DNA of 64,000 bases from Methylophilaceae bacterium (lineage in GTDB: Bacteria > Pseudomonadota > Gammaproteobacteria > Burkholderiales > Methylophilaceae): the NCBI GenBank assembly GCA_028355955.1, contig JAOMTQ010000005.1, forward strand, positions 1-64,000, given 5' to 3'. A program made the translations under genes and the position numbers. Shown here piece after piece: positions 1-64,000 of the stretch (position 1 is the stretch's first letter; the number at the start of each line of letters is the position of its first letter). The notes under the pieces were generated by a model. It did no database searches and was not told the DNA's origin. It saw nothing but the letters and a program-made list of their open reading frames with translations.

Positions 1-62
1 CATAAAAGTATCCTTATTTATTTAAATAAAAAAATTATTATATATATATATTTATAACAAAG
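1..62 (-). promoter_or_regulatory. Possible start region of a leftward gene leaving the window
   Basis: Read on the minus strand, bases 3-1 are ATG, preceded by AAGGA at a spacing of about 7 and, further upstream, by an AT-rich stretch containing TATAAT. This would fit a gene that begins at the very edge and runs off to the left. In related genomes pyrC often follows pyrB, so a dihydroorotase-like gene is possible, but no coding sequence is visible here. Apart from this, bases 1-92 hold only AT-rich sequence including a TATATA run. Confidence 0.3.
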
Positions 63-92
63 GGGTTAAATGTAAAATTATGAATAAAATTA

Positions 93-1034
93 TTAGTTAG
101 TCATTTTTTCCATAACTGCCATTCTGATGCCTATTCCATTTTTTACTTGTTCTAAAATAACGGACTGGCTCCCATCTGCCACTAATGTGTCAATCTCAAC
201 TCCTCTATTGATAGGGCCTGGATGAAGGACTATGCAATCATTCTTTGCAAATTTTAAACGCTCTTTATTCAAACCATAAGCTTTAAAATATTCCTTTTCA
301 GATGGAATAGTATCTTTACTCATCCGTTCCTTTTGAATTCTAAGCATCAAAATAGCATCTACATCCTTTAAACCCTCCTTCATATTGCTAAATACCTTAA
401 CATTCAGGTCAGAAATATTACTTGGCATCAGCGACTCAGGACCTATGACTCTTACTTCTTTTACTCCAAGTTTATTTAAGATATAAATTTCCGACTTTGC
501 TACTCTTGAATGTTCTATATCACCTACGATTGCAACCTTAAGATCACCAAATCTTTTTTTATAACATTTAATAGTGTAGGCATCTAAAAGTGCTTGAGTT
601 GGATGTTCTTTATTTCCATCACCCGCATTAATAATATGAGCCTTATTTTTAATATTACGAGCAATTTGTGCTGGAATTCCCGGCTTTGAGTGCCTAACGA
701 CAAAAATATTTACACCCATAGCTATTAAATTATTTATCAAATCAAGTATAGATTCGCCTTTTGATTGTGATGATGTCGCTATATCGAGGTTGATAACGTC
801 TGCAGATAACCTTTTTGCAGCAATCTCAAAAGTAGTTTGCGTTCTTGTGCTGTTTTCAAAAAAAAGATTACAGATTGTTTTTCCCTGCAAAAAATCGTAC
901 TTACTAATACTTTGGTTATTTGTAAGAAACTTATCTGCCCTTATAAAAATATCTTTGATAAGTGATACATTCATTTCTTTAATTGATAGCAAGTGTTGAA
1001 GTTCGGAGAGCTTATTTTTTTGTATTTTTTTCAT
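93..1034 (-). CDS. pyrB: Aspartate carbamoyltransferase, catalytic subunit
   Basis: Catalyses carbamoyl phosphate + L-aspartate to N-carbamoyl-aspartate, the committed step of pyrimidine synthesis, in the cytoplasm. The 313 aa length is normal for the catalytic chain. The carbamoyl-phosphate loop STRTQTTF is at about residues 62-69, HPTQALLD at 144-151, and HPGPINRG near 275, all family hallmarks. The start overlaps the end of ruvX by 4 nt, so the two are co-transcribed and probably translationally coupled. No pyrI regulatory chain and no pyrR are adjacent. Identification is secure. Confidence 0.97.
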   Translation of the reverse strand: MKKIQKNKLSELQHLLSIKEMNVSLIKDIFIRADKFLTNNQSISKYDFLQGKTICNLFFENSTRTQTTFEIAAKRLSADVINLDIATSSQSKGESILDLINNLIAMGVNIFVVRHSKPGIPAQIARNIKNKAHIINAGDGNKEHPTQALLDAYTIKCYKKRFGDLKVAIVGDIEHSRVAKSEIYILNKLGVKEVRVIGPESLMPSNISDLNVKVFSNMKEGLKDVDAILMLRIQKERMSKDTIPSEKEYFKAYGLNKERLKFAKNDCIVLHPGPINRGVEIDTLVADGSQSVILEQVKNGIGIRMAVMEKMTN

Positions 1035-1495
1035 AAAATAAGATTATTTCCATTCTTATTGCATTCAAAAAAGGAATCTAGAATAATCATAGCTGCTACT
1101 TGATCAATTATGTGCTTTCTTTTTTTTAAATTTTTTTCAAGCGACTTTAATCTGAGCTCCGCCTCGGATGAACTGAATCTTTCATCAATAAAATGAACTG
1201 GAATATTAAATTTATTCTTAAGTTTTTCACCAAATTTTTTTGCTAAAGCACTCATTCTTGATTTACTACCATCATCATTTAGGGGGTACCCTACTATTAA
1301 TAGGGTAGGCTTCCATGTCTCTAGTAATGATTCAATTTTAATGTACCTATCAGTTTTTTTTGATGTTTCAATTGTTTCAAGGGGGTGAACATTATTTGTA
1401 ATGTTGTTTCCAATTGCGATGCCAACTCTTTTTTCTCCAAAATCAAAAGATAAGATGTTTCCAACTAGTAATTTATAATCCTTAGTTTCAGTCAT
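1031..1495 (-). CDS. ruvX: Putative Holliday junction resolvase RuvX/YqgF
   Basis: RNase H-fold protein of the YqgF/RuvX family, linked in other bacteria to rRNA maturation and Holliday-junction resolution. The motif FDFGEKRVGIA near the N-terminus carries the first acidic residue, FIDERFSSSEA lies centrally and IDQVAAMIILDSF near the C-terminus, all typical. I place the start at the ATG at 1495 (154 aa); an in-frame TTG two codons upstream at 1501 is possible. It heads a two-gene unit with pyrB. The neighbouring algH/yqgE gene common in related genomes is absent. Confidence 0.92.
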   Translation of the reverse strand: MTETKDYKLLVGNILSFDFGEKRVGIAIGNNITNNVHPLETIETSKKTDRYIKIESLLETWKPTLLIVGYPLNDDGSKSRMSALAKKFGEKLKNKFNIPVHFIDERFSSSEAELRLKSLEKNLKKRKHIIDQVAAMIILDSFFECNKNGNNLIL

Positions 1496-1520
1496 ATGCA
1501 ATGTGACTCAAATAAAGTAG

Positions 1521-1550
1521 TTAAAAAAAAAGGGAATAGCTTCCCTTTAG
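1521..1550 (-). terminator. Rho-independent terminator after ribB
   Basis: On the minus strand an 8-bp stem AAAGGGAA/TTCCCTTT with a 4-nt loop (1529-1548) is followed by an uninterrupted T tract (1530-1523). It lies between the ribB-like gene and ruvX and should end the leftward rib transcript, so ruvX-pyrB probably has its own promoter. Confidence 0.75.
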
Positions 1551-1620
1551 TTTTAAAAAAAATTAATTTATATTTATTTATATTCAATATGAGGATTTTA
1601 CCATGATTTAATTTTTTAGT

Positions 1621-2703
1621 TTATATATTATTTTCAATAAATTCAGTAACTTGAAGGCCATATCCTGCCATACTAGGCATTTTTCTTGGAGCAGCTAAAA
1701 GTTTCATTTTTGAAACACCTATATCAACTAAAATTTGTGAACCAATCCCGTAACTCCTTAAATCAGTCGATTTTTTTAAAGTAATATTTTCATGGTTCAA
1801 TTTGCTTGTTATATTATTTTGAGATTCGTTATAGTTCAAGAAAATTACAACGCCATTTTTTTCATCACTAATTTTTTTAAGTGCCTTTAGGGGCGGCCAC
1901 GAATGGGGTGTTTCTTTGCTTACGAAATCTAATATTGATAAAGGTTCATGAACCCTCACTACAACTTCATCATCCTTTTTTATGGTCCCCTTTACAAAAG
2001 CTAAGTGAGTATTTTTTGACAGTAGGTCTGAATAAACTATAAGTTTCATCATGCCAAATTCAGTGCTAACCTCTTCTTCACTTATTTTTTTTATCAGCTT
2101 TTCTTTCTTACTGCGATATTCAATTAAATCAGCAATTGTTCCAATTTTTATTCCATGCTTTTTTGAAAATTTAATGAGATCAGGCAGTCTAGCCATACTT
2201 CCATCATCATTTAATATTTCACATATAACAGATGCTGGGGTTGTCCCAGCAAGGGAAGCAAGATCACATCCAGCCTCTGTATGACCTGCCCTATATAAAA
2301 CACCACCTGAATGAGCAATGAGTGGAAATATGTGACCAGGTCTGTTAATAAATGTATGATCTGATTGAGGTTGAATAGCGGATGTGATTGTTTTGGCTCG
2401 ATCTCCTGCCGATATTCCGGTAGTGATGCCGGAAGAAGCATCGATAGAGACAGTAAAATTTGTCCCAAGCTTTCCTTGATTATCTTCAACCATCAGAGGA
2501 AGTTTAAGTTTATTAGCTTTATCTTCCGTCAGAGTTAAGCAAATTAGCCCTCTTCCATATTTAGCCATAAAGTTAATATATTCTGGCGTAACATGATCAG
2601 CTGCTATTAATAAATCACCTTCATTTTCGCGATCTTCATCATCCACAAGGATTACCATCCTTCCTTTTTTTAGATCATTTACTATGTCTTCAATATTGTT
2701 CAT
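1621..2703 (-). CDS. ribB: DHBP synthase with degenerate GTP cyclohydrolase II-like C-terminal domain (RibBX type)
   Basis: The N-terminal half (about residues 1-200) is 3,4-dihydroxy-2-butanone 4-phosphate synthase, making the four-carbon unit of riboflavin from ribulose 5-phosphate. It carries the acidic loop DDEDRENEGDL (21-31), RPGHIFPL (121-128) and GHTEAGCDLA (140-149). The C-terminal half aligns with GTP cyclohydrolase II (RVHEPLSILDF where RibA has RVHSEC; YGIGSQILVDIG near the end) but has no cysteines. The three zinc ligands and the catalytic stretch are therefore missing, and it cannot be an active RibA. This matches the RibBX variant known in proteobacteria. It lies 12 bp downstream of ribE in the same operon; an active ribA must be elsewhere. 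Confidence 0.93.
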   Translation of the reverse strand: MNNIEDIVNDLKKGRMVILVDDEDRENEGDLLIAADHVTPEYINFMAKYGRGLICLTLTEDKANKLKLPLMVEDNQGKLGTNFTVSIDASSGITTGISAGDRAKTITSAIQPQSDHTFINRPGHIFPLIAHSGGVLYRAGHTEAGCDLASLAGTTPASVICEILNDDGSMARLPDLIKFSKKHGIKIGTIADLIEYRSKKEKLIKKISEEEVSTEFGMMKLIVYSDLLSKNTHLAFVKGTIKKDDEVVVRVHEPLSILDFVSKETPHSWPPLKALKKISDEKNGVVIFLNYNESQNNITSKLNHENITLKKSTDLRSYGIGSQILVDIGVSKMKLLAAPRKMPSMAGYGLQVTEFIENNI

Positions 2704-2715
2704 AAATAGTTTTGT

Positions 2716-3300
2716 TTACTTTGTACAGAAATTTTGGAGATACCTTGCAATCATATCAATCTCTATATTTACCTTATCACCCTCTTTAAGACCTGATAAA
2801 TTTGTTGATTGCAATGTATGCGGAATTAAGTTGATATAAAAAATATTTCCACCAACATTGTTTATAGTCAAGCTAGTTCCATTTAATGCTACTGAGCCTT
2901 TTTCAGGAATGAATTTCATTAATTTTTCCGATACTTTTACCCCCCAAACTTCACACAAATCTTTTTTTTCAATACTATGGATAAAACCTACTTCATCAAC
3001 ATGACCAGTAACAAAATGACCTGAAACTTTCCCATTAAACCTAAGAGATGATTCAAGATTTAGTTTCTGTGATATTTCGAGAGGCGCGGTTCTGGATAAA
3101 GTTTCTCTGGAAATATCGAAAGTTAATAAATTTTCATTTATATCTTTTACTGTTAAACAGATCCCATTCACAGCAATGCTGTCTCCAATATTAATATCTT
3201 GTAACTTATTATCAATAAGAAAGATATTGACCTTTAAATCCTCTCCTTCTCTATCAATAGATTTGATTAAGCCAATTGATTCAATTATTCCTGTAAACAT
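2716..3300 (-). CDS. ribE: Riboflavin synthase, alpha subunit
   Basis: Dismutates two 6,7-dimethyl-8-ribityllumazine to riboflavin and its pyrimidine precursor. The protein has 194 aa and two lumazine-binding repeats: it begins MFTGIIESIG, with VNGICLTV in the first repeat, GHFVTGHVDEVG at the start of the second, and LNGTSLTI as the second counterpart. It is the first gene of the leftward rib unit. No Shine-Dalgarno is visible; a TAGAAT hexamer ends exactly 6 nt before the ATG, so the mRNA may be leaderless. The 53-bp gap to divergent lolC is too short for an FMN riboswitch. Confidence 0.96.
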   Translation of the reverse strand: MFTGIIESIGLIKSIDREGEDLKVNIFLIDNKLQDINIGDSIAVNGICLTVKDINENLLTFDISRETLSRTAPLEISQKLNLESSLRFNGKVSGHFVTGHVDEVGFIHSIEKKDLCEVWGVKVSEKLMKFIPEKGSVALNGTSLTINNVGGNIFYINLIPHTLQSTNLSGLKEGDKVNIEIDMIARYLQNFCTK

Positions 3301-3353
3301 GCCATAATTCTAGCAGAATGCTCATATCGAAGCTTAACTAAATATAATATTCA
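3301..3353. promoter_or_regulatory. Divergent promoters of ribE and lolC
   Basis: For lolC, a perfect TATAAT (3343-3348) lies 5 nt before its ATG. For ribE on the minus strand, TAGAAT (3312-3307) lies 6 nt before its ATG. Neither has a convincing -35 element and neither start codon has a Shine-Dalgarno. Both transcripts would begin at or next to the start codon. No operator or riboswitch fold is seen. Confidence 0.45.
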
Positions 3354-4622
3354 ATGACTAAATCAGTTAAAAATAAAAAATTTTATGAATTTTGGATCGC
3401 TCTTAGGTATACAAATTTAAAAAATACCAACCAATTTATTTCATTTATTTCTTTGACAAGTATTATTGGTATTACATTAGGTGTCATGGCTTTAATAATA
3501 GTTTTATCAGTAATGAATGGATTTCAGTCAGAACTTAAATCGAAAATTTTAAGTGTGACTTCTCATATAGAAATAACAAAGCCCGGAAGAGATCTTAACA
3601 ATTGGCAACAAACTAAAAAAACAATTAATAAAGAAATGGGAATTGATGGAGTTTCCCCATATGTTGAAGATCAAGCAATGATTTCTGTTGGTAAAAGGAA
3701 TAGGGGTGTCATAGTCAGAGGTATATTTCCCGAAATTGAAAAAGATGTAAACGACATAAATACAAAAATAAGCTTAGGAGCTTATCGTCTTAATGAGGGG
3801 CAATATGACATATTAATTGGGGTTGATCTTGCCAGATATTTAGGAGTATCAGTAGGCGATAAGATTGCAATGATTTCCTCCAAATCAAATTTTTCAGCAG
3901 CTGGGATAATGCCAAGAATCAAACGATTTAATATTTCTGGAATTTTCGACTCAGGAATGTATGAGTATGATGCTGGCCTAGCCTTAATCAATTTAAAAGA
4001 TGCTCAGACATTTTTTAAAAAAAATAAAAATGTCTCTGGTTTGAGGGTAGAGCTGAATAATATTGACGACACAGAAAAAATTTCAAGCTATTTAAAAAAA
4101 ACTTTTAGCGATGACCCTTTTGTGTATGTTTCAGATTGGAGAATCCAGCACGCTAATCTTTTTGCTGCTATTCAATTAGAAAAAAAGGTAATGTTTATTA
4201 TTCTAACTTTGATAATAGCAGTCGCGGCTTTTAATATTGTTTCTACACTAGTAATGGGAGTAACTGAAAAGCGATCAGACATTGCAATTTTAAGGACGAT
4301 AGGTGTAAATCAAAAAAGCATTATGTATATTTTTATCTTACAGGGATTTATCATTGGTGCCATAGGGACATTTTTTGGAATTTTTTTTGGAGTTGCAATA
4401 TCACTAAATATAGAAACAATCGTACCATTCATCGAAAGTATATTTAATACAAAATTTTTACCTAAAGATATTTATAATATTTCTACGGTTCCTTCAAAAG
4501 TTATGACTGTTGATGTTTATAGAATAGGGTTGATGGGGTTATTTCTTTCTTTAGTTGCAGCAATTTATCCAAGCTACAAAGCTTCAAAAACTGATCCAGC
4601 AACGGCATTAAAATATGAATGA
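3354..4622 (+). CDS. lolC: Lipoprotein-releasing ABC transporter permease LolC/LolE
   Basis: Inner-membrane permease of the LolCDE machine that extracts outer-membrane lipoproteins and hands them to LolA. The 422 aa protein has the characteristic N-terminus (WIALRYTNLKN followed by a first membrane segment near residues 25-50), a large periplasmic domain, and three C-terminal membrane segments (about 275-410). TEKRSDIAILRTIG, the coupling helix region, is at about 305-318. Only one LolC/E-type permease is present, so LolD probably works with a homodimer, as in the LolF-like arrangement of other small genomes. It overlaps lolD by 8 nt. Confidence 0.93.
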   Translation: MTKSVKNKKFYEFWIALRYTNLKNTNQFISFISLTSIIGITLGVMALIIVLSVMNGFQSELKSKILSVTSHIEITKPGRDLNNWQQTKKTINKEMGIDGVSPYVEDQAMISVGKRNRGVIVRGIFPEIEKDVNDINTKISLGAYRLNEGQYDILIGVDLARYLGVSVGDKIAMISSKSNFSAAGIMPRIKRFNISGIFDSGMYEYDAGLALINLKDAQTFFKKNKNVSGLRVELNNIDDTEKISSYLKKTFSDDPFVYVSDWRIQHANLFAAIQLEKKVMFIILTLIIAVAAFNIVSTLVMGVTEKRSDIAILRTIGVNQKSIMYIFILQGFIIGAIGTFFGIFFGVAISLNIETIVPFIESIFNTKFLPKDIYNISTVPSKVMTVDVYRIGLMGLFLSLVAAIYPSYKASKTDPATALKYE

Positions 4623-5292
4623 TATATTTCAAATTAACTTAAAAAGCGTAACTAAGAGTTTTGAAGGGCTCGATGCTCCAGTCCTTAAAAATTTAAATTT
4701 TCATATAAAAGCATCAGAAAAAGTTGCTATTGTGGGAAGCTCTGGATCTGGAAAAAGCACTCTCTTACATATTATCGCGGGACTAGATTCTCCCTCAGAA
4801 GGAAAGATCTTATTTAACAATTCAGATATGAGTAGCCTTTCTGATAACAATATGGCAAAACTAAGAAACCAACATATAGGCTTTATTTATCAATCACACC
4901 ATTTATTAAATAATTTTTCATCAATTGAAAATGTAATGATGCCACTTATAGTAAGAAGAGGAGATTATTTGAATGATTTTAATCAAGCAAAAAAAGTATT
5001 AAAAAAATTGGGTTTAGGTAAGAGATTAAATCATTTTCCACATCAATTGTCCGGAGGGGAAAGGCAGAGGGTTGCTATTGCAAGGGCGATGGTAACTGTC
5101 CCAGATTTAATTTTAGCAGATGAGCCAACAGGTAATCTCGATCATAAAAATGCAAATTTAATTTTTGAATCATTTTTAGAATTAGCAGATGAATTTAAAA
5201 CAGCAATAGTGCTAGTTACACATGATCTATCATTAGCTAAAAGAATGAAAAAAAATTATCATCTAGCATCGGGAAAACTTAAATCAAACTAG
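4615..5292 (+). CDS. lolD: Lipoprotein-releasing ABC transporter ATPase LolD
   Basis: ATPase that powers LolC(E). Of 225 aa, Walker [10 protein letters not shown] is at 41-49, the signature [14 protein letters not shown] at 145-158, Walker B LILADE at 165-170 and the switch histidine in VTHD near 202. It overlaps lolC by 8 nt, which couples their synthesis. The MacB/LolD-type family is broad, but the lolC neighbour settles the role. Confidence 0.96.
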
Positions 5293-5330
5293 TATAATGT
5301 TGAAGAAATAATTAAAAGGAGTTTTTTATT

Positions 5331-5927
5331 GTGTGGGAAATAATACAAGCAGCTGGCTGGCCTATTTGGCCACTGATTTTAACTTCTATTATTGGTGTTG
5401 CAATAATCTTAGAAAGGTTTTGGTCGTTAAGAAAAAGTCAGATTATTCCTGATGGATTAATAGTTGAAATTAAAACTATGATTAAGCAAAATAATCTTGA
5501 TAACAATAAAGTAAATATTTTAAAGAATTCATCACCTTTGGGCGATCTCTTAGCTGTTGCTATTGATAAGAGGAAAGATAGTGTTGAAGTTATTAAGTCC
5601 ACTCTAGATGAAAGAGCAGGAATTATAGTTCACAATCTAGAAAGATACCTTGGCGTTCTAGTTACAATTGCAACTGTTGCACCTCTTCTGGGACTTTTTG
5701 GAACTATTATTGGTATGGTTGAGTTATTTAGTTCATTTACAAGCAGTGGACATGATGTTGCGGTATTTGCTCGAGGTATATCTATAGCACTTTATAATAC
5801 TGCTGGAGGGATTGTTGTAGCTGTCCCCGCAATGATAGCCTATCGCTTTTTTAGATCAAAAATTGATAACTACCTAAATGAGATGGAGCATTATGCTATT
5901 CAAATTGTTGAGATTTTAAAAGGATAG
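5331..5927 (+). CDS. exbB: MotA/TolQ/ExbB proton channel family protein
   Basis: Inner-membrane proton-channel subunit that energises TonB-dependent outer-membrane transport or, in related systems, Tol-Pal. The 198 aa size and three membrane segments (about 13-30, 105-130, 148-172) fit ExbB. The third segment region with GLFGTIIGMV and the stretch ALYNTAGGIVVAVPA are family signatures. The start is GTG with a strong AAAAGGAG site upstream; a TATAAT at 5293-5298 could be a promoter. exbD follows 11 bp later, and a tonB gene is not nearby. Exact ExbB-versus-TolQ naming rests on context. Confidence 0.9.
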   Translation: MWEIIQAAGWPIWPLILTSIIGVAIILERFWSLRKSQIIPDGLIVEIKTMIKQNNLDNNKVNILKNSSPLGDLLAVAIDKRKDSVEVIKSTLDERAGIIVHNLERYLGVLVTIATVAPLLGLFGTIIGMVELFSSFTSSGHDVAVFARGISIALYNTAGGIVVAVPAMIAYRFFRSKIDNYLNEMEHYAIQIVEILKG

Positions 5928-5938
5928 TTTTTTAAAAT

Positions 5939-6352
5939 ATGAACTTTAGAAAAAAAGTAAAACAAGATGATTTAGAAATTAATTTTATTCCTTTAATTGA
6001 TGTTTTATTGGTAATTATTATTTTCTTAGTCGTTAGTACAACTTTTTCAAAATTTAGTGAATTAAAGATTAATCTGCCAACTGCGGAAGCAAATCAAGTT
6101 GATAAAAAAGTTGAAAGAATAAATATTTCAATATCTGAAAATGGCGATTATGCAATAAATGAAGCTCCATTAAGAACCTCGACAATAAATAACATAGTGA
6201 CTAATTTAAAAAATGCAGCTAATAAAATAAAAGACCCCGTGATCGTAATTAGTGCTGATTCAGACTCACCTCATCAATCTGTTATTAATGTTATGGAAGC
6301 AGCAAGAATTGCTGGTTTGTCTAAAATTACCTTTTCAACCAAAGTAAAATAA
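5939..6352 (+). CDS. exbD: ExbD/TolR family biopolymer transport protein
   Basis: Partner of the upstream ExbB-like channel. It has 137 aa with a short cytoplasmic N-terminus, one membrane helix (about 17-37) and a periplasmic domain. The motif INFIPLIDVLLVIIIF contains the conserved aspartate that couples proton flow to work. Position directly after exbB and before msbA-lpxK is a common betaproteobacterial arrangement. Confidence 0.92.
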   Translation: MNFRKKVKQDDLEINFIPLIDVLLVIIIFLVVSTTFSKFSELKINLPTAEANQVDKKVERINISISENGDYAINEAPLRTSTINNIVTNLKNAANKIKDPVIVISADSDSPHQSVINVMEAARIAGLSKITFSTKVK

Positions 6353-6359
6353 AAACTTA

Positions 6360-8105
6360 ATGTCGAAAGAGATAGCGGCAAAAGAAACATTAAAAAATTA
6401 TAAAAAAGTTTACATACGTTTATTCAAATATGCGCTAACGTACAAACTAATTTTAAGCTTTAGTATTGTTGCTATTTTAATAACGGCTTTGGCAGATACA
6501 AGCTTTTTGGCTCTTTTAAAAAAAATAACAGATGAAGGCTTTGTAAGTAACCCCAATAACCTAACTAGTTTAATACCGCTCATAGTTATTTTTATTGTTT
6601 TGATAAGGGCTACTGCTAGGTTTTTTTCTGCTTATTCATTGAGGTGGGTTGCAAGAAAAATAGTACAAAACCTACGTTATGATATTTTTGATAATTTAAT
6701 GAAGTTACCTATTTTTTATTTCGATAGCAATACAACAGGTATTTTAATTTCTAAAATCACCTATGAAACAGAGCAACTTCAAACCATAATAACAAAAGTA
6801 TCCCTAGTTGCATTAAGGGATTCCTTTACAATTATTGCTGTTGTTAGTTACATGTTTTATCTAAATGGCTTGCTAGCTTTTTTTGTACTAATTATCTTAC
6901 CAATTGCAGGCTATTTTATTAAAAAAATTATTCCTAAACTAAGAGACGCTGCAAATGAATTCCAAAGATTAATGGGGGATATAACTAAAATTGCTGAAGA
7001 GGCGATATCTGGGCAGAGGATTGTTAAAATATTTGGTGCTGCTAAATATGAAAGAGATAGATTCAGCAAGTCAATTATCCGTAATCGAAAAATGGGTACA
7101 AAATTGGCTAGATTAAGCGCAACCAATAGTTTAATTATAGAAATTATTTTGGGGCTTTTGTTTGCTGGGGTTCTTCATTTCTCCCTTTCAAACTTATCTC
7201 CTGGTGAATTTATCGCATTTATTGGAGCTATCGTTTTAATTATTACGCCTATTAAGAGATTAACAGCTTTGAATGAACAAATTCAAATAGGTTACGCAGC
7301 TGCTGTAAGTATTTTTTCAGTAATGGATGAAAAAAAAGAAAAAGACGTAGGAAGGTTTAATTTAAAAAAAGTTAAAGGAAAGTTAGAGTTTTCGGATGTT
7401 TGTTTTACATATCCGAAAAATAATAAGACTGTTTTATCTGATATTAATTTTAGTATTAAAGCTGGAGAAAAGGTTGCTCTAGTTGGTAAGTCTGGAGGTG
7501 GCAAAACAACTCTTCTTAACTTAATTCCAAAATTTTATGATCTGAATTCTGGTTCTATTAAGTTAGATAATTTAGATATAAACAAAATTTCAAACATTTC
7601 ATTAAGAAAAAACCTAGCCCTAGTTAGTCAGGACACCATCTTATTTAATGACACAATTTATAATAATATTGCATATGGCAATTTAAAAACTATTTCATTG
7701 GAAAAGGTAAAAAAAGCTGCAAAAGCTGCAAATGCCTTAGAATTTATTAATGAACTTCCTAATGGATTTAATCATATTATAGGAGATCGAGGTGTTCGCT
7801 TGTCAGGGGGGCAGAAGCAAAGAATAGCAATTGCTCGTGCAATTTTAAAAAATGCACCAATTTTATTATTAGATGAGGCTACCTCTGCACTTGATTCAGA
7901 ATCAGAACGCTTGGTTCAGGCGGCTTTAGACAACCTAATGGCAAACAAAACCTCAATTGTAATCGCACATCGTCTTAGCACAATAAAAAATGCAGATAAA
8001 ATTATTGTGATGGATAAAGGAGAAATAGTTGGGATAGGAAAACATAATTCTCTAATAAAAAATAATAAATTTTATTTAAAGATTTACAAAAAAGGATTTG
8101 AGTAA
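6360..8105 (+). CDS. msbA: Lipid A export ABC transporter MsbA
   Basis: Homodimeric flippase that moves lipid A-core across the inner membrane. The 581 aa protein has an N-terminal six-helix transmembrane domain (about 20-320) and a C-terminal ATPase: Walker A GKSGGGKTT near 376, signature LSGGQKQRIAIARA near 480, Walker B ILLLDEATSALD near 500, and IAHRLST near 538. It overlaps lpxK by 8 nt, the usual msbA-lpxK pairing, which supports the lipid A role over a generic multidrug exporter. Confidence 0.94.
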   Translation: MSKEIAAKETLKNYKKVYIRLFKYALTYKLILSFSIVAILITALADTSFLALLKKITDEGFVSNPNNLTSLIPLIVIFIVLIRATARFFSAYSLRWVARKIVQNLRYDIFDNLMKLPIFYFDSNTTGILISKITYETEQLQTIITKVSLVALRDSFTIIAVVSYMFYLNGLLAFFVLIILPIAGYFIKKIIPKLRDAANEFQRLMGDITKIAEEAISGQRIVKIFGAAKYERDRFSKSIIRNRKMGTKLARLSATNSLIIEIILGLLFAGVLHFSLSNLSPGEFIAFIGAIVLIITPIKRLTALNEQIQIGYAAAVSIFSVMDEKKEKDVGRFNLKKVKGKLEFSDVCFTYPKNNKTVLSDINFSIKAGEKVALVGKSGGGKTTLLNLIPKFYDLNSGSIKLDNLDINKISNISLRKNLALVSQDTILFNDTIYNNIAYGNLKTISLEKVKKAAKAANALEFINELPNGFNHIIGDRGVRLSGGQKQRIAIARAILKNAPILLLDEATSALDSESERLVQAALDNLMANKTSIVIAHRLSTIKNADKIIVMDKGEIVGIGKHNSLIKNNKFYLKIYKKGFE

Positions 8106-9087
8106 TTTGATATCAATTGATCAGATTTTTAATAATCAGTACTATAAAAAATCAAATTGGATCTATCTCCTTATTCCATTCAGTATTATTTTTTACTGCA
8201 TAAGTATTTCAAAAAATTATTTATATAAAAATGGATTTCTAAAGAGGATCAAAATTAAAGTACCAGTTTTAATAATTGGAAATATTACACTTGGAGGAAC
8301 AGGTAAGACACCATTAGCTCTAAATCTTATTACAAAGTTTCTAAATGAAGGTTTAAATCCCGCACTAATATCAAGAGGCTATGGAGGTAGTGCTAAAAAT
8401 ATAACAGAAGTTCATGAATCTTCTAATGCAAGATCGGTGGGAGATGAAGCATTATTAATTAAGGCTAAAAGTAAAATACCAGTTTTTATTGGAAAAAATA
8501 GGGTAAATGTTGCAAAAATTTTACTTAAAAAATATCCAAAAACATCCATTATCATTTCTGATGATGGATTACAACATCACAGGCTAGCTAGGGACTATGA
8601 AATAATAGTCGTTGACTCTAAAAGAAAGTTTGGAAATGGGTTTATTTTTCCAGCAGGACCTCTGAGAGAGAGTAGATCAAGACTTAACTTGGTAGATGCA
8701 GTTGTTTATAAGGGCTCTATTAATAATTCTAAATTTTATCAAATGAAATATATTACCAAACACTTTAAAAATTTGGTTACAAGTAAAAAGATTTTATTTG
8801 AAGGTATTCAAGATAAAAAAATAGTTGCGATTACAGCTATTGGGAATCCCGAAAGTTTCTTCTCAACTTTAGAAGGCTATAATTTAGAATTTAAAAAAGT
8901 TATTTTTAATGATCATTATTTTTTTAATAAGAATGATTTTATTAAATATGCAGATTACAATATAGTTATGACTGAAAAAGATGCTATTAAATGTAAAAAA
9001 TTTGCAACTAAGAATTTTTGGGTATTACCATTGGAAACTAAGGTCGATGAAAGATTATTTCGAAATATATTAAAAAAAGTAACGTAA
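8098..9087 (+). CDS. lpxK: Tetraacyldisaccharide 4'-kinase
   Basis: Phosphorylates the 4' position of the lipid A disaccharide, the step before Kdo addition. It has 329 aa with an N-terminal membrane anchor (about 20-38), a P-loop in [12 protein letters not shown] near 60-71 and SDDGLQHH near 155, which carries the catalytic aspartate and histidine region of LpxK. The TTG start at 8098 overlaps the end of msbA; another TTG three codons later is possible. Operon with msbA and the downstream Kdo gene kdsB. Confidence 0.95.
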
Positions 9088-9089
9088 AT

Positions 9090-9254
9090 ATGGATAAAGA
9101 ATTACTTAAAATCTTGGTTTGTCCTGTCACTAAAGGACCTCTTATTTATGATAAAGAAAAAAAAGAACTCATTTCTAAATCAGCAAAATTAGCGTATCCG
9201 ATTAAAGATGACATCCCAATTCTGTTAGAGGATGAAGCAAGAAAATTAAAATGA
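9090..9254 (+). CDS. Trm112-like small protein (YcaR family)
   Basis: A 54 aa protein lying between lpxK and kdsB, as in many proteobacteria. It begins [18 protein letters not shown] and has [11 protein letters not shown] towards the C-terminus, both standard for the UPF0434/Trm112-like family. Only one cysteine of the usual N-terminal CPxC zinc site is present (CPVT), so zinc binding is doubtful. It starts 2 nt after the lpxK stop. Role not established; it is thought to be linked to lipopolysaccharide synthesis only by gene order. Confidence 0.9.
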
Positions 9255-9267
9255 GCTTTTTACTATT

Positions 9268-10008
9268 ATGAGCTTTAATGTCGTTATACCTGCAAGACTT
9301 GACAGTTCGCGTTTAGAAGAAAAGGTATTGATTGAGATTAATGGAATTCCCATGGTAATTCATGTTGCGCAAAGAGCAAGTTTGTCTGGTGCTAAAAATG
9401 TTGTAATTGCAACGGATGATAAAAAAATAGCAGAAGTCGCAAGACATTATAATTTTAAATCAGTCATGACTAACAAAAATCATCTTTCTGGAACTGATAG
9501 ATGTTTAGAGGCTTCTGAGATTATAAAATGGGATGGTCAAGATATTATTGTTAATGTTCAAGCAGACGAACCATTAATTGATCCTGCGCTTATCGATCTT
9601 CTTGCTAAAAATATTATTGATGATCAGTCGGAATATGTAACTGCATGTAGTGAATTTAAATCATACAAAGAATTTGTAAATCCAAATAATGTAAAGGTTA
9701 TTTTGGATAATTTTTCAAATGCGCTTTATTTTAGTAGAAGTCCCATTCCATATTCATCATCTACAAATTTATCTGATAATAATTATGCATATCATCATTT
9801 GGGCATCTACGCGTATAGATTAAATGCACTGAAGAAATTTTGTAGTTTTTCTATTTCCAATCTTGAAAGAATTGAAAAGCTTGAGCAATTACGTGCATTA
9901 TCAAACAATTTAAGATTAAGAGTAGTACTTTATGATGGAAAGCCAATAATAGGCGTGGACACTCTTGAAGATCTTAATTTAGTTAAAGCAATGATATCTA
10001 AACAGTGA
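9268..10008 (+). CDS. kdsB: 3-deoxy-manno-octulosonate cytidylyltransferase
   Basis: Activates Kdo as CMP-Kdo for lipid A inner-core synthesis. It has 246 aa with the nucleotidyltransferase N-terminus VVIPARLDSSRLEEKVL, NVQADEPLI near 93-101 (metal-binding aspartate), and HHLGIYAYR near 174-182. It ends the rightward lolC-kdsB block. It faces leftward glnB across a 5-bp gap with no visible terminator hairpin. Confidence 0.96.
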   Translation: MSFNVVIPARLDSSRLEEKVLIEINGIPMVIHVAQRASLSGAKNVVIATDDKKIAEVARHYNFKSVMTNKNHLSGTDRCLEASEIIKWDGQDIIVNVQADEPLIDPALIDLLAKNIIDDQSEYVTACSEFKSYKEFVNPNNVKVILDNFSNALYFSRSPIPYSSSTNLSDNNYAYHHLGIYAYRLNALKKFCSFSISNLERIEKLEQLRALSNNLRLRVVLYDGKPIIGVDTLEDLNLVKAMISKQ

Positions 10009-10013
10009 TTTTA

Positions 10014-12048
<2,035 letters not shown>

Positions 12049-12051
12049 GAT

Positions 12052-12993
12052 TTAGTATTCACCACCCGCCGATCTAATTAAATCTACCATGGCTTTGTTT
12101 TTTGTTTTTAATGCATACACTAGAGGCGAAAGTCCATATTGATCTGAAACATTTATATCTACACCTTTTTCAATCAAAAATTTTACTATATCAACAGATT
12201 CGTTCTCAACTGCATATTGAATAAGCGGAGTACCATCATCATCTTTATGGTTAATGTTAGCTTTATGCTCAACTAAAAGCTTAATAATTTCAATATAATC
12301 TTTTTTTACTGCCCACATTAATGGGGTCCATTCAAATTTATCAAGAGAGTCGACTTCTGGTTGATGAACTAATAAAAATTCAGTAGCTTTAATCCGGTCT
12401 TTATTTACACAATATACTAATGCCGATTTACCAAATTTATCTTTAAGGTTAAGTAGGGCTCCATTCTTTATTAATATTTTTATAGTTGGTACATTGCCAC
12501 TGTTACAGGCAAGCATAAGAACTGTAGCAGAAGATGAGTTTCTTGTATTTGGGTTAACCCCTTTTTTAATAAGTAAATCAAGTGTTTGATAATTTCCTGA
12601 AGTTGCTGCTAACCCAAAGGCAGTCCAACCATCTGCATCGGTTATTTTTAAATCAGCATTATTATTTATTAGAACCTCAACCACATCACTATAGTTTTTT
12701 TTAGATGCATACATAAGTGCAGTCCAGCCATCTATTTCTTGTTTGTTTACTTCAGCACCTTTAGATATGAGGTATCTTGCCACTTCTACTTGATTTTTTC
12801 TTGATGCATACATAAGAGCTGTAACATTATCTCCATCTTCAGTATTAGGGTTACCTCCGCTTTCAATAATTGCTTTAACAGACTCTAAATCTCCCTTGGA
12901 TGAAGCAGTTAAAAGATATGGAATATCCTCTGACTTAATTGAAAAAGAAAATAAAATACAAATATACAATAAAATATTTATGAAAATTCTCAT
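12052..12993 (-). CDS. Exported ankyrin-repeat protein
   Basis: A 313 aa protein with an N-terminal signal peptide (hydrophobic residues 5-18, likely cleavage after IKS near 20) followed by about eight ankyrin repeats to the end, with repeat cores such as GWTALMYASKKN, GWTAFGLAATSGN and EWTPLMWAVKKD. Expected in the periplasm as a protein-binding scaffold; no catalytic domain is visible. It starts at the last base of sucD, so it is co-transcribed with sucCD. Function unknown. A second, unrelated-length ankyrin protein lies on the other side of sucCD. Confidence 0.85.
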   Translation of the reverse strand: MRIFINILLYICILFSFSIKSEDIPYLLTASSKGDLESVKAIIESGGNPNTEDGDNVTALMYASRKNQVEVARYLISKGAEVNKQEIDGWTALMYASKKNYSDVVEVLINNNADLKITDADGWTAFGLAATSGNYQTLDLLIKKGVNPNTRNSSSATVLMLACNSGNVPTIKILIKNGALLNLKDKFGKSALVYCVNKDRIKATEFLLVHQPEVDSLDKFEWTPLMWAVKKDYIEIIKLLVEHKANINHKDDDGTPLIQYAVENESVDIVKFLIEKGVDINVSDQYGLSPLVYALKTKNKAMVDLIRSAGGEY

Positions 12994-13868
12994 TAATATT
13001 TACCGATTGCAGCCTTCATTGTTTCACCCATTTCAGCTGGTGAATGTGCAATTAAAACTCCAGCTTCCTCTAAAGCATTTATTTTACTTATTGCTGTTCC
13101 AGAATTACCAGAAATAATTGCACCCGCATGTCCCATTCTTTTTCCAGCTGGTGCAGTGACACCTGCTATGTGTGCAACGACAGGTTTTTTAATCCTACTT
13201 TTAATATATTCTGCAGCTAATTCCTCGTCAGTGCCACCAATTTCTCCAACAAGAATAATACCTTCTGTCTCAGGATCCTCTTCAAACATTGACAAACATT
13301 CTATAAAGTTAATACCTTTGATTGGATCTCCACCAATTCCAACACATGTCGATTGTCCATATCCTATTGATGTTGTTTGATGAACAGCTTCATAGGTAAG
13401 TGTTCCTGATTTAGAAATAATACCAATTTTGCCTCGTTTATGAATATTTGCAGGCATAATTCCAATTTTGCATTCATCTGGCGTAATAATCCCAGGACAA
13501 TTTGGACCAATTAATATAGATTTATTTTCCTTAATTATTTTTTTCACTTCCAACATTTCCAGTATTGGAATACCTTCAGTGATACAAACAATTATTTTTA
13601 TTCCTGCATTGCTCGCTTCTAAGATTGAACTTGCAGCAAATTTGGGTGGTACATATATTACTGTTGCATTCGCATCTGTTTCTTTTTTTGCTTCTTTTAC
13701 TTCGTTGAAAACTGGAAGGCCTAGATGAATTTGTCCGCCTTTTCCTGGCGTAACTCCTCCAACAAGATTTGTACCATATTCGATTGATTGCTCACTATGA
13801 AAGGTTCCTTGCCTACCTGTAAAGCCTTGGCAAATAACTTTCGTATTTTTATTTATTAAGATTGACAA
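12993..13868 (-). CDS. sucD: Succinyl-CoA ligase, alpha subunit
   Basis: With SucC it interconverts succinyl-CoA and succinate with ADP/GDP phosphorylation. It has 291 aa with a Rossmann CoA-binding N-terminus ([14 protein letters not shown]), [10 protein letters not shown] near 121-130, and the phosphorylated active-site histidine in [10 protein letters not shown] (about His247). The start is TTG, 1 nt after the sucC stop, so translation is coupled. Confidence 0.97.
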
Positions 13869-13869
13869 A

Positions 13870-15033
13870 TTAGGCCTTTGAAAAAATTACTGCTTGTTTA
13901 GCCGCGTCATCTAAGCTATCTGCAGAGGTAATATTGAGTTTACTATCGTCTAAGATTTTTTTACCTATTTCAACATTAGTTCCTTCAAGTCTAACAACAA
14001 TAGGAATTTTAATACCAACATCTTTTACTGCAGAAACAATTCCTTCCGCGATAACATCACATCTCATAATGCCACCAAATATGTTTACTAAAACTACCCG
14101 AACATTTTTATCAGATAAAAGTATCTTAAAAGCTTTGCTGACAGTTTCAGCAGATGCTCCGCCACCAACATCAAGAAAATTTGCAGGAAGCCCACCTGAA
14201 TGTTTAATTAAATCCATTGTTGCCATTGCAAGTCCTGCTCCGTTGACCATGCAACCAATAGTACCCTCTAAAGCGATATAATTTAATCCAGCCTTATGAG
14301 CTTCTGCTTCTTTTTCGTCTACTTGAGACCAATCAAAGCTCTCCCTGAGATTCTCATGTTTAAAAAGAGCATTATCATCTAGAGAAATTTTACAATCTAA
14401 AGCTACAACCTTATGATCTTTAGTTACTATTAGTGGATTAATTTCAACAAGAGCTAAATCTTTTTCTAAAAAAAGTTTAAAAAGATTAATTACAAAGTTA
14501 TGAAATTCATGATTAGCTTGTGAAGGAATCATTAGTTTTTTGGATAGGCTACTAATCTGTTCTTCTGTTGGAATTTCCTTAATATTTATAAATTCTTTAA
14601 AAATTAAACTCTCATTTTTATTGGCTGTTTCTTCAATTTCCGTCCCTCCCTGAGTTGAGCAAAGAATGATAATCGACTCAGATTGCCTATCAATAAGAAT
14701 AGAAAAATATAGCTCTTTTTGAATTGAGATTTTTTCTTCAATTAGTATCTCGTTGACGGGTTGGCCGTGAGGTAAATTTTGGTAAGTTACAAGTCTTGAA
14801 CCAAGTTGATTAGACATAAAACTTTCAGCATCTCTTAGGTCACTAATTAACTCAACCCCCCCTGACTTACCTCTTCCTCCAGCATGTATTTGCGACTTAA
14901 AAACAAATGTTTTATTTTTTTCTAAAAGTAATCTTATGTCATTTGGTATTTTTGAGTTTACAACATGACCGTTAGGAACATCGATTTGATACGATTTTAG
15001 TAACTTTTTTGATTGGTATTCGTGTAGGTTCAT
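13870..15033 (-). CDS. sucC: Succinyl-CoA ligase, beta subunit
   Basis: ADP-forming beta chain with an ATP-grasp domain. The 387 aa length is normal. [12 protein letters not shown] opens it, [12 protein letters not shown] (about 48-59) is the nucleotide-binding loop, and [14 protein letters not shown] and [14 protein letters not shown] form the CoA-ligase domain. First gene of sucC-sucD-ankyrin. The 2-oxoglutarate dehydrogenase genes often found beside it are not here, so its flux direction in this organism is open. Confidence 0.97.
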
Positions 15034-15087
15034 TAGTCAGAAATCGTAGAAAGTTACATGATATCAGAACCTTATTGGCTTGTAGAC

Positions 15088-15120
15088 AAAAAAATAGCGT
15101 AGTTGACTACGCTATTTTAT
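15088..15120 (-). terminator. Rho-independent terminator after the second ankyrin gene
   Basis: A perfect 13-bp stem AAAATAGCGTAGT/ACTACGCTATTTT with a 2-nt nominal loop (15091-15118) is followed on the minus strand by a run of T. It lies just beyond the stop of the 163-aa ankyrin gene and separates the purL-ankyrin transcript from sucCD. The plus-strand reading is less T-rich. Confidence 0.85.
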
Positions 15121-15136
15121 TTTGAAAAAATTTATT

Positions 15137-15628
15137 TCAGAAGCATACATCTTCTATTGGATTACATCCGTCATCTTTAACACCAAGGGATAATAAATAT
15201 TCAGCCATTTCATCATTCCCTTGATCTCTCATAGCGAATATAAGCGAAACATCACCCTTAAGTTTCTTTTGCATATCAATTCCATTTTTAGATAAAAATA
15301 ACACCATCTGTTGATTGTTGTTAAAAGCAGCATGTATTAGTGCATTCCAACGTGTTACTGGGTGGACATAATTAATATCAGCACCTTTCTTGACAAGGTA
15401 TTCTAAAACTTCTTGTTGATTTTTTGCGGCTGCCATTAAGAGAGGGGTCCAGGCAAAATAAGAATCTTCAAGATTTACGTTCATTGTTTCTACGTACATT
15501 TTAACCGTTTTAATATCTCCAACATTAACAGCCCCAGTAAATTCCATTTCTTGATCGTCGTTTAAAGCAAATGTAAATGATGAGAACAGTAATGTAAGTA
15601 AAGCGATTAAAGATTTTATTGATTTCAT
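15137..15628 (-). CDS. Small exported ankyrin-repeat protein
   Basis: A 163 aa protein with a signal peptide (MKSIKSLIALLTLLFSSFTFA, cleavage after FA near 21, given here as two parts MKSIKS and LIALLTLLFS) and three to four ankyrin repeats, for example AWTPLLMAAAKNQQ and RWNALIHAAFNNNQ. The C-terminal tail has two cysteines (DDGC and EDVCF) that could form a disulfide in the periplasm. I chose the ATG at 15628 because AGGAA precedes it by about 6 nt and it gives a proper signal sequence; an upstream in-frame start would overlap purL. It lies just downstream of purL. Function unknown. Confidence 0.83.
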   Translation of the reverse strand: MKSIKSLIALLTLLFSSFTFALNDDQEMEFTGAVNVGDIKTVKMYVETMNVNLEDSYFAWTPLLMAAAKNQQEVLEYLVKKGADINYVHPVTRWNALIHAAFNNNQQMVLFLSKNGIDMQKKLKGDVSLIFAMRDQGNDEMAEYLLSLGVKDDGCNPIEDVCF

Positions 15629-15647
15629 AATTAATTCCTGTCTATTT

Positions 15648-18600
15648 TTAATTAAAATATTTATTAGCGTTGGCGAACATTCTATACCAAGGGCCAAATT
15701 CTTCCCAATTTTTTGGCCGCCATGAATTCTGATCGGCTCTAAAATTTCTTTCAGGGTGTGGCATCATTATAGTAAATCTACCATTATCACTGCTCATACC
15801 TGTTATAGATTCAATACTACCATTAGGATTATTTGGGTATGATAAAGTTCCATTTTTGTCATCAAATTTTAAGGTAATTTGTTCATTTTTTAACATTTCA
15901 ATTAAGTTATTATCATCAGAAAAACTAGCCCTTCCTTCTCCATGCGAAACAACTACTGGGACAATACTACCCTCCATTCCATCAAAAAATAGAGAGTTAT
16001 TTTTTTTAACTTCAACAGATAAAAACCTTGCTTCAAATTGTTCAGATTCATTTTTTATGAATGTTGGCCATAAGTCAGCACCTGGAATAATTTTTTTAAT
16101 GTGGCTCATCATTTGGCAACCGTTACATACACCTAGGGCAATTGTATTATTTCTTTCAAAAAACTGTATAAATAAATCACGAACTTTCTCATTAAAAAGT
16201 ATAGAGTTTGCCCAACCTCTGCCAGCCCCTAAAACATCTCCATATGAAAAGCCTCCACATGCTGCCAATCCTTGAAAATCACGTAAATTTTTAACCCCAT
16301 TACTTAATTCAGCCATATGAACGTCAAAAGCATTAAAGCCAGCGTAATTAAAAGCAGCAGCCATTTCACTTTGTCCATTAATCCCTTGCTCTCTTAAGAT
16401 AGCTATCTTTGGTTTTGTTTTTTTTATATTAACTGATTTTGGGATATCAAAATTAATCTTTGGTTGTATGCCTTCGTAGGAGTCATCAAGAATTAAATCA
16501 AACTCCTCCTTAGCAGTTTTTGGGTTGTCGCGAATAGATTGTATTTTATAGCTTGTTTCTGCCCAATCCTGTTGTAATTTCCCTCGCGAGCTTTCCACAA
16601 TCAAATTTGATTCATTATAAATTTTAATAGATTGATTATTATTGGGAGCTCCAATAATTTGGGCTCTTAAGTCTAATTCATTATTAAAATATTTTAAAAT
16701 TTCAATTACATCATCATTTAAGATCTGTATAACCGCGCCTAATTCTTCATTAAATAAAAATTTAAAAATTTCATCTTTAACTTTTAAATTTAAATCGATA
16801 CCACAGTGACCAGCAAAAGCCATCTCAAGGATTGTTGTAATGAGACCTCCATCGGAGCGGTCATGATAGGCAAGAATTTTATTTTTCTTATTTAAATTTT
16901 GGATACCAATGAAGAAATTTTTAATTAAACTTGGATCATCTAGGTCAGGTGTAACTCCGCCACTAATATTATTTGTACTATTGAAGCAAGACCCACCCAT
17001 CCTATTTTTGCTATTCCCAAGGTCGATCAAGATCAAAGAACTTGTTTTTTCAAGATTGAGTTGCGGTGTAAGTGTTTTGTTTACATCATAAGTTTCACTA
17101 AAAGCTGAAACTATTAGTGATAGAGGTGATGTAACTGTTTTTAAATCATTGTCATTCCATGAAGTTTGCATAGACATAGAGTCCTTACCAACTGGAATGC
17201 TTATGCCTAATTTAGGACATAACTCCATACCAACTGCTTTGACAGCTTCAAATAACTCGTAATCACGATCATTTTCACCTGAGGCTGCCATCCAATTGGC
17301 TGATAGCTTAATTAAGTTTATATTTTTAATCGCACTGGCTGCAATATTTGTAATTGCTTCTGCTACAGACATTCTGGCGGACGCCGCTGCATTGGTAATA
17401 GCGATAGGAGCTTTTTCTCCAATTGCCATTGCCTCACCCGATATCGAATTAAACGTACTTTTTGTAACCCCAACATCAGATACTGGGACTTGCCAAGGAC
17501 CTACCATCTGATCCCTTGCAACTAAGCCCGTTACAGAGCGATCGGCAATAGTAATAAGAAAGTTCTTGCTTGCGACACTTGGGAAATGTAGAACCCTAGA
17601 AATGGACTCAAGTAGATTATTTTCATCAATTTCATGTTCAATATTTTGTTCTAAAGTTGGTTTTATGACATTTTTTTTAAGCTTAGGGGGATTTCCGAGT
17701 AATACATCAAGATTCATATTAACTACATCTTCATTAAGAAGACTATCTTTAACTATAAGGTTTTTTTGATTTTTTGCTTCTCCTATTATTGCAAAAGGGC
17801 ATCTTTCTCTAGAGCATATTGATGAGAACATTTCAAGACTTGATTTTTCAATAGCTAGTACATATCTTTCTTGTGCCTCATTTGACCAAATTTCTTTTGG
17901 AGACATCGCTAACTCTTCATTATGAATATTACGAATATCCATTATTGCACCAATGCCTCCGTCGTGAATTAGCTCAGGAAAGGCATTTGATAAACCGCCA
18001 GCACCTACATCATGAATACTTAAAATAGGGTTTTCTGAGTCCATTTGCCAGCATGTATCAATAACTTCTTGGGCTCTTCTTTGTAATTCAGGATTACCTC
18101 TTTGAACTGAGGCAAAGTCAAGACTTTCTTGATTTGTTCCAGTATTCATACTTGAGGCTGCTCCTCCACCTAAACCTATAAGCATTGCTGGGCCACCAAG
18201 CTGTATAAGGAGATTTCCATCTGCAATGGATTTCTTCTTTGTATGGTTATCACTTATGCTTCCTACCCCTCCAGCAAGCATTATAGGTTTGTGGTAACCA
18301 ATATTTTTACCATTGTGTTGTGTTTCAAGTGAACGAAAATAACCTAAAATATTAGGCCGCCCAAATTCATTGTTATAAGATGCTGCTCCAATCGGGCCAT
18401 CTATCATAACCTTTAATGATGTGGCAATTCTCTCAGGAAAACCGATATTATTTTTTTCCCAAGGCTGCTTAAAATTTGGAATATCTAAATTTGATACTGA
18501 GAAACCAGATAAACCTGCTTTTGGTTTTGATCCTCTTCCAGTTGCACCTTCATCTCTAATTTCTCCTCCAGCTCCAGTTGCAGCTCCTGCAAAAGGGGAG

Positions 18601-19514
18601 ATTGCAGTTGGGTGATTATGTGTTTCTACTTTTATAATATAGTGAGTTAATTTTAAATTTTCTTGGAATAATCCACTTTTATTTGGATAAAACCTATTAA
18701 TTTTAGATCCTTCTATTACCGACGAATTATCAGAATAAGCTACTATTGTTTTTTGAGGAGATGCTTTATGAGTATTTCTAATCATTCCAAATAATGAATT
18801 TTCTTGAGTCTTGCCTTCAATAGTCCATGAGGCATTAAAAATCTTATGCCTGCAATGTTCAGAGTTTGCTTGAGAAAACATCATTAATTCAGCATCAGTT
18901 GGGTTGGAATTTAATTTAGTGTAATAATCTGATAGGTATAATATTTCTTCATCAGAAAGTGCAAGCCCATTTTTCTTAGTGTAGTCCTCTATTGCCTTTT
19001 TTCCATTGTTTAAAAAATCTATATATTCTATTTTTTTTTGTTTTGGATTAGAAAATAACTGAAATGAGGATTTTTCATCAAGAAAAACAGATTCTGTCAT
19101 TTGGTCAGATATAATCCTTCCAATTAAAATCATTTCTTTTTTTGAAATCACATTATCAGTTTGTAAAAAAACCTTGGATAATCGTTCTATCTTATTAATG
19201 TTAACTCCACAGTGAACTAAAATATCTTTAGCTCGTGAGCTCCATGGTGAAATTGTACCTATCCGGGGTCCAATAAATAATACGTTATTGAATTTTTTTG
19301 GAATATTAGTCTTCTCACCATAATCTAAAATCTGTTTAAGATTATTTAATTCAACACTATTTAAATTTTCTTTACTTTCAAAAATATGAAGATAAGTTGA
19401 TGCTAGACCAATAACTGATGGGTATTTTGCTTGGATAACTCTTAGGAGATTTTGCGCTCTGAAATTTGAATATATTTTATTGCCAATAAGAGAAGATATT
19501 ATTTTTTTTTGCAT
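15648..19514 (-). CDS. purL: Phosphoribosylformylglycinamidine synthase, large single-chain form
   Basis: Converts FGAR to FGAM in purine synthesis using glutamine. The 1288 aa length is that of the fused PurL of beta- and gammaproteobacteria. An N-terminal PurS-like region is followed by the synthetase core (RDEGATGRGSKPKAGLSGF near 303; GLGGGAASSMNTG near 445; a second half-repeat near 650-950) and a C-terminal class I glutaminase with the nucleophile in GVCNGCQMMSH near 1130 and PHPERNFRA near 1262. It has its own promoter and is followed by the small ankyrin gene. Confidence 0.97.
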   Translation of the reverse strand: MQKKIISSLIGNKIYSNFRAQNLLRVIQAKYPSVIGLASTYLHIFESKENLNSVELNNLKQILDYGEKTNIPKKFNNVLFIGPRIGTISPWSSRAKDILVHCGVNINKIERLSKVFLQTDNVISKKEMILIGRIISDQMTESVFLDEKSSFQLFSNPKQKKIEYIDFLNNGKKAIEDYTKKNGLALSDEEILYLSDYYTKLNSNPTDAELMMFSQANSEHCRHKIFNASWTIEGKTQENSLFGMIRNTHKASPQKTIVAYSDNSSVIEGSKINRFYPNKSGLFQENLKLTHYIIKVETHNHPTAISPFAGAATGAGGEIRDEGATGRGSKPKAGLSGFSVSNLDIPNFKQPWEKNNIGFPERIATSLKVMIDGPIGAASYNNEFGRPNILGYFRSLETQHNGKNIGYHKPIMLAGGVGSISDNHTKKKSIADGNLLIQLGGPAMLIGLGGGAASSMNTGTNQESLDFASVQRGNPELQRRAQEVIDTCWQMDSENPILSIHDVGAGGLSNAFPELIHDGGIGAIMDIRNIHNEELAMSPKEIWSNEAQERYVLAIEKSSLEMFSSICSRERCPFAIIGEAKNQKNLIVKDSLLNEDVVNMNLDVLLGNPPKLKKNVIKPTLEQNIEHEIDENNLLESISRVLHFPSVASKNFLITIADRSVTGLVARDQMVGPWQVPVSDVGVTKSTFNSISGEAMAIGEKAPIAITNAAASARMSVAEAITNIAASAIKNINLIKLSANWMAASGENDRDYELFEAVKAVGMELCPKLGISIPVGKDSMSMQTSWNDNDLKTVTSPLSLIVSAFSETYDVNKTLTPQLNLEKTSSLILIDLGNSKNRMGGSCFNSTNNISGGVTPDLDDPSLIKNFFIGIQNLNKKNKILAYHDRSDGGLITTILEMAFAGHCGIDLNLKVKDEIFKFLFNEELGAVIQILNDDVIEILKYFNNELDLRAQIIGAPNNNQSIKIYNESNLIVESSRGKLQQDWAETSYKIQSIRDNPKTAKEEFDLILDDSYEGIQPKINFDIPKSVNIKKTKPKIAILREQGINGQSEMAAAFNYAGFNAFDVHMAELSNGVKNLRDFQGLAACGGFSYGDVLGAGRGWANSILFNEKVRDLFIQFFERNNTIALGVCNGCQMMSHIKKIIPGADLWPTFIKNESEQFEARFLSVEVKKNNSLFFDGMEGSIVPVVVSHGEGRASFSDDNNLIEMLKNEQITLKFDDKNGTLSYPNNPNGSIESITGMSSDNGRFTIMMPHPERNFRADQNSWRPKNWEEFGPWYRMFANANKYFN

Positions 19515-19548
19515 TTCAATATATATTTAGTTCTAAAAGGAGAGTGTA

Positions 19549-19578
19549 TTTATAGTAATTTTAACAGTGTTTTCTCAA
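19549..19578 (-). promoter_or_regulatory. Likely purL promoter
   Basis: On the minus strand TTGAGA (19578-19573) and TATAAA (19554-19549) are separated by 18 bp and sit about 35 bp before the purL ATG. No PurR-like palindrome is seen. The rest of 19515-19753, apart from the iron-permease promoter, shows no gene. Confidence 0.45.
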
Positions 19579-19679
19579 AATCTACTAAGCTTTTGCTCAG
19601 TGCTGACTTTACTAAATGAATTTTTTTTAAACCAATGAAGATTTATGAAGTCATTAAGTTAGTATTTAGCTATTGATGG

Positions 19680-19708
19680 TTGTAATAAGAATTATTCTCA
19701 TTTAGAAT
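19680..19708 (+). promoter_or_regulatory. Iron-permease promoter with embedded Fur-box-like operator
   Basis: TTGTAA (19680-19685) and TAGAAT (19703-19708) are separated by 17 bp. Between and partly over them lies a 9-1-9 inverted repeat, AATAAGAAT-T-ATTCTCATT (19684-19702), with 8 of 9 positions complementary. This is close to the AATGAGAATTATTCTCATT form of Fur boxes in beta- and gammaproteobacteria. Fur bound here would block RNA polymerase, so the gene should be induced by iron shortage. It also shows that an in-frame ATG at 19709 lies at or before the transcription start and is not the true start. Confidence 0.65.
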
Positions 19709-19753
19709 ATGCCAAAATGTTTATTAACCTTATTAAAAAAAAATTATTCAAAT

Positions 19754-20653
19754 ATGAATGAGTTCATTATTACTTTCAGAGAGTGCCTTGAAGCATCTTT
19801 AATAGTTGGGATAATTTATACACTATTAGAAAAAAATAATTTAAAAAGAGAGTTACAACAACTCTGGCTAGCTGTTTTTGCTGCAATCATTGCTAGTGGT
19901 ATTGTTGCCGTTTGTATAAATTACGCAAAAGAGTCAATAGGTAACGTCGCTATTCAATCTCTCTTCGAGGGTCTAAGTATGTTCGTAACCGCGATACTAC
20001 TATGGTACGTAATATTTTGGCTATCTAAATATGTAAGTGAAAAGTCTGCAATGGAAGATAAAACTAGAAAAGCAGTTGAAACAGCTGGATGGGGAATATT
20101 TTTAGTTGTATTTTTTGCAATTTTACGAGAAGGATTTGAAACAGCACTATTCTTAATGGGAAGCTTCAATATGTCTGGTAATTTTTCTTACTTAGGTTTT
20201 TTTGCAGGGATGATAAGTGCGATACTGCTTGGTTACGGAATAGTAGTTCAAGGTAGAAAAATAAACCTGCGAGCATTCTTTAGAGGTACTACTCTTATGT
20301 TAGTAATTTTTGCCTCAGGAATGGTTGCTTATGGAACCCATGAGATTGAAGAATTTATTGTTAAGGGAAATCATCTAGAAAGTATTGGAATCAAACAAAA
20401 AAGTGAAATTCCGAGAGCGTGGAATATTTTGGAACCCAAAGATGAAGTTGATAACACAATCTTTTATTCATACAATTTAAAGGGCAAAAATAAATATACT
20501 CATTTACTTCATGATAATGGGAGAGTTGGTAATTTCTTTAAAGGTTTTTTTGGTTACAATAGTAACCCTAACTGGCCCGAAGTAATATTATGGTTATTAT
20601 CTTTGCTATTTGGTATTGCAATGTGGAAAAGCTTCTACTTTAAAAAAAAATAA
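19754..20653 (+). CDS. High-affinity iron permease, FTR1/EfeU family
   Basis: Inner-membrane Fe permease. I start it at 19754 (299 aa, MNEFIITF), because the predicted transcription start is near 19715 and family proteins begin here. Both iron-binding REXXE motifs are present, RECLE at 9-13 and REGFE at about 124-128, within about seven membrane segments; the last is near the C-terminus. A periplasmic loop of about 80 residues precedes the last helix. It lies behind a Fur-box-like operator and 12 bp upstream of a lipoprotein likely to be its partner. No EfeB peroxidase or cupredoxin EfeO is adjacent. Confidence 0.92.
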   Translation: MNEFIITFRECLEASLIVGIIYTLLEKNNLKRELQQLWLAVFAAIIASGIVAVCINYAKESIGNVAIQSLFEGLSMFVTAILLWYVIFWLSKYVSEKSAMEDKTRKAVETAGWGIFLVVFFAILREGFETALFLMGSFNMSGNFSYLGFFAGMISAILLGYGIVVQGRKINLRAFFRGTTLMLVIFASGMVAYGTHEIEEFIVKGNHLESIGIKQKSEIPRAWNILEPKDEVDNTIFYSYNLKGKNKYTHLLHDNGRVGNFFKGFFGYNSNPNWPEVILWLLSLLFGIAMWKSFYFKKK

Positions 20654-20665
20654 TAACTAAAAATT

Positions 20666-21385
20666 ATGAATAAATATTTTATAGCAATCTCTTTTTTATT
20701 ATCACTTATTGGGTGTTCTGATAATGAACATAACCATAAAGATAAAGTAGTTCCAGAGATATTTTCTAGTGATAACGAATACCTGACTAACCTTAATTTA
20801 ATGAAAGGTCACTTGTGGGTTGGTGTTGAATTATATAAAGAAAATTACCTAGAAAATGCAAAAAGACATATGAAGCATCCCAAGAGTGAATTGTATGAAT
20901 TCATTATTCCAACTTTCGAAGCAAAAGGAGCTCCAGGTTTTTCTGATCAATTAGAAAGGCTTGCATTATCAGTAGAAAATGAAGAGAATCTAGCAGTTAT
21001 CAATCAAGATTATCAAAATTTATTTGAAGCTATCGATGAAAATGAAAAATTTGTCGGAAAAGAGAGTGAGAATTTAAATGAAAAAATTAATTTAGTTGCT
21101 TCATTACTTAAGGTCGCAGCTGACGAATATTCTGTTGGTATTATTGATGGAGTAGTAGAAAATAAATATGAGTATCAAGACGCCTTAGGTTTTACTATGA
21201 TGGCTAAAGGTATTATGGTGAATTTTAATACGGAAGATAATTCAAACAAAACTAAAGCTATAAAAATAATAAAGGTTATAGACTCACTATCGGTTCTTTG
21301 GCCAAAACTTGTTCCAACTGAAAATATAGATGGAAGCTATAAAGTAATTCTTGATGCTATAAAAGAGATTGAAAATATCAAATAA
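20666..21385 (+). CDS. Lipoprotein co-transcribed with the iron permease
   Basis: A 239 aa lipoprotein: signal sequence ending in the lipobox LIGC, lipidated Cys17, then a His-containing linker (NEHNHK). The region MKGHLWVGVELY ... AKRHMKHPKSELYEF (about residues 48-88) has several His and Glu that could bind metal, followed by mainly helical sequence. I do not recognise a named family with confidence; the helical, His/Glu pattern is loosely reminiscent of EfeO/imelysin-type iron-binding proteins. Its place 12 bp after FTR1 under a Fur-type promoter suggests a periplasm-facing iron donor, which is inference. Confidence 0.75.
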   Translation: MNKYFIAISFLLSLIGCSDNEHNHKDKVVPEIFSSDNEYLTNLNLMKGHLWVGVELYKENYLENAKRHMKHPKSELYEFIIPTFEAKGAPGFSDQLERLALSVENEENLAVINQDYQNLFEAIDENEKFVGKESENLNEKINLVASLLKVAADEYSVGIIDGVVENKYEYQDALGFTMMAKGIMVNFNTEDNSNKTKAIKIIKVIDSLSVLWPKLVPTENIDGSYKVILDAIKEIENIK

Positions 21386-21398
21386 GATTTTTTTTTAA

Positions 21399-21653
21399 TT
21401 AATCCTCAGGAACCTCTGCTTTAATACTTATTGCATGAATTGTCTGCGGTATTAAATCATTCAATGCTTTGTATATCATTTTGTGTCTTTCAACCATATT
21501 TTTATCTTGGAAAAGCAAACTTTGAATTCTGATTTTGAAGTGCTCACCGCCATTATTACCTGCATGTCCTTTATGAAGATGACTTTCGTTAATAATTTCA
21601 AGTTTTTTTGGGCTAAGAAAATTAAGTCTCTCTCTAATAATGTTTTCTGTCAT
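21399..21653 (-). CDS. bolA: BolA family protein
   Basis: An 84 aa BolA-like protein; BolA proteins pair with monothiol glutaredoxins around an Fe-S cluster and affect stress and envelope gene expression. NESHLHKGHAGNNGGEHFKI (residues about 21-40) includes the conserved histidines, and HRMIY-type sequence HKMIYKALNDLI follows. It is the third gene of a leftward yciB-yciI-bolA group. In related bacteria a parvulin prolyl isomerase often follows; here the iron lipoprotein gene converges with a 13-bp gap. Confidence 0.92.
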   Translation of the reverse strand: MTENIIRERLNFLSPKKLEIINESHLHKGHAGNNGGEHFKIRIQSLLFQDKNMVERHKMIYKALNDLIPQTIHAISIKAEVPED

Positions 21654-21664
21654 CTTATCTCTCT

Positions 21665-21964
21665 TTAAGGAAGTACTTTAATAAAAGGTTTTACTTCAAA
21701 ATTTTCATATACACCTGTCGTAAGATAAGGATCATTATTTGCCCACTCTTTAGCGTCATCTAAGGAATTAAACTCAGCTACAATCATACTTCCTGTGTAA
21801 CCTTCTTCTCCCGGTTCTGATGTGTCCAAATAAGGGAAAGGACCGGCTACTAGCAATCGCCCTTCATTTTTAAGGCTAGTTAATCTTTCTCGGTGAACCT
21901 TTCTGCTCTCAAGTCTTTTTTGAAGGCTATTAAGTTGATCTTTACATAAAATAACGTACCACAT
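21665..21964 (-). CDS. yciI: YciI family protein
   Basis: A 99 aa ferredoxin-like-fold protein of the YciI family. MWYVILCKDQ opens it, then RLESRKVHRERL and GRLLVAGPFP, with EEGYTGSMIVAEF and ANNDPYLTTGVYENF, all standard for the family. The conserved His (HRE) and Asp (NDPY) resemble a possible active site, but no reaction is established. It starts 3 bp after yciB and is followed by bolA, a stable betaproteobacterial order. Confidence 0.92.
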   Translation of the reverse strand: MWYVILCKDQLNSLQKRLESRKVHRERLTSLKNEGRLLVAGPFPYLDTSEPGEEGYTGSMIVAEFNSLDDAKEWANNDPYLTTGVYENFEVKPFIKVLP

Positions 21965-21967
21965 AAT

Positions 21968-22495
21968 TTATTTTTTGCTGACCTTTGAAATGTATATAGT
22001 AAGAAGAATGATGTAGACGAATAAAATACCCGTAATTCCAAAAAGCTTAAAATTTACCCAGGTATCTTCTTCAAAATTATAGGCAACATATAAGTTGATA
22101 AATCCAAGCATAATAAAAAATAACCCTGTGGCATTATTCAACTGATTCCAAAAAACTTTCTTGAGCTCTATTTTTTTACCCATCGCAAGCGTAATTAAAT
22201 TTTTGTCAAAGAAAGAGTTCGAGATAAATAAAATACCTGCAAAAAGCCAATATAAGACTGAGGGTTTCCACATGATAAATGTTTTATCTTGAAAAATGAT
22301 AGTTAGCCCACCTAAGATGGTAATAGTAGCCCCATTAAAAAGTAACATTTTATCGATTTTTTTATTTTTGAAATAATCATAAAATACTTGAAGAAGAGTA
22401 ACTACGATAGCCACAGCTGTTGCAGTGAAAATATCATAGATTTTATAAGCAATAAAAAAAAGAATTACAGGTAAAAGGTCGTATAAAAATTTCAT
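21968..22495 (-). CDS. yciB: Inner-membrane protein YciB (IspZ, septation protein A family)
   Basis: A 175 aa integral membrane protein with about five helices, starting MKFLYDLLPVILFFIAYKIY. The FWNQLNNATGLFFIMLGFIN section is typical of the family. YciB has been linked to cell division and envelope synthesis, and lack of it causes septation defects in some bacteria. It heads the leftward yciB-yciI-bolA unit and diverges from the PHP-domain gene over 57 bp. Confidence 0.93.
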   Translation of the reverse strand: MKFLYDLLPVILFFIAYKIYDIFTATAVAIVVTLLQVFYDYFKNKKIDKMLLFNGATITILGGLTIIFQDKTFIMWKPSVLYWLFAGILFISNSFFDKNLITLAMGKKIELKKVFWNQLNNATGLFFIMLGFINLYVAYNFEEDTWVNFKLFGITGILFVYIILLTIYISKVSKK

Positions 22496-22552
22496 TGGGA
22501 AAAACTTTCTCTATTCTTGTTGGTTAATAACTAATATAATTATAGGGTAAAT

Positions 22553-23410
22553 ATGAATATACCTATAATAGATCTTCATTCTCATTCCAATATATCTGAT
22601 GGTCTTTTGACTCCTGCTGATTTGATGTCACATGCTGCTGAAAATAATGTAAAGGCGATTGCACTAACAGATCATGATGATATTGCCGGGTTAAAAGAAG
22701 CGAGCCTTGCTGCTGAAAAGTTGAATATTATTTTTATAAATGGCGTAGAAATTTCAGTCACATGGAATAAAAGAACGCTTCATATAGTAGGCCTAAATTT
22801 CGATAAGGATAATAAACAGTTATTTGAGGGCCTAAAAAAAATAAGAGATGGTCGCTTTAAAAGAGCACAGCTAATGTCAGATAGCTTGGGTATGGCAGGT
22901 ATTCAGGGAGCTTTAGATGGTGCGAAATCCTATGCTAAAAATAGCACAATAGGAAGAATTCATTTTGCGCAATTTTTAGTTTCGCAAGGGTACGCAAAAA
23001 ATATTGGAGCAGTTTTTAAAAAATTTCTTACCCCCGGTAAGCCAGGTTATGTCGATCATGAATGGATTTCTTTGGAAGAAGCAATAACCCTAATCAACGG
23101 GGCAGGTGGCGATGCAATTATTGCCCATCCTGGACGTTATGATATGGGCAGCAAGCTCTATCCTCGGTTATTTCAAGAATTTAAAGACTTGGGTGGGGCG
23201 GGTGTAGAGGTTATGTCAGGAAGCCAAGACCCATCACAAGCTAATTATTTTTCCAATCTTGCAGAAAGTTTTGATTTATATGCTTCATGTGGATCAGATT
23301 TTCACGGAAAAGGTATTTCTCATCGGGCGTTAGGTAACATAAGTCAACTCCCTGACAATTCTATTCCTATATGGTCAAAATGGGATCTTTTACAAAAATT
23401 ATTTCATTAA
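22553..23410 (+). CDS. PHP-domain phosphoesterase (RNase AM/YciV type)
   Basis: A 285 aa metal-dependent phosphoesterase. The PHP motifs are clear: DLHSHSNISDG (7-17), LTDHDD (40-45), HPGRYD near 195 and CGSDFHG near 247. The YciV/Rnm group degrades short RNAs and 3',5'-bisphosphate nucleotides and trims rRNA 5' ends. It begins the rightward group leading to trpS, scpAB and rluB. A TATAAT at 22535-22540 and an AGGG site lie just upstream of the ATG. Substrate is inferred from family. Confidence 0.88.
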   Translation: MNIPIIDLHSHSNISDGLLTPADLMSHAAENNVKAIALTDHDDIAGLKEASLAAEKLNIIFINGVEISVTWNKRTLHIVGLNFDKDNKQLFEGLKKIRDGRFKRAQLMSDSLGMAGIQGALDGAKSYAKNSTIGRIHFAQFLVSQGYAKNIGAVFKKFLTPGKPGYVDHEWISLEEAITLINGAGGDAIIAHPGRYDMGSKLYPRLFQEFKDLGGAGVEVMSGSQDPSQANYFSNLAESFDLYASCGSDFHGKGISHRALGNISQLPDNSIPIWSKWDLLQKLFH

Positions 23411-23446
23411 TTATGATTTTAATTTTAAAACTTTAATCAAAATATT

Positions 23447-24085
23447 ATGGATAATATAAATATTCAACAATTTTCAGCAGCGTTAATTCCGATTATTTTT
23501 GCAATTACGGTCCATGAAGCAGCGCATGGGTATGCTGCCAAGTATTTTGGTGATATGACTGCATTTCATTTAAAAAGAATTACCTTAAACCCTTTAAGAC
23601 ATATCGACCCAATTGGTACAATTGCATTACCAATTATTCTTTATTCTTTGGGTGGATTTGTTTTTGGTTGGGCGAAGCCAGTTCCTGTCAACTTTTCAAA
23701 TTTACGAAATCCAAAAAAGGATATGGTATGGGTCGCATTGGCAGGTCCAGGGGTAAATTTAATAATGGCAATCTTTTGGACAATTATCTATGCAAACTTT
23801 TTATTGTTTCCTAATGTAGGACAAGAATTTATATTTGAAATGGCAAGATGGGGTATTCGCATAAATGTAGTATTAATGGTATTGAATTTATTACCACTAC
23901 CGCCATTGGATGGGGGAAGAGTAGCAGTTGGCTTGCTTCCTTACCCATGGTCAAGTAAATTAGCAGGATTGGAAAGATATGGTTTTTTTATTTTAATTTT
24001 TTTACTTGCAACAGGTTTATTAGGAGCGATACTGTTTCCTTTAATAAATGTCAGCGAAGGCATTATTTTCGCAATTTTTGGTTAA
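23447..24085 (+). CDS. Site-2 protease family (M50) membrane metalloprotease
   Basis: A 212 aa polytopic protein with the zinc-binding HEAAHG at about 24-29 in the first helix region and the third-ligand motif NLLPLPPLDGGR near 145-156, both required for M50 activity. There is no PDZ domain, so it is not RseP itself but the small M50 type that precedes trpS in many betaproteobacteria. The substrate is unknown. It sits 15 bp before trpS. Confidence 0.93.
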   Translation: MDNINIQQFSAALIPIIFAITVHEAAHGYAAKYFGDMTAFHLKRITLNPLRHIDPIGTIALPIILYSLGGFVFGWAKPVPVNFSNLRNPKKDMVWVALAGPGVNLIMAIFWTIIYANFLLFPNVGQEFIFEMARWGIRINVVLMVLNLLPLPPLDGGRVAVGLLPYPWSSKLAGLERYGFFILIFLLATGLLGAILFPLINVSEGIIFAIFG

Positions 24086-24100
24086 AAGGAATTTTAGAAA

Positions 24101-25300
24101 ATGGCAATAGAGAGAGTTGTATCTGGAATGAGGCCTACAGGTAGCTTACATTTGGGACATTACAATGGCGTTCTAAAAAACTGGGTAGATCTTCAACATG
24201 AGCTAGAGTGCTTATTTTTTGTCGCCGATTGGCACGCGTTAACTACTCATTATGACGCACCTGAAATTATTGAAAAAAATGTTACAAGTATGGTCATTGA
24301 TTGGCTAGCTGCCGGAGTTGATCCTGCAAATGCAACTATCTTTATTCAATCAAAAGTTCCGGAACATGCAGAACTTCACACGCTTTTGTCAATGATCACA
24401 CCATTGAGTTGGTTAGAAAGAGTGCCAACTTATAAAGATCAGCAAGAAAAGTTATCTTCAAAAGATTTATCGACTTATGGGTTCTTAGGTTACCCATTGC
24501 TTCAAAGTGCAGATATTTTGATTTATCGAGCAACGCAAGTTCCTGTAGGGGAAGATCAGGTCCCACATATTGAATTTACAAGAGAAGTGGCAAGACGCTT
24601 TAATCATTTGTATGGAAAAGAAAAAGGATTTGAAGAAAGAGCTGAAGAAGCAATAAAGAAATTAGGCACAAAAAAAGGCCAACTTTATAAAGAACTAAAG
24701 GACGCATATCAAGAGGAGGGGGATGATCAGGCTTTAGCATCAGCTCAGTCACTTATTGATGAGCAACAAATTTTAAGTTTAGGAGATAAAGAGAGATTAT
24801 TGGGTTATTTGGAAGGAGGAGGTAAAATTATTCTTATAGAACCTGAATACAAACTAACGCCCGCATCTAAAATGGTAGGTCTTGATGGTCAGAAAATGTC
24901 GAAGTCCTATAACAATACAATTGCCTTAACTGAAAGCTCTGAAGATATCCAAAAGAAAATAAGAACTATGCCAACTGATCCTGCAAGAATAAGAAAAACA
25001 GACCCAGGAGACCCAAAGAATTGTCCTGTATGGCCATTACATCAAGTATATTCTGATGAAAAAACGAAGGTATGGGTTGAGAGCGGATGTAAGAATGCAA
25101 GTATGGGGTGCATTGAGTGTAAACAGCCTGTGATTGATTCAATCACAAAAGAATTGGGACCTATTAATGAAAGAGCAAAGAAATACGCAGAGAGCCCAGA
25201 ACTTGTTCAAAGTATTATCGGAGAAGGTTGCGAAAAAGCAAGAAAGATTGCAAGAGATACCATGAGGGATGTTCGGGAAGTAATGGGGATAAGTTTTTAA
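24101..25300 (+). CDS. trpS: Tryptophanyl-tRNA synthetase
   Basis: Class I aminoacyl-tRNA synthetase charging tRNA-Trp. The HIGH-type motif is SLHLGHYNG near 15-23 and KMSKSYNN near 265-272. At 399 aa it is longer than the about 334 aa E. coli form; the family in betaproteobacteria has this extended form, with an insert near 185-230 and a Cys-containing stretch (GCIECKQ) near 344. scpA starts directly after its stop codon. Confidence 0.96.
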   Translation: MAIERVVSGMRPTGSLHLGHYNGVLKNWVDLQHELECLFFVADWHALTTHYDAPEIIEKNVTSMVIDWLAAGVDPANATIFIQSKVPEHAELHTLLSMITPLSWLERVPTYKDQQEKLSSKDLSTYGFLGYPLLQSADILIYRATQVPVGEDQVPHIEFTREVARRFNHLYGKEKGFEERAEEAIKKLGTKKGQLYKELKDAYQEEGDDQALASAQSLIDEQQILSLGDKERLLGYLEGGGKIILIEPEYKLTPASKMVGLDGQKMSKSYNNTIALTESSEDIQKKIRTMPTDPARIRKTDPGDPKNCPVWPLHQVYSDEKTKVWVESGCKNASMGCIECKQPVIDSITKELGPINERAKKYAESPELVQSIIGEGCEKARKIARDTMRDVREVMGISF

Positions 25301-26092
25301 ATGTCAGAATTGATTAACAATAATGAGATTGGTGCAAAGTTATATGGGGAGGATATTGCTCAGCTCCCTTTAGATCTTTACATCCCTCCCGAAGCGCTTG
25401 AAGTTTATTTAGAGTCTTTTGAGGGGCCTTTAGACCTCCTTCTTTATTTGATAAGAAAAGATAATATCGATGTACTTGACATTCCTATGGCTAATTTAAC
25501 CACCCAATACATTAATTACGTTGAGCAAATGAAGACAATAAATATAGAACTTGCAGCAGATTATTTATTAATGTCAGCAATGCTCATTGAAATTAAATCT
25601 AGGTTACTACTTCCTAAACCAGAAAATTTAGAGGAGGAAGATGATCCTAGAGCTGATTTGGTTAGAAAACTTATTGAATATGAGCAGATGAAATCAGCTG
25701 CTGAAGAACTCAATGAAATGCCACAAGTTGGAAGGGATACAATGGCTGCTAATGCTTATTTTGAAACTAAAGTAAGTAAATTACCGCCTGAAGTAAATGT
25801 AGATGATCTTTATACTGCTTGGGCAAATGTAATTAAAAGAGCAAAACAATTCGAGCAACATAAAATTGCTAAATCAGAGCTATCGGTAAGAGAACATATG
25901 ACAGCTATTTTAAGAGCCCTTAAGGAAAATAACTTACTAGAGTTCTCTCATTTTTTTAACGAAGAGAAAGATCCTATTCCAAAGTTAGTAGTCTGTTTTT
26001 TAGCAATACTTGAATTATCAAAAGAGCGATTAATAAAAATTAACCAACAAGAGCCTTGCTCTCCTCTTTATATTCAGCTTGAGGAAGCTTAA
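25301..26092 (+). CDS. scpA: Segregation and condensation protein A
   Basis: Kleisin subunit of the SMC-ScpAB condensin that organises and helps segregate the chromosome. It has 263 aa with the family motif FEGPLDLLLYLIRK near 39-52 after a longer N-terminal extension, and a C-terminal winged-helix region. It starts on the base after the trpS stop and overlaps scpB by 1 nt, so ScpA and ScpB are made together. The smc gene is not in the window. Confidence 0.94.
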   Translation: MSELINNNEIGAKLYGEDIAQLPLDLYIPPEALEVYLESFEGPLDLLLYLIRKDNIDVLDIPMANLTTQYINYVEQMKTINIELAADYLLMSAMLIEIKSRLLLPKPENLEEEDDPRADLVRKLIEYEQMKSAAEELNEMPQVGRDTMAANAYFETKVSKLPPEVNVDDLYTAWANVIKRAKQFEQHKIAKSELSVREHMTAILRALKENNLLEFSHFFNEEKDPIPKLVVCFLAILELSKERLIKINQQEPCSPLYIQLEEA

Positions 26093-26691
26093 TGGCAGAA
26101 GACAATAAAATAAAAAAGATTATTGAAGTTGCATTGTTGACGAACAATCAACCTTTATCCATTGATGATTTTCAAAAAATGTTTGATAAAAATATCGAGC
26201 GCTCAACAATTAGAATGTTACTAGATGAAATAAAACAAGATTGGCAAGATGGGTCACTCGATTTGATTCAAGTAGCCCATGGATATCGATTTCAATCAAA
26301 ATTAGAATATTCAGAGTTCTTAAAAAAACTTAACCCCGATAGAGTGCCTAAGTATTCTAGAGCAGTATTGGAAGTCCTAGCTATTATTGCTTACCGTCAG
26401 CCTGTGACTCGAGGGGATATTGAAAAAATAAGAGGGGTCTCATTAAATCCAAATTCTCTTAAGCAGTTAATAGAGAGAGAATGGGTAGATATTATTGGTC
26501 AAAAGGAAGTTCCTGGAAGACCTTCGCTTTATGCTACAACAAAATATTTTCTTGATGATTTTGGGTTAAAGTCATTATCACAACTTCCAGAGTTTAAAGA
26601 CTTAGAGCATTCAATCTTGAATCCAACTATTGAAAAAGACCAAACAAAACCTGACGTTAAAGAAGTAAGTAACTTTAACGAAGAAGAATAA
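26092..26691 (+). CDS. scpB: Segregation and condensation protein B
   Basis: Winged-helix dimer that binds ScpA in the SMC complex. It has 199 aa; the second winged helix carries the conserved AVLEVLAIIAYRQPVTRGDI (about 90-109) followed by IRGVSLNPNSLKQLIER. The last about 30 residues are charged and probably disordered. Its ATG overlaps the scpA stop. Confidence 0.95.
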   Translation: MAEDNKIKKIIEVALLTNNQPLSIDDFQKMFDKNIERSTIRMLLDEIKQDWQDGSLDLIQVAHGYRFQSKLEYSEFLKKLNPDRVPKYSRAVLEVLAIIAYRQPVTRGDIEKIRGVSLNPNSLKQLIEREWVDIIGQKEVPGRPSLYATTKYFLDDFGLKSLSQLPEFKDLEHSILNPTIEKDQTKPDVKEVSNFNEEE

Positions 26692-26696
26692 CTACT

Positions 26697-27533
26697 TTGC
26701 CTAAAAGAGAATCTCAGGATGATTTAAAAGAATCTTCATCAATGCGTATTCAGAAAGCATTGGCGCAATTAGGTATTGGGTCAAGGAGGGGTATTGAAAA
26801 AGCAATTCAAGAGAATCGTATCGAAGTTAACAACGCGCCGGCACATGTTGGTCAAGCTGTATCCTCAAAAGATAAGATAGTTTTTGATGGAAAGTTAATA
26901 CGATTGAGTGATGAAATTTTACTTCCAAAAATTCTTCTTTATCATAAACCGGATGGTGAAATTGTTTCAAAAAGTGATCCAAAAAATCGATCTAGCGTAT
27001 TTGATAACTTACCAAGATTAAAAAAAGAAAAATGGGTTGCTATCGGAAGGCTAGATTTTAATACATCCGGCTTATTAATTTTTACAACATATGGTTCTTT
27101 AGCAAATCGATTAATGCATCCACGATATGAAATAGAAAGAGAGTATTCTGTAAGGATATTGGGAGAGCTAACAGAAATTCAGATGAAACAATTAACAGAA
27201 GGTGTTCTTCTTGAAGATGGTAAAGCAAGTCTAGAATCAATAATCTTTGAGGGTGGAGAAGGGGTAAATCACTGGTATAAGGTAACCCTCAAAGAGGGTA
27301 GGAATAGAGAAGTAAGAAGGCTGTTTGAAAAATTAGGTTTTACTGTAAGTCGCTTAATACGCATAAGGTTTGGAGAGATAAAGCTCCCCTCTCATCTAAA
27401 AAGAGGGATGCATATAGAGTTGAGTCAAAAAGATGTGAAGGAGGTATTGAAGGGGCATGGTTTAGATTTAACTCAGTTCATAACACCTCAGATAACAAAT
27501 AAGAAAAGAGCAAAAAAAAATTATCCCTTTTAG
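26697..27533 (+). CDS. rluB: 23S rRNA pseudouridine synthase (RluB-type)
   Basis: Makes pseudouridine in 23S rRNA (position 2605 in E. coli numbering for RluB). It has an N-terminal S4 RNA-binding domain (MRIQKALAQLGIGSRRGIE, about 16-34) and a catalytic domain with the nucleophilic aspartate in GRLDFNTSGL near 121. The TTG start is 5 nt after scpB; an ATG at 26742, at the beginning of the S4 domain, is an alternative. Gene order scpA-scpB-rluB is classic. Its stop codon interlocks with that of convergent dapE. Confidence 0.93.
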   Translation: MPKRESQDDLKESSSMRIQKALAQLGIGSRRGIEKAIQENRIEVNNAPAHVGQAVSSKDKIVFDGKLIRLSDEILLPKILLYHKPDGEIVSKSDPKNRSSVFDNLPRLKKEKWVAIGRLDFNTSGLLIFTTYGSLANRLMHPRYEIEREYSVRILGELTEIQMKQLTEGVLLEDGKASLESIIFEGGEGVNHWYKVTLKEGRNREVRRLFEKLGFTVSRLIRIRFGEIKLPSHLKRGMHIELSQKDVKEVLKGHGLDLTQFITPQITNKKRAKKNYPF

Positions 27534-28657
27534 GTTAATGCTTTTTTTAACGTTAATTTGTATATATCTTTAAGTTTATCAATAGTATTGATATCAACGT
27601 GCTCATTAATTTTATGTATTGATTCATTGATTGGACCAAATTCTATAACCTGATCACAAAGTTTTGCGATAAACCTTCCATCAGAAGTGCCACCTGTTGT
27701 TGAAATATTCGGTTTAAAACCACATACTTCAGTGATTGATGAGGATATTATATCTACAAGCATACCTCTCTCTGTTAGGTATGGTTGGCCAGAGTGCTGC
27801 CAATCTAATTCAAACTCTAATTCGTGTTTATTAAGAATAGCTTCAACTCTTTGTTTCAATAAGTCAGCGGTGGTTGATGAGGAATATCGAAAGTTAAATA
27901 AGATCTCGACATTTCCTGGTACAACATTTGTTGCACCTGTGCCTCCGTTAATATTTGAAATTTGCCACGATGTTTTAGGGAAATACTCATTTCCATCATC
28001 CCAAACAGTATTCACTAAATCATCAATCGCAGGTGCAACTGCATGAATAGGGTTTTTAATTAACTCTGGATATGCAATGTGACCTTGAATCCCTTTCACA
28101 TTCAACTTTGCTGATAAAGAACCTCTTCTCCCATTTTTAACTGTATCGCCAAATTTAATTGAGGAGGTCGGTTCTCCCACAATACAATAATCTATTTTTT
28201 CTTGTCTTTGTTGAAGGGCTTCAATAACTTTAACTGTGCCATCAGTAGCAACTCCTTCCTCATCAGAGGTAATTAATAATCCAATAGCTCCTTTATGGTC
28301 TGGATTTTCTAATATGAATTCTTCAATACTTACGATAAATGCTGCTAAGGAAGTTTTCATATCAGCAGCACCTCTTCCGTAGAGGATATTATCTTTGATT
28401 GTTGGCTTAAAAGGAGGCGATACCCACTTTTCTATAGGTCCGGGAGGAACAACATCAGTATGCCCAGCAAAAACAATAAGTGGGCTGCTTGAGCCTTTTT
28501 TAGCATAGAAGTTTTTGACTTTTCCATGCGGCATATTTTCAATTTCAAAGCCTAATTTCTTAAGTCGTTGAATTAAAAAGTCTTGGCATCCAGCATCATC
28601 AGGGGTGATTGATTTTTTAGCGATTAATTCTTTGGCAATATTAAGCGTTTCACTCAT
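27530..28657 (-). CDS. dapE: Succinyl-diaminopimelate desuccinylase
   Basis: Zinc hydrolase that removes succinate from N-succinyl-LL-diaminopimelate on the way to lysine and peptidoglycan DAP. It has 375 aa with metal-binding FAGHTDVVPPG near 63-73, GRGAADMKTS near 92-101 and the catalytic SDEEG near 130-134. It overlaps yffB by 4 nt in the order dapD-yffB-dapE, typical of beta- and gammaproteobacteria. Confidence 0.96.
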   Translation of the reverse strand: MSETLNIAKELIAKKSITPDDAGCQDFLIQRLKKLGFEIENMPHGKVKNFYAKKGSSSPLIVFAGHTDVVPPGPIEKWVSPPFKPTIKDNILYGRGAADMKTSLAAFIVSIEEFILENPDHKGAIGLLITSDEEGVATDGTVKVIEALQQRQEKIDYCIVGEPTSSIKFGDTVKNGRRGSLSAKLNVKGIQGHIAYPELIKNPIHAVAPAIDDLVNTVWDDGNEYFPKTSWQISNINGGTGATNVVPGNVEILFNFRYSSSTTADLLKQRVEAILNKHELEFELDWQHSGQPYLTERGMLVDIISSSITEVCGFKPNISTTGGTSDGRFIAKLCDQVIEFGPINESIHKINEHVDINTIDKLKDIYKLTLKKALT

Positions 28658-29016
28658 TTAATTTTCTCTTCATAGATATTTTCATTAAACCCAATTGCTA
28701 ATACTTTTCTTTCATTAGTGATAAGCGGCCTTTTCATAGCAGTTGGATATTTTTGTATTAAATTAATAATATTTTCTTTTGTAAGAGGTAATTTTTTTTC
28801 ATCATCGGATAGCTTTCTCCAAGTCATCCCTGTTTTATTAATTAAATTTTCCGTTGTGTAAGGCGTGCTAATATTTTTAATCCATTCGTTAATAATATTG
28901 GAATTCAAATCTATTTTCTTAACATCAAAAAATTCGAATTTAATATTATTATTATTGAGCCAATCAAGACTTTTCTTGACTGTATTACAATTTTTTATAC
29001 CATAGACATGAAGCAT
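28654..29016 (-). CDS. ArsC/Spx-like thioredoxin-fold protein YffB
   Basis: A 120 aa ArsC-family protein with the N-terminal YGIKNCNTVKK, which has a single cysteine rather than CxxC, and a C-terminal K-R-P-L motif region (AMKRPLI near 95-101). YffB proteins are glutathione-dependent thiol reductase-like and of unclear role. It sits between dapD and dapE (2-bp gap and 4-nt overlap), which is its conserved location. Confidence 0.92.
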   Translation of the reverse strand: MLHVYGIKNCNTVKKSLDWLNNNNIKFEFFDVKKIDLNSNIINEWIKNISTPYTTENLINKTGMTWRKLSDDEKKLPLTKENIINLIQKYPTAMKRPLITNERKVLAIGFNENIYEEKIK

Positions 29017-29018
29017 GT

Positions 29019-29846
29019 TTAGATACCTCTTAACAACTCGTTGATTCCAACTTTACCTAATGTTTTTTCATCAACTTTCTTAACAATTACTGCACAATAC
29101 AAGCTATATGACCCATCTTTAGAAGGAAGGTTTCCAGAAACTACAACTGATCCCTGAGGGACTCTTCCGAATGTAACTTCCCCAGTCTCTCGGTCATATA
29201 TTTTTGTTGATTGACCAATATACACACCCATCGATATTACAACGTTATCCTCAACCACAACACCTTCTACAACTTCAGAGCGAGCGCCAATAAAACAGTT
29301 ATCACCGATAATGGTTGGCCCTGCTTGAATGGGTTCTAAGACTCCACCAATGCCAACGCCGCCGGATAAATGCACATTTTTACCAATTTGTGCACACGAG
29401 CCAACAGTTGCCCATGTATCAACCATCGTTCCTTCATCAACATAAGCTCCTATATTTACATAAGAGGGCATCAGTACAACGTTTTTACTTATGAAACTCC
29501 CTTTTCTAACATTAGCATTAGGGACAACCCTGTAACCACCATTTTGAAAATTTTTTTCTGTGAATCCATTAAATTTTGAATCGACCTTGTCGAAAAATTT
29601 AGTGTAATTTCCGTCAATTACTTCATTTTCCTTAATCCTAAATGATAATAGAACAGCTTTTTTAATCCATTGGTGTGTTTCCCAATTTTGCGAATCTTTT
29701 ATTCTTGATGCTACCCTTAGGGACCCGTCATTAAGTCCATCGATTGTTTGGTTAATGGCATCTTTAATGTCGGTTGACACATTTTCTGGTGTTATTTTTG
29801 ATCTTTCCTCAAAAGCCGCTTCTATTATTGTTTGATTATTTGTCAT
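29019..29846 (-). CDS. dapD: Tetrahydrodipicolinate N-succinyltransferase
   Basis: Succinylates tetrahydrodipicolinate in the succinylase branch of DAP/lysine synthesis. It has 275 aa with a left-handed beta-helix of hexapeptide repeats in the centre (about 105-225, e.g. [20 protein letters not shown]) and the typical [20 protein letters not shown] region near 43-62. It is the first gene of dapD-yffB-dapE. Confidence 0.97.
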
Positions 29847-29912
29847 TATGTTAAATTTTAGTTATTAAAAGGGCGTATTTTACATTAAATATAATTAAAT
29901 TAAGATCTTGAA

Positions 29913-30743
29913 TTAATTTTTTTTGTTTTCTTTATAAAGTTTTTCATATTTTTTTGCTTCAATCTGAAGATCTTCTATTCTATTTTCATTCGATGGATGG
30001 GTACTTAAAAATTCTGGAGGTTGAGAATCAGACTGTGCATCCATTTTTCGCCATAGGCTGACTGCTGCCATTGGGTTGTACCCTGCAAGAGCAGTTAACT
30101 CGAGACCCATATCATCAGCCTCTCTTTCTTGTTCTCTACTATTGGGCAGAGCAAAAAATAATGTGGTCCCTAAAGCTACACCTTGTAAAATAGCTTGCTT
30201 AGATAGAAAGCTGCCATCTTGATTGCTAAGAAATATCGCAAATCCTAAGATTCCTACTTGTTGGACTAATGCAGAGGACATTCTTTCTCTTCCATGCTCT
30301 CTTAGTGCATGAGCTATCTCGTGACCAATAACGGCAGCAAGCTCATCATCAGTTGTATCTAATTTATTTATAAGACCTGAGTAAACAACAATTTTTCCAC
30401 CTGGCATGCAAAAGGCATTAATTAACTCACTTTCAATAACATTTATTTCCCAATTCCAATCTTGGGCATCATCTCTGAAAATATATGTTTGGTTTATTAA
30501 GTTATATGATATCTCCCTTACTCTTTCTACCTGAAGAATGTCTGTATTTAATATCCCATCTTTTTTTGCATTATCAAGAATCTCGGTATAGCCACTCTGT
30601 GACATGTCCAGAGCCATATATTCAGGAAGAATCATCAATTGAATTCGATCTACTTCTGAATCAGATTTTTTTGTTGTCGAAGTGCAGCCAAAGAGAATAG
30701 TTAAAATAGTAAGTGCAATATAAATATTTCTTTTATATTTCAT
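29913..30743 (-). CDS. M48-family metalloprotease lipoprotein
   Basis: A 276 aa lipoprotein (lipobox ILFGC, Cys20) with an M48 peptidase domain: HEIAHALREHG near 136-146 gives two zinc histidines and the catalytic glutamate, and EREADDMGLELT near 200 the third ligand. LSTHPSNENRI is near the C-terminus. This is the LoiP/YcaL type (no TPR domain), expected at the outer membrane in envelope protein quality control. Its ATG overlaps the kup stop by one base. Confidence 0.93.
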   Translation of the reverse strand: MKYKRNIYIALTILTILFGCTSTTKKSDSEVDRIQLMILPEYMALDMSQSGYTEILDNAKKDGILNTDILQVERVREISYNLINQTYIFRDDAQDWNWEINVIESELINAFCMPGGKIVVYSGLINKLDTTDDELAAVIGHEIAHALREHGRERMSSALVQQVGILGFAIFLSNQDGSFLSKQAILQGVALGTTLFFALPNSREQEREADDMGLELTALAGYNPMAAVSLWRKMDAQSDSQPPEFLSTHPSNENRIEDLQIEAKKYEKLYKENKKN

Positions 30744-32623
30744 TAAAAAACAACCTTACTCCCTAGCTCAACTACTCTATTAACTGGTAAATTAAATTGG
30801 TTAGTAATATTTTCTGAGGTTCTGAACTGGTAGGAGAAAATAGTTTTTCTAAAAAAGTTCATCTCTGTACCTGACCTAATAACTAGACTCTCTTTACCTA
30901 CAAAATATGAGGTATCCATTGGGTCTAAGGTAAAGGTCCCCCTAAGGTTTCTTGCTAGATCCTGCGGTATTTTTGTTAGGTCTTTATAACCATAGTTAAG
31001 AATAACTTTATAAAAATTATTAGGGAGTTTCTTTATGGAAATAATATTTTCTCCATTTGCATGAGGGTAGTCCTTAAATTTTACTGATAATAAGATGACT
31101 CGCTTATGAAGGACTTTATTGTGTTTTAAATTATGAAGTAATGAATGGGGAACTCCATCAGGGTTTGGAGTTAAGAAAACAGCCGTTCCATCTACCCGTG
31201 CTTTTATAATTTTTTTCATTTCTTTAAAAAAATAATCAATTTCCATAGTCTCTGTCTTAGTTTTTTTAAATAAAATTTTTCTACCTTTTTTCCAAGTTGA
31301 AATTAGAAAGACAAAAATAATCCCTACTAAAAGTGGGAACCATCCACCAGAGGGCACTTTAATAATATTTGATAAGAAGAAAATAATATCTATTGTCAAA
31401 AAGATGGCTAGGAATGCCAGAGTATATCTCCACTTCCATTTCCATATTTCGTGCATCACAAAACCTGCAAGAATAGTGGCGATTACCATATCAAGTGTAA
31501 TTGCAATTCCATAAGCGTTAGCCAATGCGCTTGAGCTTTGAAATATTGCCACCACACTCATAACCCCGACCATTAATATCCAATTTACCCTTGGCAAATA
31601 AATCTGACCTTCTTGATCTTCAGAGGTATGGTCAATTCTCATTCGAGGGATAAAGCCAAGCTGCAAAGCCTGCCTAGAGACTGAAAATGCCCCAGTAATA
31701 CATGCTTGAGAAGCAATGACTGTTGCTATCGTTGCCATAATAACGAGTGGGAGTGTCATCCATTCTGGTGCCATAAGGTAGAAGGGATTTTTTATTGTAC
31801 TAGGATCACTTAAAATCAAAGCACCCTGACCAAAGTAATTAATAGTTAAGGATGGGAATACAAAGCTGAACCATGTCACTTTAATTGGATTTCTCCCAAA
31901 ATGCCCCATGTCAGCGTAAAGAGATTCCACTCCAGTAACACACAAAACGACCGCCCCAAGTGTTATAAATGCTATTGAAAATTGAGATGAAAAAAAGTTG
32001 AAAGCATAAACAGGGTTTAGGGCTAACAATACAGATGGTTCTTGAATAATATTATAGATACCAAGTATCGTTAATACTAAAAACCAGACAAGCATAACCG
32101 GTCCAAACATAAAACCTACTGCACCAGTACCCTTACTCTGCGTCCAAAATAATCCAAAGATAATAATGAGCGTAATAGGCACAATATATTCGCTAAATGC
32201 TGGCGTTATTAATTCGATACCTTCTATTGCAGAAATGACTGAGATTGCAGGAGTAATCATTGCGTCAGCATAAAACATAGCTGCACCCAACATACCAATA
32301 GAAATAATTATCAATTTCTTTCTTTTAGTTTTTGCATTTCGAGAGGCAAGTGAAAGTAGCGCCATAATACCGCCTTCTCCATTATTATTGGCACGCATAA
32401 TAAAAAGAATGTATTTAATGGAAACAATAGAAATTAAAGACCAAAAGATAAGTGACAGTATGCCCAGCATATTGCTGCTTGTGAGCGTTAATATATTGTT
32501 GTTTATTGCAAATATTTCTTTAATTGCATAAAGCGGGCTTGTCCCAATATCCCCAAAAACAACCCCAAGGGCTCCTAAACAAAGGACTAAAAACTTTGAA
32601 TCTTGATTATCTTTTTTATTCAT
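30743..32623 (-). CDS. kup: Low-affinity K+/H+ symporter Kup
   Basis: Constitutive potassium uptake. The 626 aa protein has GDIGTSPLYA near 24-33 and about twelve membrane helices over residues 15-445, followed by a soluble C-terminal domain of about 170 residues, as in the Kup/HAK/KT family. It overlaps xseA by 8 nt upstream and the M48 gene by one base downstream, an unusual but evidently compact operon. Confidence 0.96.
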   Translation of the reverse strand: MNKKDNQDSKFLVLCLGALGVVFGDIGTSPLYAIKEIFAINNNILTLTSSNMLGILSLIFWSLISIVSIKYILFIMRANNNGEGGIMALLSLASRNAKTKRKKLIIISIGMLGAAMFYADAMITPAISVISAIEGIELITPAFSEYIVPITLIIIFGLFWTQSKGTGAVGFMFGPVMLVWFLVLTILGIYNIIQEPSVLLALNPVYAFNFFSSQFSIAFITLGAVVLCVTGVESLYADMGHFGRNPIKVTWFSFVFPSLTINYFGQGALILSDPSTIKNPFYLMAPEWMTLPLVIMATIATVIASQACITGAFSVSRQALQLGFIPRMRIDHTSEDQEGQIYLPRVNWILMVGVMSVVAIFQSSSALANAYGIAITLDMVIATILAGFVMHEIWKWKWRYTLAFLAIFLTIDIIFFLSNIIKVPSGGWFPLLVGIIFVFLISTWKKGRKILFKKTKTETMEIDYFFKEMKKIIKARVDGTAVFLTPNPDGVPHSLLHNLKHNKVLHKRVILLSVKFKDYPHANGENIISIKKLPNNFYKVILNYGYKDLTKIPQDLARNLRGTFTLDPMDTSYFVGKESLVIRSGTEMNFFRKTIFSYQFRTSENITNQFNLPVNRVVELGSKVVF

Positions 32624-33842
32624 TTATTTTGTTAGTTACTGAGGTATTTATCAGCCCATGATGTAGTTTAATTTTGATTTTATCATTCAAAGAAACACTT
32701 TCCACATTTGTAATAGCCTTATTATTTTCATTGAATGCTATAGAGTATCCTCTGGACAATATCTCATTAGGATTTAATAGGATAAGGCTTTGTTCTAATG
32801 ATTCAACTTTATTTTGATTTATCTCCAAATACCTTAGCATTGAGGTTTGAATTCTTTTTGAAAAGTTTTCAATGAGTATATTTTGAGTTTTTATTTTTTC
32901 CTGAGGGGATAGCAGTCTCTTCTCATATTGGTCAATTTTCTGATATATCTCATAGAATTTATTCTGCATAATCTGGAATAGATCTTGTTGAAAAGAGGCA
33001 AGATTCTCAAAAAATAAAGACAGCTCGCTACTGATTATTTCTGCAGCAGCTGTTGGGGTTGGAGCTCTTAAATCGGCGACAAAATCGGCTATTGTGAAAT
33101 CTGTTTCATGCCCAATAGCAGAAATTGTCGCTATATTTGATGAAGCTATTGCCCTAACAACTCTTTCATCATTAAAAGACCATAGGTCTTCAATTGAACC
33201 ACCTCCACGAGCTACAACCAATACATCGACCTCATTTCTTGTGTTTGCAATTTCAATGGCATTAATAATGTTGTCCAAAGATGCTGGGCCTTGAACTTGT
33301 GTGGGGTAAATGATGATATTGATGTATTTATTTCGTCTATTAATTGTACTAATAATATCTTTGATCACAGCACCGCTTTCTGATGAAACAACCCCAATTG
33401 CTTTGATATTATCAGGAATGCTTTTTTTATTTTTTTCTTCAAACAAACCTTCTTTTTTTAATTTTGTTTTTAATAGTTGAAAGGCTTCGAATAATTCACC
33501 CAGACCAGATTTTTGAATTTTATTTACATTTAATTGGTATTCACCTCTAGCTTCGTAGAGACCTATATCACAATGTATTTCAACAAGATCACCATCCTTT
33601 ACATCCCAATTTACAAAATTATTTTTACCACGAAACATAGTACATCTGACTTGGGAAGTATTGTCCTTGATAGTGAAGTACCAATGGCCAGAGCTGGCCT
33701 TCGTAAAATTTGATATTTCACCTTTAATCCATACCGAATCAAAATTATCTGTTAAAACTTTTTTTACAAGACGATTGATTTCAGAGACTGAGAAAATTTT
33801 TGGTTCATCAGAAATAAAGTCGTTTATGATAGGAGTATTCAA
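32616..33842 (-). CDS. xseA: Exodeoxyribonuclease VII large subunit
   Basis: Single-strand-specific exonuclease large subunit. At 408 aa it has an N-terminal OB-fold (WIKGEISNFTKASSGHWYF near 40-58), the catalytic domain with SGAVIKDI near 155, VARGGGSIEDLWSF near 210 and DLRAPTPTAAAE near 258, and a C-terminal coiled coil. The start is TTG with GAGAA about 6 nt upstream. xseB is not adjacent. Confidence 0.95.
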   Translation of the reverse strand: MNTPIINDFISDEPKIFSVSEINRLVKKVLTDNFDSVWIKGEISNFTKASSGHWYFTIKDNTSQVRCTMFRGKNNFVNWDVKDGDLVEIHCDIGLYEARGEYQLNVNKIQKSGLGELFEAFQLLKTKLKKEGLFEEKNKKSIPDNIKAIGVVSSESGAVIKDIISTINRRNKYINIIIYPTQVQGPASLDNIINAIEIANTRNEVDVLVVARGGGSIEDLWSFNDERVVRAIASSNIATISAIGHETDFTIADFVADLRAPTPTAAAEIISSELSLFFENLASFQQDLFQIMQNKFYEIYQKIDQYEKRLLSPQEKIKTQNILIENFSKRIQTSMLRYLEINQNKVESLEQSLILLNPNEILSRGYSIAFNENNKAITNVESVSLNDKIKIKLHHGLINTSVTNKINE

Positions 33843-33898
33843 AATATTCTCATTTAATGAGTTAACATTATAAGACTTTTACTGAAAATTTTAAATAT

Positions 33899-34390
33899 AT
33901 GAAATTTAATTTATCTTTCAAGGTGATTAACCTTTTAGCCGCATTATTTTCTTTTTTTCTCGTTGTTGCGGCACTCTATATTCAGAATAGATTTCAATTA
34001 GAGCCCTGCCCACTCTGTATTACTCAGAGAATTATTTTTATTGTCGCTGGGAGTGCATTTTTTTTCTTTAGCTTCTTTAGTCCTCTTAAGATAATCAAAA
34101 TTTTTCATCTGATAGCGTTACTTTTAATCAACTTTACGGGAGTAGTTTTTTCCGTGAGACATATTTTAATTCAGAGTAAAATAATCTCTGTCCCAGCTGA
34201 GTGTGGATTGGATCTAGGTTATATGTTTGATAGCTTTCCTTTGTCAGAAGCCTTTGAATTGCTGTTCAGGGGAGCTGGTGACTGTTCTACAATCGACTGG
34301 ACTTTATTTGGGGTAACCTTGCCACAATTAGCTTTACTGAACTACTTATTGTTTGTCTTTGTGACGATTTATATTTATAAAAAATATTAA
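33899..34390 (+). CDS. dsbB: Disulfide bond formation protein B
   Basis: Inner-membrane quinone-linked oxidase that re-oxidises DsbA. It has 163 aa with four membrane helices; the first periplasmic loop has EPCPLCITQR (C-P-L-C near 38-41), and the second periplasmic loop has two cysteines (AECGLD near 101 and GDCSTIDW near 124), the complete redox set. It diverges from xseA and is followed 2 bp later by cysM. Confidence 0.95.
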   Translation: MKFNLSFKVINLLAALFSFFLVVAALYIQNRFQLEPCPLCITQRIIFIVAGSAFFFFSFFSPLKIIKIFHLIALLLINFTGVVFSVRHILIQSKIISVPAECGLDLGYMFDSFPLSEAFELLFRGAGDCSTIDWTLFGVTLPQLALLNYLLFVFVTIYIYKKY

Positions 34391-34392
34391 AA

Positions 34393-35280
34393 ATGAAAAA
34401 TACACTTGAAGCAACAATTGGTAATACACCCCTTGCAAAAATTAAAAGACTTAGTGACGAAAAAGAGGGGGAGATATATCTAAAGCTTGAAGGTAATAAT
34501 CCTGCAGGCTCAGTTAAAGATAGACCTGCTTTTTTTATGATTAATGAAGCTGAATTATCTGGAAAAATAAAGCCGGGGGACACGCTGATTGAAGCAACAT
34601 CGGGGAATACAGGTATTGCTCTAGCAATGGTGGCGGCCATGAGAGGATATAAAATGGTATTAATAATGCCTGAAAACCAATCAATTGAAAGAAGACAAAC
34701 GATGAAGGCTTTTGGTGCAGAGATTATCCTTACCTCTCAGGAAGGAAGTATGGAGTTAGCAAGGGATACCGCACTTAGAATGCAAAAAGAAGGAGAGGGT
34801 ATTGTTTTAGATCAGTTTGGTAATTCTAATAACCCTAAGGCACATTATGAAGGAACAGGACCAGAAATTTGGCGCGATACAAATAAAAAGGTGACCCACT
34901 TTATTTCAAGCATGGGCACGACAGGAACTATCGTGGGTACTTCAAAATTTTTAAAAGAAAAAAATAAGAATATTCAAATTATTGGCGTCCAGCCAGAAGA
35001 GGGAGCACAAATTCCAGGAATTAGAAAGTGGCCAAAAGAATATTTACCATCAATTTTCTCCGATGATAATATCGACAAAATTGTAAACGTTTCTCAGAAA
35101 AATGCAGAAGATACTGCGAGAAATCTTGCAAAAAAAGAGGGAATTTTTTCTGGTGCATCAACAGGAGGCGCACTTTTTGTAGCATTGCAAATAGCCAAAC
35201 AAAATCCCAATTCACATATTGTTTCAATCGCCTGTGATCGTGGTGACCGATATCTTTCAACTGGAATATTTCCTAAATAA
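34393..35280 (+). CDS. cysM: Cysteine synthase B
   Basis: PLP-dependent O-acetylserine sulfhydrylase. The 295 aa length fits CysM rather than the longer CysK. GNNPAGSVKDRPA near 34-46 has the PLP lysine, ATSGNTGIALA near 67-77 is the substrate loop and GTTGTIVGT near 175 binds phosphate. It starts 2 nt after dsbB and is followed 3 nt later by the PolB-like exonuclease. Confidence 0.95.
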   Translation: MKNTLEATIGNTPLAKIKRLSDEKEGEIYLKLEGNNPAGSVKDRPAFFMINEAELSGKIKPGDTLIEATSGNTGIALAMVAAMRGYKMVLIMPENQSIERRQTMKAFGAEIILTSQEGSMELARDTALRMQKEGEGIVLDQFGNSNNPKAHYEGTGPEIWRDTNKKVTHFISSMGTTGTIVGTSKFLKEKNKNIQIIGVQPEEGAQIPGIRKWPKEYLPSIFSDDNIDKIVNVSQKNAEDTARNLAKKEGIFSGASTGGALFVALQIAKQNPNSHIVSIACDRGDRYLSTGIFPK

Positions 35281-35283
35281 ATT

Positions 35284-36057
35284 TTGATTCCAACACTTAT
35301 ATTTGATTTAGAAACAATTCCTGATATTAAAAGTATTAGGTGTCTTTACAATTTGGATGAAACTCTATCTGACTTCGATGTAGTTAATATTGCTAATTTT
35401 AAAAGGCGGCAGAAAGTTGGCCATGACTTCTTACCGTTACACCTTCATCAAGTAGTTGCAATCTCTTGCGTATTGAAAACAGATGATAGATTAGAAGTTT
35501 GGACGCTTGGCGATGAAGGAACTGATGAAGCAGGTATCTTAAAACACTTTTTTGAAGGTTTGGATAAATATTCACCAAATTTAGTATCTTGGAACGGGAG
35601 TGGTTTTGATTTACCGGTTCTTAATTATCGAATGCTTGCCAATAAAATTTCATCAGATATTTATTTTGATACTGGAGAAAATAATTCTGAATTTAAATGG
35701 AATAATTATATGAGTAGATATCACCGAAGGCATCTCGATTTAATGGATATTTTGGCTATGTTTAATGGTAGAAATAACGCATCATTAAATGAAATTTGTA
35801 AGATTTACGGCTTTCCTGGAAAGTTAGATATGGACGGAGGCAAGGTCTGGGAGACATTTTTAAATGGTGATTTAGCGTCAATAAGAAATTACTGTGAAAC
35901 CGATGTTGCCAATACATATTTAGTTTATTTGAGGTACTTGTTGTCAAAAAAAGAATTAACATCTAATACTTATGAGAATGAAATAGATCAGTTTAGAAAT
36001 ATTATCAACAACTACAAAAAATCACATTGGGATAATTTTTTAAAAGCATGGGCATGA
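35284..36057 (+). CDS. Predicted 3'-5' exonuclease, PolB-like (DnaQ superfamily)
   Basis: A 257 aa protein of the DNA polymerase B exonuclease-like family. Exo motifs are visible: LIFDLETIPD near 5-14 (D-x-E), SWNGSGFDLPVLNYR near 100-114, and the third motif around NYCETDVANTYL near 203-214. The start is TTG, 3 nt after cysM. No polymerase domain is present, so a DNA repair or RNA-trimming role is likely but unproven. Confidence 0.88.
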   Translation: MIPTLIFDLETIPDIKSIRCLYNLDETLSDFDVVNIANFKRRQKVGHDFLPLHLHQVVAISCVLKTDDRLEVWTLGDEGTDEAGILKHFFEGLDKYSPNLVSWNGSGFDLPVLNYRMLANKISSDIYFDTGENNSEFKWNNYMSRYHRRHLDLMDILAMFNGRNNASLNEICKIYGFPGKLDMDGGKVWETFLNGDLASIRNYCETDVANTYLVYLRYLLSKKELTSNTYENEIDQFRNIINNYKKSHWDNFLKAWA

Positions 36058-36060
36058 AAT

Positions 36061-36091
36061 TTGAATTCAAAAATTTTTTAAAAAATATAAT
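36061..36091 (+). promoter_or_regulatory. Possible promoter of the peptide-uptake/murein-recycling cassette
   Basis: A perfect TATAAT (36086-36091) is preceded by TTGAAT (36061-36066) with a 19-bp spacer, just after the exonuclease stop. The predicted transcription start falls next to or slightly after the GTG at 36095, so the transcript would be leaderless, or translation would begin at the ATG at 36116. Confidence 0.45.
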
Positions 36092-36094
36092 CTA

Positions 36095-37546
36095 GTGTTA
36101 AATCTATTACAAAAAATGAGCCTACATTTTTTGTTGGCTTTTTTGTTGATTGGCTGTGCTGAAAATTTTGATGACGATGAAATTAGATTTGGGATAGCCC
36201 AAAAACCTCAACAACTTGACCCAAGGTTCCAATCAGATGCTGCGTCAAAAAAACTATCATACTTAATTTATACTCCTTTCATCTATCTGGATGATGAGTT
36301 CCTACCAAGATCAAATGTTGTTGAGTTTGAGAAAAAGAATGACCTTCAATACGTTTTTCAGTTAAAGAAAAACTTACCTAGTTTTAGTGAGGGAAATACT
36401 TTAAATATTAACGATATGATAAGCACCATTCAGAATTTAAAAAACCTTTCTACCTCACCATATTTTCAACAGCTAAAGAATATAAGGTCCGTTGAAAAGG
36501 TATCGGATAATATTTTTTTCATTCACCTTTTAAAAAATGAACCCAATTTTTTATCACAGCTTAATTTTTTTATTCTCCCTGAAAAATTATTAAAAAAAAA
36601 TCATAATTTTTCTATAAGCCCATTAGGGTCAGGTCTTTTTAGAATGACAAAGAGCTCGCCTTATATTGAATTAATAAGACGCAAGGATAATCAAAGAATT
36701 AATTTAATCGAAATTAAAGATCCCACGGTGCGCGTATTAAAACTAATAAATGGTGAAATAGATTTAATACAAAATGACCTTCCTTTTGAAATGATAAAAG
36801 TGATTCAAGATAATGAAAATTTAAATACGATTTCAAGCTTTGGATCAAATGTTTCTTATATTGGGTTTAATTTTAAGGACAAGTATCTTAAAAATATACA
36901 ATTTAGGAGGGGGCTATCATTAGCTATTAACCAAAGGGAAATCTTAGAGTTTTTTTTACCTCAAAAATCAAGACTTTCACAGCAAATCCTACCCCCGGAG
37001 CATTGGGCCAGTATTGATATAAGAGACAATAATTTTGATCCTGATGAGGCAAGAAAATTAATCTCACAGATTGATATACCAAAACCAATTAAACTGGTTC
37101 TAAAGACTTCGACTGATCCATTTAGAGTAAAGATTGCAACAATTATCCAGAAACAACTAAAAGATGTAGGTATTGATTTAAAGATAAAATCATTAGACTG
37201 GGGCACTTTCTTCAGAGACATCCAGTCGGGTAATTTCCAGCTATATACATTAACCTGGGTGGGTATCACTAATCCTGATATCTATTTTAAAATTTTTTCC
37301 TCAACTCAATTACATCCTAAAGGACTTAATAGGGGTCAGTATACAAATAAAAAGATGGATCAGCTTTTATCGGAGGCAATAGAAAAAAATGTTTGGAATA
37401 AGGTAATATTGAAGGCTTACCGAGATAAAGGGCTGATTCCATTATGGTATGAGGGTGGATTTGCTGCTTTTAGAAAAAATATCTCAGATTATAAACTTGC
37501 ATTTGATGGTAGCTGGAATGGGTTGGATGGGATTAAAAAAAATTAA
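36095..37546 (+). CDS. Peptide ABC transporter substrate-binding lipoprotein (SBP family 5)
   Basis: A 483 aa lipoprotein with lipobox LIGC (Cys21 from the GTG start) and an extracytoplasmic solute-binding family 5 fold: QKPQQLDPRFQSDAASKKL near 36-54 is the family's first block, and IGFNFKDKYLKN and RGLSLAINQREI near 250-277 a later one. It should deliver peptides to the permeases encoded just downstream. GTG gives a signal peptide with a positive residue (Lys7); ATG at 36116 would fit the promoter better, so the start is uncertain. Its 3' end overlaps the YkuD gene by 20 nt. Context favours murein peptides, by inference. Confidence 0.87.
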   Translation: MLNLLQKMSLHFLLAFLLIGCAENFDDDEIRFGIAQKPQQLDPRFQSDAASKKLSYLIYTPFIYLDDEFLPRSNVVEFEKKNDLQYVFQLKKNLPSFSEGNTLNINDMISTIQNLKNLSTSPYFQQLKNIRSVEKVSDNIFFIHLLKNEPNFLSQLNFFILPEKLLKKNHNFSISPLGSGLFRMTKSSPYIELIRRKDNQRINLIEIKDPTVRVLKLINGEIDLIQNDLPFEMIKVIQDNENLNTISSFGSNVSYIGFNFKDKYLKNIQFRRGLSLAINQREILEFFLPQKSRLSQQILPPEHWASIDIRDNNFDPDEARKLISQIDIPKPIKLVLKTSTDPFRVKIATIIQKQLKDVGIDLKIKSLDWGTFFRDIQSGNFQLYTLTWVGITNPDIYFKIFSSTQLHPKGLNRGQYTNKKMDQLLSEAIEKNVWNKVILKAYRDKGLIPLWYEGGFAAFRKNISDYKLAFDGSWNGLDGIKKN

Positions 37547-38030
37547 TAGCACATATATCAATGTCTCAATAAAAAAACAGAATTTATCTTTTTTTGAGAA
37601 AGGCATCCTAATGAAACGCTTTTCAATTTCCACAGCAAAAAGAGGTGTTGGCCAACAAAAGAATAGCTTTAAAACACCTTTAGGAAAGCATATCGTCAGA
37701 GCTAAAATAGGGGATACACTTCCTATTTTTACCGTATTTTCAGCTCGAAGACCAACAAATGAAATTTGTACTGACGAATCTCATTTATCTGAGCCTCAAA
37801 AAGATTGGATTTTATCAAGAATTATTTGGTTATCAGGGTGTGAGGTTGGCATTAACCGCTTAGGAGATGTTGATACTATGCAAAGATATATATATATCCA
37901 CGGTACTCCATACGAGAAAGACTTAGGACATCCTGCTTCTGAGGGGTGCATTAGAATGGGAAATAGGGATGTAATTGAACTTTTTAATCTTGTATCGCTA
38001 GGAACTAGTGTCTTTATCAATGAGAATTAA
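37527..38030 (+). CDS. Signal-less YkuD-family enzyme, possible cytoplasmic L,D-carboxypeptidase
   Basis: A 167 aa YkuD (L,D-transpeptidase fold) protein. The catalytic motif is complete: IHGTPYE near 126-132 and HPASEGCIRMGNRD near 136-149, with the nucleophilic cysteine near 142. There is no signal peptide or membrane helix, so it should stay in the cytoplasm, unlike cell-wall cross-linking L,D-transpeptidases. Signal-less YkuD enzymes such as Acinetobacter ElsL act as L,D-carboxypeptidases in murein recycling. The neighbours (peptide importer and nagZ) fit that. ATG at 37527 is chosen because upstream starts lie deep inside the preceding gene. Confidence 0.82.
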   Translation: MGLKKINSTYINVSIKKQNLSFFEKGILMKRFSISTAKRGVGQQKNSFKTPLGKHIVRAKIGDTLPIFTVFSARRPTNEICTDESHLSEPQKDWILSRIIWLSGCEVGINRLGDVDTMQRYIYIHGTPYEKDLGHPASEGCIRMGNRDVIELFNLVSLGTSVFINEN

Positions 38031-38032
38031 TT

Positions 38033-38938
38033 TTGCTTAAGCTTCTCTTGACAAGTGTTTGCCAAATTTTTGGTATTTTTCTCATAACTTTTTTAATACT
38101 TCATCTTATACCTGGAGATCCTATCTTAGTCATGATGGGGGAGTCATCCTCATTGGCGGACCAAGAAAAATTAAGAAGTGAGCTAGGTCTTGATAAGTCT
38201 ATTATTGAGCAAATGATCAATTCAATTGGTCAGTTAGCTCAAGGTAATTTTGGGACATCAATTCTAACTAATATGCCGATTAAACCTCAATTATTCGATG
38301 CCATGAAGAACACCTATACTCTTGCTTCTTTGGCATTAGGTATTGCAATTTTTTTTGGTTTTATAGGCGGTATTCTGGCGGCCAAATTTCAAGGGAGTTA
38401 TATTGATAGGTGCATCACTAATGTCAGTTTATTTTTTATCTCTATCCCTCATTTTTTTCTCGGACCATTATTAATTTTAATGATATCTATTTATTTAGGC
38501 TGGCTTCCTGTGAGTGGGATGGAGAGTAAATATGCAATTATTTTACCAGCACTTACTCTCGCACTTGGGCTGCTTGCAGTAATTATTAAAATGACAAGAA
38601 ATTCTATGCTTGAGATTATTAATTCAGATGTAGTAAGAACAGCAAGAGCAAAAGGGTTAGGGGAGATAGCAATAACTTTGCACCATATGTTTAGGTTAGT
38701 ATTGATTCCTTTAATTACCATCATCGGCATGCAGTTTGGTTCATTATTATCAGGTGCAGTTATTACAGAAACAATTTTTAGCTGGGACGGTTTAGGGAGA
38801 CTATTAGTTACATCTATCCAAACAAGAGATTATCCAGTTACTCAAGCCTGTATTTTGATTATTGCATCATCATACGTCTTTATTAATTTTTTAACTGAAG
38901 TTGCTTATCGGTTTTTAGATCCAAGAATGAGGCATTAA
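38033..38938 (+). CDS. Dipeptide/oligopeptide ABC transporter permease (DppB/OppB family)
   Basis: A 301 aa inner-membrane permease with six helices. It opens with the family's N-terminal helix and LHLIPGDPILVMMGE near 22-36; the ATPase-docking EAA loop contains DVVRTARAKGLGE near 199-211; the end has FLDPRMRH. The start is TTG, 2 nt after the YkuD gene. No ATPase gene of the DppD/DppF type is adjacent, so ATPases must be shared or encoded elsewhere. Confidence 0.93.
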   Translation: MLKLLLTSVCQIFGIFLITFLILHLIPGDPILVMMGESSSLADQEKLRSELGLDKSIIEQMINSIGQLAQGNFGTSILTNMPIKPQLFDAMKNTYTLASLALGIAIFFGFIGGILAAKFQGSYIDRCITNVSLFFISIPHFFLGPLLILMISIYLGWLPVSGMESKYAIILPALTLALGLLAVIIKMTRNSMLEIINSDVVRTARAKGLGEIAITLHHMFRLVLIPLITIIGMQFGSLLSGAVITETIFSWDGLGRLLVTSIQTRDYPVTQACILIIASSYVFINFLTEVAYRFLDPRMRH

Positions 38939-38942
38939 GGAT

Positions 38943-39731
38943 ATGAAGCAAGTTGCCATAGCGATAATTTTATTTTGGTTTTCCTCGCTTATTTACAAGA
39001 TTTTGAGTGGCTATGATTCAAGCATTATGCAGGTAGATGAAATTCTTGCTACCCCAAATTTTACTTACTGGTTTGGTAAGGATGATTTTGGTCGAGATAT
39101 TTATTTTAGGTTAGTTGATGGATTTATTAATTCATTTCTAATTATTTTTTGCGTTACGTTTATTTCAAGCATTTCAGGAATATTAATAGGTGTGCTTTCA
39201 GGATATATAGGAGGAAGATTAGATCAGGTAATAAAATTTATAACGACCCTTTTTATGTCTTTTCCTGGGATTCTCCTAGCGATTGCATTTGCAGCCATAC
39301 TATCTCCAGGAAAATTAAATTTAATCATTGCTCTTTCCATTGGAGGTTGGGTCGGCTATGCAAGGTTAGCAAGGGCACAAACTTTACTTGTTAAAGAGCA
39401 AGATTTTGTAAGGGCATCACAATCAATGGGAAGCTCAAAATCGAGAACAATTTTTCATCATGTCCTGCCTGCATTATCAACCCCTATGATCGTGGAGGCT
39501 ACTTATGCTGTGGCAGGTTTAATTATTGCTGAAGCGAGTCTCTCATTTTTAGGTCTTGGGTTGCAGGCACCTGAAGCCTCTTTGGGTGGGATGATGAGAG
39601 ATAGTGTTCGCTATCTTCTGGCTTCACCACATTATGCAATTATTGTTGGTGCAAGCATAATGTCTATGGTCTTTGCAATCAATTTTTTTGGAGATTTTCT
39701 TCATAAATTTTGGGGAATTAAGGACAATTGA
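38943..39731 (+). CDS. Dipeptide/oligopeptide ABC transporter permease (DppC/OppC family)
   Basis: The second permease, 262 aa, with about six helices, a periplasmic FGKDDFGRDIYFRL block near 40-53 (family hallmark, G-x-D-x-x-G-R-D) and the docking loop DFVRASQSMGSSKSRTI near 152-168. GEASLSFLGLG-type sequence (AEASLSFLGLGLQAPEASLG) follows near 195. It starts 4 nt after the DppB-like gene and is followed 32 bp later by nagZ. N-terminal soluble extension is shorter than in E. coli DppC. Confidence 0.93.
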   Translation: MKQVAIAIILFWFSSLIYKILSGYDSSIMQVDEILATPNFTYWFGKDDFGRDIYFRLVDGFINSFLIIFCVTFISSISGILIGVLSGYIGGRLDQVIKFITTLFMSFPGILLAIAFAAILSPGKLNLIIALSIGGWVGYARLARAQTLLVKEQDFVRASQSMGSSKSRTIFHHVLPALSTPMIVEATYAVAGLIIAEASLSFLGLGLQAPEASLGGMMRDSVRYLLASPHYAIIVGASIMSMVFAINFFGDFLHKFWGIKDN

Positions 39732-39763
39732 GGAATTTATTTTTTTAACTGGATAAAATTAAT

Positions 39764-40804
39764 ATGACATGTCTAATGATTGATATAGATTCAACTGAGC
39801 TTTCTTATAAAGATGAAGAAAGACTGCAGAATAAATTGGTCGGTGGCGTAATTCTCTTTTCAAGAAACTATAAAAGTCAAAAACAAATTAAAGCCCTGAC
39901 GGCATCAATTAGGAAAATTAAGAAAAACATCCTTATTGCGGTAGACCATGAAGGAGGGCGAGTTCAGAGGTTTCGAGAGGAATTTACTCATATTCCAGAT
40001 ATGGCTCTTTTAGGACAGATTTATGATGAAAATGCGATTGAAGGTATAAGGTTTGCTAAATTGTGCGGTCAGCTCATTGCCTATGAGTTAGGAGATTGTG
40101 ATATCGATTTTAGCTTTACGCCAGTTCTTGATATAAATTTTGGGACTAGCTCTATTATTGGCGATCGTTCTTTTCATCAACAAGCTAAACCAATTGTAGA
40201 GTTAGCATCATCTCTTGTGGAGGGATTAAATTTAGGTGGCATGAAAAGTGTAGGTAAGCATTTTCCTGGACATGGATTCATCAAGGCTGATACACATCTA
40301 GAAAGTGCAAATGACAAGAGATCACTTGAAGAAATTCAAAGAAAAGATATGAGTATTTTTGATGAAATGATTAAAAAAAATATTGCAGGTATCATGCCTT
40401 CTCATGTTATTTATTCTAGTTGTGATTCAAAGCCCGCTGGTTTTTCTCAATTCTGGTTAGAAGGACAACTTAGAAAGCATTTAAATTTTAGTGGGGCTAT
40501 TTTTTCAGATGATATGGGCATGAAGGCAGCACAAATCTTTGAAAAGGATATAGTTTTTAGAGTCAGAAAATGCTTGGAGGCTGGTTGTGATATGGTTTTA
40601 GTCTGCAATCAGGCTGATGATGTTGATAATGTGCTTAACAAACTTTCATGGATTCAAGATTCTGTCTCGATAAAGAGGTTATTAAATATGCACCGTGTTA
40701 ATCATAAAAATACTGAAAGGGATTCAAGTCAATTAAACTTTAGTTATGAAGACGCTAAAAAAGGCATTAAAGAACTTCAGAAACTAGGAAAAAAATTTAA
40801 ATAA
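39764..40804 (+). CDS. nagZ: Beta-N-acetylhexosaminidase NagZ
   Basis: Cytoplasmic glycoside hydrolase family 3 enzyme that removes GlcNAc from anhydro-MurNAc peptides in murein recycling. It has 346 aa; KLVGGVILFSRNY near 26-38, AVDHEGGRVQRF near 64-75, KHFPGHG near 167-173 and the nucleophile region FSDDMGMKAA near 247-256 are all present. Position behind the peptide importer and YkuD gene supports a recycling cassette. Confidence 0.95.
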   Translation: MTCLMIDIDSTELSYKDEERLQNKLVGGVILFSRNYKSQKQIKALTASIRKIKKNILIAVDHEGGRVQRFREEFTHIPDMALLGQIYDENAIEGIRFAKLCGQLIAYELGDCDIDFSFTPVLDINFGTSSIIGDRSFHQQAKPIVELASSLVEGLNLGGMKSVGKHFPGHGFIKADTHLESANDKRSLEEIQRKDMSIFDEMIKKNIAGIMPSHVIYSSCDSKPAGFSQFWLEGQLRKHLNFSGAIFSDDMGMKAAQIFEKDIVFRVRKCLEAGCDMVLVCNQADDVDNVLNKLSWIQDSVSIKRLLNMHRVNHKNTERDSSQLNFSYEDAKKGIKELQKLGKKFK

Positions 40805-40819
40805 TTTAAGGCAAATTAC

Positions 40820-40848
40820 TTGAACTTTAGTGATATTGCCCTTATCCT
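40820..40848 (+). promoter_or_regulatory. Likely promoter of the Bax-inhibitor-like gene
   Basis: TTGAAC (40820-40825) and TATCCT (40843-40848) with a 17-bp spacer, followed by a leader with an AAGGATAA ribosome-binding site before the ATG at 40891. Confidence 0.5.
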
Positions 40849-40890
40849 ATTATTGTGATTAAATTTTTTAAATAAGGATAAATAAATATA

Positions 40891-41577
40891 ATGGCAAATA
40901 ATTTTAACGTTGCAAGTCAGTCAGCTTCTGAGCTTTCAACAAATAAAGTTTTAAGGAATACATACGCACTATTAGGTTTTTCATTAATTCCAACACTTAT
41001 TGGCGCTCTCATGGGAATGTCAATGAACTTCGGTTTTGCAGCGCAAAGCCCCATTTTATTTTTTATTATTACGTTGGGTGCTATGTTCGGAATGTTTTAT
41101 TTAATTAGAGCCAATAGAAACAGCAGTTTAGGTGTTGTATTCTTGCTCGGCTTGACCTTTTTAATGGGTATTCTCTTAGGCCCAATCTTACAGGTCGCCT
41201 TTAGTTTAAGTAATGGCGGTCAGATTGTTGGATTAGCTGCAGGTGGAACTGCTACAATTTTTCTTGTTCTTTCAGGCATAGCCACAACTAGTAAAAGAGA
41301 TTTTTCATTTATGGGCAAATTCCTCATGATAGGATTGTTGCTGCTTATACTTGCAATGGTCGTAAATATATTCTTTCAAATACCAGCAATGTCACTAGCA
41401 ATTTCAGGGATCGCAGTATTAATATTCTCTGGTTTTATTCTTTATGATGTGAATAGGATTGTTAGAGGTGGCGAAACAAATTATATTATGGCTACGCTAG
41501 CGCTTTATCTAAATATCTATAATCTATTTGTCCATTTACTGCATATTTTAATGGCCTTAATGGGTAATAGAGATTAG
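40891..41577 (+). CDS. Bax inhibitor-1 family membrane protein (YbhL/YccA type)
   Basis: A 228 aa inner-membrane protein with about seven helices covering residues 25-225. It has the BI-1/TMBIM profile, including DVNRIVRGGETNYIMATLAL near 188-207, a region with the conserved aspartate/arginine. Bacterial members bind FtsH (YccA) or conduct calcium in a pH-dependent way (YetJ), but the role here is not known. It has its own promoter and a strong terminator, so it is a single-gene unit. Confidence 0.92.
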   Translation: MANNFNVASQSASELSTNKVLRNTYALLGFSLIPTLIGALMGMSMNFGFAAQSPILFFIITLGAMFGMFYLIRANRNSSLGVVFLLGLTFLMGILLGPILQVAFSLSNGGQIVGLAAGGTATIFLVLSGIATTSKRDFSFMGKFLMIGLLLLILAMVVNIFFQIPAMSLAISGIAVLIFSGFILYDVNRIVRGGETNYIMATLALYLNIYNLFVHLLHILMALMGNRD

Positions 41578-41591
41578 ATTTAATATTTTAT

Positions 41592-41627
41592 AAAAAACCG
41601 TACAAAATTATGTGCGGTTTTTTTTTG
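41592..41627 (+). terminator. Rho-independent terminator after the Bax-inhibitor-like gene
   Basis: Stem ACCGTACA/TGTGCGGT with one G-T wobble, extended by A-T pairs (41592-41623), followed by a run of nine or more T on the plus strand. It overlaps the 3' end of convergent tadA and may serve both directions because the upstream arm is preceded by A residues. Confidence 0.85.
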
Positions 41628-42081
41628 CTCTTTTTGCTTGAAAAAATTTCTGAAGTAAATCTGCTGACTCTCTACTAAGAATTCCTTTATGAAAATTACA
41701 ATGATGATTAAAAGATTTATTAATTGTAAGGTCAGTTACCCCACCACAAACTCCAGTTTTAAGATCACTTGCGGCGTAGTAAACATTTCTTATTCTTGCG
41801 TGGAGTATTGCACCTAAACACATTAAACATGGTTCAAGGGTGACAAATAAATCACAATTAACTAATCGATAATTCTTTATTTTTTCTCCAGCTTCTTGTA
41901 TTGCAATAATTTCAGCATGAGCCGTTGCATCAGATTTATTAATAGACTGATTAAAACCTTTCCCTATAATGGTGTCGTCCAATACCACAATAGCTCCAAC
42001 TGGAATTTCATCGAGTTTTAGGGCTTTTTTTGCTTGAACAAATGCTTCTCGCATAAAAAATTCATTTCTATCTGTAATCAT
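41608..42081 (-). CDS. tadA: tRNA-specific adenosine deaminase
   Basis: Deaminates the wobble adenosine of tRNA-Arg(ACG) to inosine. It has 157 aa with zinc-binding HAEIIAIQEAG near 54-64 and LEPCLMCLGAILHARI near 82-97. The family arginine-rich tail is short (KNRT). Its last codons lie inside the terminator of the convergent upstream gene, which shows how compact the region is. Confidence 0.95.
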   Translation of the reverse strand: MITDRNEFFMREAFVQAKKALKLDEIPVGAIVVLDDTIIGKGFNQSINKSDATAHAEIIAIQEAGEKIKNYRLVNCDLFVTLEPCLMCLGAILHARIRNVYYAASDLKTGVCGGVTDLTINKSFNHHCNFHKGILSRESADLLQKFFQAKRAKKNRT

Positions 42082-42194
42082 TTATTGATAATTTTCATTG
42101 ACTCTAAAAAAGTAATATACCCTTTAAATTGAATTATAATTGCTAAATTAACTCGATTAAAAATATTAAATTTAAATAAGTTGGCGAATCTACA

Positions 42195-42791
42195 ATGAAA
42201 AAACTAGCTGAAACGGAAGTTCAAATTGCACCTTTAATTGCAGAACGGTGGAGTCCAAGGGTCTTTGATCCTGAGTTTGAAATAGATGAAAATTCTATTA
42301 AATCAATTCTTGAAGCTGCAAGATGGGCACCATCGTGCTTTGGAGATCAGCCATGGAAATTTATTATTTTTCAAAAAAAAGATGCATTACAGTGGGTTAA
42401 TGCTTTAAATTGCTTATCAGTAGGTAATCAAAATTGGGCAATGGATACCTCTTTACTTATATGTGTTTGTGCAAATAAAAAATTTAAGCATAATGACAAT
42501 GAAAATAAATGGTCCCATTATGATACTGGAGCGGCATCTGAAAACATTTGTCTTCAATCAACATATTTAGGTTTAGCAGCACATCAAATGGGTGGGTTTG
42601 ATTCTGATAAAATTAGAAATTTAGCAAATATTCCCGTAGAATTCGATGTAATGTCGTTTATAGCAATTGGAAAACCTCTTACTAAAGAATCAATGACTAA
42701 TGAAGAAGCTGAAGCAGAAGGATCTGCTAGAAAAAGGCTACAATTAAATGAGATTTATTTTGAAAATAAATGGGATAACTTTAAGGAGTAA
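42195..42791 (+). CDS. Nitroreductase family flavoprotein
   Basis: A 198 aa FMN-dependent oxidoreductase-like protein. RWSPRVFDP near 18-26, ARWAPSCFGDQPWKFI near 42-57 (FMN and dimer contacts) and GLAAHQMGGFD near 132-142 place it in the nitroreductase family. The natural substrate cannot be read from sequence. It overlaps the following thioredoxin gene region closely (AAGGAG ribosome-binding site lies in its last codons). Confidence 0.9.
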   Translation: MKKLAETEVQIAPLIAERWSPRVFDPEFEIDENSIKSILEAARWAPSCFGDQPWKFIIFQKKDALQWVNALNCLSVGNQNWAMDTSLLICVCANKKFKHNDNENKWSHYDTGAASENICLQSTYLGLAAHQMGGFDSDKIRNLANIPVEFDVMSFIAIGKPLTKESMTNEEAEAEGSARKRLQLNEIYFENKWDNFKE

Positions 42792-42793
42792 TG

Positions 42794-43174
42794 ATGAGCA
42801 ATTTTGTAACATTAACACAAGATAATTTTAAAAAGACTATTGAGGAAAACGATTTTGTTATCGTAGATTTCTGGGCTCCATGGTGTGATCCATGCGTAGA
42901 ATTTACTCCTATCTTTGAAGCTGCAGCAAAAAAAAATAAAGATATTATTTTTGGCATGGTTGATATTGAAAAAGATAAAGAAATAGCTGATTATTTTCAA
43001 ATCAAAGTAATTCCTGGGCTATTAGTTATTCGTGAACGTGCCGGTATTTTTGCACATGATGATGGTGAAGTTTCAGCTAAGGCTTTCGATGAGATTATTA
43101 CTTGGGCTAGAGAGTACGATATGTCTACAGTGAAAGATTATTACAAGAGAGAGAAGTCTGGACAGATTAATTAA
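42794..43174 (+). CDS. Thioredoxin-like protein with CDPC active site
   Basis: A 126 aa thioredoxin-fold protein without a signal peptide. The active site is WCDPC (Cys31, Cys34), with Asp where thioredoxins usually have Gly. The cis-proline motif IPGLLVI is near 75-81 (thioredoxin has TP at this point: here VIPG). Two ATGs lie side by side; AAGGAG at 42783-42788 is only 2 nt from the first but 5 from the second, so I choose 42794. The protein is slightly longer than thioredoxin at its C-terminus. It converges with nlpD, with an 8-nt overlap. Confidence 0.88.
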   Translation: MSNFVTLTQDNFKKTIEENDFVIVDFWAPWCDPCVEFTPIFEAAAKKNKDIIFGMVDIEKDKEIADYFQIKVIPGLLVIRERAGIFAHDDGEVSAKAFDEIITWAREYDMSTVKDYYKREKSGQIN

Positions 43175-44033
43175 GTTTTGAATTCAGAAATTTCACTGGG
43201 TCAATAGATTTGCCATTCTCCCTAATTTCAAAATGCAACTTAACACTATCGGTGCCTGTCATTCCCATGGTACCAATTGACTCCCCCTCAATCACACTTT
43301 GTCCTTCTTTAACTAAAATTTCTTCTTGGTAGCCATAAACACTTAAAATATTTTTATCATGTTTGATTATGGTCATTCTCCCATAACCTTCTAACTCTTC
43401 TCCCGCATAGATTACTCTTCCTTTGGCAATTGATCTTATTTGTTGTCCAGGTGCTCCTAAGAAATCGACTCCCTTTTTTTCCGAAGAGGGATTAAACGCA
43501 TTAATAGGCTGGCCATTAGTTGGCCATCCCCATTTTTTATACTTTTGATTAGAGATAACTTTCTTTGTATTTTTTAACGTTTTTTTTGAATAAACCTCTT
43601 TGTACGCTTTTGGCCCTTTAACTTCTATTGGATCCCCAAGAATTAATTCAGGTGATGCATCTTGTTCGGTAATTGCCTCTTCATTATAGGTAGAAATTTC
43701 AACTACTTCACTTTCAGGCGCACTCACCTTTTCATCAACTTGAATTTTAATGATATCAAATCTTAACTGATCACCTTTTTTAACAAAATAAGGCTTTTTG
43801 ACTCCGTTGGCATTAGCTAATGTTTTATAGTCCACACCACAATTGATACTTATACTAAATATAGTTTCTCCCTCTTTAACGGTATAAACATCTGGGCACT
43901 TTGAAGCATCTTTTTTAACCTCAACGGGTTTTTCTTGATAACTTTTGTCTACAGGAGCAGGTTTTTGAGCAGCACATCCATAAAGAAGAACTAGGACCCA
44001 TAAAATTAAATTATATTTTAAGTGATGATTCAT
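43167..44033 (-). CDS. nlpD: NlpD-like lipoprotein with LysM and degenerate M23 domain
   Basis: A 288 aa lipoprotein (lipobox LLYGC, Cys20), LysM peptidoglycan-binding domain near 48-92 (YTVKEGETIFSISINCGV) and a C-terminal M23/LytM domain (about 170-285). HFEIR keeps one histidine, but the GVDFLG and SVYGY positions lack other zinc ligands, so it should be an amidase activator rather than an enzyme, like NlpD activating AmiC at the septum. Directly downstream of surE. The usual rpoS gene does not follow; thioredoxin converges instead. Confidence 0.92.
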   Translation of the reverse strand: MNHHLKYNLILWVLVLLYGCAAQKPAPVDKSYQEKPVEVKKDASKCPDVYTVKEGETIFSISINCGVDYKTLANANGVKKPYFVKKGDQLRFDIIKIQVDEKVSAPESEVVEISTYNEEAITEQDASPELILGDPIEVKGPKAYKEVYSKKTLKNTKKVISNQKYKKWGWPTNGQPINAFNPSSEKKGVDFLGAPGQQIRSIAKGRVIYAGEELEGYGRMTIIKHDKNILSVYGYQEEILVKEGQSVIEGESIGTMGMTGTDSVKLHFEIRENGKSIDPVKFLNSKLN

Positions 44034-44036
44034 TAT

Positions 44037-44777
44037 CTATTTAATCCAATTTTTAGTTATTCCAATATTCTTAAAATCAGTAAGGTCAGGATGAATTGGA
44101 GATATTGATACAAAATTATTTTTTAATGCATGAAAGTCTGTTCCTGGTCCACCATCATTAGGTTGACCAACCTCACCTATCCAGTATAAAGACTCCTTAC
44201 TATTATGTTTTTTCTCCGTTGCTTTCTCGGCCGCATGCCTTTTGCCTAATCTCGTAATTTCAAGCCCTTTTAATTCATTATAAGGAATATCAGGTACATT
44301 TATATTTAAAAGACTCGCATTTTGATGATCAGATTCATTATATAACTTTACAAGGTCTGTCGTAACTTTAGCCGCAGTTATAAAATTTTTTGGATTCATA
44401 CTTCCCATTGAGATTGCAAAAGAAGGAATATTAAGAAGATAGCCCTCTATTGCAGCAGCAACGGTTCCAGAGTAAATAGTGTCATCACCTAAATTCGGAC
44501 CATGATTGATTCCAGAGATGACCATATCTGGCAATGTTTGCATTAATCCAGTTAAGGCAATATGGACACAATCTGTTGGAGTTCCACTAAGGAAATAAAA
44601 TGAATTTTCTTTTTTTGTTACCTTAATAGGCTTATCAAGGGAGAGGGAACTGCTAGCTCCACTTCTATTTCTGCTTGGTGCAACGACCGTTATTTGAGCA
44701 ATCTTTTCTAGTTCTTTAATAAGAACCTGTATGCCTTTAGCTTTGTAACCATCATCATTTGAAATCAAAATTCTCAT
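44037..44777 (-). CDS. surE: 5'/3'-nucleotidase SurE
   Basis: Metal-dependent nucleotidase and exopolyphosphatase. Start taken at the ATG at 44777 (246 aa, MRILISNDDGY), which is where the family begins and which overlaps the DUF2069 stop by 1 nt; an upstream start adds seven non-conserved residues. ISNDDGYKAKG has the metal aspartates, VVAPSRNRSGASSSLSL near 34-50 and SGINHGPNLGDDTIYSGTV near 88-106 complete the site. nlpD follows after 3 nt; no pcm between. Confidence 0.95.
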   Translation of the reverse strand: MRILISNDDGYKAKGIQVLIKELEKIAQITVVAPSRNRSGASSSLSLDKPIKVTKKENSFYFLSGTPTDCVHIALTGLMQTLPDMVISGINHGPNLGDDTIYSGTVAAAIEGYLLNIPSFAISMGSMNPKNFITAAKVTTDLVKLYNESDHQNASLLNINVPDIPYNELKGLEITRLGKRHAAEKATEKKHNSKESLYWIGEVGQPNDGGPGTDFHALKNNFVSISPIHPDLTDFKNIGITKNWIK

Positions 44778-45127
44778 TAACTTTTTTTGATCCTGCAAAA
44801 AAATATGCTGCTGAAGAAGAATATGATACCTAAAAAAGTTTGATATGAAGCCATATCTCTTGATACCCCTAATTCACTATAAAATCTTACTATACCCTCC
44901 ATGATAAAAAGCCATATAAACATGCTTGACCATTGGTAGGTATATCTATTTTTTTTTAAAATACCTGGTAGTGGAATGAGTAGAATTAATGACTTAACTA
45001 CCATCCAAGAACCATCACTATCTAGAGGGTTATAAAAAATTTCCCAAAATAAGTTTAAAAAGATCAGGCCAATTAGGCTGATAACAGAGAGTAAGTAAAG
45101 ACATGTTATTTTGTTATTTGTAGACAA
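44777..45127 (-). CDS. DUF2069 membrane protein
   Basis: A protein of about 116 aa with four predicted membrane helices (starting near residues 8-26, 45-62, 69-85, 95-112). It resembles DUF2069 proteins, which commonly follow wrbA in betaproteobacteria; PLDSDGSWMVVKSLILLIPL is the recognisable block. There is no ATG. I choose the TTG at 45127, which overlaps wrbA by 22 nt; a TTG at 45160 would add 11 polar residues. Function unknown. Confidence 0.82.
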   Translation of the reverse strand: MSTNNKITCLYLLSVISLIGLIFLNLFWEIFYNPLDSDGSWMVVKSLILLIPLPGILKKNRYTYQWSSMFIWLFIMEGIVRFYSELGVSRDMASYQTFLGIIFFFSSIFFCRIKKS

Positions 45128-45699
45128 AGTTTGGCTAGTCGCTTTCCGTGGGCAATACAAATTTTCTTTTCATCTTCACTGACTCCTTTTTTTTCTTCAT
45201 GTCCTCTAACATGTGAAGATCCATAAGGTGTCCCACCAGAAACTGTTTTTGATAATTCAGTGACTGAATAAGGAATTCCCACAAGGATCATCCCCATATG
45301 CTGAAGGGGGAGTTGCATAGACAATAAGGTTGATTCATTTCCACCATGCATTGAGGCACTTGAAGTAAATACGCCTGCTGGCTTTCCCTCTAAAGCACCC
45401 TCAACCCACAAAGAGGTTGCCGTCTCAAGAAAATACTTAATTGGTGAAGCCATGTTGCCAAATCGAGTTGGGCTTCCAAGGAACAAGCCATCAGAGTTTT
45501 TTAGATCATTTAGTGTTGCAAATAAAGCACCTGAGTCTGGAATCTCTTCTTCTGATTTTTCGTTATCTGGACTGACCTCAGGGACTGTTCTTAATTTTGC
45601 TTCAGCACCATCGATCGAATTTATGCCTCGCGCAATGTATGATGCCAATTCTTTAACAGCACCTGTCTTAGAATAATAAAGAACTAATACTTCAACCAT
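45106..45699 (-). CDS. wrbA: NAD(P)H:quinone oxidoreductase, WrbA type
   Basis: Flavodoxin-fold FMN protein that reduces quinones by two electrons. It has 197 aa, with YYSKTGAVKELA near 8-19 binding FMN phosphate, GSPTRFGNMASPIKYFLE near 76-93 and TSSASMHGGNESTL near 112-125, all WrbA hallmarks. It begins directly before the purB stop codon in the order purB-wrbA-DUF2069-surE-nlpD. Confidence 0.95.
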   Translation of the reverse strand: MVEVLVLYYSKTGAVKELASYIARGINSIDGAEAKLRTVPEVSPDNEKSEEEIPDSGALFATLNDLKNSDGLFLGSPTRFGNMASPIKYFLETATSLWVEGALEGKPAGVFTSSASMHGGNESTLLSMQLPLQHMGMILVGIPYSVTELSKTVSGGTPYGSSHVRGHEEKKGVSEDEKKICIAHGKRLAKLCLQITK

Positions 45700-47064
45700 T
45701 TAATTTTTTTTGGCTAGCTGTTGGGCAACACCAATATAGCTTTGTGGCGTTAGCTCCAGTAGATAGGCTTTGTCTTTTTTAGAAATTTTTAAATTTCTAA
45801 TGAAATGGTGAATTTGATCTGCAGAAATTTTACCCTTACCTCGGGTGATATCTTTTAGTTTTTCATAAGAATTTTCAATTCCATTTTTTCTCATCACGGT
45901 TTGAATAGGTTCTGCAAGTACTTCCCATGATTGATTAAGTTCTTCATTAATAATAGATTTGTTTACCTCTAATTTGTTAAGACCCTTGATGCACGAGTTA
46001 TAGGCAATTAGGCCATAAGAAAAACCTACACCAATATTTCTTAGAACGGTCGAATCAGTTAAGTCTCTTTGCCATCTTGAAAGTGGAAGCTTTTCAGCTA
46101 AATGATTTAATACTGCATTTGAAAGACCTAGGTTGCCCTCAGAATTTTCAAAATCAATAGGGTTTACTTTGTGAGGCATAGTAGAAGAGCCAATTTCACC
46201 TTTAATTATTTTTTGCTTGAAGTAACCTAGGGAGATATAACCCCAGATATCTCTATTCAGATCAATGAGAATCGTATTGATTCTCGATACATTCTGAAAA
46301 ATCTCTGCGATAAAGTCATGTGGCTCAATTTGTGTGGTCATTGGATTGTAAGTTAGCTTAAGCGATGAGATAAAGCTCTTTGAAAAAGCGGGCCAGTTTT
46401 TTTTAGGATAGGCTGATACATGTGCATTGAAATTTCCAACAGCCCCATTAATTTTACCTAAAATTTCTTGATTTTTAAGTTGAGTAATTTGTCTTTCAAT
46501 CCGGGAGTTGATATTACCAAATTCTTTTCCTAGCGTTGTTGGGCTTGCAGTTTGCCCATGTGTTCTTGAAAGCATCGGAAGAGCTGCAAACTTTTTAGAA
46601 TTTGCCTTTAGTATAGTGCTAATTTTTTTAATACTTGGGACGATTATTGTTGAAAGACCCTCTTTGAGCATCAAAGCATATGCTAAATTATTTACATCCT
46701 CTGATGTTAAAGAAAAATGGATGAATTCATTTACCTTATTTAATTTTTTTTTCTTTAGTTGGTTTCTTAGCCAATACTCAACTGCCTTAACATCATGATT
46801 CGTTTTGCTTTCAATCTCTTTTACTGCTTTTGCATCCTTCTCGCTAAAGTCTAAAAAAAGATTATTCAAATACTTTAAGGCTTGTTTTGAAAATTTTGGG
46901 AGCTCTTTAATTTCTTTATCGTTACTTAGAGCGATTAACCAAAGTATTTCAACTTTAACCCGATTTTTAATTAATCCAAATTCACTAAATACGGGCTTCA
47001 AACTTTCCGTTTGTCTGGAATATCGTCCATCAATGGGTGAAATAGAAGTGATTGCAAAAGACAT
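45700..47064 (-). CDS. purB: Adenylosuccinate lyase
   Basis: Two steps of purine synthesis: SAICAR to AICAR and adenylosuccinate to AMP. It has 454 aa, similar to the E. coli-type PurB. The fumarase/aspartase superfamily signature GSSTMPHKVNPIDFEN is near 291-306; SRTHGQTASPTTLGKE near 166-181 carries the catalytic histidine. It is the first gene of a leftward run and diverges from acnB over 165 bp. Confidence 0.97.
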   Translation of the reverse strand: MSFAITSISPIDGRYSRQTESLKPVFSEFGLIKNRVKVEILWLIALSNDKEIKELPKFSKQALKYLNNLFLDFSEKDAKAVKEIESKTNHDVKAVEYWLRNQLKKKKLNKVNEFIHFSLTSEDVNNLAYALMLKEGLSTIIVPSIKKISTILKANSKKFAALPMLSRTHGQTASPTTLGKEFGNINSRIERQITQLKNQEILGKINGAVGNFNAHVSAYPKKNWPAFSKSFISSLKLTYNPMTTQIEPHDFIAEIFQNVSRINTILIDLNRDIWGYISLGYFKQKIIKGEIGSSTMPHKVNPIDFENSEGNLGLSNAVLNHLAEKLPLSRWQRDLTDSTVLRNIGVGFSYGLIAYNSCIKGLNKLEVNKSIINEELNQSWEVLAEPIQTVMRKNGIENSYEKLKDITRGKGKISADQIHHFIRNLKISKKDKAYLLELTPQSYIGVAQQLAKKN

Positions 47065-47157
47065 AAAAAAACCTTTGTTTGACCTATCTGATTATTTTAA
47101 CATCAAATAAAACAATAATTTTTTCTATCAGTAATAAATGAAAATAGGAATAACCTT

Positions 47158-47186
47158 TTGGGAAATCAATCTTTTTAATTTAAAAT
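47158..47186 (+). promoter_or_regulatory. Likely acnB promoter
   Basis: TTGGGA (47158-47163) and TAAAAT (47181-47186) with a 17-bp spacer, about 43 bp before the acnB ATG, which has a TAAGGG ribosome-binding site. The remaining purB-acnB spacer (47065-47157) is AT-rich and should contain the purB promoter; I see no operator palindrome. Confidence 0.45.
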
Positions 47187-47229
47187 CTAGGTTAGGGACG
47201 AATTTCAAATATAAAATCTAAGGGTATCC

Positions 47230-49785
47230 ATGCTTAAATCGTATTTATCGGACGAAGAAAAAAGAAAAGAGCAAGGGCTGCCTGCGCTATCATTAACCCC
47301 TGAACAAACAGCAGAATTAGTAGAGCTTCTTAAAAAAGATGAAATAGATCAATCTGAAAAATTGATTGATATTTTTATCAATAAAGTCCCAGCCGGAGTT
47401 GATCCAGCAGCTTATATAAAAGCGGCATTTTTGAATGATATAGCGACCAAAAAAATTACGAGTCCTTATATCAATACAAAGTACGCCACAGAATTATTAT
47501 CAACCATGCTTGGCGGCTATAACGTGCAAGCTCTTGTTAAGCTACTTGGCAGTGATCAAGCAGAAGTTGCTGCAGAGTCATTATCAAAAAGTGTATTAAT
47601 CTTTGATTCATACTATGACGTTGAAAAGCTACATAACAAAGGTAATAAATATGCAACCCAAGTACTAAAGTCTTGGGCAGCTGCAGATTGGTTTACATCA
47701 AAACCTAAAACACCTAATAAAATAAAAATGATTGTTTTTAGAGTGGAAGGAGAAATCAATACTGATGATTTATCACCTGCTCAAGAAGCATGGTCTAGGC
47801 CTGATATTCCACTTCATGCAAAATCTATGCTTTTGAATAAAACACCAGACATTTTTGATCAAATTAAAAAATTAAAAGGAAAGAATCTTCCCATTGTTTT
47901 TGTTGGTGATATTGTTGGGACGGGTTCGTCAAGAAAATCTGCAATCAATTCTCTTCAGTGGCATTTTGGTAAGCCAATTCCTCATATACCCAACAAAAAT
48001 ACTGAAGGCGTCATATTGGGTGGGAAAATTGCACCCATTTTCTTTAATACAGCAGAGGACTCAGGCGCGATACCGATTGAATGTGAGGTTTCAAATTTTA
48101 AGACAGGAGACATAATAGAAATTGACTTTTCAAAAGGAAAAATCTTTGATGAAAGCAATAATGTTTTATCTAGCTTTAATATAAGACCAAAGACACTTCT
48201 TGATGAGGTTCGGGCAGGGGGGAGAGTCTCATTAATTATTGGTAAAGGGTTAACTGAAAAATCAAGAAATACACTAGGTCTTGGAGCAGCAGAAATCTTT
48301 ATAGAATCAATAAATAAAGAACAAAAAAAACATGGCTTTACATTAGCCCAGAAAATGGTTGGGAAGGCATGCGGGGTTGATGGTATTTTCCCAGGTATTT
48401 ATTGCGAGCCCAAAATAACAACGGTGGGGTCTCAAGATACTACGGGTGCAATGACAAGGGACGAACTAAAGGATCTAGCTTGTTTGGGGTTTAGTGCTGA
48501 ATTGGTTATGCAAAGCTTTTGTCATACGGCAGCTTATCCGAAGCCAGTTGATATTGAACTTCAACATACATTGCCTGAATTTATGAGTAGTCGAGGCGGC
48601 GTTTCCCTCAAAGCAGGAGATGGAGTAATACATTCATGGCTTAATAGAATGATCCTTCCTGACACGGTAGGTACGGGAGGAGATTCGCATACTCGATTTC
48701 CTATCGGAATATCTTTCCCTGCAGGCTCAGGCCTTGTCGCATTTGCGGCTGCAATTGGGGTAATGCCTATTGATATGCCAGAGTCAGTATTAGTTAAATT
48801 TTCCGGTGAGATGCAACCGGGCATTACTTTAAGGGATTTGGTCAATGCAATTCCTTATTATGCGATTAAAGAAAAACAGCTAACGATTGGAAAAAAAGGT
48901 AAAAAAAATATCTTTAATGGCAAGATATTGGAGATTGAAGGTTTGCCAGATCTTAAGGTTGAGCAAGCTTTTGAGTTTTCTGATGCTTCAGCAGAAAGGT
49001 CTGCTAACGGTTGTACAGTGAGATTAAATGAAGAACCAATCATCGAATTTTTGCAATCTAATATCTTCTTAATGGAAAAAATGATCGAAAATGGTTATCA
49101 GGATGCAAGAACCTTAAGAAGGAGAATTAGCGAAATGAAGGAATGGATCAAAAATCCAAAACTACTTAAGCCTGATGAAGACGCTCAATATTCATATGTT
49201 TTAAATATAGATTTAAATTCTATAACAGAACCATTAGTCGCCTGTCCAAACGACCCTGATGATATAAAAAAATTATCAGAGGTTGAGTTAAATAAAATTG
49301 ATGAAGTATTTATTGGAAGTTGTATGACAAACATTGGCCATTACAGGGCCGCTGGTTTTGTGATGAAAAATGAAAAAAAAGCTGTTAATGAGTTGTGGAT
49401 TGCACCTCCGACCAGAATGGATGAGTCACAACTTAAAAAAGAAGGAATCTATAAGATTTTTGAGCAAGTTGGTGCAAGGACTGAAGTACCAGGCTGTAGC
49501 CTTTGTATGGGTAATCAGGCAAGAGTTGAGGATAAAGCAACGGTTTTTTCAACCAGTACAAGAAATTTTGATAATAGGATGGGTAAGGATGCCCAAGTTT
49601 ATCTTGGCTCAGCTGAATTGGCATCTATATGTGCATTGTTGGGTTATATTCCTTCGAAAGAGGAGTATTTGAAGTTTATGAAAGATAAAATAAATAAAGA
49701 CTCGAGTGAAATTTATAAGTATTTAAATTTTGATCAACTCACTGACTATAACAGTAAATATATAGAGATTGCCCCCCTGAGCTAA
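47230..49785 (+). CDS. acnB: Aconitate hydratase B
   Basis: Citrate to isocitrate isomerase of the TCA cycle with a 4Fe-4S cluster. It has 851 aa in the AcnB layout: N-terminal HEAT-like domain (MLKSYLSDEEKRKEQGLPAL), swivelling domain with VGTGSSRKSAIN near 236, then catalytic domains with TVGSQDTTGAMTRDEL near 399, the first cluster cysteine in EVFIGSCMTNIGHY near 695, and the other two in GCSLCMGNQARV near 756. It heads the rightward acnB-udg-tautomerase-uvrC-pgsA run. Confidence 0.97.
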   Translation: MLKSYLSDEEKRKEQGLPALSLTPEQTAELVELLKKDEIDQSEKLIDIFINKVPAGVDPAAYIKAAFLNDIATKKITSPYINTKYATELLSTMLGGYNVQALVKLLGSDQAEVAAESLSKSVLIFDSYYDVEKLHNKGNKYATQVLKSWAAADWFTSKPKTPNKIKMIVFRVEGEINTDDLSPAQEAWSRPDIPLHAKSMLLNKTPDIFDQIKKLKGKNLPIVFVGDIVGTGSSRKSAINSLQWHFGKPIPHIPNKNTEGVILGGKIAPIFFNTAEDSGAIPIECEVSNFKTGDIIEIDFSKGKIFDESNNVLSSFNIRPKTLLDEVRAGGRVSLIIGKGLTEKSRNTLGLGAAEIFIESINKEQKKHGFTLAQKMVGKACGVDGIFPGIYCEPKITTVGSQDTTGAMTRDELKDLACLGFSAELVMQSFCHTAAYPKPVDIELQHTLPEFMSSRGGVSLKAGDGVIHSWLNRMILPDTVGTGGDSHTRFPIGISFPAGSGLVAFAAAIGVMPIDMPESVLVKFSGEMQPGITLRDLVNAIPYYAIKEKQLTIGKKGKKNIFNGKILEIEGLPDLKVEQAFEFSDASAERSANGCTVRLNEEPIIEFLQSNIFLMEKMIENGYQDARTLRRRISEMKEWIKNPKLLKPDEDAQYSYVLNIDLNSITEPLVACPNDPDDIKKLSEVELNKIDEVFIGSCMTNIGHYRAAGFVMKNEKKAVNELWIAPPTRMDESQLKKEGIYKIFEQVGARTEVPGCSLCMGNQARVEDKATVFSTSTRNFDNRMGKDAQVYLGSAELASICALLGYIPSKEEYLKFMKDKINKDSSEIYKYLNFDQLTDYNSKYIEIAPLS

Positions 49786-49792
49786 TTGTAAA

Positions 49793-50422
49793 ATGAATTA
49801 CGATGCTAATTGTAATAAATGTGATCGGTTAAATGATTTTCTAAGCATTTCAAAGAAAAAATATCCAGATTATTTCTGTAAACCTGTTCCTTCATTCGGG
49901 GATAAAAATATCAAATTGCTCATTGTGGGTTTGGCACCAGGGCTTCATGGAGCGAATAAAACTGGTCGCCCATTTACAGGTGACCATGCGGGCATCATTT
50001 TATATGAAACATTATTCAAACATGGCCTCTCAAATAAACCCTATTCAAAGGAAAATAGAGATGGTCTTAAGCTACATAACTGTAGAATCACCAATGCCGT
50101 AAAGTGCCTACCCCCCCTCAACAAACCTACAACGCTAGAAATTAAAAATTGCAATCAATTCCTAAAATGCGAGATTGAGTTGCTTAAACCCAAAACTATC
50201 TTATTAGCATTAGGAACAATTGCACATAACGCGATTTTATCTGCACTCACCTTAACAAAAAAAAATTTTATTTTTTCTCATGCCGCTAGGCATGAATTGC
50301 CAAAAGACCTAATTCTTTACGATAGTTACCACTGCAGTCGATATAATACACAAACAAAGAGATTAACAACTGAGATGTTCAATCATGTTTTTTTATTAAT
50401 TAAAAAAGAAATGGAGGAATAA
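49793..50422 (+). CDS. Uracil-DNA glycosylase, family 5-like (UdgB)
   Basis: Removes uracil and some other deaminated bases from DNA. It has 209 aa. The motif A region GLAPGLHGANKTGRPFTGD is near 46-64, and the second motif DSYHCSRYNTQT near 178-189 aligns with the SYHPSxxNTxTG of family 5 enzymes. N-terminal CNKC and two further cysteines (near 101 and 122) could hold a 4Fe-4S cluster. The Pro to Cys change in the second motif (YHC) is notable. It starts 7 nt after acnB and 2 nt before the tautomerase gene. Confidence 0.88.
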   Translation: MNYDANCNKCDRLNDFLSISKKKYPDYFCKPVPSFGDKNIKLLIVGLAPGLHGANKTGRPFTGDHAGIILYETLFKHGLSNKPYSKENRDGLKLHNCRITNAVKCLPPLNKPTTLEIKNCNQFLKCEIELLKPKTILLALGTIAHNAILSALTLTKKNFIFSHAARHELPKDLILYDSYHCSRYNTQTKRLTTEMFNHVFLLIKKEMEE

Positions 50423-50424
50423 AA

Positions 50425-50604
50425 ATGCCATATATAAATGTCAAACTTGCCGGAAAACTTGATAAAAACCAAAAGCAAGAAATAGCGAAGGAAATAACGG
50501 ATGTGATGCAAAGAGTTGCTAACAAACCAGCATCATATACCTATATCGTATTTGAAGAAGTTGAATCTGAAGACTGGGCAATTGGAGGCAATTTACTGGG
50601 TTAG
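50425..50604 (+). CDS. 4-oxalocrotonate tautomerase family protein
   Basis: A 59 aa protein beginning MPYINVKLAG, so Pro1 becomes N-terminal after methionine removal and acts as the catalytic base in this family. The rest (QEIAKEITDVMQRVANKP and TYIVFEEVESEDWAIGG) matches 4-OT-like tautomerases, which are active as hexamers. A good GGAGGAA ribosome-binding site precedes it inside the end of the glycosylase gene. Natural substrate unknown; no aromatic catabolic genes are near. Confidence 0.9.
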   Translation: MPYINVKLAGKLDKNQKQEIAKEITDVMQRVANKPASYTYIVFEEVESEDWAIGGNLLG

Positions 50605-50606
50605 TT

Positions 50607-52406
50607 TTGGATGATCTAAAAAAAGAGATAAAAAAATTTCCCAGTCTGCCGGGTATATATAGAATGATCAATGATAAGAATGAGATCATTTATATCGGTA
50701 AGGCCAAGGATATTAAAAAAAGGGTGACTTCATATTTTGGAAAGAATCATGCAAGCCCCAGAACAAAAATGATGGTAAGTAATATAAATTCTATTGAATT
50801 TACTGTGACAAATACTGAGGCAGAAGCCTTAATTCTTGAGAATAACCTAATTAGAAATCACATGCCTAGATACAATGTGATTTTTAGGGATGACAAGTCA
50901 TATCCTTACTTGAAAATCTCAGGCGACCAATACCCAAGAATATCCTTTCATCGAGGTGCTCAAAAAAAAGATCAAAATTATTTTGGACCTTTCCCAAATT
51001 CACCTGCGGTCAGAGATAGCATAAAGTTGTTACAGAAAGTTTTTTTATTAAGGACTTGTGAAAATTCTGTATTCAAAAATAGATCACGCCCTTGCATGGA
51101 ACATCAAATTCAAAGATGTTCAGCGCCTTGTGTCAATTTAATTTCGGAAGAGGACTATAAGGAAGATATTGATCAGGCCATGATGTTTTTAAATGGAAAG
51201 GATACCAGGGTAATCAGTAGCTTATCTGAAAAAATGAATATTTTTTCGGAAAATAATGAGTTCGAAAGAGCAGCCGTTTTTCGAGACAGGATTCAAAGCC
51301 TTAGACAAGTTAGACTGAAACAATTTGTAAGTGACTTTAGTGAAAATGATGCGGATATTATTGCCATCGAAGAAAAAGAAGGTGTTTTTTGTGTGAATTT
51401 AGTGATGATCAGAAATTCTAAACACTTAGGAGATAAAAGTTTTTTCCCGAAGGGTATAGCAGATAATTCAGACAATAATATTTTAGAAATTTTTATTGCT
51501 CAATATTATGATGAAAAGTCACCGCCACCAATTGTTATTATTGAGAAAAAAGTAAATAAAGGCTTACTTGAAAAATTCTTTGAATTAAAAAGTTATAAGA
51601 AAATTAAAATCATTACCAGACTAACAAATGAAAAAAGAATGTGGATGGAAATGGCAAAGAAAAATGCGTTGATTGCTATTGGCCAAAAAAGTAATGAAAC
51701 ATTAAGCTTTAAAAATAAAATTGAGGCATTTACCAAGTTATTAAATATTTCCTCTAATAAAAACCGAATTGAATGTTTTGATGTCAGCCACATGATGGGT
51801 GAGGGGACCGTTGCTTCTTGTGTGGTGTTTGATAAAAATGGAATTCAAAAAAAAGATTACCGTCGATACAACATTAAAAATAATAAGCCAGGTGACGATT
51901 ATGCCGCTATGCAAGAAGTCCTTGAGAGACGATATAAAAAAATTGTAGATACAGATGGCATAAAACCGGATGTGGTTTTGATTGATGGTGGAAAGGGGCA
52001 GTTAGGCATCGCAATTAAGATTATGGAGCAACTTAATTTGAATGACATTGTTCTTGTTGGTGTAACTAAAGGAGAAAAAAGAAAATCTGGAGCTGAAACA
52101 TTACATATTGCGAATGGCGAGATATTAGAAAATATCGATGTCAATAACATGGGTTTTCAATTAATTATTCAAATCCGAGATGAGGCGCATCGATTCGCAA
52201 TTACAGGCCACAGGGCGAGAAGAAAAAAAACTCGATTTACTTCCTCATTGGAAGAAATTGAAGGCATAGGACAAACGAAACGAAGAAATTTACTTGTCTA
52301 CTTTGGTGGAATTCAAGGTATCAAAGAGGCTGATATAAGAGAGCTGTTATTAGTCGAAGGAATTAATGTAAAATTAGCTGAGATTATTTACAATCATTTT
52401 CATTAA
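50607..52406 (+). CDS. uvrC: UvrABC system protein C
   Basis: Dual-incision endonuclease of nucleotide excision repair. It has 599 aa with the N-terminal GIY-YIG domain (PGIYRMINDKNEIIYIGKAK near 15-34), UVR domain near 200-235, the RNase H-like 5' incision domain with ECFDVSHMMGEGTVAS near 389-404, and C-terminal helix-hairpin-helix motifs (LEEIEGIGQTKR near 549). TTG start, 2 nt after the tautomerase stop. Order uvrC-pgsA-tRNAs is typical. Confidence 0.96.
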   Translation: MDDLKKEIKKFPSLPGIYRMINDKNEIIYIGKAKDIKKRVTSYFGKNHASPRTKMMVSNINSIEFTVTNTEAEALILENNLIRNHMPRYNVIFRDDKSYPYLKISGDQYPRISFHRGAQKKDQNYFGPFPNSPAVRDSIKLLQKVFLLRTCENSVFKNRSRPCMEHQIQRCSAPCVNLISEEDYKEDIDQAMMFLNGKDTRVISSLSEKMNIFSENNEFERAAVFRDRIQSLRQVRLKQFVSDFSENDADIIAIEEKEGVFCVNLVMIRNSKHLGDKSFFPKGIADNSDNNILEIFIAQYYDEKSPPPIVIIEKKVNKGLLEKFFELKSYKKIKIITRLTNEKRMWMEMAKKNALIAIGQKSNETLSFKNKIEAFTKLLNISSNKNRIECFDVSHMMGEGTVASCVVFDKNGIQKKDYRRYNIKNNKPGDDYAAMQEVLERRYKKIVDTDGIKPDVVLIDGGKGQLGIAIKIMEQLNLNDIVLVGVTKGEKRKSGAETLHIANGEILENIDVNNMGFQLIIQIRDEAHRFAITGHRARRKKTRFTSSLEEIEGIGQTKRRNLLVYFGGIQGIKEADIRELLLVEGINVKLAEIIYNHFH

Positions 52407-52418
52407 AGGGCAGATTCA

Positions 52419-52988
52419 TTGAAAATAATTAACGTACCAAATTTACTGACTTTATTTAGGGTGGGTTTAATCCCTGTCCTAGTCATTATTTTTTATGTAC
52501 CGGAAAATACACTCAGCCTGACGGAAAAAAATATCTTAGGAACTTTTATCTTCTCTGTAGCAGCAATCACAGATTGGCTTGACGGGTATTTAGCGAGAAA
52601 ATTAAAACAAACATCGAAATTTGGCGCCTTCCTTGACCCAGTAGCTGATAAATTAATTGTGATTACAGCATTGCTTTTGTTATTAGATCTAGGGCGCATT
52701 AACTTAGTGATTGCATTAATTATTATTGGTAGAGAATTTACGGTTAGCTCTTTAAGAGAATGGATGGCGCAGTTAGGCAAGTCGCAAAGTATTGCCGTTG
52801 CCTTTATTGGCAAATTAAAAACTACCGCACAAATGACGGCTATTATATTTTTATTATATTTTGAAAATATTGGATTTATTCCGATACAAAAAATAGGAGA
52901 AATCTTGATATATCTAGCAGCATTACTGACAGTAATATCGATGTTTTATTATTTGAAAATATCAATAAATGCCGTAAAAAAAATGTAA
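52419..52988 (+). CDS. pgsA: CDP-diacylglycerol-glycerol-3-phosphate 3-phosphatidyltransferase
   Basis: Makes phosphatidylglycerol phosphate, the first step to PG and cardiolipin. It has 189 aa and about five membrane helices. The CDP-alcohol phosphotransferase motif is intact: DWLDGYLAR near 52-60 and GAFLDPVAD near 69-77. The start is TTG with AAAGGG upstream, 12 nt after uvrC. A tRNA cluster follows. Confidence 0.95.
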   Translation: MKIINVPNLLTLFRVGLIPVLVIIFYVPENTLSLTEKNILGTFIFSVAAITDWLDGYLARKLKQTSKFGAFLDPVADKLIVITALLLLLDLGRINLVIALIIIGREFTVSSLREWMAQLGKSQSIAVAFIGKLKTTAQMTAIIFLLYFENIGFIPIQKIGEILIYLAALLTVISMFYYLKISINAVKKM

Positions 52989-53017
52989 TGATTATTAAGC
53001 TACAATTTTTACCATCA

Positions 53018-53045
53018 TTGACAGTATGCTAAAAATAGCTAAAAT
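53018..53045 (+). promoter_or_regulatory. Promoter of the tRNA-Gly/tRNA-Cys cluster
   Basis: A consensus TTGACA (53018-53023) and TAAAAT (53040-53045) with a 16-bp spacer. The predicted start is about 8 nt before the mature 5' end of tRNA-Gly. This is the best -35 element I found in the window. Confidence 0.7.
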
Positions 53046-53059
53046 ACTGCCTTCTGTTT

Positions 53060-53135
53060 GCGGGAATAGCTCAGCTGGTAGAGCGATACCTTGCCAAGGT
53101 ATAGGTCGCGAGTTCGAACCTCGTTTCCCGCTCCA
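53060..53135 (+). tRNA. tRNA-Gly(GCC)
   Basis: A 76-nt cloverleaf with encoded CCA. Acceptor arms GCGGGAA/TTCCCGC pair fully, the D-loop has GCTCAGCTGGTAGAGC, the anticodon loop TTGCCAA gives GCC, and the T-arm has GTTCGAACC. First of the pgsA-linked tRNA cluster. Confidence 0.98.
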
Positions 53136-53145
53136 ATTTTTTGTT

Positions 53146-53171
53146 AAAAAGGGAATTTATTCCCTTTTTTT
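53146..53171 (+). terminator. Terminator-like hairpin between tRNA-Gly and tRNA-Cys
   Basis: An inverted repeat AAAAAGGGAAT/ATTCCCTTTTT (53146-53169) followed by more T. It has the form of a Rho-independent terminator lying inside the tRNA cluster, so it may limit read-through from tRNA-Gly into tRNA-Cys or serve as a processing hairpin. Confidence 0.65.
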
Positions 53172-53182
53172 GTTTAGTTAGT

Positions 53183-53256
53183 GGCGCGTTAGCAAAGTGG
53201 TTATGCAGAGGCCTGCAAAGCCTTAGACGCCGGTTCGATTCCGGCACGCGCCTCCA
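53183..53256 (+). tRNA. tRNA-Cys(GCA)
   Basis: A 74-nt cloverleaf with encoded CCA. Acceptor arms GGCGCGT/ACGCGCC pair fully, anticodon loop CTGCAAA gives GCA, T-arm has GTTCGATTC. In related bacteria tRNA-Leu(UAA) follows directly; here it is displaced by two omp genes. Confidence 0.98.
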
Positions 53257-53282
53257 TTAAATAAATATGATAGAATCAAAAA

Positions 53283-53996
53283 ATGAAAAAAATAAATATT
53301 TTTGTTTCACTTTTATTTATCTCAACTACAGCGTTCTCTGAAACTCCATCGTTGTTTGAAGGAGCGTATTTAGGTATAGATTTATCAAGAGTCATGTCTT
53401 CAGATGAAAAAGGTACTGAGTCGTCAAATGGAGTTCCTTCAGGATATACTTTAGATCAGGATTATGATGGAAGCCTATCTTTAGGACTTAAGGGAGGTTA
53501 TAACTGGCTTGTTTCAGACAAAATAGTATTTGGTTTGGATGCAAGTTTTCATAAATACGATAATGATAAGCACAACGCTACTTGGCATGTGAATGGAGTA
53601 ATAGACACTCGCTATCCTGAAAGCGCCAAAATTGATAATCGTTTCGATCTTAAAGCAAAATTGGGTTATTTATTAAATAATTCAAAATCCCTTGTATATT
53701 TAACCTCAGGTTACTCAAGAATAGATATTGAGCGTACAGACCAAGTTACCGTTGGTGTAGGGGGTGGGCAATTTAACGGAACAGCAACAAATAAGAAAGA
53801 TTCAGATGGTTGGGTTATCGGGTTAGGTGGGGAGCATTTTATTTCTGATAATCTTTCAATGAGTGCAGAATACCTATATACCAATTATGGTTCCGAAACT
53901 GTTGATACTGCATATATGTATGGTGCTGGGGCACAACAAGAATACGACTATGATGATCAAACATTACGAATTGGATTGGCTTATTGGTTCAAATAA
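53283..53996 (+). CDS. Outer-membrane beta-barrel protein (OmpA/Opa-like porin family), copy 1
   Basis: A 237 aa protein with signal peptide (MKKINIFVSLLFISTTAFS, cleaved after AFS) and alternating-residue strands consistent with an eight-stranded barrel: FEGAYLGIDLS, SLGLKGGYNWLV, LSMSAEYLYTNYG, and a C-terminal strand TLRIGLAYWFK ending Phe-Lys. I recognise the fold type, not a function. It begins 26 bp after tRNA-Cys with no Shine-Dalgarno; TAGAAT (53271-53276) ends 6 nt before the ATG, so the mRNA may be leaderless. A terminator follows. It sits inside the split tRNA cluster. Confidence 0.85.
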   Translation: MKKINIFVSLLFISTTAFSETPSLFEGAYLGIDLSRVMSSDEKGTESSNGVPSGYTLDQDYDGSLSLGLKGGYNWLVSDKIVFGLDASFHKYDNDKHNATWHVNGVIDTRYPESAKIDNRFDLKAKLGYLLNNSKSLVYLTSGYSRIDIERTDQVTVGVGGGQFNGTATNKKDSDGWVIGLGGEHFISDNLSMSAEYLYTNYGSETVDTAYMYGAGAQQEYDYDDQTLRIGLAYWFK

Positions 53997-54012
53997 CTTA
54001 AAAAGTGTATTT

Positions 54013-54044
54013 TAAAAAAAAAGAACCTAACGGCTCTTTTTTTT
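54013..54044 (+). terminator. Terminator after omp copy 1
   Basis: Stem AAAAAGAACC/GGCTCTTTTT with loop TAAC and a single A-C mismatch, followed by a T run ending at 54044. It lies just beyond the stop of the first barrel gene. Confidence 0.65.
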
Positions 54045-54054
54045 GTACATAATT

Positions 54055-54309
54055 CTATTAGTAGTAATTTAATCTTTTTTTAAAACAAAAAAAACTCTTA
54101 AAAGTGAACCCATCTTTATTGATATTACTTAACCTTAGTTAAGTAAAATGTCTACTGCTTCGAAGGGTTGTTTGATTAATTAATAAAAAAATTGTGCCTT
54201 TTTTAGGGCACAAATTAATTCATAAAAATGTGGTAAAATCTCGCCACAATATACTGTTACTGCGAAGCCCGGGTGGCGAAATTGGTAGACGCAAGGGACT
54301 TAAAATCCC
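54055..54309 (+). repeat. Left copy of about 250-bp direct repeat ending in a partial tRNA-Leu
   Basis: Homologous to 55295-55559. From 54223 to 54309 the two copies differ at only two positions, and 54251-54309 (59 bp) is identical. The upstream part is diverged, by eye about two thirds to three quarters identical. It contains a palindromic stem-loop (54125-54146: TTACTTAAC, loop CTTA, GTTAAGTAA), the block TCTACTGCTTCGAAGGG, a GTGCC/GGCAC hairpin and an extended -10 (TGGTAAAAT). Identity stops exactly at the end of the anticodon stem of tRNA-Leu. Confidence 0.88.
54267..54309 (+). pseudogene. 5' half of tRNA-Leu(UAA), truncated
   Basis: The first 43 nt of tRNA-Leu, from the acceptor 5' strand GCCCGGG through the D-arm, anticodon loop CTTAAAA and the closing TCCC of the anticodon stem, identical to the intact gene at 55517. 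After that the sequence is unrelated: no variable arm, T-arm or CCA. It cannot give a functional tRNA. The break point at the anticodon stem is where many integrases recombine. Confidence 0.92.
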
Positions 54310-54533
54310 AAATCTCTGGCACATCTCTTGTATTTATGCACCTTCCAGAGCACTAAAAAATTCAAAATGACTCACTTTTGACTCACCGAAATTCCTCTTG
54401 TTATCTATTCTCACCTGTTAAATATTCTTGATAAGACTAGTAAAAAAACTTGTATAGTTTATATATAAAAGGATTCTGTTAACGATGCTTCTTTTACGTT
54501 ACTCCTTAAATTAAATTTAATGAGAACGTATCC
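54310..54533. other. Intergenic segment between tRNA-Leu fragment and omp copy 2
   Basis: It has no gene. It has an inverted repeat CTCTGG (54314-54319)/CCAGAG near 54346-54351, a tandem TGACTCAC motif (54368-54375 and 54379-54386), and a possible promoter for omp copy 2 (TTGATA at 54428-54433, TGTATA at 54451-54456, spacing 17). The paired TGACTCAC motif is reminiscent of sequences beside tRNA-integrated elements, but no integrase is present. A GAGAA ribosome-binding site precedes the omp ATG. Confidence 0.6.
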
Positions 54534-55247
54534 ATGAAAAAATTACTTGCTGCACTCCTCCTCACACTTCCCACAATGGCTGTGGCTATAGATTTAGAGG
54601 GTTATTACATTACAGCGAAAGGCGGGGCATCTAAAACGTTTAATACAGGTACGACGAGTTTAAATAATCCTGTCGGGGCTCTTTTGACCTTACAAAATGA
54701 AGATTTAGGCACAGGCAGTGCGTTTGGATTCAGTGTGGGTAAATACCTCACCGATAGCTTTAGACTAGAACTAGAAGCCATCAAAAGAACCGGTTATGCA
54801 TATGATGCTCGTTATACTGCTTTTCCTACATTCACTGAAGAAGCAAAAATTGAGACAGAAGCTTTATTTATCAATAGCTTTTATGACTTCCAACCTTTTA
54901 TCATACGCAACACCGCTATTACCCCCTATCTAAGCGGTGGTGTGGGTATCTCAAGAAATAAGATGGGAACAGATGTGCGGCATTCAAACGGGGTACCTAT
55001 TCAGGCTATTGATGGCGACACCATTAGTCAGTTTGCCTATAAACTCTCGGCAGGGACTTTAGTTAGCTTAACCGAGCAACTATCTTTGGATATGAATTAC
55101 CAGTATGTCAATTTAGGGGCATTTAAAGGGGGTACTGAAGCTTATAATAATGGTGTTCGCGCGCCAGGTAATGACCTGAAAAGAGGAATAAACGGCGGTA
55201 ACATCAAAACACAAGAGTTGATGGTGGGTCTGCAATATAAATTCTAA
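54534..55247 (+). CDS. Outer-membrane beta-barrel protein, copy 2 (higher G+C)
   Basis: A 237 aa protein with signal peptide MKKLLAALLLTLPTMAVA (cleavage after AVA) and barrel strands such as GYYITAKGGASK, GFSVGKYLTDSFRLELEAI, ITPYLSGGVGISRNK, LSLDMNYQYVNLG and the C-terminal ELMVGLQYKF, which ends in Phe as BAM substrates do. It resembles Opa/OmpW-size eight-stranded porin-like proteins; function unknown. Although the same length as copy 1, the sequences are largely different. Hand counts of three 60-base lines give about 42-47% G+C, well above its neighbours, suggesting recent acquisition. Confidence 0.85.
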   Translation: MKKLLAALLLTLPTMAVAIDLEGYYITAKGGASKTFNTGTTSLNNPVGALLTLQNEDLGTGSAFGFSVGKYLTDSFRLELEAIKRTGYAYDARYTAFPTFTEEAKIETEALFINSFYDFQPFIIRNTAITPYLSGGVGISRNKMGTDVRHSNGVPIQAIDGDTISQFAYKLSAGTLVSLTEQLSLDMNYQYVNLGAFKGGTEAYNNGVRAPGNDLKRGINGGNIKTQELMVGLQYKF

Positions 55248-55294
55248 TTAATTTGACGATATGTTTTAAGATTTAGCGTAAAGATTAGTAATAA

Positions 55295-55559
55295 TCTCTA
55301 GTGGTAATTTAATCCTTTTATCAACAATAATAACTCTCAGAATAGAACCTATCTGCATTTATATTGCTTGACGTTAGGCAAGTAAAATATCTACTGCTTC
55401 GTAGGGTTATTTGAGCAAGCAATAAAAAAAGTGTGCCATAAAAATGACACAAAAGAGAAGAATTGCAGTGACTAAAAATGTGGTAAAATCTCGCCACACC
55501 ATACTGTTACTGCGAAGCCCGGGTGGCGAAATTGGTAGACGCAAGGGACTTAAAATCCC
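55295..55559 (+). repeat. Right copy of about 250-bp direct repeat ending in intact tRNA-Leu
   Basis: Counterpart of 54055-54309, starting about 48 bp after omp copy 2, as the left copy starts about 58 bp after omp copy 1. The stem-loop (55364-55385: TTGCTTGAC, loop GTTA, GGCAAGTAA) keeps pairing despite changes: an A-T pair is G-C here and another A-T is G-T, with one A-G mismatch. The TCTACTGCTTCGTAGGG block and the extended -10 are kept. Confidence 0.88.
55463..55489 (+). promoter_or_regulatory. Likely promoter of tRNA-Leu(UAA)
   Basis: TTGCAG (55463-55468) and TAAAAT (55484-55489) with a 15-bp spacer, an extended -10 TG (TGGTAAAAT) and a GC-rich CTCGCCAC discriminator, as in stringently controlled stable-RNA promoters. 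The left repeat copy keeps the -10 but not the -35-like sequence. Confidence 0.5.
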
Positions 55560-55603
55560 TCGACCTCACGGTCGTGCCGGTTCGATTCCGGCCCCGGGCA
55601 CCA
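55517..55603 (+). tRNA. tRNA-Leu(UAA)
   Basis: An 87-nt cloverleaf with encoded CCA. Acceptor arms GCCCGGG/CCCGGGC, anticodon loop CTTAAAA giving TAA, long variable arm CGACCTCACGGTCG region, T-arm GGTTCGATTCC. It is the intact counterpart of the 5' fragment 1250 bp upstream. Confidence 0.98.
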
Positions 55604-55608
55604 ATTCA

Positions 55609-55752
55609 ATGAAGATAGATAAAGACATAAACGAAATTAAGGTTATTTTAAAAAAAATTCACAAAAATTTATTCCTTATATTTTTCATCGTAGCTATATT
55701 TGCCTTACTTTATTTCGGTTTACTCATCTATCTTTTTGTTATTAAGGTTTGA
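55609..55752 (+). CDS. Small single-span membrane protein
   Basis: A 47 aa protein starting 5 nt after the tRNA-Leu CCA: charged N-terminus MKIDKDINEIKVILKKIHKN and one hydrophobic helix (about 21-45) ending FVIKV. No ribosome-binding site is clear, which weakens the call. Its stop overlaps the TTG start of the next gene by 3 nt, so coupling with the RpfE-like gene is possible. Unrecognised family. Confidence 0.55.
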   Translation: MKIDKDINEIKVILKKIHKNLFLIFFIVAIFALLYFGLLIYLFVIKV

Positions 55753-56690
55753 CTCATTCTTATAAAATTAAATGTGATTTCATCCCACAAAGTGAATATT
55801 TAAATCAGCTAATAAAATTATGCGATTACTCAATAATTAAAAATAACTCCTTTGAGAAAGAAGTATGTAATGACTTTAATATTGAGCAACAAAACGATTA
55901 TCCTATTGCGGCTATTTTGGCAGGTGAAGAATTCACCTCAGACTCTAAATATACTTTTTTTCAAGCCACACCCTGCTATTTTTCACTTCAAAGAGATTAT
56001 TATAAGTTTGAAAAAAATTTAGAAAATGAGTGTAGTTTTGATGAATTAAACACATTATGCGAAGATCTGAACCAACACTTTTCAGATAATGCTCAAAACT
56101 TCTTTATTTTTGAAAATAAATTATTCTTTGCAACGATAAAGAATGTAAATATATCGACTTATTTCCCAGAAGAAATCAACCAAGTCCCTAACAGAAATTT
56201 CTTACCTTTTGGTCAAGACGAAGTCTGGTGGCGTAAATTTATAAACGAATTACAAATGTTTTTATTTGATCATTCTGCTAACAAAAAAAGAGAAGAAAAG
56301 GGTCAGTATCCAATTAATTCTATTTGGTTTAGTGGAGGGGGTAAAAAAATTAAAGCAGACCCTAATAAGCAAAATAAGATTGTTTTTAGTGACCTTATAC
56401 TATTAAAAAAAATAGCACAGCTCAATTTAGAGGGTGTAAAAATTGAGCCTTTTACTAAGCGTGTTAATGAAAAAGAAGATTGTTATTTGTATCATCATAT
56501 CTTTGAAGCAAACACTGAGTATGATGTTTTTAAACTTATCCTTGAAGATGTAAAATCAAAAAAAATCACTAACTTAAGCCTTTCTCTTTATCTGGGTTCC
56601 TTTAAAATTTTATTTAAAACAAATTTCTATAGAAGATTAAAGTTTTGGCGTCATAAAAAAGAGCTACAAGAGATATTGAATGAAGCTTAA
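55749..56690 (+). CDS. RpfE-like protein (regulatory protein, RpfE type)
   Basis: A 313 aa cytoplasmic-looking protein. The block WWRKFINELQMFLFDH (about 157-172) followed by GQYPINSIWFSGGG (about 182-195) is characteristic of the RpfE family, sometimes labelled phosphoglycerate mutase-like, which sits beside recJ in betaproteobacteria and Xanthomonas. Biochemical role is not established. The start is TTG, overlapping the small membrane protein gene, and its end overlaps recJ by 11 nt. An alternative would be a later start, but the N-terminal region looks conserved in style. Confidence 0.8.
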   Translation: MTHSYKIKCDFIPQSEYLNQLIKLCDYSIIKNNSFEKEVCNDFNIEQQNDYPIAAILAGEEFTSDSKYTFFQATPCYFSLQRDYYKFEKNLENECSFDELNTLCEDLNQHFSDNAQNFFIFENKLFFATIKNVNISTYFPEEINQVPNRNFLPFGQDEVWWRKFINELQMFLFDHSANKKREEKGQYPINSIWFSGGGKKIKADPNKQNKIVFSDLILLKKIAQLNLEGVKIEPFTKRVNEKEDCYLYHHIFEANTEYDVFKLILEDVKSKKITNLSLSLYLGSFKILFKTNFYRRLKFWRHKKELQEILNEA

Positions 56691-58356
56691 AGAAAAAAAT
56701 ATCAATGTCGAACTTGAAAAGAAGCTCAATGAAGATGGTGTTCAACCAGATCTTGCCAAAATTTATGCTGCCAGAAAAATTGATAGTACTGAACAGATAA
56801 ACTATCAACTCGACAAACTTTTACCTCCTCACTTATTGCATTCGAATATAGCGGTTGGCGATTTTTTATGTCAAGCAATATCAGATAATAAAAAAATAGT
56901 TATAGTGGGTGACTACGATGCCGATGGCGCGACTGCAAGTGCATGTGGAGTTCTTGGGTTAAAAAAATTTGGTGGTAATGTTGATTTTATCGTACCTAAT
57001 CGGTTTGAATACGGATATGGATTAACTCCCGAAATAGTAAGTATAGCGTTAAAAAAAGAGCCTGATATCATCCTTACCGTAGACAATGGAATTGCGAGTC
57101 ATGATGGAGTGGAGGCTGCCAATAAGGCGGGGGTAGATGTAATCATTACCGACCATCACCTACCTGGAAAAAAATTACCTAATGCCAAATTTATCGTAAA
57201 TCCAAATCAAAAAAATTGTTCATTTCCAAGTAAAAACTTATGTGGCGTTGGGGTTATGTTTTATGTCCTACTTGCATTAAGAATTGCTTTTAGAACAAAG
57301 AACAAGGAGTCACAAGAGCCTGTGTTAGTTGATTTACTCGATTTAGTAGCATTAGGGACGGTTGCCGATTTAGTCTCCCTTGATTTTAATAATCGGATTT
57401 TAGTTTCTGCTGGAATTAAAATTATTAGAAGCGGAACTACCAATTTTGGAATCAAAGCAATCATTAATGAATCGAAAAAAAAACAAGCTGACCTTAAAAC
57501 GTCTGACTTATCTTTTGTTATCGCGCCTAAAATTAATGCTGCTGGAAGGTTGAGTGATATGACGATTGGTATTCAGTGTTTATTAGCAGAAAATTTAGAT
57601 CTAGCCTTAGGTTTTGCAAAACAACTCATCAAATTTAATGAAAATAGGAAGCTCATAGAATCAGATATGGTGTTATCTGCTATTGAGGAATTGAATGATC
57701 AGAGCTTTAAAACTTCGCATTCAATCGTTTTAACTAATGATAAATGGCATCAAGGTGTTGTAGGTATATTGGCATCAAGATTGAAGGAAAAATACTTCCG
57801 ACCGACAATTATTTTTGCAAATTTCAATGATGAAATGATTAAGGGCTCTGGGAGGTCAATAGACTCTTTTCACCTCCGTGACGCACTTGACTTAATATCC
57901 AAACGCCACCCCAGTTTAATACAAACTTTTGGAGGCCATGCTATGGCAGCGGGCTTAAGTATTAAAAAAAATGAGTTTAAAAAATTTAGTGAAATATTTG
58001 AATTAACTTGCCAAGAATTCATAACACCTGATCTACTAAATCAAACAATTGAATATGACAAAAGTATTGAGCCTGTAAATTTAAATTATCCTTTGGCCAA
58101 AATAATTAATGAACAAGTTTGGGGTCAGGGATTTCCAGCACCTTTTTTTGTTGATAATTTTGATGTATTACATCAAGAAGTTATCGGAAAAAAGCATACA
58201 AAGTGTTTCTTAAAAAATGATAAAAAATTTCAAGCAATATTTTTTAATAATAACCAGACACTACCTGATAAAATAAAGGCTGTTTATTCTATTGATGCAA
58301 ATGAATTTAATGGAAATAAAAGCCTTCAAATAATCATAAAAAGTATTGTGGAATGA
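56680..58356 (+). CDS. recJ: Single-stranded-DNA-specific exonuclease RecJ
   Basis: 5'-3' ssDNA exonuclease in recombination and mismatch repair. It has 558 aa. The DHH phosphoesterase domain has VGDYDADGATAS near 75-86, TVDNGIAS near 131-138 and ITDHHLPG near 155-162; the DHHA1 domain has FGGHAMAAGLS near 417-427; an OB-fold follows. It overlaps the RpfE-like gene by 11 nt and tpiA by 4 nt. Confidence 0.96.
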   Translation: MKLKEKNINVELEKKLNEDGVQPDLAKIYAARKIDSTEQINYQLDKLLPPHLLHSNIAVGDFLCQAISDNKKIVIVGDYDADGATASACGVLGLKKFGGNVDFIVPNRFEYGYGLTPEIVSIALKKEPDIILTVDNGIASHDGVEAANKAGVDVIITDHHLPGKKLPNAKFIVNPNQKNCSFPSKNLCGVGVMFYVLLALRIAFRTKNKESQEPVLVDLLDLVALGTVADLVSLDFNNRILVSAGIKIIRSGTTNFGIKAIINESKKKQADLKTSDLSFVIAPKINAAGRLSDMTIGIQCLLAENLDLALGFAKQLIKFNENRKLIESDMVLSAIEELNDQSFKTSHSIVLTNDKWHQGVVGILASRLKEKYFRPTIIFANFNDEMIKGSGRSIDSFHLRDALDLISKRHPSLIQTFGGHAMAAGLSIKKNEFKKFSEIFELTCQEFITPDLLNQTIEYDKSIEPVNLNYPLAKIINEQVWGQGFPAPFFVDNFDVLHQEVIGKKHTKCFLKNDKKFQAIFFNNNQTLPDKIKAVYSIDANEFNGNKSLQIIIKSIVE

Positions 58357-59117
58357 AAACTAAGTCAAAAAAAATAGTCATTGGCAATATGAAGATGCAT
58401 GGCTCATTAGATTTTAATGAAAGCTATTTCAAAAGCCTCAAGCAAAAGCTAAGCTTATTCAATGAACTATCAATAACCTTATGTGTGCCTTACCCCTACT
58501 TATTCCAAGCGCAAAAAATATTAATGGGATCAAACATTCATTGGGGATGCCAAAATGTGGCAAAAGAATTAGAAGGACCGTTTACTGGAGAAGTAAGCGC
58601 ATCGATGATTAAGGATTTTCAATGCGAATTAGTAATTGTCGGACATTCTGAGAGAAATACAGCCTATTGTGAATCAGATGAAAACATTGCAGAAAAATTT
58701 AATATGATTAAAAAAAATAATATGACCCCTCTACTCTGTGTCGGAGAAAACCTTATTGAGCGCGAAGCAGGAATAATGGAAAAGGTAGTATCTGAGCAAA
58801 TCAAAACTATTCTCGATTTATATGGGCAAGATATTTTTAAGGGATCAATAATTGCGTATGAACCAATTTGGGCAATTGGTTCTGACTCAGCGGCAAGCCC
58901 CGAGCAAATAGAAAAAATGTGTGAATTTATAAAGCAATTAATCTATTCAAATGTCACAGATAATGATGATGTAAATATTGTTTATGGCGGCAGTGTTAAT
59001 GCAAAAAATGCGGTACAATTATGTGAAATTAACGGGGTTGATGGAATATTAATGGGTAGGGCATCTTTAGATGTAAATGAATTCTATGAAATTTGTAATA
59101 GTATTCATAAAATTTAA
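58353..59117 (+). CDS. tpiA: Triosephosphate isomerase
   Basis: Interconverts dihydroxyacetone phosphate and glyceraldehyde 3-phosphate. It has 254 aa with the substrate lysine in GNMKMHG near 11-17, catalytic histidine in VIVGHSERN near 92-100, catalytic glutamate in AYEPIWAIGSD near 169-179 and the phosphate loop YGGSVNAKNA near 212-221. The order tpiA-secG-tRNA-Leu-nuo is classic for this group. Confidence 0.97.
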   Translation: MKTKSKKIVIGNMKMHGSLDFNESYFKSLKQKLSLFNELSITLCVPYPYLFQAQKILMGSNIHWGCQNVAKELEGPFTGEVSASMIKDFQCELVIVGHSERNTAYCESDENIAEKFNMIKKNNMTPLLCVGENLIEREAGIMEKVVSEQIKTILDLYGQDIFKGSIIAYEPIWAIGSDSAASPEQIEKMCEFIKQLIYSNVTDNDDVNIVYGGSVNAKNAVQLCEINGVDGILMGRASLDVNEFYEICNSIHKI

Positions 59118-59145
59118 TTAAAATTTAAAAGAAGATACATAAAAT

Positions 59146-59490
59146 ATGGAAAATTTAGTAACGATCATTCACGTAGTTGTTAGCTTAGCAGTGATAGGGC
59201 TAGTTTTGGTACAGCATGGCAAAGGCGCTGACGCAGGTGCTGCATTTGGAGGAAATTCTTCAGGTAGTGTGTTTGGTGCACAAGGTTCCGGTAATTTTGT
59301 AACAAGACTAACAGCGGTATGTGTGACCATATTTTTTTGCACAAGCATAGGCCTTGCTTTCATAGCGAGTAATAAAAATGCAAGTTTTGCTGTAGAACAG
59401 ATTCAAGAAAATAGCTCTCAATCAGTTGAAACCAAAGAGCAACCTTTTGGGTCAGATGAAATTGGAGATACTCAAGATATTCCCAATTAA
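59146..59490 (+). CDS. secG: Protein translocase subunit SecG
   Basis: Auxiliary subunit of the SecYEG translocon. It has 114 aa with two membrane helices (about 4-23 and 53-73) and the conserved loop VLVQHGKGADAGAAFG near 20-35. The C-terminal about 35 residues are polar and variable (ending TQDIPN), as usual. tRNA-Leu(GAG) follows after 17 bp and is probably co-transcribed. Confidence 0.95.
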   Translation: MENLVTIIHVVVSLAVIGLVLVQHGKGADAGAAFGGNSSGSVFGAQGSGNFVTRLTAVCVTIFFCTSIGLAFIASNKNASFAVEQIQENSSQSVETKEQPFGSDEIGDTQDIPN

Positions 59491-59507
59491 CATGACTTTT
59501 TGGCTTA

Positions 59508-59592
59508 GCCGTCGTGGTGGAATTGGTAGACACGCTATCTTGAGGGGGTAGTGACGAAAGTCGTGAGAGTTCGAGTCTCTCCGACGGCACCA
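59508..59592 (+). tRNA. tRNA-Leu(GAG)
   Basis: An 85-nt cloverleaf with encoded CCA. Acceptor arms GCCGTCG/CGACGGC, anticodon stem CTATC/GGTAG with loop TTGAGGG giving GAG, variable arm TGACGAAAGTCG, T-arm GAGTTCGAGTCTC. Unrelated in sequence to the duplicated UAA isoacceptor. Lies between secG and nuoA. Confidence 0.98.
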
Positions 59593-59624
59593 TTTTGATG
59601 GTAATTACAATTTAAGGACTGCTT

Positions 59625-59981
59625 GTGCTGGAAAATTATTTTCCTATTTTAGTGTTCATAATCATCGGCCTTTTTATAGGTCTAGGTCCTCTTATCCTCG
59701 GTAAAATATTAAGTACAAGCAAACCTTACAAAGAAAAAAACTCTCCCTACGAATGTGGATTCGAAGCGTTTGAAGATACGCGAATGAAATTTGATGTTAG
59801 GTATTACCTTGTGGCAATCTTGTTTATTCTCTTTGACCTTGAAATTACATTCCTTTTTCCATGGGCAGTTGTGGTCAATAAAATTGGAATGTTTGGATTT
59901 GTATCCATGCTTATATTTCTTTTTATCTTGGTTATCGGTTTTATCTATGAATGGAAAAAAGGTGCATTAGATTGGGAGTAA
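59625..59981 (+). CDS. nuoA: NADH-quinone oxidoreductase subunit A
   Basis: Membrane subunit of complex I. It has 118 aa, three helices (about 8-28, 62-82, 88-108), and the conserved [20 protein letters not shown] loop near 40-59. GTG start with TAAGGA upstream. First gene of the nuo operon; spacing to nuoB is 4 nt. Confidence 0.96.
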
Positions 59982-59985
59982 ATAA

Positions 59986-60462
59986 ATGAGTATCGAGGGA
60001 ATATTAGAAAAAGGTTACGTTACTACAAATGTAGACACCTTAATCAACTATGCAAGGACTGGCTCTTTGTGGCCAATGACATTTGGGTTGGCGTGTTGTG
60101 CTGTTGAGATGATGCATGCAGGTGCATCCAGATATGACTTAGATCGATTTGGTATTGTTTTTAGACCAAGCCCAAGACAATCTGATGTAATGATCATTGC
60201 AGGCACATTGGTCAATAAAATGGCACCAGCATTAAGGCGTGTGTATGATCAGATGGCAGAGCCTAGATGGGTTATATCTATGGGCTCATGCTCAAATGGT
60301 GGCGGTTATTATCATTATTCGTATTCTGTTGTAAGGGGGAGCGACAGAATTGTTCCTGTAGATATTTATGTTCCCGGATGTCCACCTACTGCAGAAGCAT
60401 TAATGTTTGGTATTTTGCAATTACAAAAAAAAATTAAACGTACTAATACAATTGCTAGATGA
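59986..60462 (+). CDS. nuoB: NADH-quinone oxidoreductase subunit B
   Basis: Carries the N2 4Fe-4S cluster next to the quinone site. It has 158 aa; cluster ligands are the double cysteine in GLACCAVEM near 35-43, [10 protein letters not shown] near 102 and [11 protein letters not shown] near 132, all present. It overlaps nuoC by 4 nt. Confidence 0.97.
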
Positions 60463-61055
60463 CCCAAAGTATAAAAAAACAAACTCAATCTCTTAAATCT
60501 TTTTTTAAGAAAAAAATATTATCTTTTGATGAAGATAAAGGTGAAATTACAATTACCTTCGATCAAAAAAATATTATTGAGTCTTTAAAGTCTTTAAGAG
60601 ATCGGTCTGAATTTGATTTTAAACAACTGATAGATTTGTGTGGTGTCGATTATCAAGATTTTAAAACAGCTGCACAGGATGAGAAAAGATTTTGTGTTGT
60701 ATACCATCTCCTATCCCTTAGAAATAATCAGCGCTTAAGGGTGAAAGTATTTGCAGATGATGATGAATTTCCAATATTTCCAACAATGACTGAAGTTTGG
60801 CCAAATGCGGATTGGTATGAAAGAGAAGCATTTGATTTGTTTGGGTTAATGTTTATCGATCATCCAGATTTAAGAAGACTTCTGACAGACTACGGTTTTG
60901 TTGGGCACCCGTTTAGGAAAGACTTTCCAATGATAGGAAAGGTGGAAGTTCGTTATGATCCAACCCTCAAAAGGGTAATTTATGAGCCTGTATCTATTGA
61001 TGAGAGAAATAATGTCCCAAGATTAATTAGGGATGAGGGTATTCATCGTGGCTGA
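60459..61055 (+). CDS. nuoC: NADH-quinone oxidoreductase subunit C
   Basis: The 30-kDa peripheral subunit of complex I. It has 198 aa with [17 protein letters not shown] near 111-127 and [21 protein letters not shown] (about 133-153; core [13 protein letters not shown]), the family signature. Separate from nuoD, as in betaproteobacteria (fused in E. coli). nuoD begins 8 nt before its end. Confidence 0.96.
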
Positions 61056-62301
61056 GATTAAAAATTATACAATGAATTTTGGGCCTCAGCATCCAGCAGC
61101 TCATGGAGTTTTAAGGCTTGTACTTGAGATGGATGGCGAAGTTATTCAGCGTGTTGATCCTCATATTGGTCTACTGCATAGAGCAACTGAAAAGCTAGCT
61201 GAGAATAGGACATACCTTCAATCTGTTCCTTATATGGATCGTCTTGACTACGTATCTATGATGATGAACGAGCATGCTTATGTGATGACAATAGAAAAGC
61301 TACTGCAGATAAAAGTACCAATTCGCGCACAATACATTCGAGTTTTATTTGATGAAATTACGAGAATACTTAATCATCTACTCTGGTTGGGGGCCCATGC
61401 TCTTGATGTTGGGGCTATGACGGTTTTTTTGTATGCCTTTAGAGAGCGAGAGGATTTATTTGACTGCTACGAAGCAGTATCTGGTGCAAGAATGCATGCA
61501 GCCTACTATCGCCCAGGTGGCGTATACCGAGACTTACCGTCTTCGATGCCCCAATTTCAACCCTCAAAAAAACAAAGTTCATCAGAAATAAATAAACTAA
61601 ATAAAAATAGAACAGGATCTTTGCTAGATTTTATTGAAGATTTTGCTAAAAGATTTCCAACTTATGTGGACGAATATGAAACGCTTCTGACAGATAATCG
61701 AATTTGGAAGCAAAGAACTGTTGGTATTGGTGTTGTTGATCCCGATCGAGCAGTTGCATTAGGTATGACAGGGCCAATGTTAAGGGGCTCAGGAGTTGAA
61801 TGGGATTTACGAAAAAAACAACCGTACGAAACATACAGTGAATTAGATTTTAAAATTCCCATCGGAAAAGAGGGAGATTGTTATGATCGTTATTTAGTAA
61901 GAATGGAGGAGATGAGAGAATCTAATAAAATTATTAAACAATGTATTGATTGGCTAAGAGAGAACCCTGGTCCAGTGATTTCTAATGATAATAAAGTGAC
62001 CCCACCATCAAGATCAGAAATGAAAGAGGACATGGAATCAATGATTCACCATTTTAAATTATTTACTGAGGGTTTTCATATTCCTAAGGGCGAAGCCTAT
62101 GCAGCTGTAGAGCATCCAAAAGGTGAGTTTGGGACTTACATCATTTCTGATGGCGCAAATAAACCTTATCGTCTAAAAATTAGGGCACCAGGCTTTCCTC
62201 ATTTAGCGGCGATAAATGAAATGACAAAGGGACATATGCTTTCAGATTTAGTAGCAATTATTGGTACTCAAGATATTGTGTTTGGGGAGATTGATAGATA
62301 A
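61048..62301 (+). CDS. nuoD: NADH-quinone oxidoreductase subunit D
   Basis: The 49-kDa subunit that forms the quinone cavity with NuoB. I choose GTG at 61048 (417 aa), giving the family N-terminus [20 protein letters not shown]; an ATG at 61033 adds five residues overlapping nuoC. Motifs include [12 protein letters not shown] near 41-52, DRLDYVSMM near 64 and [19 protein letters not shown] at the C-terminus. It overlaps nuoE by 1 nt. Confidence 0.96.
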
Positions 62302-62774
62302 TGCTGACTGAAACTACAAGAAAAAAAATAGATAGTGAATTAAAAAAATTCCCTATTGATCAAAAACAATCAGCCATTATTGCAGCACTACAAATAATAC
62401 AAACTGAAAATGGTTTTTTAACAGACGATTTAATTGCACTGGCAGCAGATTACTTAGGTATGCCAAAAATTGCAGCAATGGAAGTGGCAACTTTTTATAA
62501 TATGTTTGAATTAAAACCGGCTGGAAAATATAAAATTTCAGTATGTACAAATATCTCATGCGCCTTAAGAGAAGCTGACGATATCGTATGCCATCTTCAA
62601 AAAAAATTAAATATTAATTTTAATGAGGTCACAAAAGATAGTAAATTTAGCTTAAAAGAAAGCGAGTGTATGGGAGCATGTAGTGGAGCACCTTTAATGA
62701 CAATAAATAACCATAAAATGCATGAACATTTAACGCCTCAAAAAGTTGATCAAATTCTTGAGGAGTTAGATTAA
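62301..62774 (+). CDS. nuoE: NADH-quinone oxidoreductase subunit E
   Basis: The 24-kDa thioredoxin-like subunit with the N1a 2Fe-2S cluster. It has 157 aa; ligands are C-x4-C in VCTNISCAL near 82-90 and C-x3-C in ECMGACSGAP near 122-131. It starts on the last base of nuoD; nuoF follows after 4 nt. Confidence 0.96.
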   Translation: MLTETTRKKIDSELKKFPIDQKQSAIIAALQIIQTENGFLTDDLIALAADYLGMPKIAAMEVATFYNMFELKPAGKYKISVCTNISCALREADDIVCHLQKKLNINFNEVTKDSKFSLKESECMGACSGAPLMTINNHKMHEHLTPQKVDQILEELD

Positions 62775-62778
62775 ATAA

Positions 62779-64000
62779 TGCTAAACAATAAGTCACATAA
62801 TGCATCAAAAGGTAGTGAGGTGTTTCCTATATGCTTGAGGACATCTAATTTAGAGAACTCATCAAGCCTTCAAACTTATCTTAGTATTGGTGGGTATCAG
62901 CAAATCCAAAGAATTTTAAAAGAAAAAATCTCCCCAGAAAAATTAATTGAAGAGATTAAAATTTCTGGTCTCAGGGGAAGGGGGGGAGCAGGTTTTCCTA
63001 CCGGCATAAAATGGTCATTTATACCAAATGATTCAGCTGGAACAAAATACATTGTGTGTAATAGCGATGAAGGTGAACCGGGTACGTTTAAAGATAGAGA
63101 GATAATCAAAAAAAACCCTCACCAATTAATTGAAGGAATGACAATAGCTGCATATATTATGGGAGCGCAAGTTGGATATAACTATATTCATGGGGAGATA
63201 TGGGAAGAGTATGAATCATTTGAAAAAGCCCTAGCAGAAGCAAAAAAAGCAAATTTTTTAGGTAAATCGATTTGTGGATTAGGTTTTGATTTTGAATTAC
63301 ATGCATTCCATGGTTATGGTGCATATATCTGTGGTGAGGAAACCGCACTCATTGAATCTATTGAGGGTAAAAAGGGACAACCAAGATTTAAACCTCCTTT
63401 CCCAGCAACATATGGCATCTATGGGCGGCCGACAAATGTTAATAATACGGAAACGTACGCGACAATTCCTTGGATTATGCAAAATGGAGGAGAAAGTTTT
63501 GCAAATATTGGTGTAGAAAATTCAGGAGGCACCAAGATATTTTCAGTATCTGGCCATATTGAGAGGCCAGGAAACTATGAAATACCAATGGGGATGCCAT
63601 TTAAAACGTTACTAGAATTATCTGGAGGCGTTTGGAAGGGAAGAAAATTAAAAGCGGTCATTCCTGGCGGACCTTCAACACCAGTCCTTCCTGCCGCAGA
63701 AATTATGGAAACTACACTTGATTATGATAGCTTAAAAAATTCAGGCTCGAGTGTCGGTGCGGGTTCACTTATAGTGATGGATGAAACCACCTGTATGGTG
63801 TCAACGCTTAAGAGATTGTCTTATTTCTTTTATGAAGAATCATGTGGTCAATGCACTCCTTGTCGAGAAGGTACCGGCTGGGTTTATAGGGTAATCAAAA
63901 GAATTGTGGATGGTAAGGGTAAACCTGAAGATATTGATTTACTTTTAGACGTAAGTAAAAAAATTTCAGGGCGAACGATTTGCGCACTTGGTGATGCAGC
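62779..64000 (+). CDS. nuoF: NADH-quinone oxidoreductase subunit F (3' end outside window)
   Basis: The 51-kDa NADH- and FMN-binding subunit. About 407 codons are present without a stop, out of a usual 425-450. The Rossmann-like NADH loop [16 protein letters not shown] near 60-75, FMN-binding [15 protein letters not shown] near 92-106, [14 protein letters not shown] near 180-193, and the N3 cluster ligands [12 protein letters not shown] near 355 with ICALGDAA at the window end are visible. It starts 4 nt after nuoE. The first about 20 residues before the conserved part are polar. Confidence 0.96.

Follow-up and report, generated by a model that had tools for sequence, protein, structure and literature searches.

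The interval between tRNA-Cys and tRNA-Leu(UAA) in the 64,000-nucleotide stretch of Methylophilaceae DNA analysed here (the window) probably holds two insertions without an integrase gene, bounded by attachment sequences and stacked at the 5′ half of tRNA-Leu(UAA), a kind of site also used by T7-like phages. Each insertion would have added one barrel gene and given an apparently single-copy tRNA gene a new promoter and 5′ half. Read in this way, a surface-protein exchange site of the host coincides with an attachment site of T7-like phage type, and the locus presents alleles in which the promoter of such a tRNA would have been exchanged. The host is presumably a streamlined planktonic methylotroph of the family Methylophilaceae. 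The window's assembly (G000) comprises 1.09 Mb in 19 contigs and is 79% complete, and genomes of the genus measure about 0.7–1.4 Mb.

Architecture of the locus

All features described here lie on the forward strand. The conserved left flank carries tRNA-Gly(GCC) (53060–53135) and tRNA-Cys(GCA) (53183–53256), both called by ARAGORN, and genome comparison places the conserved left border of the variable interval at the latter. Two genes for 237-aa barrel proteins of Pfam family PF13505 follow, omp1 (53283–53996), the cargo of a presumed first unit, and omp2 (54534–55247), that of a second. They end 270 and 269 bp before the two copies of the tRNA-Leu 5′ half, at similar distances as originally predicted. 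The two proteins share no significant similarity (21.6% identity over 97 aa, E 0.8) and are consequently no recent duplicate pair.

The direct repeat of about 250 bp described in the original prediction is borne out by BLAST, with coordinates correct to within a few bases: positions 54059–54309 and 55299–55559 share 81% identity over about 255 nt (E 8e-65), far beyond chance. In a separate comparison the repeat divides into pieces of 138 nt (76%), 87 nt (98%) and 35 nt (77%), the last 87 nt being 98% identical, and the longest exact run common to both copies is 59 nt. Each copy consists of an upstream segment followed by tRNA-Leu nt 1–43. The left upstream segment (Up-L, 54061–54266) has a hairpin at 54192–54213 and a likely tRNA promoter; its counterpart before the intact gene (Up-R, 55301–55516, hairpin near 55431–55451) is 79.5% identical to it. 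The left copy then carries a perfect tRNA-Leu 5′ half over 43 of 87 nt (54267–54309) and stops abruptly on the 3′ side of the anticodon stem, as had been noted from the sequence. ARAGORN makes no call there, and the Rfam tRNA model reaches 27.9 bits at 54267–54321, under its gathering score of 29 bits; around the locus the Rfam scan returned three tRNAs and two sub-threshold matches. The right copy continues into an intact tRNA-Leu(UAA) (55517–55603, ARAGORN), whose 5′ half (55517–55559) would have arrived with the second unit and whose 3′ half (55560–55603), according to genome comparison, would be that of the original host.

The displaced half, which we regard as an attL-type scar of the second unit, is followed by a segment that alignment with a relative, G012, marks as an element end (the arm, 54310–54470). 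Inside the arm, GACTCAC occurs as a direct repeat at 54369 and 54380, possibly representing arm-type sites. Between the arm and omp2 lies a conserved 5′ segment (the leader, 54471–54533), in which a hairpin is predicted to cover the probable ribosome site. The second unit thus delimited is about 1.25 kb long. No left scar, arm or leader accompanies omp1 in the window. The predicted absence of an integrase held among the ORFs of at least 70 aa in the interval (ORF list and Pfam), and neither a phage gene nor an integrase was found at the locus in ORF, Pfam and PHROG searches.

Empty and occupied alleles among relatives

A PgsA search of 31 genomes of the genus matched 25, and the interval was read to RecJ where contigs allowed. 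Genes outside the Pfam calls, such as recJ, smpB and guaB, are given these putative names from their sequences. Twenty-two genomes, the window's own included, were scorable in having tRNA-Cys and tRNA-Leu(UAA) on one locus. The nine others comprise G010 and G011, whose contigs break at the site, and seven with no tRNA-Cys or tRNA-Leu in the locus or no pgsA match. In 19 of the 22 the site is empty, with a gap of 32–45 bp between the two tRNA genes; the remaining three have gaps of 2260 bp (window), 1278 bp (G012) and 1026 bp (G030) and differ in omp content. The comparison excludes an arrangement in which the same two omp genes are present in every relative, and gives the variable content between conserved flanks that had been predicted. 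With three occupied alleles, the suggested hotspot of surface-protein exchange is plausible.

The single-contig genome G012 is the most informative of the occupied alleles. Its order is tRNA-Cys, a 27-nt remnant of the displaced half (nt 17–43), arm, leader, omp1, upstream segment and intact tRNA-Leu, and its half/arm junction falls at the identical nucleotide to that of the window; the two arms are 86.8% identical over 152 nt. The window has instead the order omp1, Up-L, displaced half, arm, leader, omp2, Up-R and intact tRNA-Leu. Because G012 has a single insertion with the same arm junction, we read the window as two stacked insertions. The simplest series would run from the empty site, through insertion of the omp1 unit (G012), to a state in which the omp2 unit has entered the restored tRNA and the first left scar is lost (window). 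G030 carries an omp2 relative (59%) and an upstream segment, with no displaced half and no arm.

Two features by which tDNA islands are recognized are found here: a restored tRNA gene with a displaced fragment, in this case a 5′ fragment lying upstream on the same strand, in G012 as well as in the window, and the empty site in the relatives counted above.

In the two genomes with broken contigs, one G011 contig stops at tRNA-Leu nt 42 and another starts at nt 1 (ends of C40 and C111), and G010:C32 starts 44 bp before tRNA-Leu. The promoter-like sequence before the half in the G011 contig that ends at nt 42 resembles that of empty relatives. Contigs would break in this way if the cell contained more than one copy of the half or if strains differed in it; the breaks are circumstantial indications of possible occupied or mixed alleles. 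On the right of the locus, a 313-aa ORF (orf313, 55749–56690) between tRNA-Leu and recJ belongs to no Pfam family; it is kept in the close clade and is weak or undetected at many other loci of the genus.

Origin of the upstream segments

Host flanks are 87.3–100% identical among G000, G012 and G030, as calculated over pgsA, the two spacers before tRNA-Cys, the tRNA-Leu/orf313 spacer, orf313 and recJ; another spacer, 17 nt long and 58.8% identical, lies beyond the locus and was left out as too short and perhaps misplaced. The flank directly 3′ of the tRNA-Leu 3′ half is 96–99% identical in G012 and G030. The upstream segments, in contrast, are only 64.0–79.5% identical among the same three genomes, which indicates that they were imported and did not simply descend with their flanks. 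Likewise, omp1 is 95.4% identical at the DNA level between G000 and G012, yet the segment behind it only 78.6%. In 40-column blocks the upstream segments look mosaic (Up-R, for example, is first close to that of G030 and then not), so that homologous recombination has probably acted on them too.

Similarity to T7-like phages

A scan of viral contigs for the tRNA-Leu core gave at least 120 loci; among those listed, ARAGORN called a full tRNA at 102 and not at 18, some of which may be full tRNAs that it missed. Seven of these 18 are cut by a contig end, and all 11 others have an integrase-like ORF in the locus. A stricter 37-nt pattern returned 28 loci, 14 with a full tRNA and 14 without, and 12 of the latter have an integrase-like ORF within 1.2 kb. 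Two of these half loci, on contigs L185 and L343, share a layout of integrase, small gene, tRNA-Leu half on the other strand and RNA polymerase; their T7-like assignment rests on PHROG profiles for L185 and on similar ORFs for L343. Their tRNA-Leu 5′ halves match that of the window at 41/43 and 42/43 positions, respectively.

The flanks of these phage halves also appear to resemble some of the upstream segments of the occupied alleles. Nine of the 14 half loci entered a comparison with shuffled sequences. The L185 flank scores 41 against Up-L (shuffle maximum 29, 0/1000 shuffles), 31 against Up-R (0/1000), 26 against G012 (5/1000) and 22 against G030 (27/1000), and that of L343 scores 41 against G012 and 31 against Up-R (0/500 each), with no match beyond shuffles against Up-L (24/500) or G030 (36/500). 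None of 28 comparisons with the seven other phage flanks was better than 17/500. A fairer control than shuffles is provided by the flanks of 21 host tRNA-Leu genes, against which 13 of the 14 half loci were compared, one being too short upstream. The best phage and best host local scores are then 41 and 20 for Up-L, 31 and 16 for Up-R, 41 and 20 for G012 and 22 and 18 for G030; for Up-R, L185 and L343 reach 31 and 29 and hosts at most 16. By local score, therefore, three of the four upstream segments are nearer to a phage attP flank than to any of the 21 host flanks, G030 being the exception. Compared in register, L185 agrees with Up-L at 55 of 90 positions (best host flank 28, next phage 37), whereas Up-R (39 for phage, 35 for host) and G012 (38 and 32) stand out little.

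Other results speak against a link to phages. Without its tRNA letters, the L185 flank matches none of 187 genomes of the family at E 0.01, the window included; a query that includes 17 nt of tRNA finds the window at E 1e-7, a match leaning on the tRNA letters. Against L185 and L343, the score of the arm is reached by 250/500 and 399/500 shuffles, and the exact arm pattern has no match in the viral contigs. An omp2 pattern gave five matches there, none of them confirmed, and neither omp1 nor omp2 falls in a PHROG family at E 0.001. Neither the arm nor the cargo is therefore tied to phage.

Other phage contigs and integrases were considered and set aside. L304 has an integrase 74% identical, but no tRNA-Leu core in the part of the contig examined, and the parts examined of L328 and L329, found through the RNA polymerase of L185, contain none either. 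Among the 31 genomes of the genus, no clear integrase of the L185 type was found; six weak matches have 26–35% identity, and at least four fall on Xer-like genes. As regards an integron cassette array, which would have an IntI integrase and attC sites, the window's genome has three PF00589 matches: two strong ones, taken for putative XerC and XerD, and a 405-aa integrase on another contig, 5.7 kb from tRNA-Ser. This last gene, like a G012 integrase beside tRNA-Arg, was rejected as the mobilizer because it lies elsewhere with no link to the tRNA-Leu site. Adjoining the 405-aa integrase is a row of small ORFs with near-identical signal-peptide-like starts (L298:2481–6477, G000:C18).

Insertion model and alternatives

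In the favoured reading, the attachment site would be the 5′ half of tRNA-Leu(UAA). Each unit would have borne at one end a promoter segment and tRNA-Leu nt 1–43; its integration in the anticodon stem-loop region would have pushed the host 5′ half leftward, while the host 3′ half, now linked to the incoming promoter and 5′ half, became part of an intact tRNA gene with a new promoter. The first unit would have brought omp1. The second, carrying arm, leader and omp2, would have entered the restored tRNA, leaving 54267–54309 as its displaced half, and left scar and arm of the omp1 unit would have disappeared later. The T7-like lineage of L185 and L343 would be the source of the attachment type and probably of the promoter segment too. 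The joins were presumably the work of an integrase that a phage provided in trans or that has disappeared since. The 1.25-kb unit may have been mobilized in trans, may be the relic of a larger prophage or may have spread by homologous recombination. Tentatively, and with rather low probability, the unit (tRNA-Leu 5′ half, arm, leader, omp gene and promoter) may be a minimal hitchhiking surface-protein cassette without an integrase of its own. It would borrow that of T7-like phages, stack at the attachment site that these phages themselves use and capture the tRNA promoter. Mobilization in trans would tie phage infection directly to surface-protein turnover, and if the unit is such a hitchhiker, infection itself would spread new surface barrels through the population.

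The alternative that retains most weight, while still unlikely, is that the first insertion alone was site-specific, and that the tandem and the omp differences arose by RecA-type recombination between strains, with unequal crossing-over at the 43-nt half and the upstream segments. The 59-nt exact run and the mosaic upstream segments agree with it, but the second unit is again bounded exactly at nt 43 and continues into the arm shared with G012, and none of the genomes examined has arm and omp2 as its only unit. The original proposal of recombination with a relative's omp–tRNA-Leu unit may hold for the second step. Tandem duplication of one old omp–tRNA-Leu unit with decay of one tRNA, also put forward originally, is by comparison scarcely credible. 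It would account for the similar spacing of omp gene and tRNA half in both copies; against it, the two cargo genes are without detectable similarity, the left half ends at once after 43 perfect nucleotides, and in G012 the arm follows the half before omp1, as a single insertion with the identical junction.

That the units are larger prophages or islands reduced to relics, in which selection kept the barrel gene while the rest was deleted, appears improbable. T7-like phages with a matching attachment half do exist, and the missing left scar and arm before omp1 show that deletions occur here; yet two different omp genes sit in one compact frame of arm, leader, omp and upstream segment in G012 and the window, which would call for two similar deletions, and no phage gene remains, including any PHROG match of omp1 or omp2. 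Still less probable is an assembly chimera, in which an allele with omp1, upstream segment and tRNA was joined at the shared tRNA half to one with half, arm and omp2. The fragmentation of the window's assembly and the contig breaks of G010 and G011 would suit such a join; however, the half/arm junction recurs in the single contig of G012, and an exact shared run of at most 59 nt would require assembly with a short word length.

Comparison with known systems

The proposed stacked insertion at a tRNA-Leu 5′ half has its closest counterpart in T7-like cyanophages, whose attP sites are described as matching the first half of tRNA-Leu (PMC8776855). In P-SSP7, S-TIP37 and HTVC105P the attachment sequence is the tRNA-Leu 5′ half (39–44 nt), like that of the locus here, and in the pelagiphage HTVC105P the 42-nt half lies between integrase and RNA polymerase, as in L185 and L343. 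Unlike these phages, the units described here are of about 1.25 kb, carry one barrel gene each and stand in tandem, with no phage gene or integrase and an arm unlike L185 and L343. The original prediction rightly set the duplicated 5′ half against classic 3′-end integration; the 5′ position does not, however, speak against integration, because 5′-half attachment sites are a documented minority type, with 159 of 3919 Islander islands given as carrying a 5′ fragment (PMC4383910). The locus resembles Islander tDNA islands in its restored tRNA gene and displaced fragment in the right order, and differs from them in having no integrase and in falling below the 2–200 kb filter, so that Islander, as outlined in that source, would reject it. 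As island finders described in this way require an integrase and at least 2 kb, small units without an integrase are dropped, and similar sites may be common yet unseen.

At the additive island fGI-2 of Ca. Methylopumilus, variable insertions are reported, some as small as 330 bp, each with a repeated 20-nt fragment of the tRNA-Lys 3′ end in front of it (PMC10872708). The host family, as we infer it, and the tRNA-fragment repeats are alike, but the fragment there is a tRNA-Lys 3′ end and here a tRNA-Leu 5′ half; the main text of that paper does not mention tRNA-Leu, leucine or recJ. A tycheposon, outlined in the same paper as an element of 4–200 kb that adjoins a tRNA and encodes a tyrosine recombinase, was rejected as an identification, the locus being smaller and having no such gene. 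In archaeal pTN3 the attB site lies in a tRNA 5′ half and the restored tRNA is expressed from the incoming promoter, an arrangement that the review describing it calls seldom met in bacteria (PMC8371274); pTN3 is archaeal and has an integrase gene at the site, whereas none was seen here. A search of the open-licence literature found no published report of this tRNA-Leu site.

Cargo genes and leader

Relatives of omp2 occur in 5 of the 31 genomes of the genus. Away from tRNA-Leu, they adjoin guaB in G012 and G030, and in G002 they follow tmRNA. The only named genome with a close match (L200, labelled Methylophilaceae; 88%, at a contig end) has no leader or tRNA half upstream of it.

A covariance model, with 150 candidates scored in each genome, detected the 63-nt leader in 4 of the 31 genomes; in the window the leader has no Rfam match. 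Besides omp2, it precedes omp1 in G012 (L030) and five genes in G002 (L220, positions 7477, 9219, 11880, 12907 and 14486), where a sixth match is weak; G015 has it at one place (L224:6166). It is common to unrelated envelope genes and may be a regulatory element that travels with cassettes. In G002 the leader genes are arrayed behind the tmRNA gene (L220:6958–14540), where the final 11 nt of tmRNA are found two more times, together with long direct repeats (133 nt at 92% and 219 nt at 89%). This array has the appearance of stacked insertions at the 3′ end of tmRNA. G002 has only two PF00589 matches, both strong and taken for putative XerC and XerD. The leader and the barrel family are thus associated with two different RNA genes, tRNA-Leu and the tmRNA of G002, and at neither was a local integrase seen. 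A distant omp2 relative (32%; L225:4303–5031) lies about 200 bp behind tRNA-Ser(GGA) in G025.
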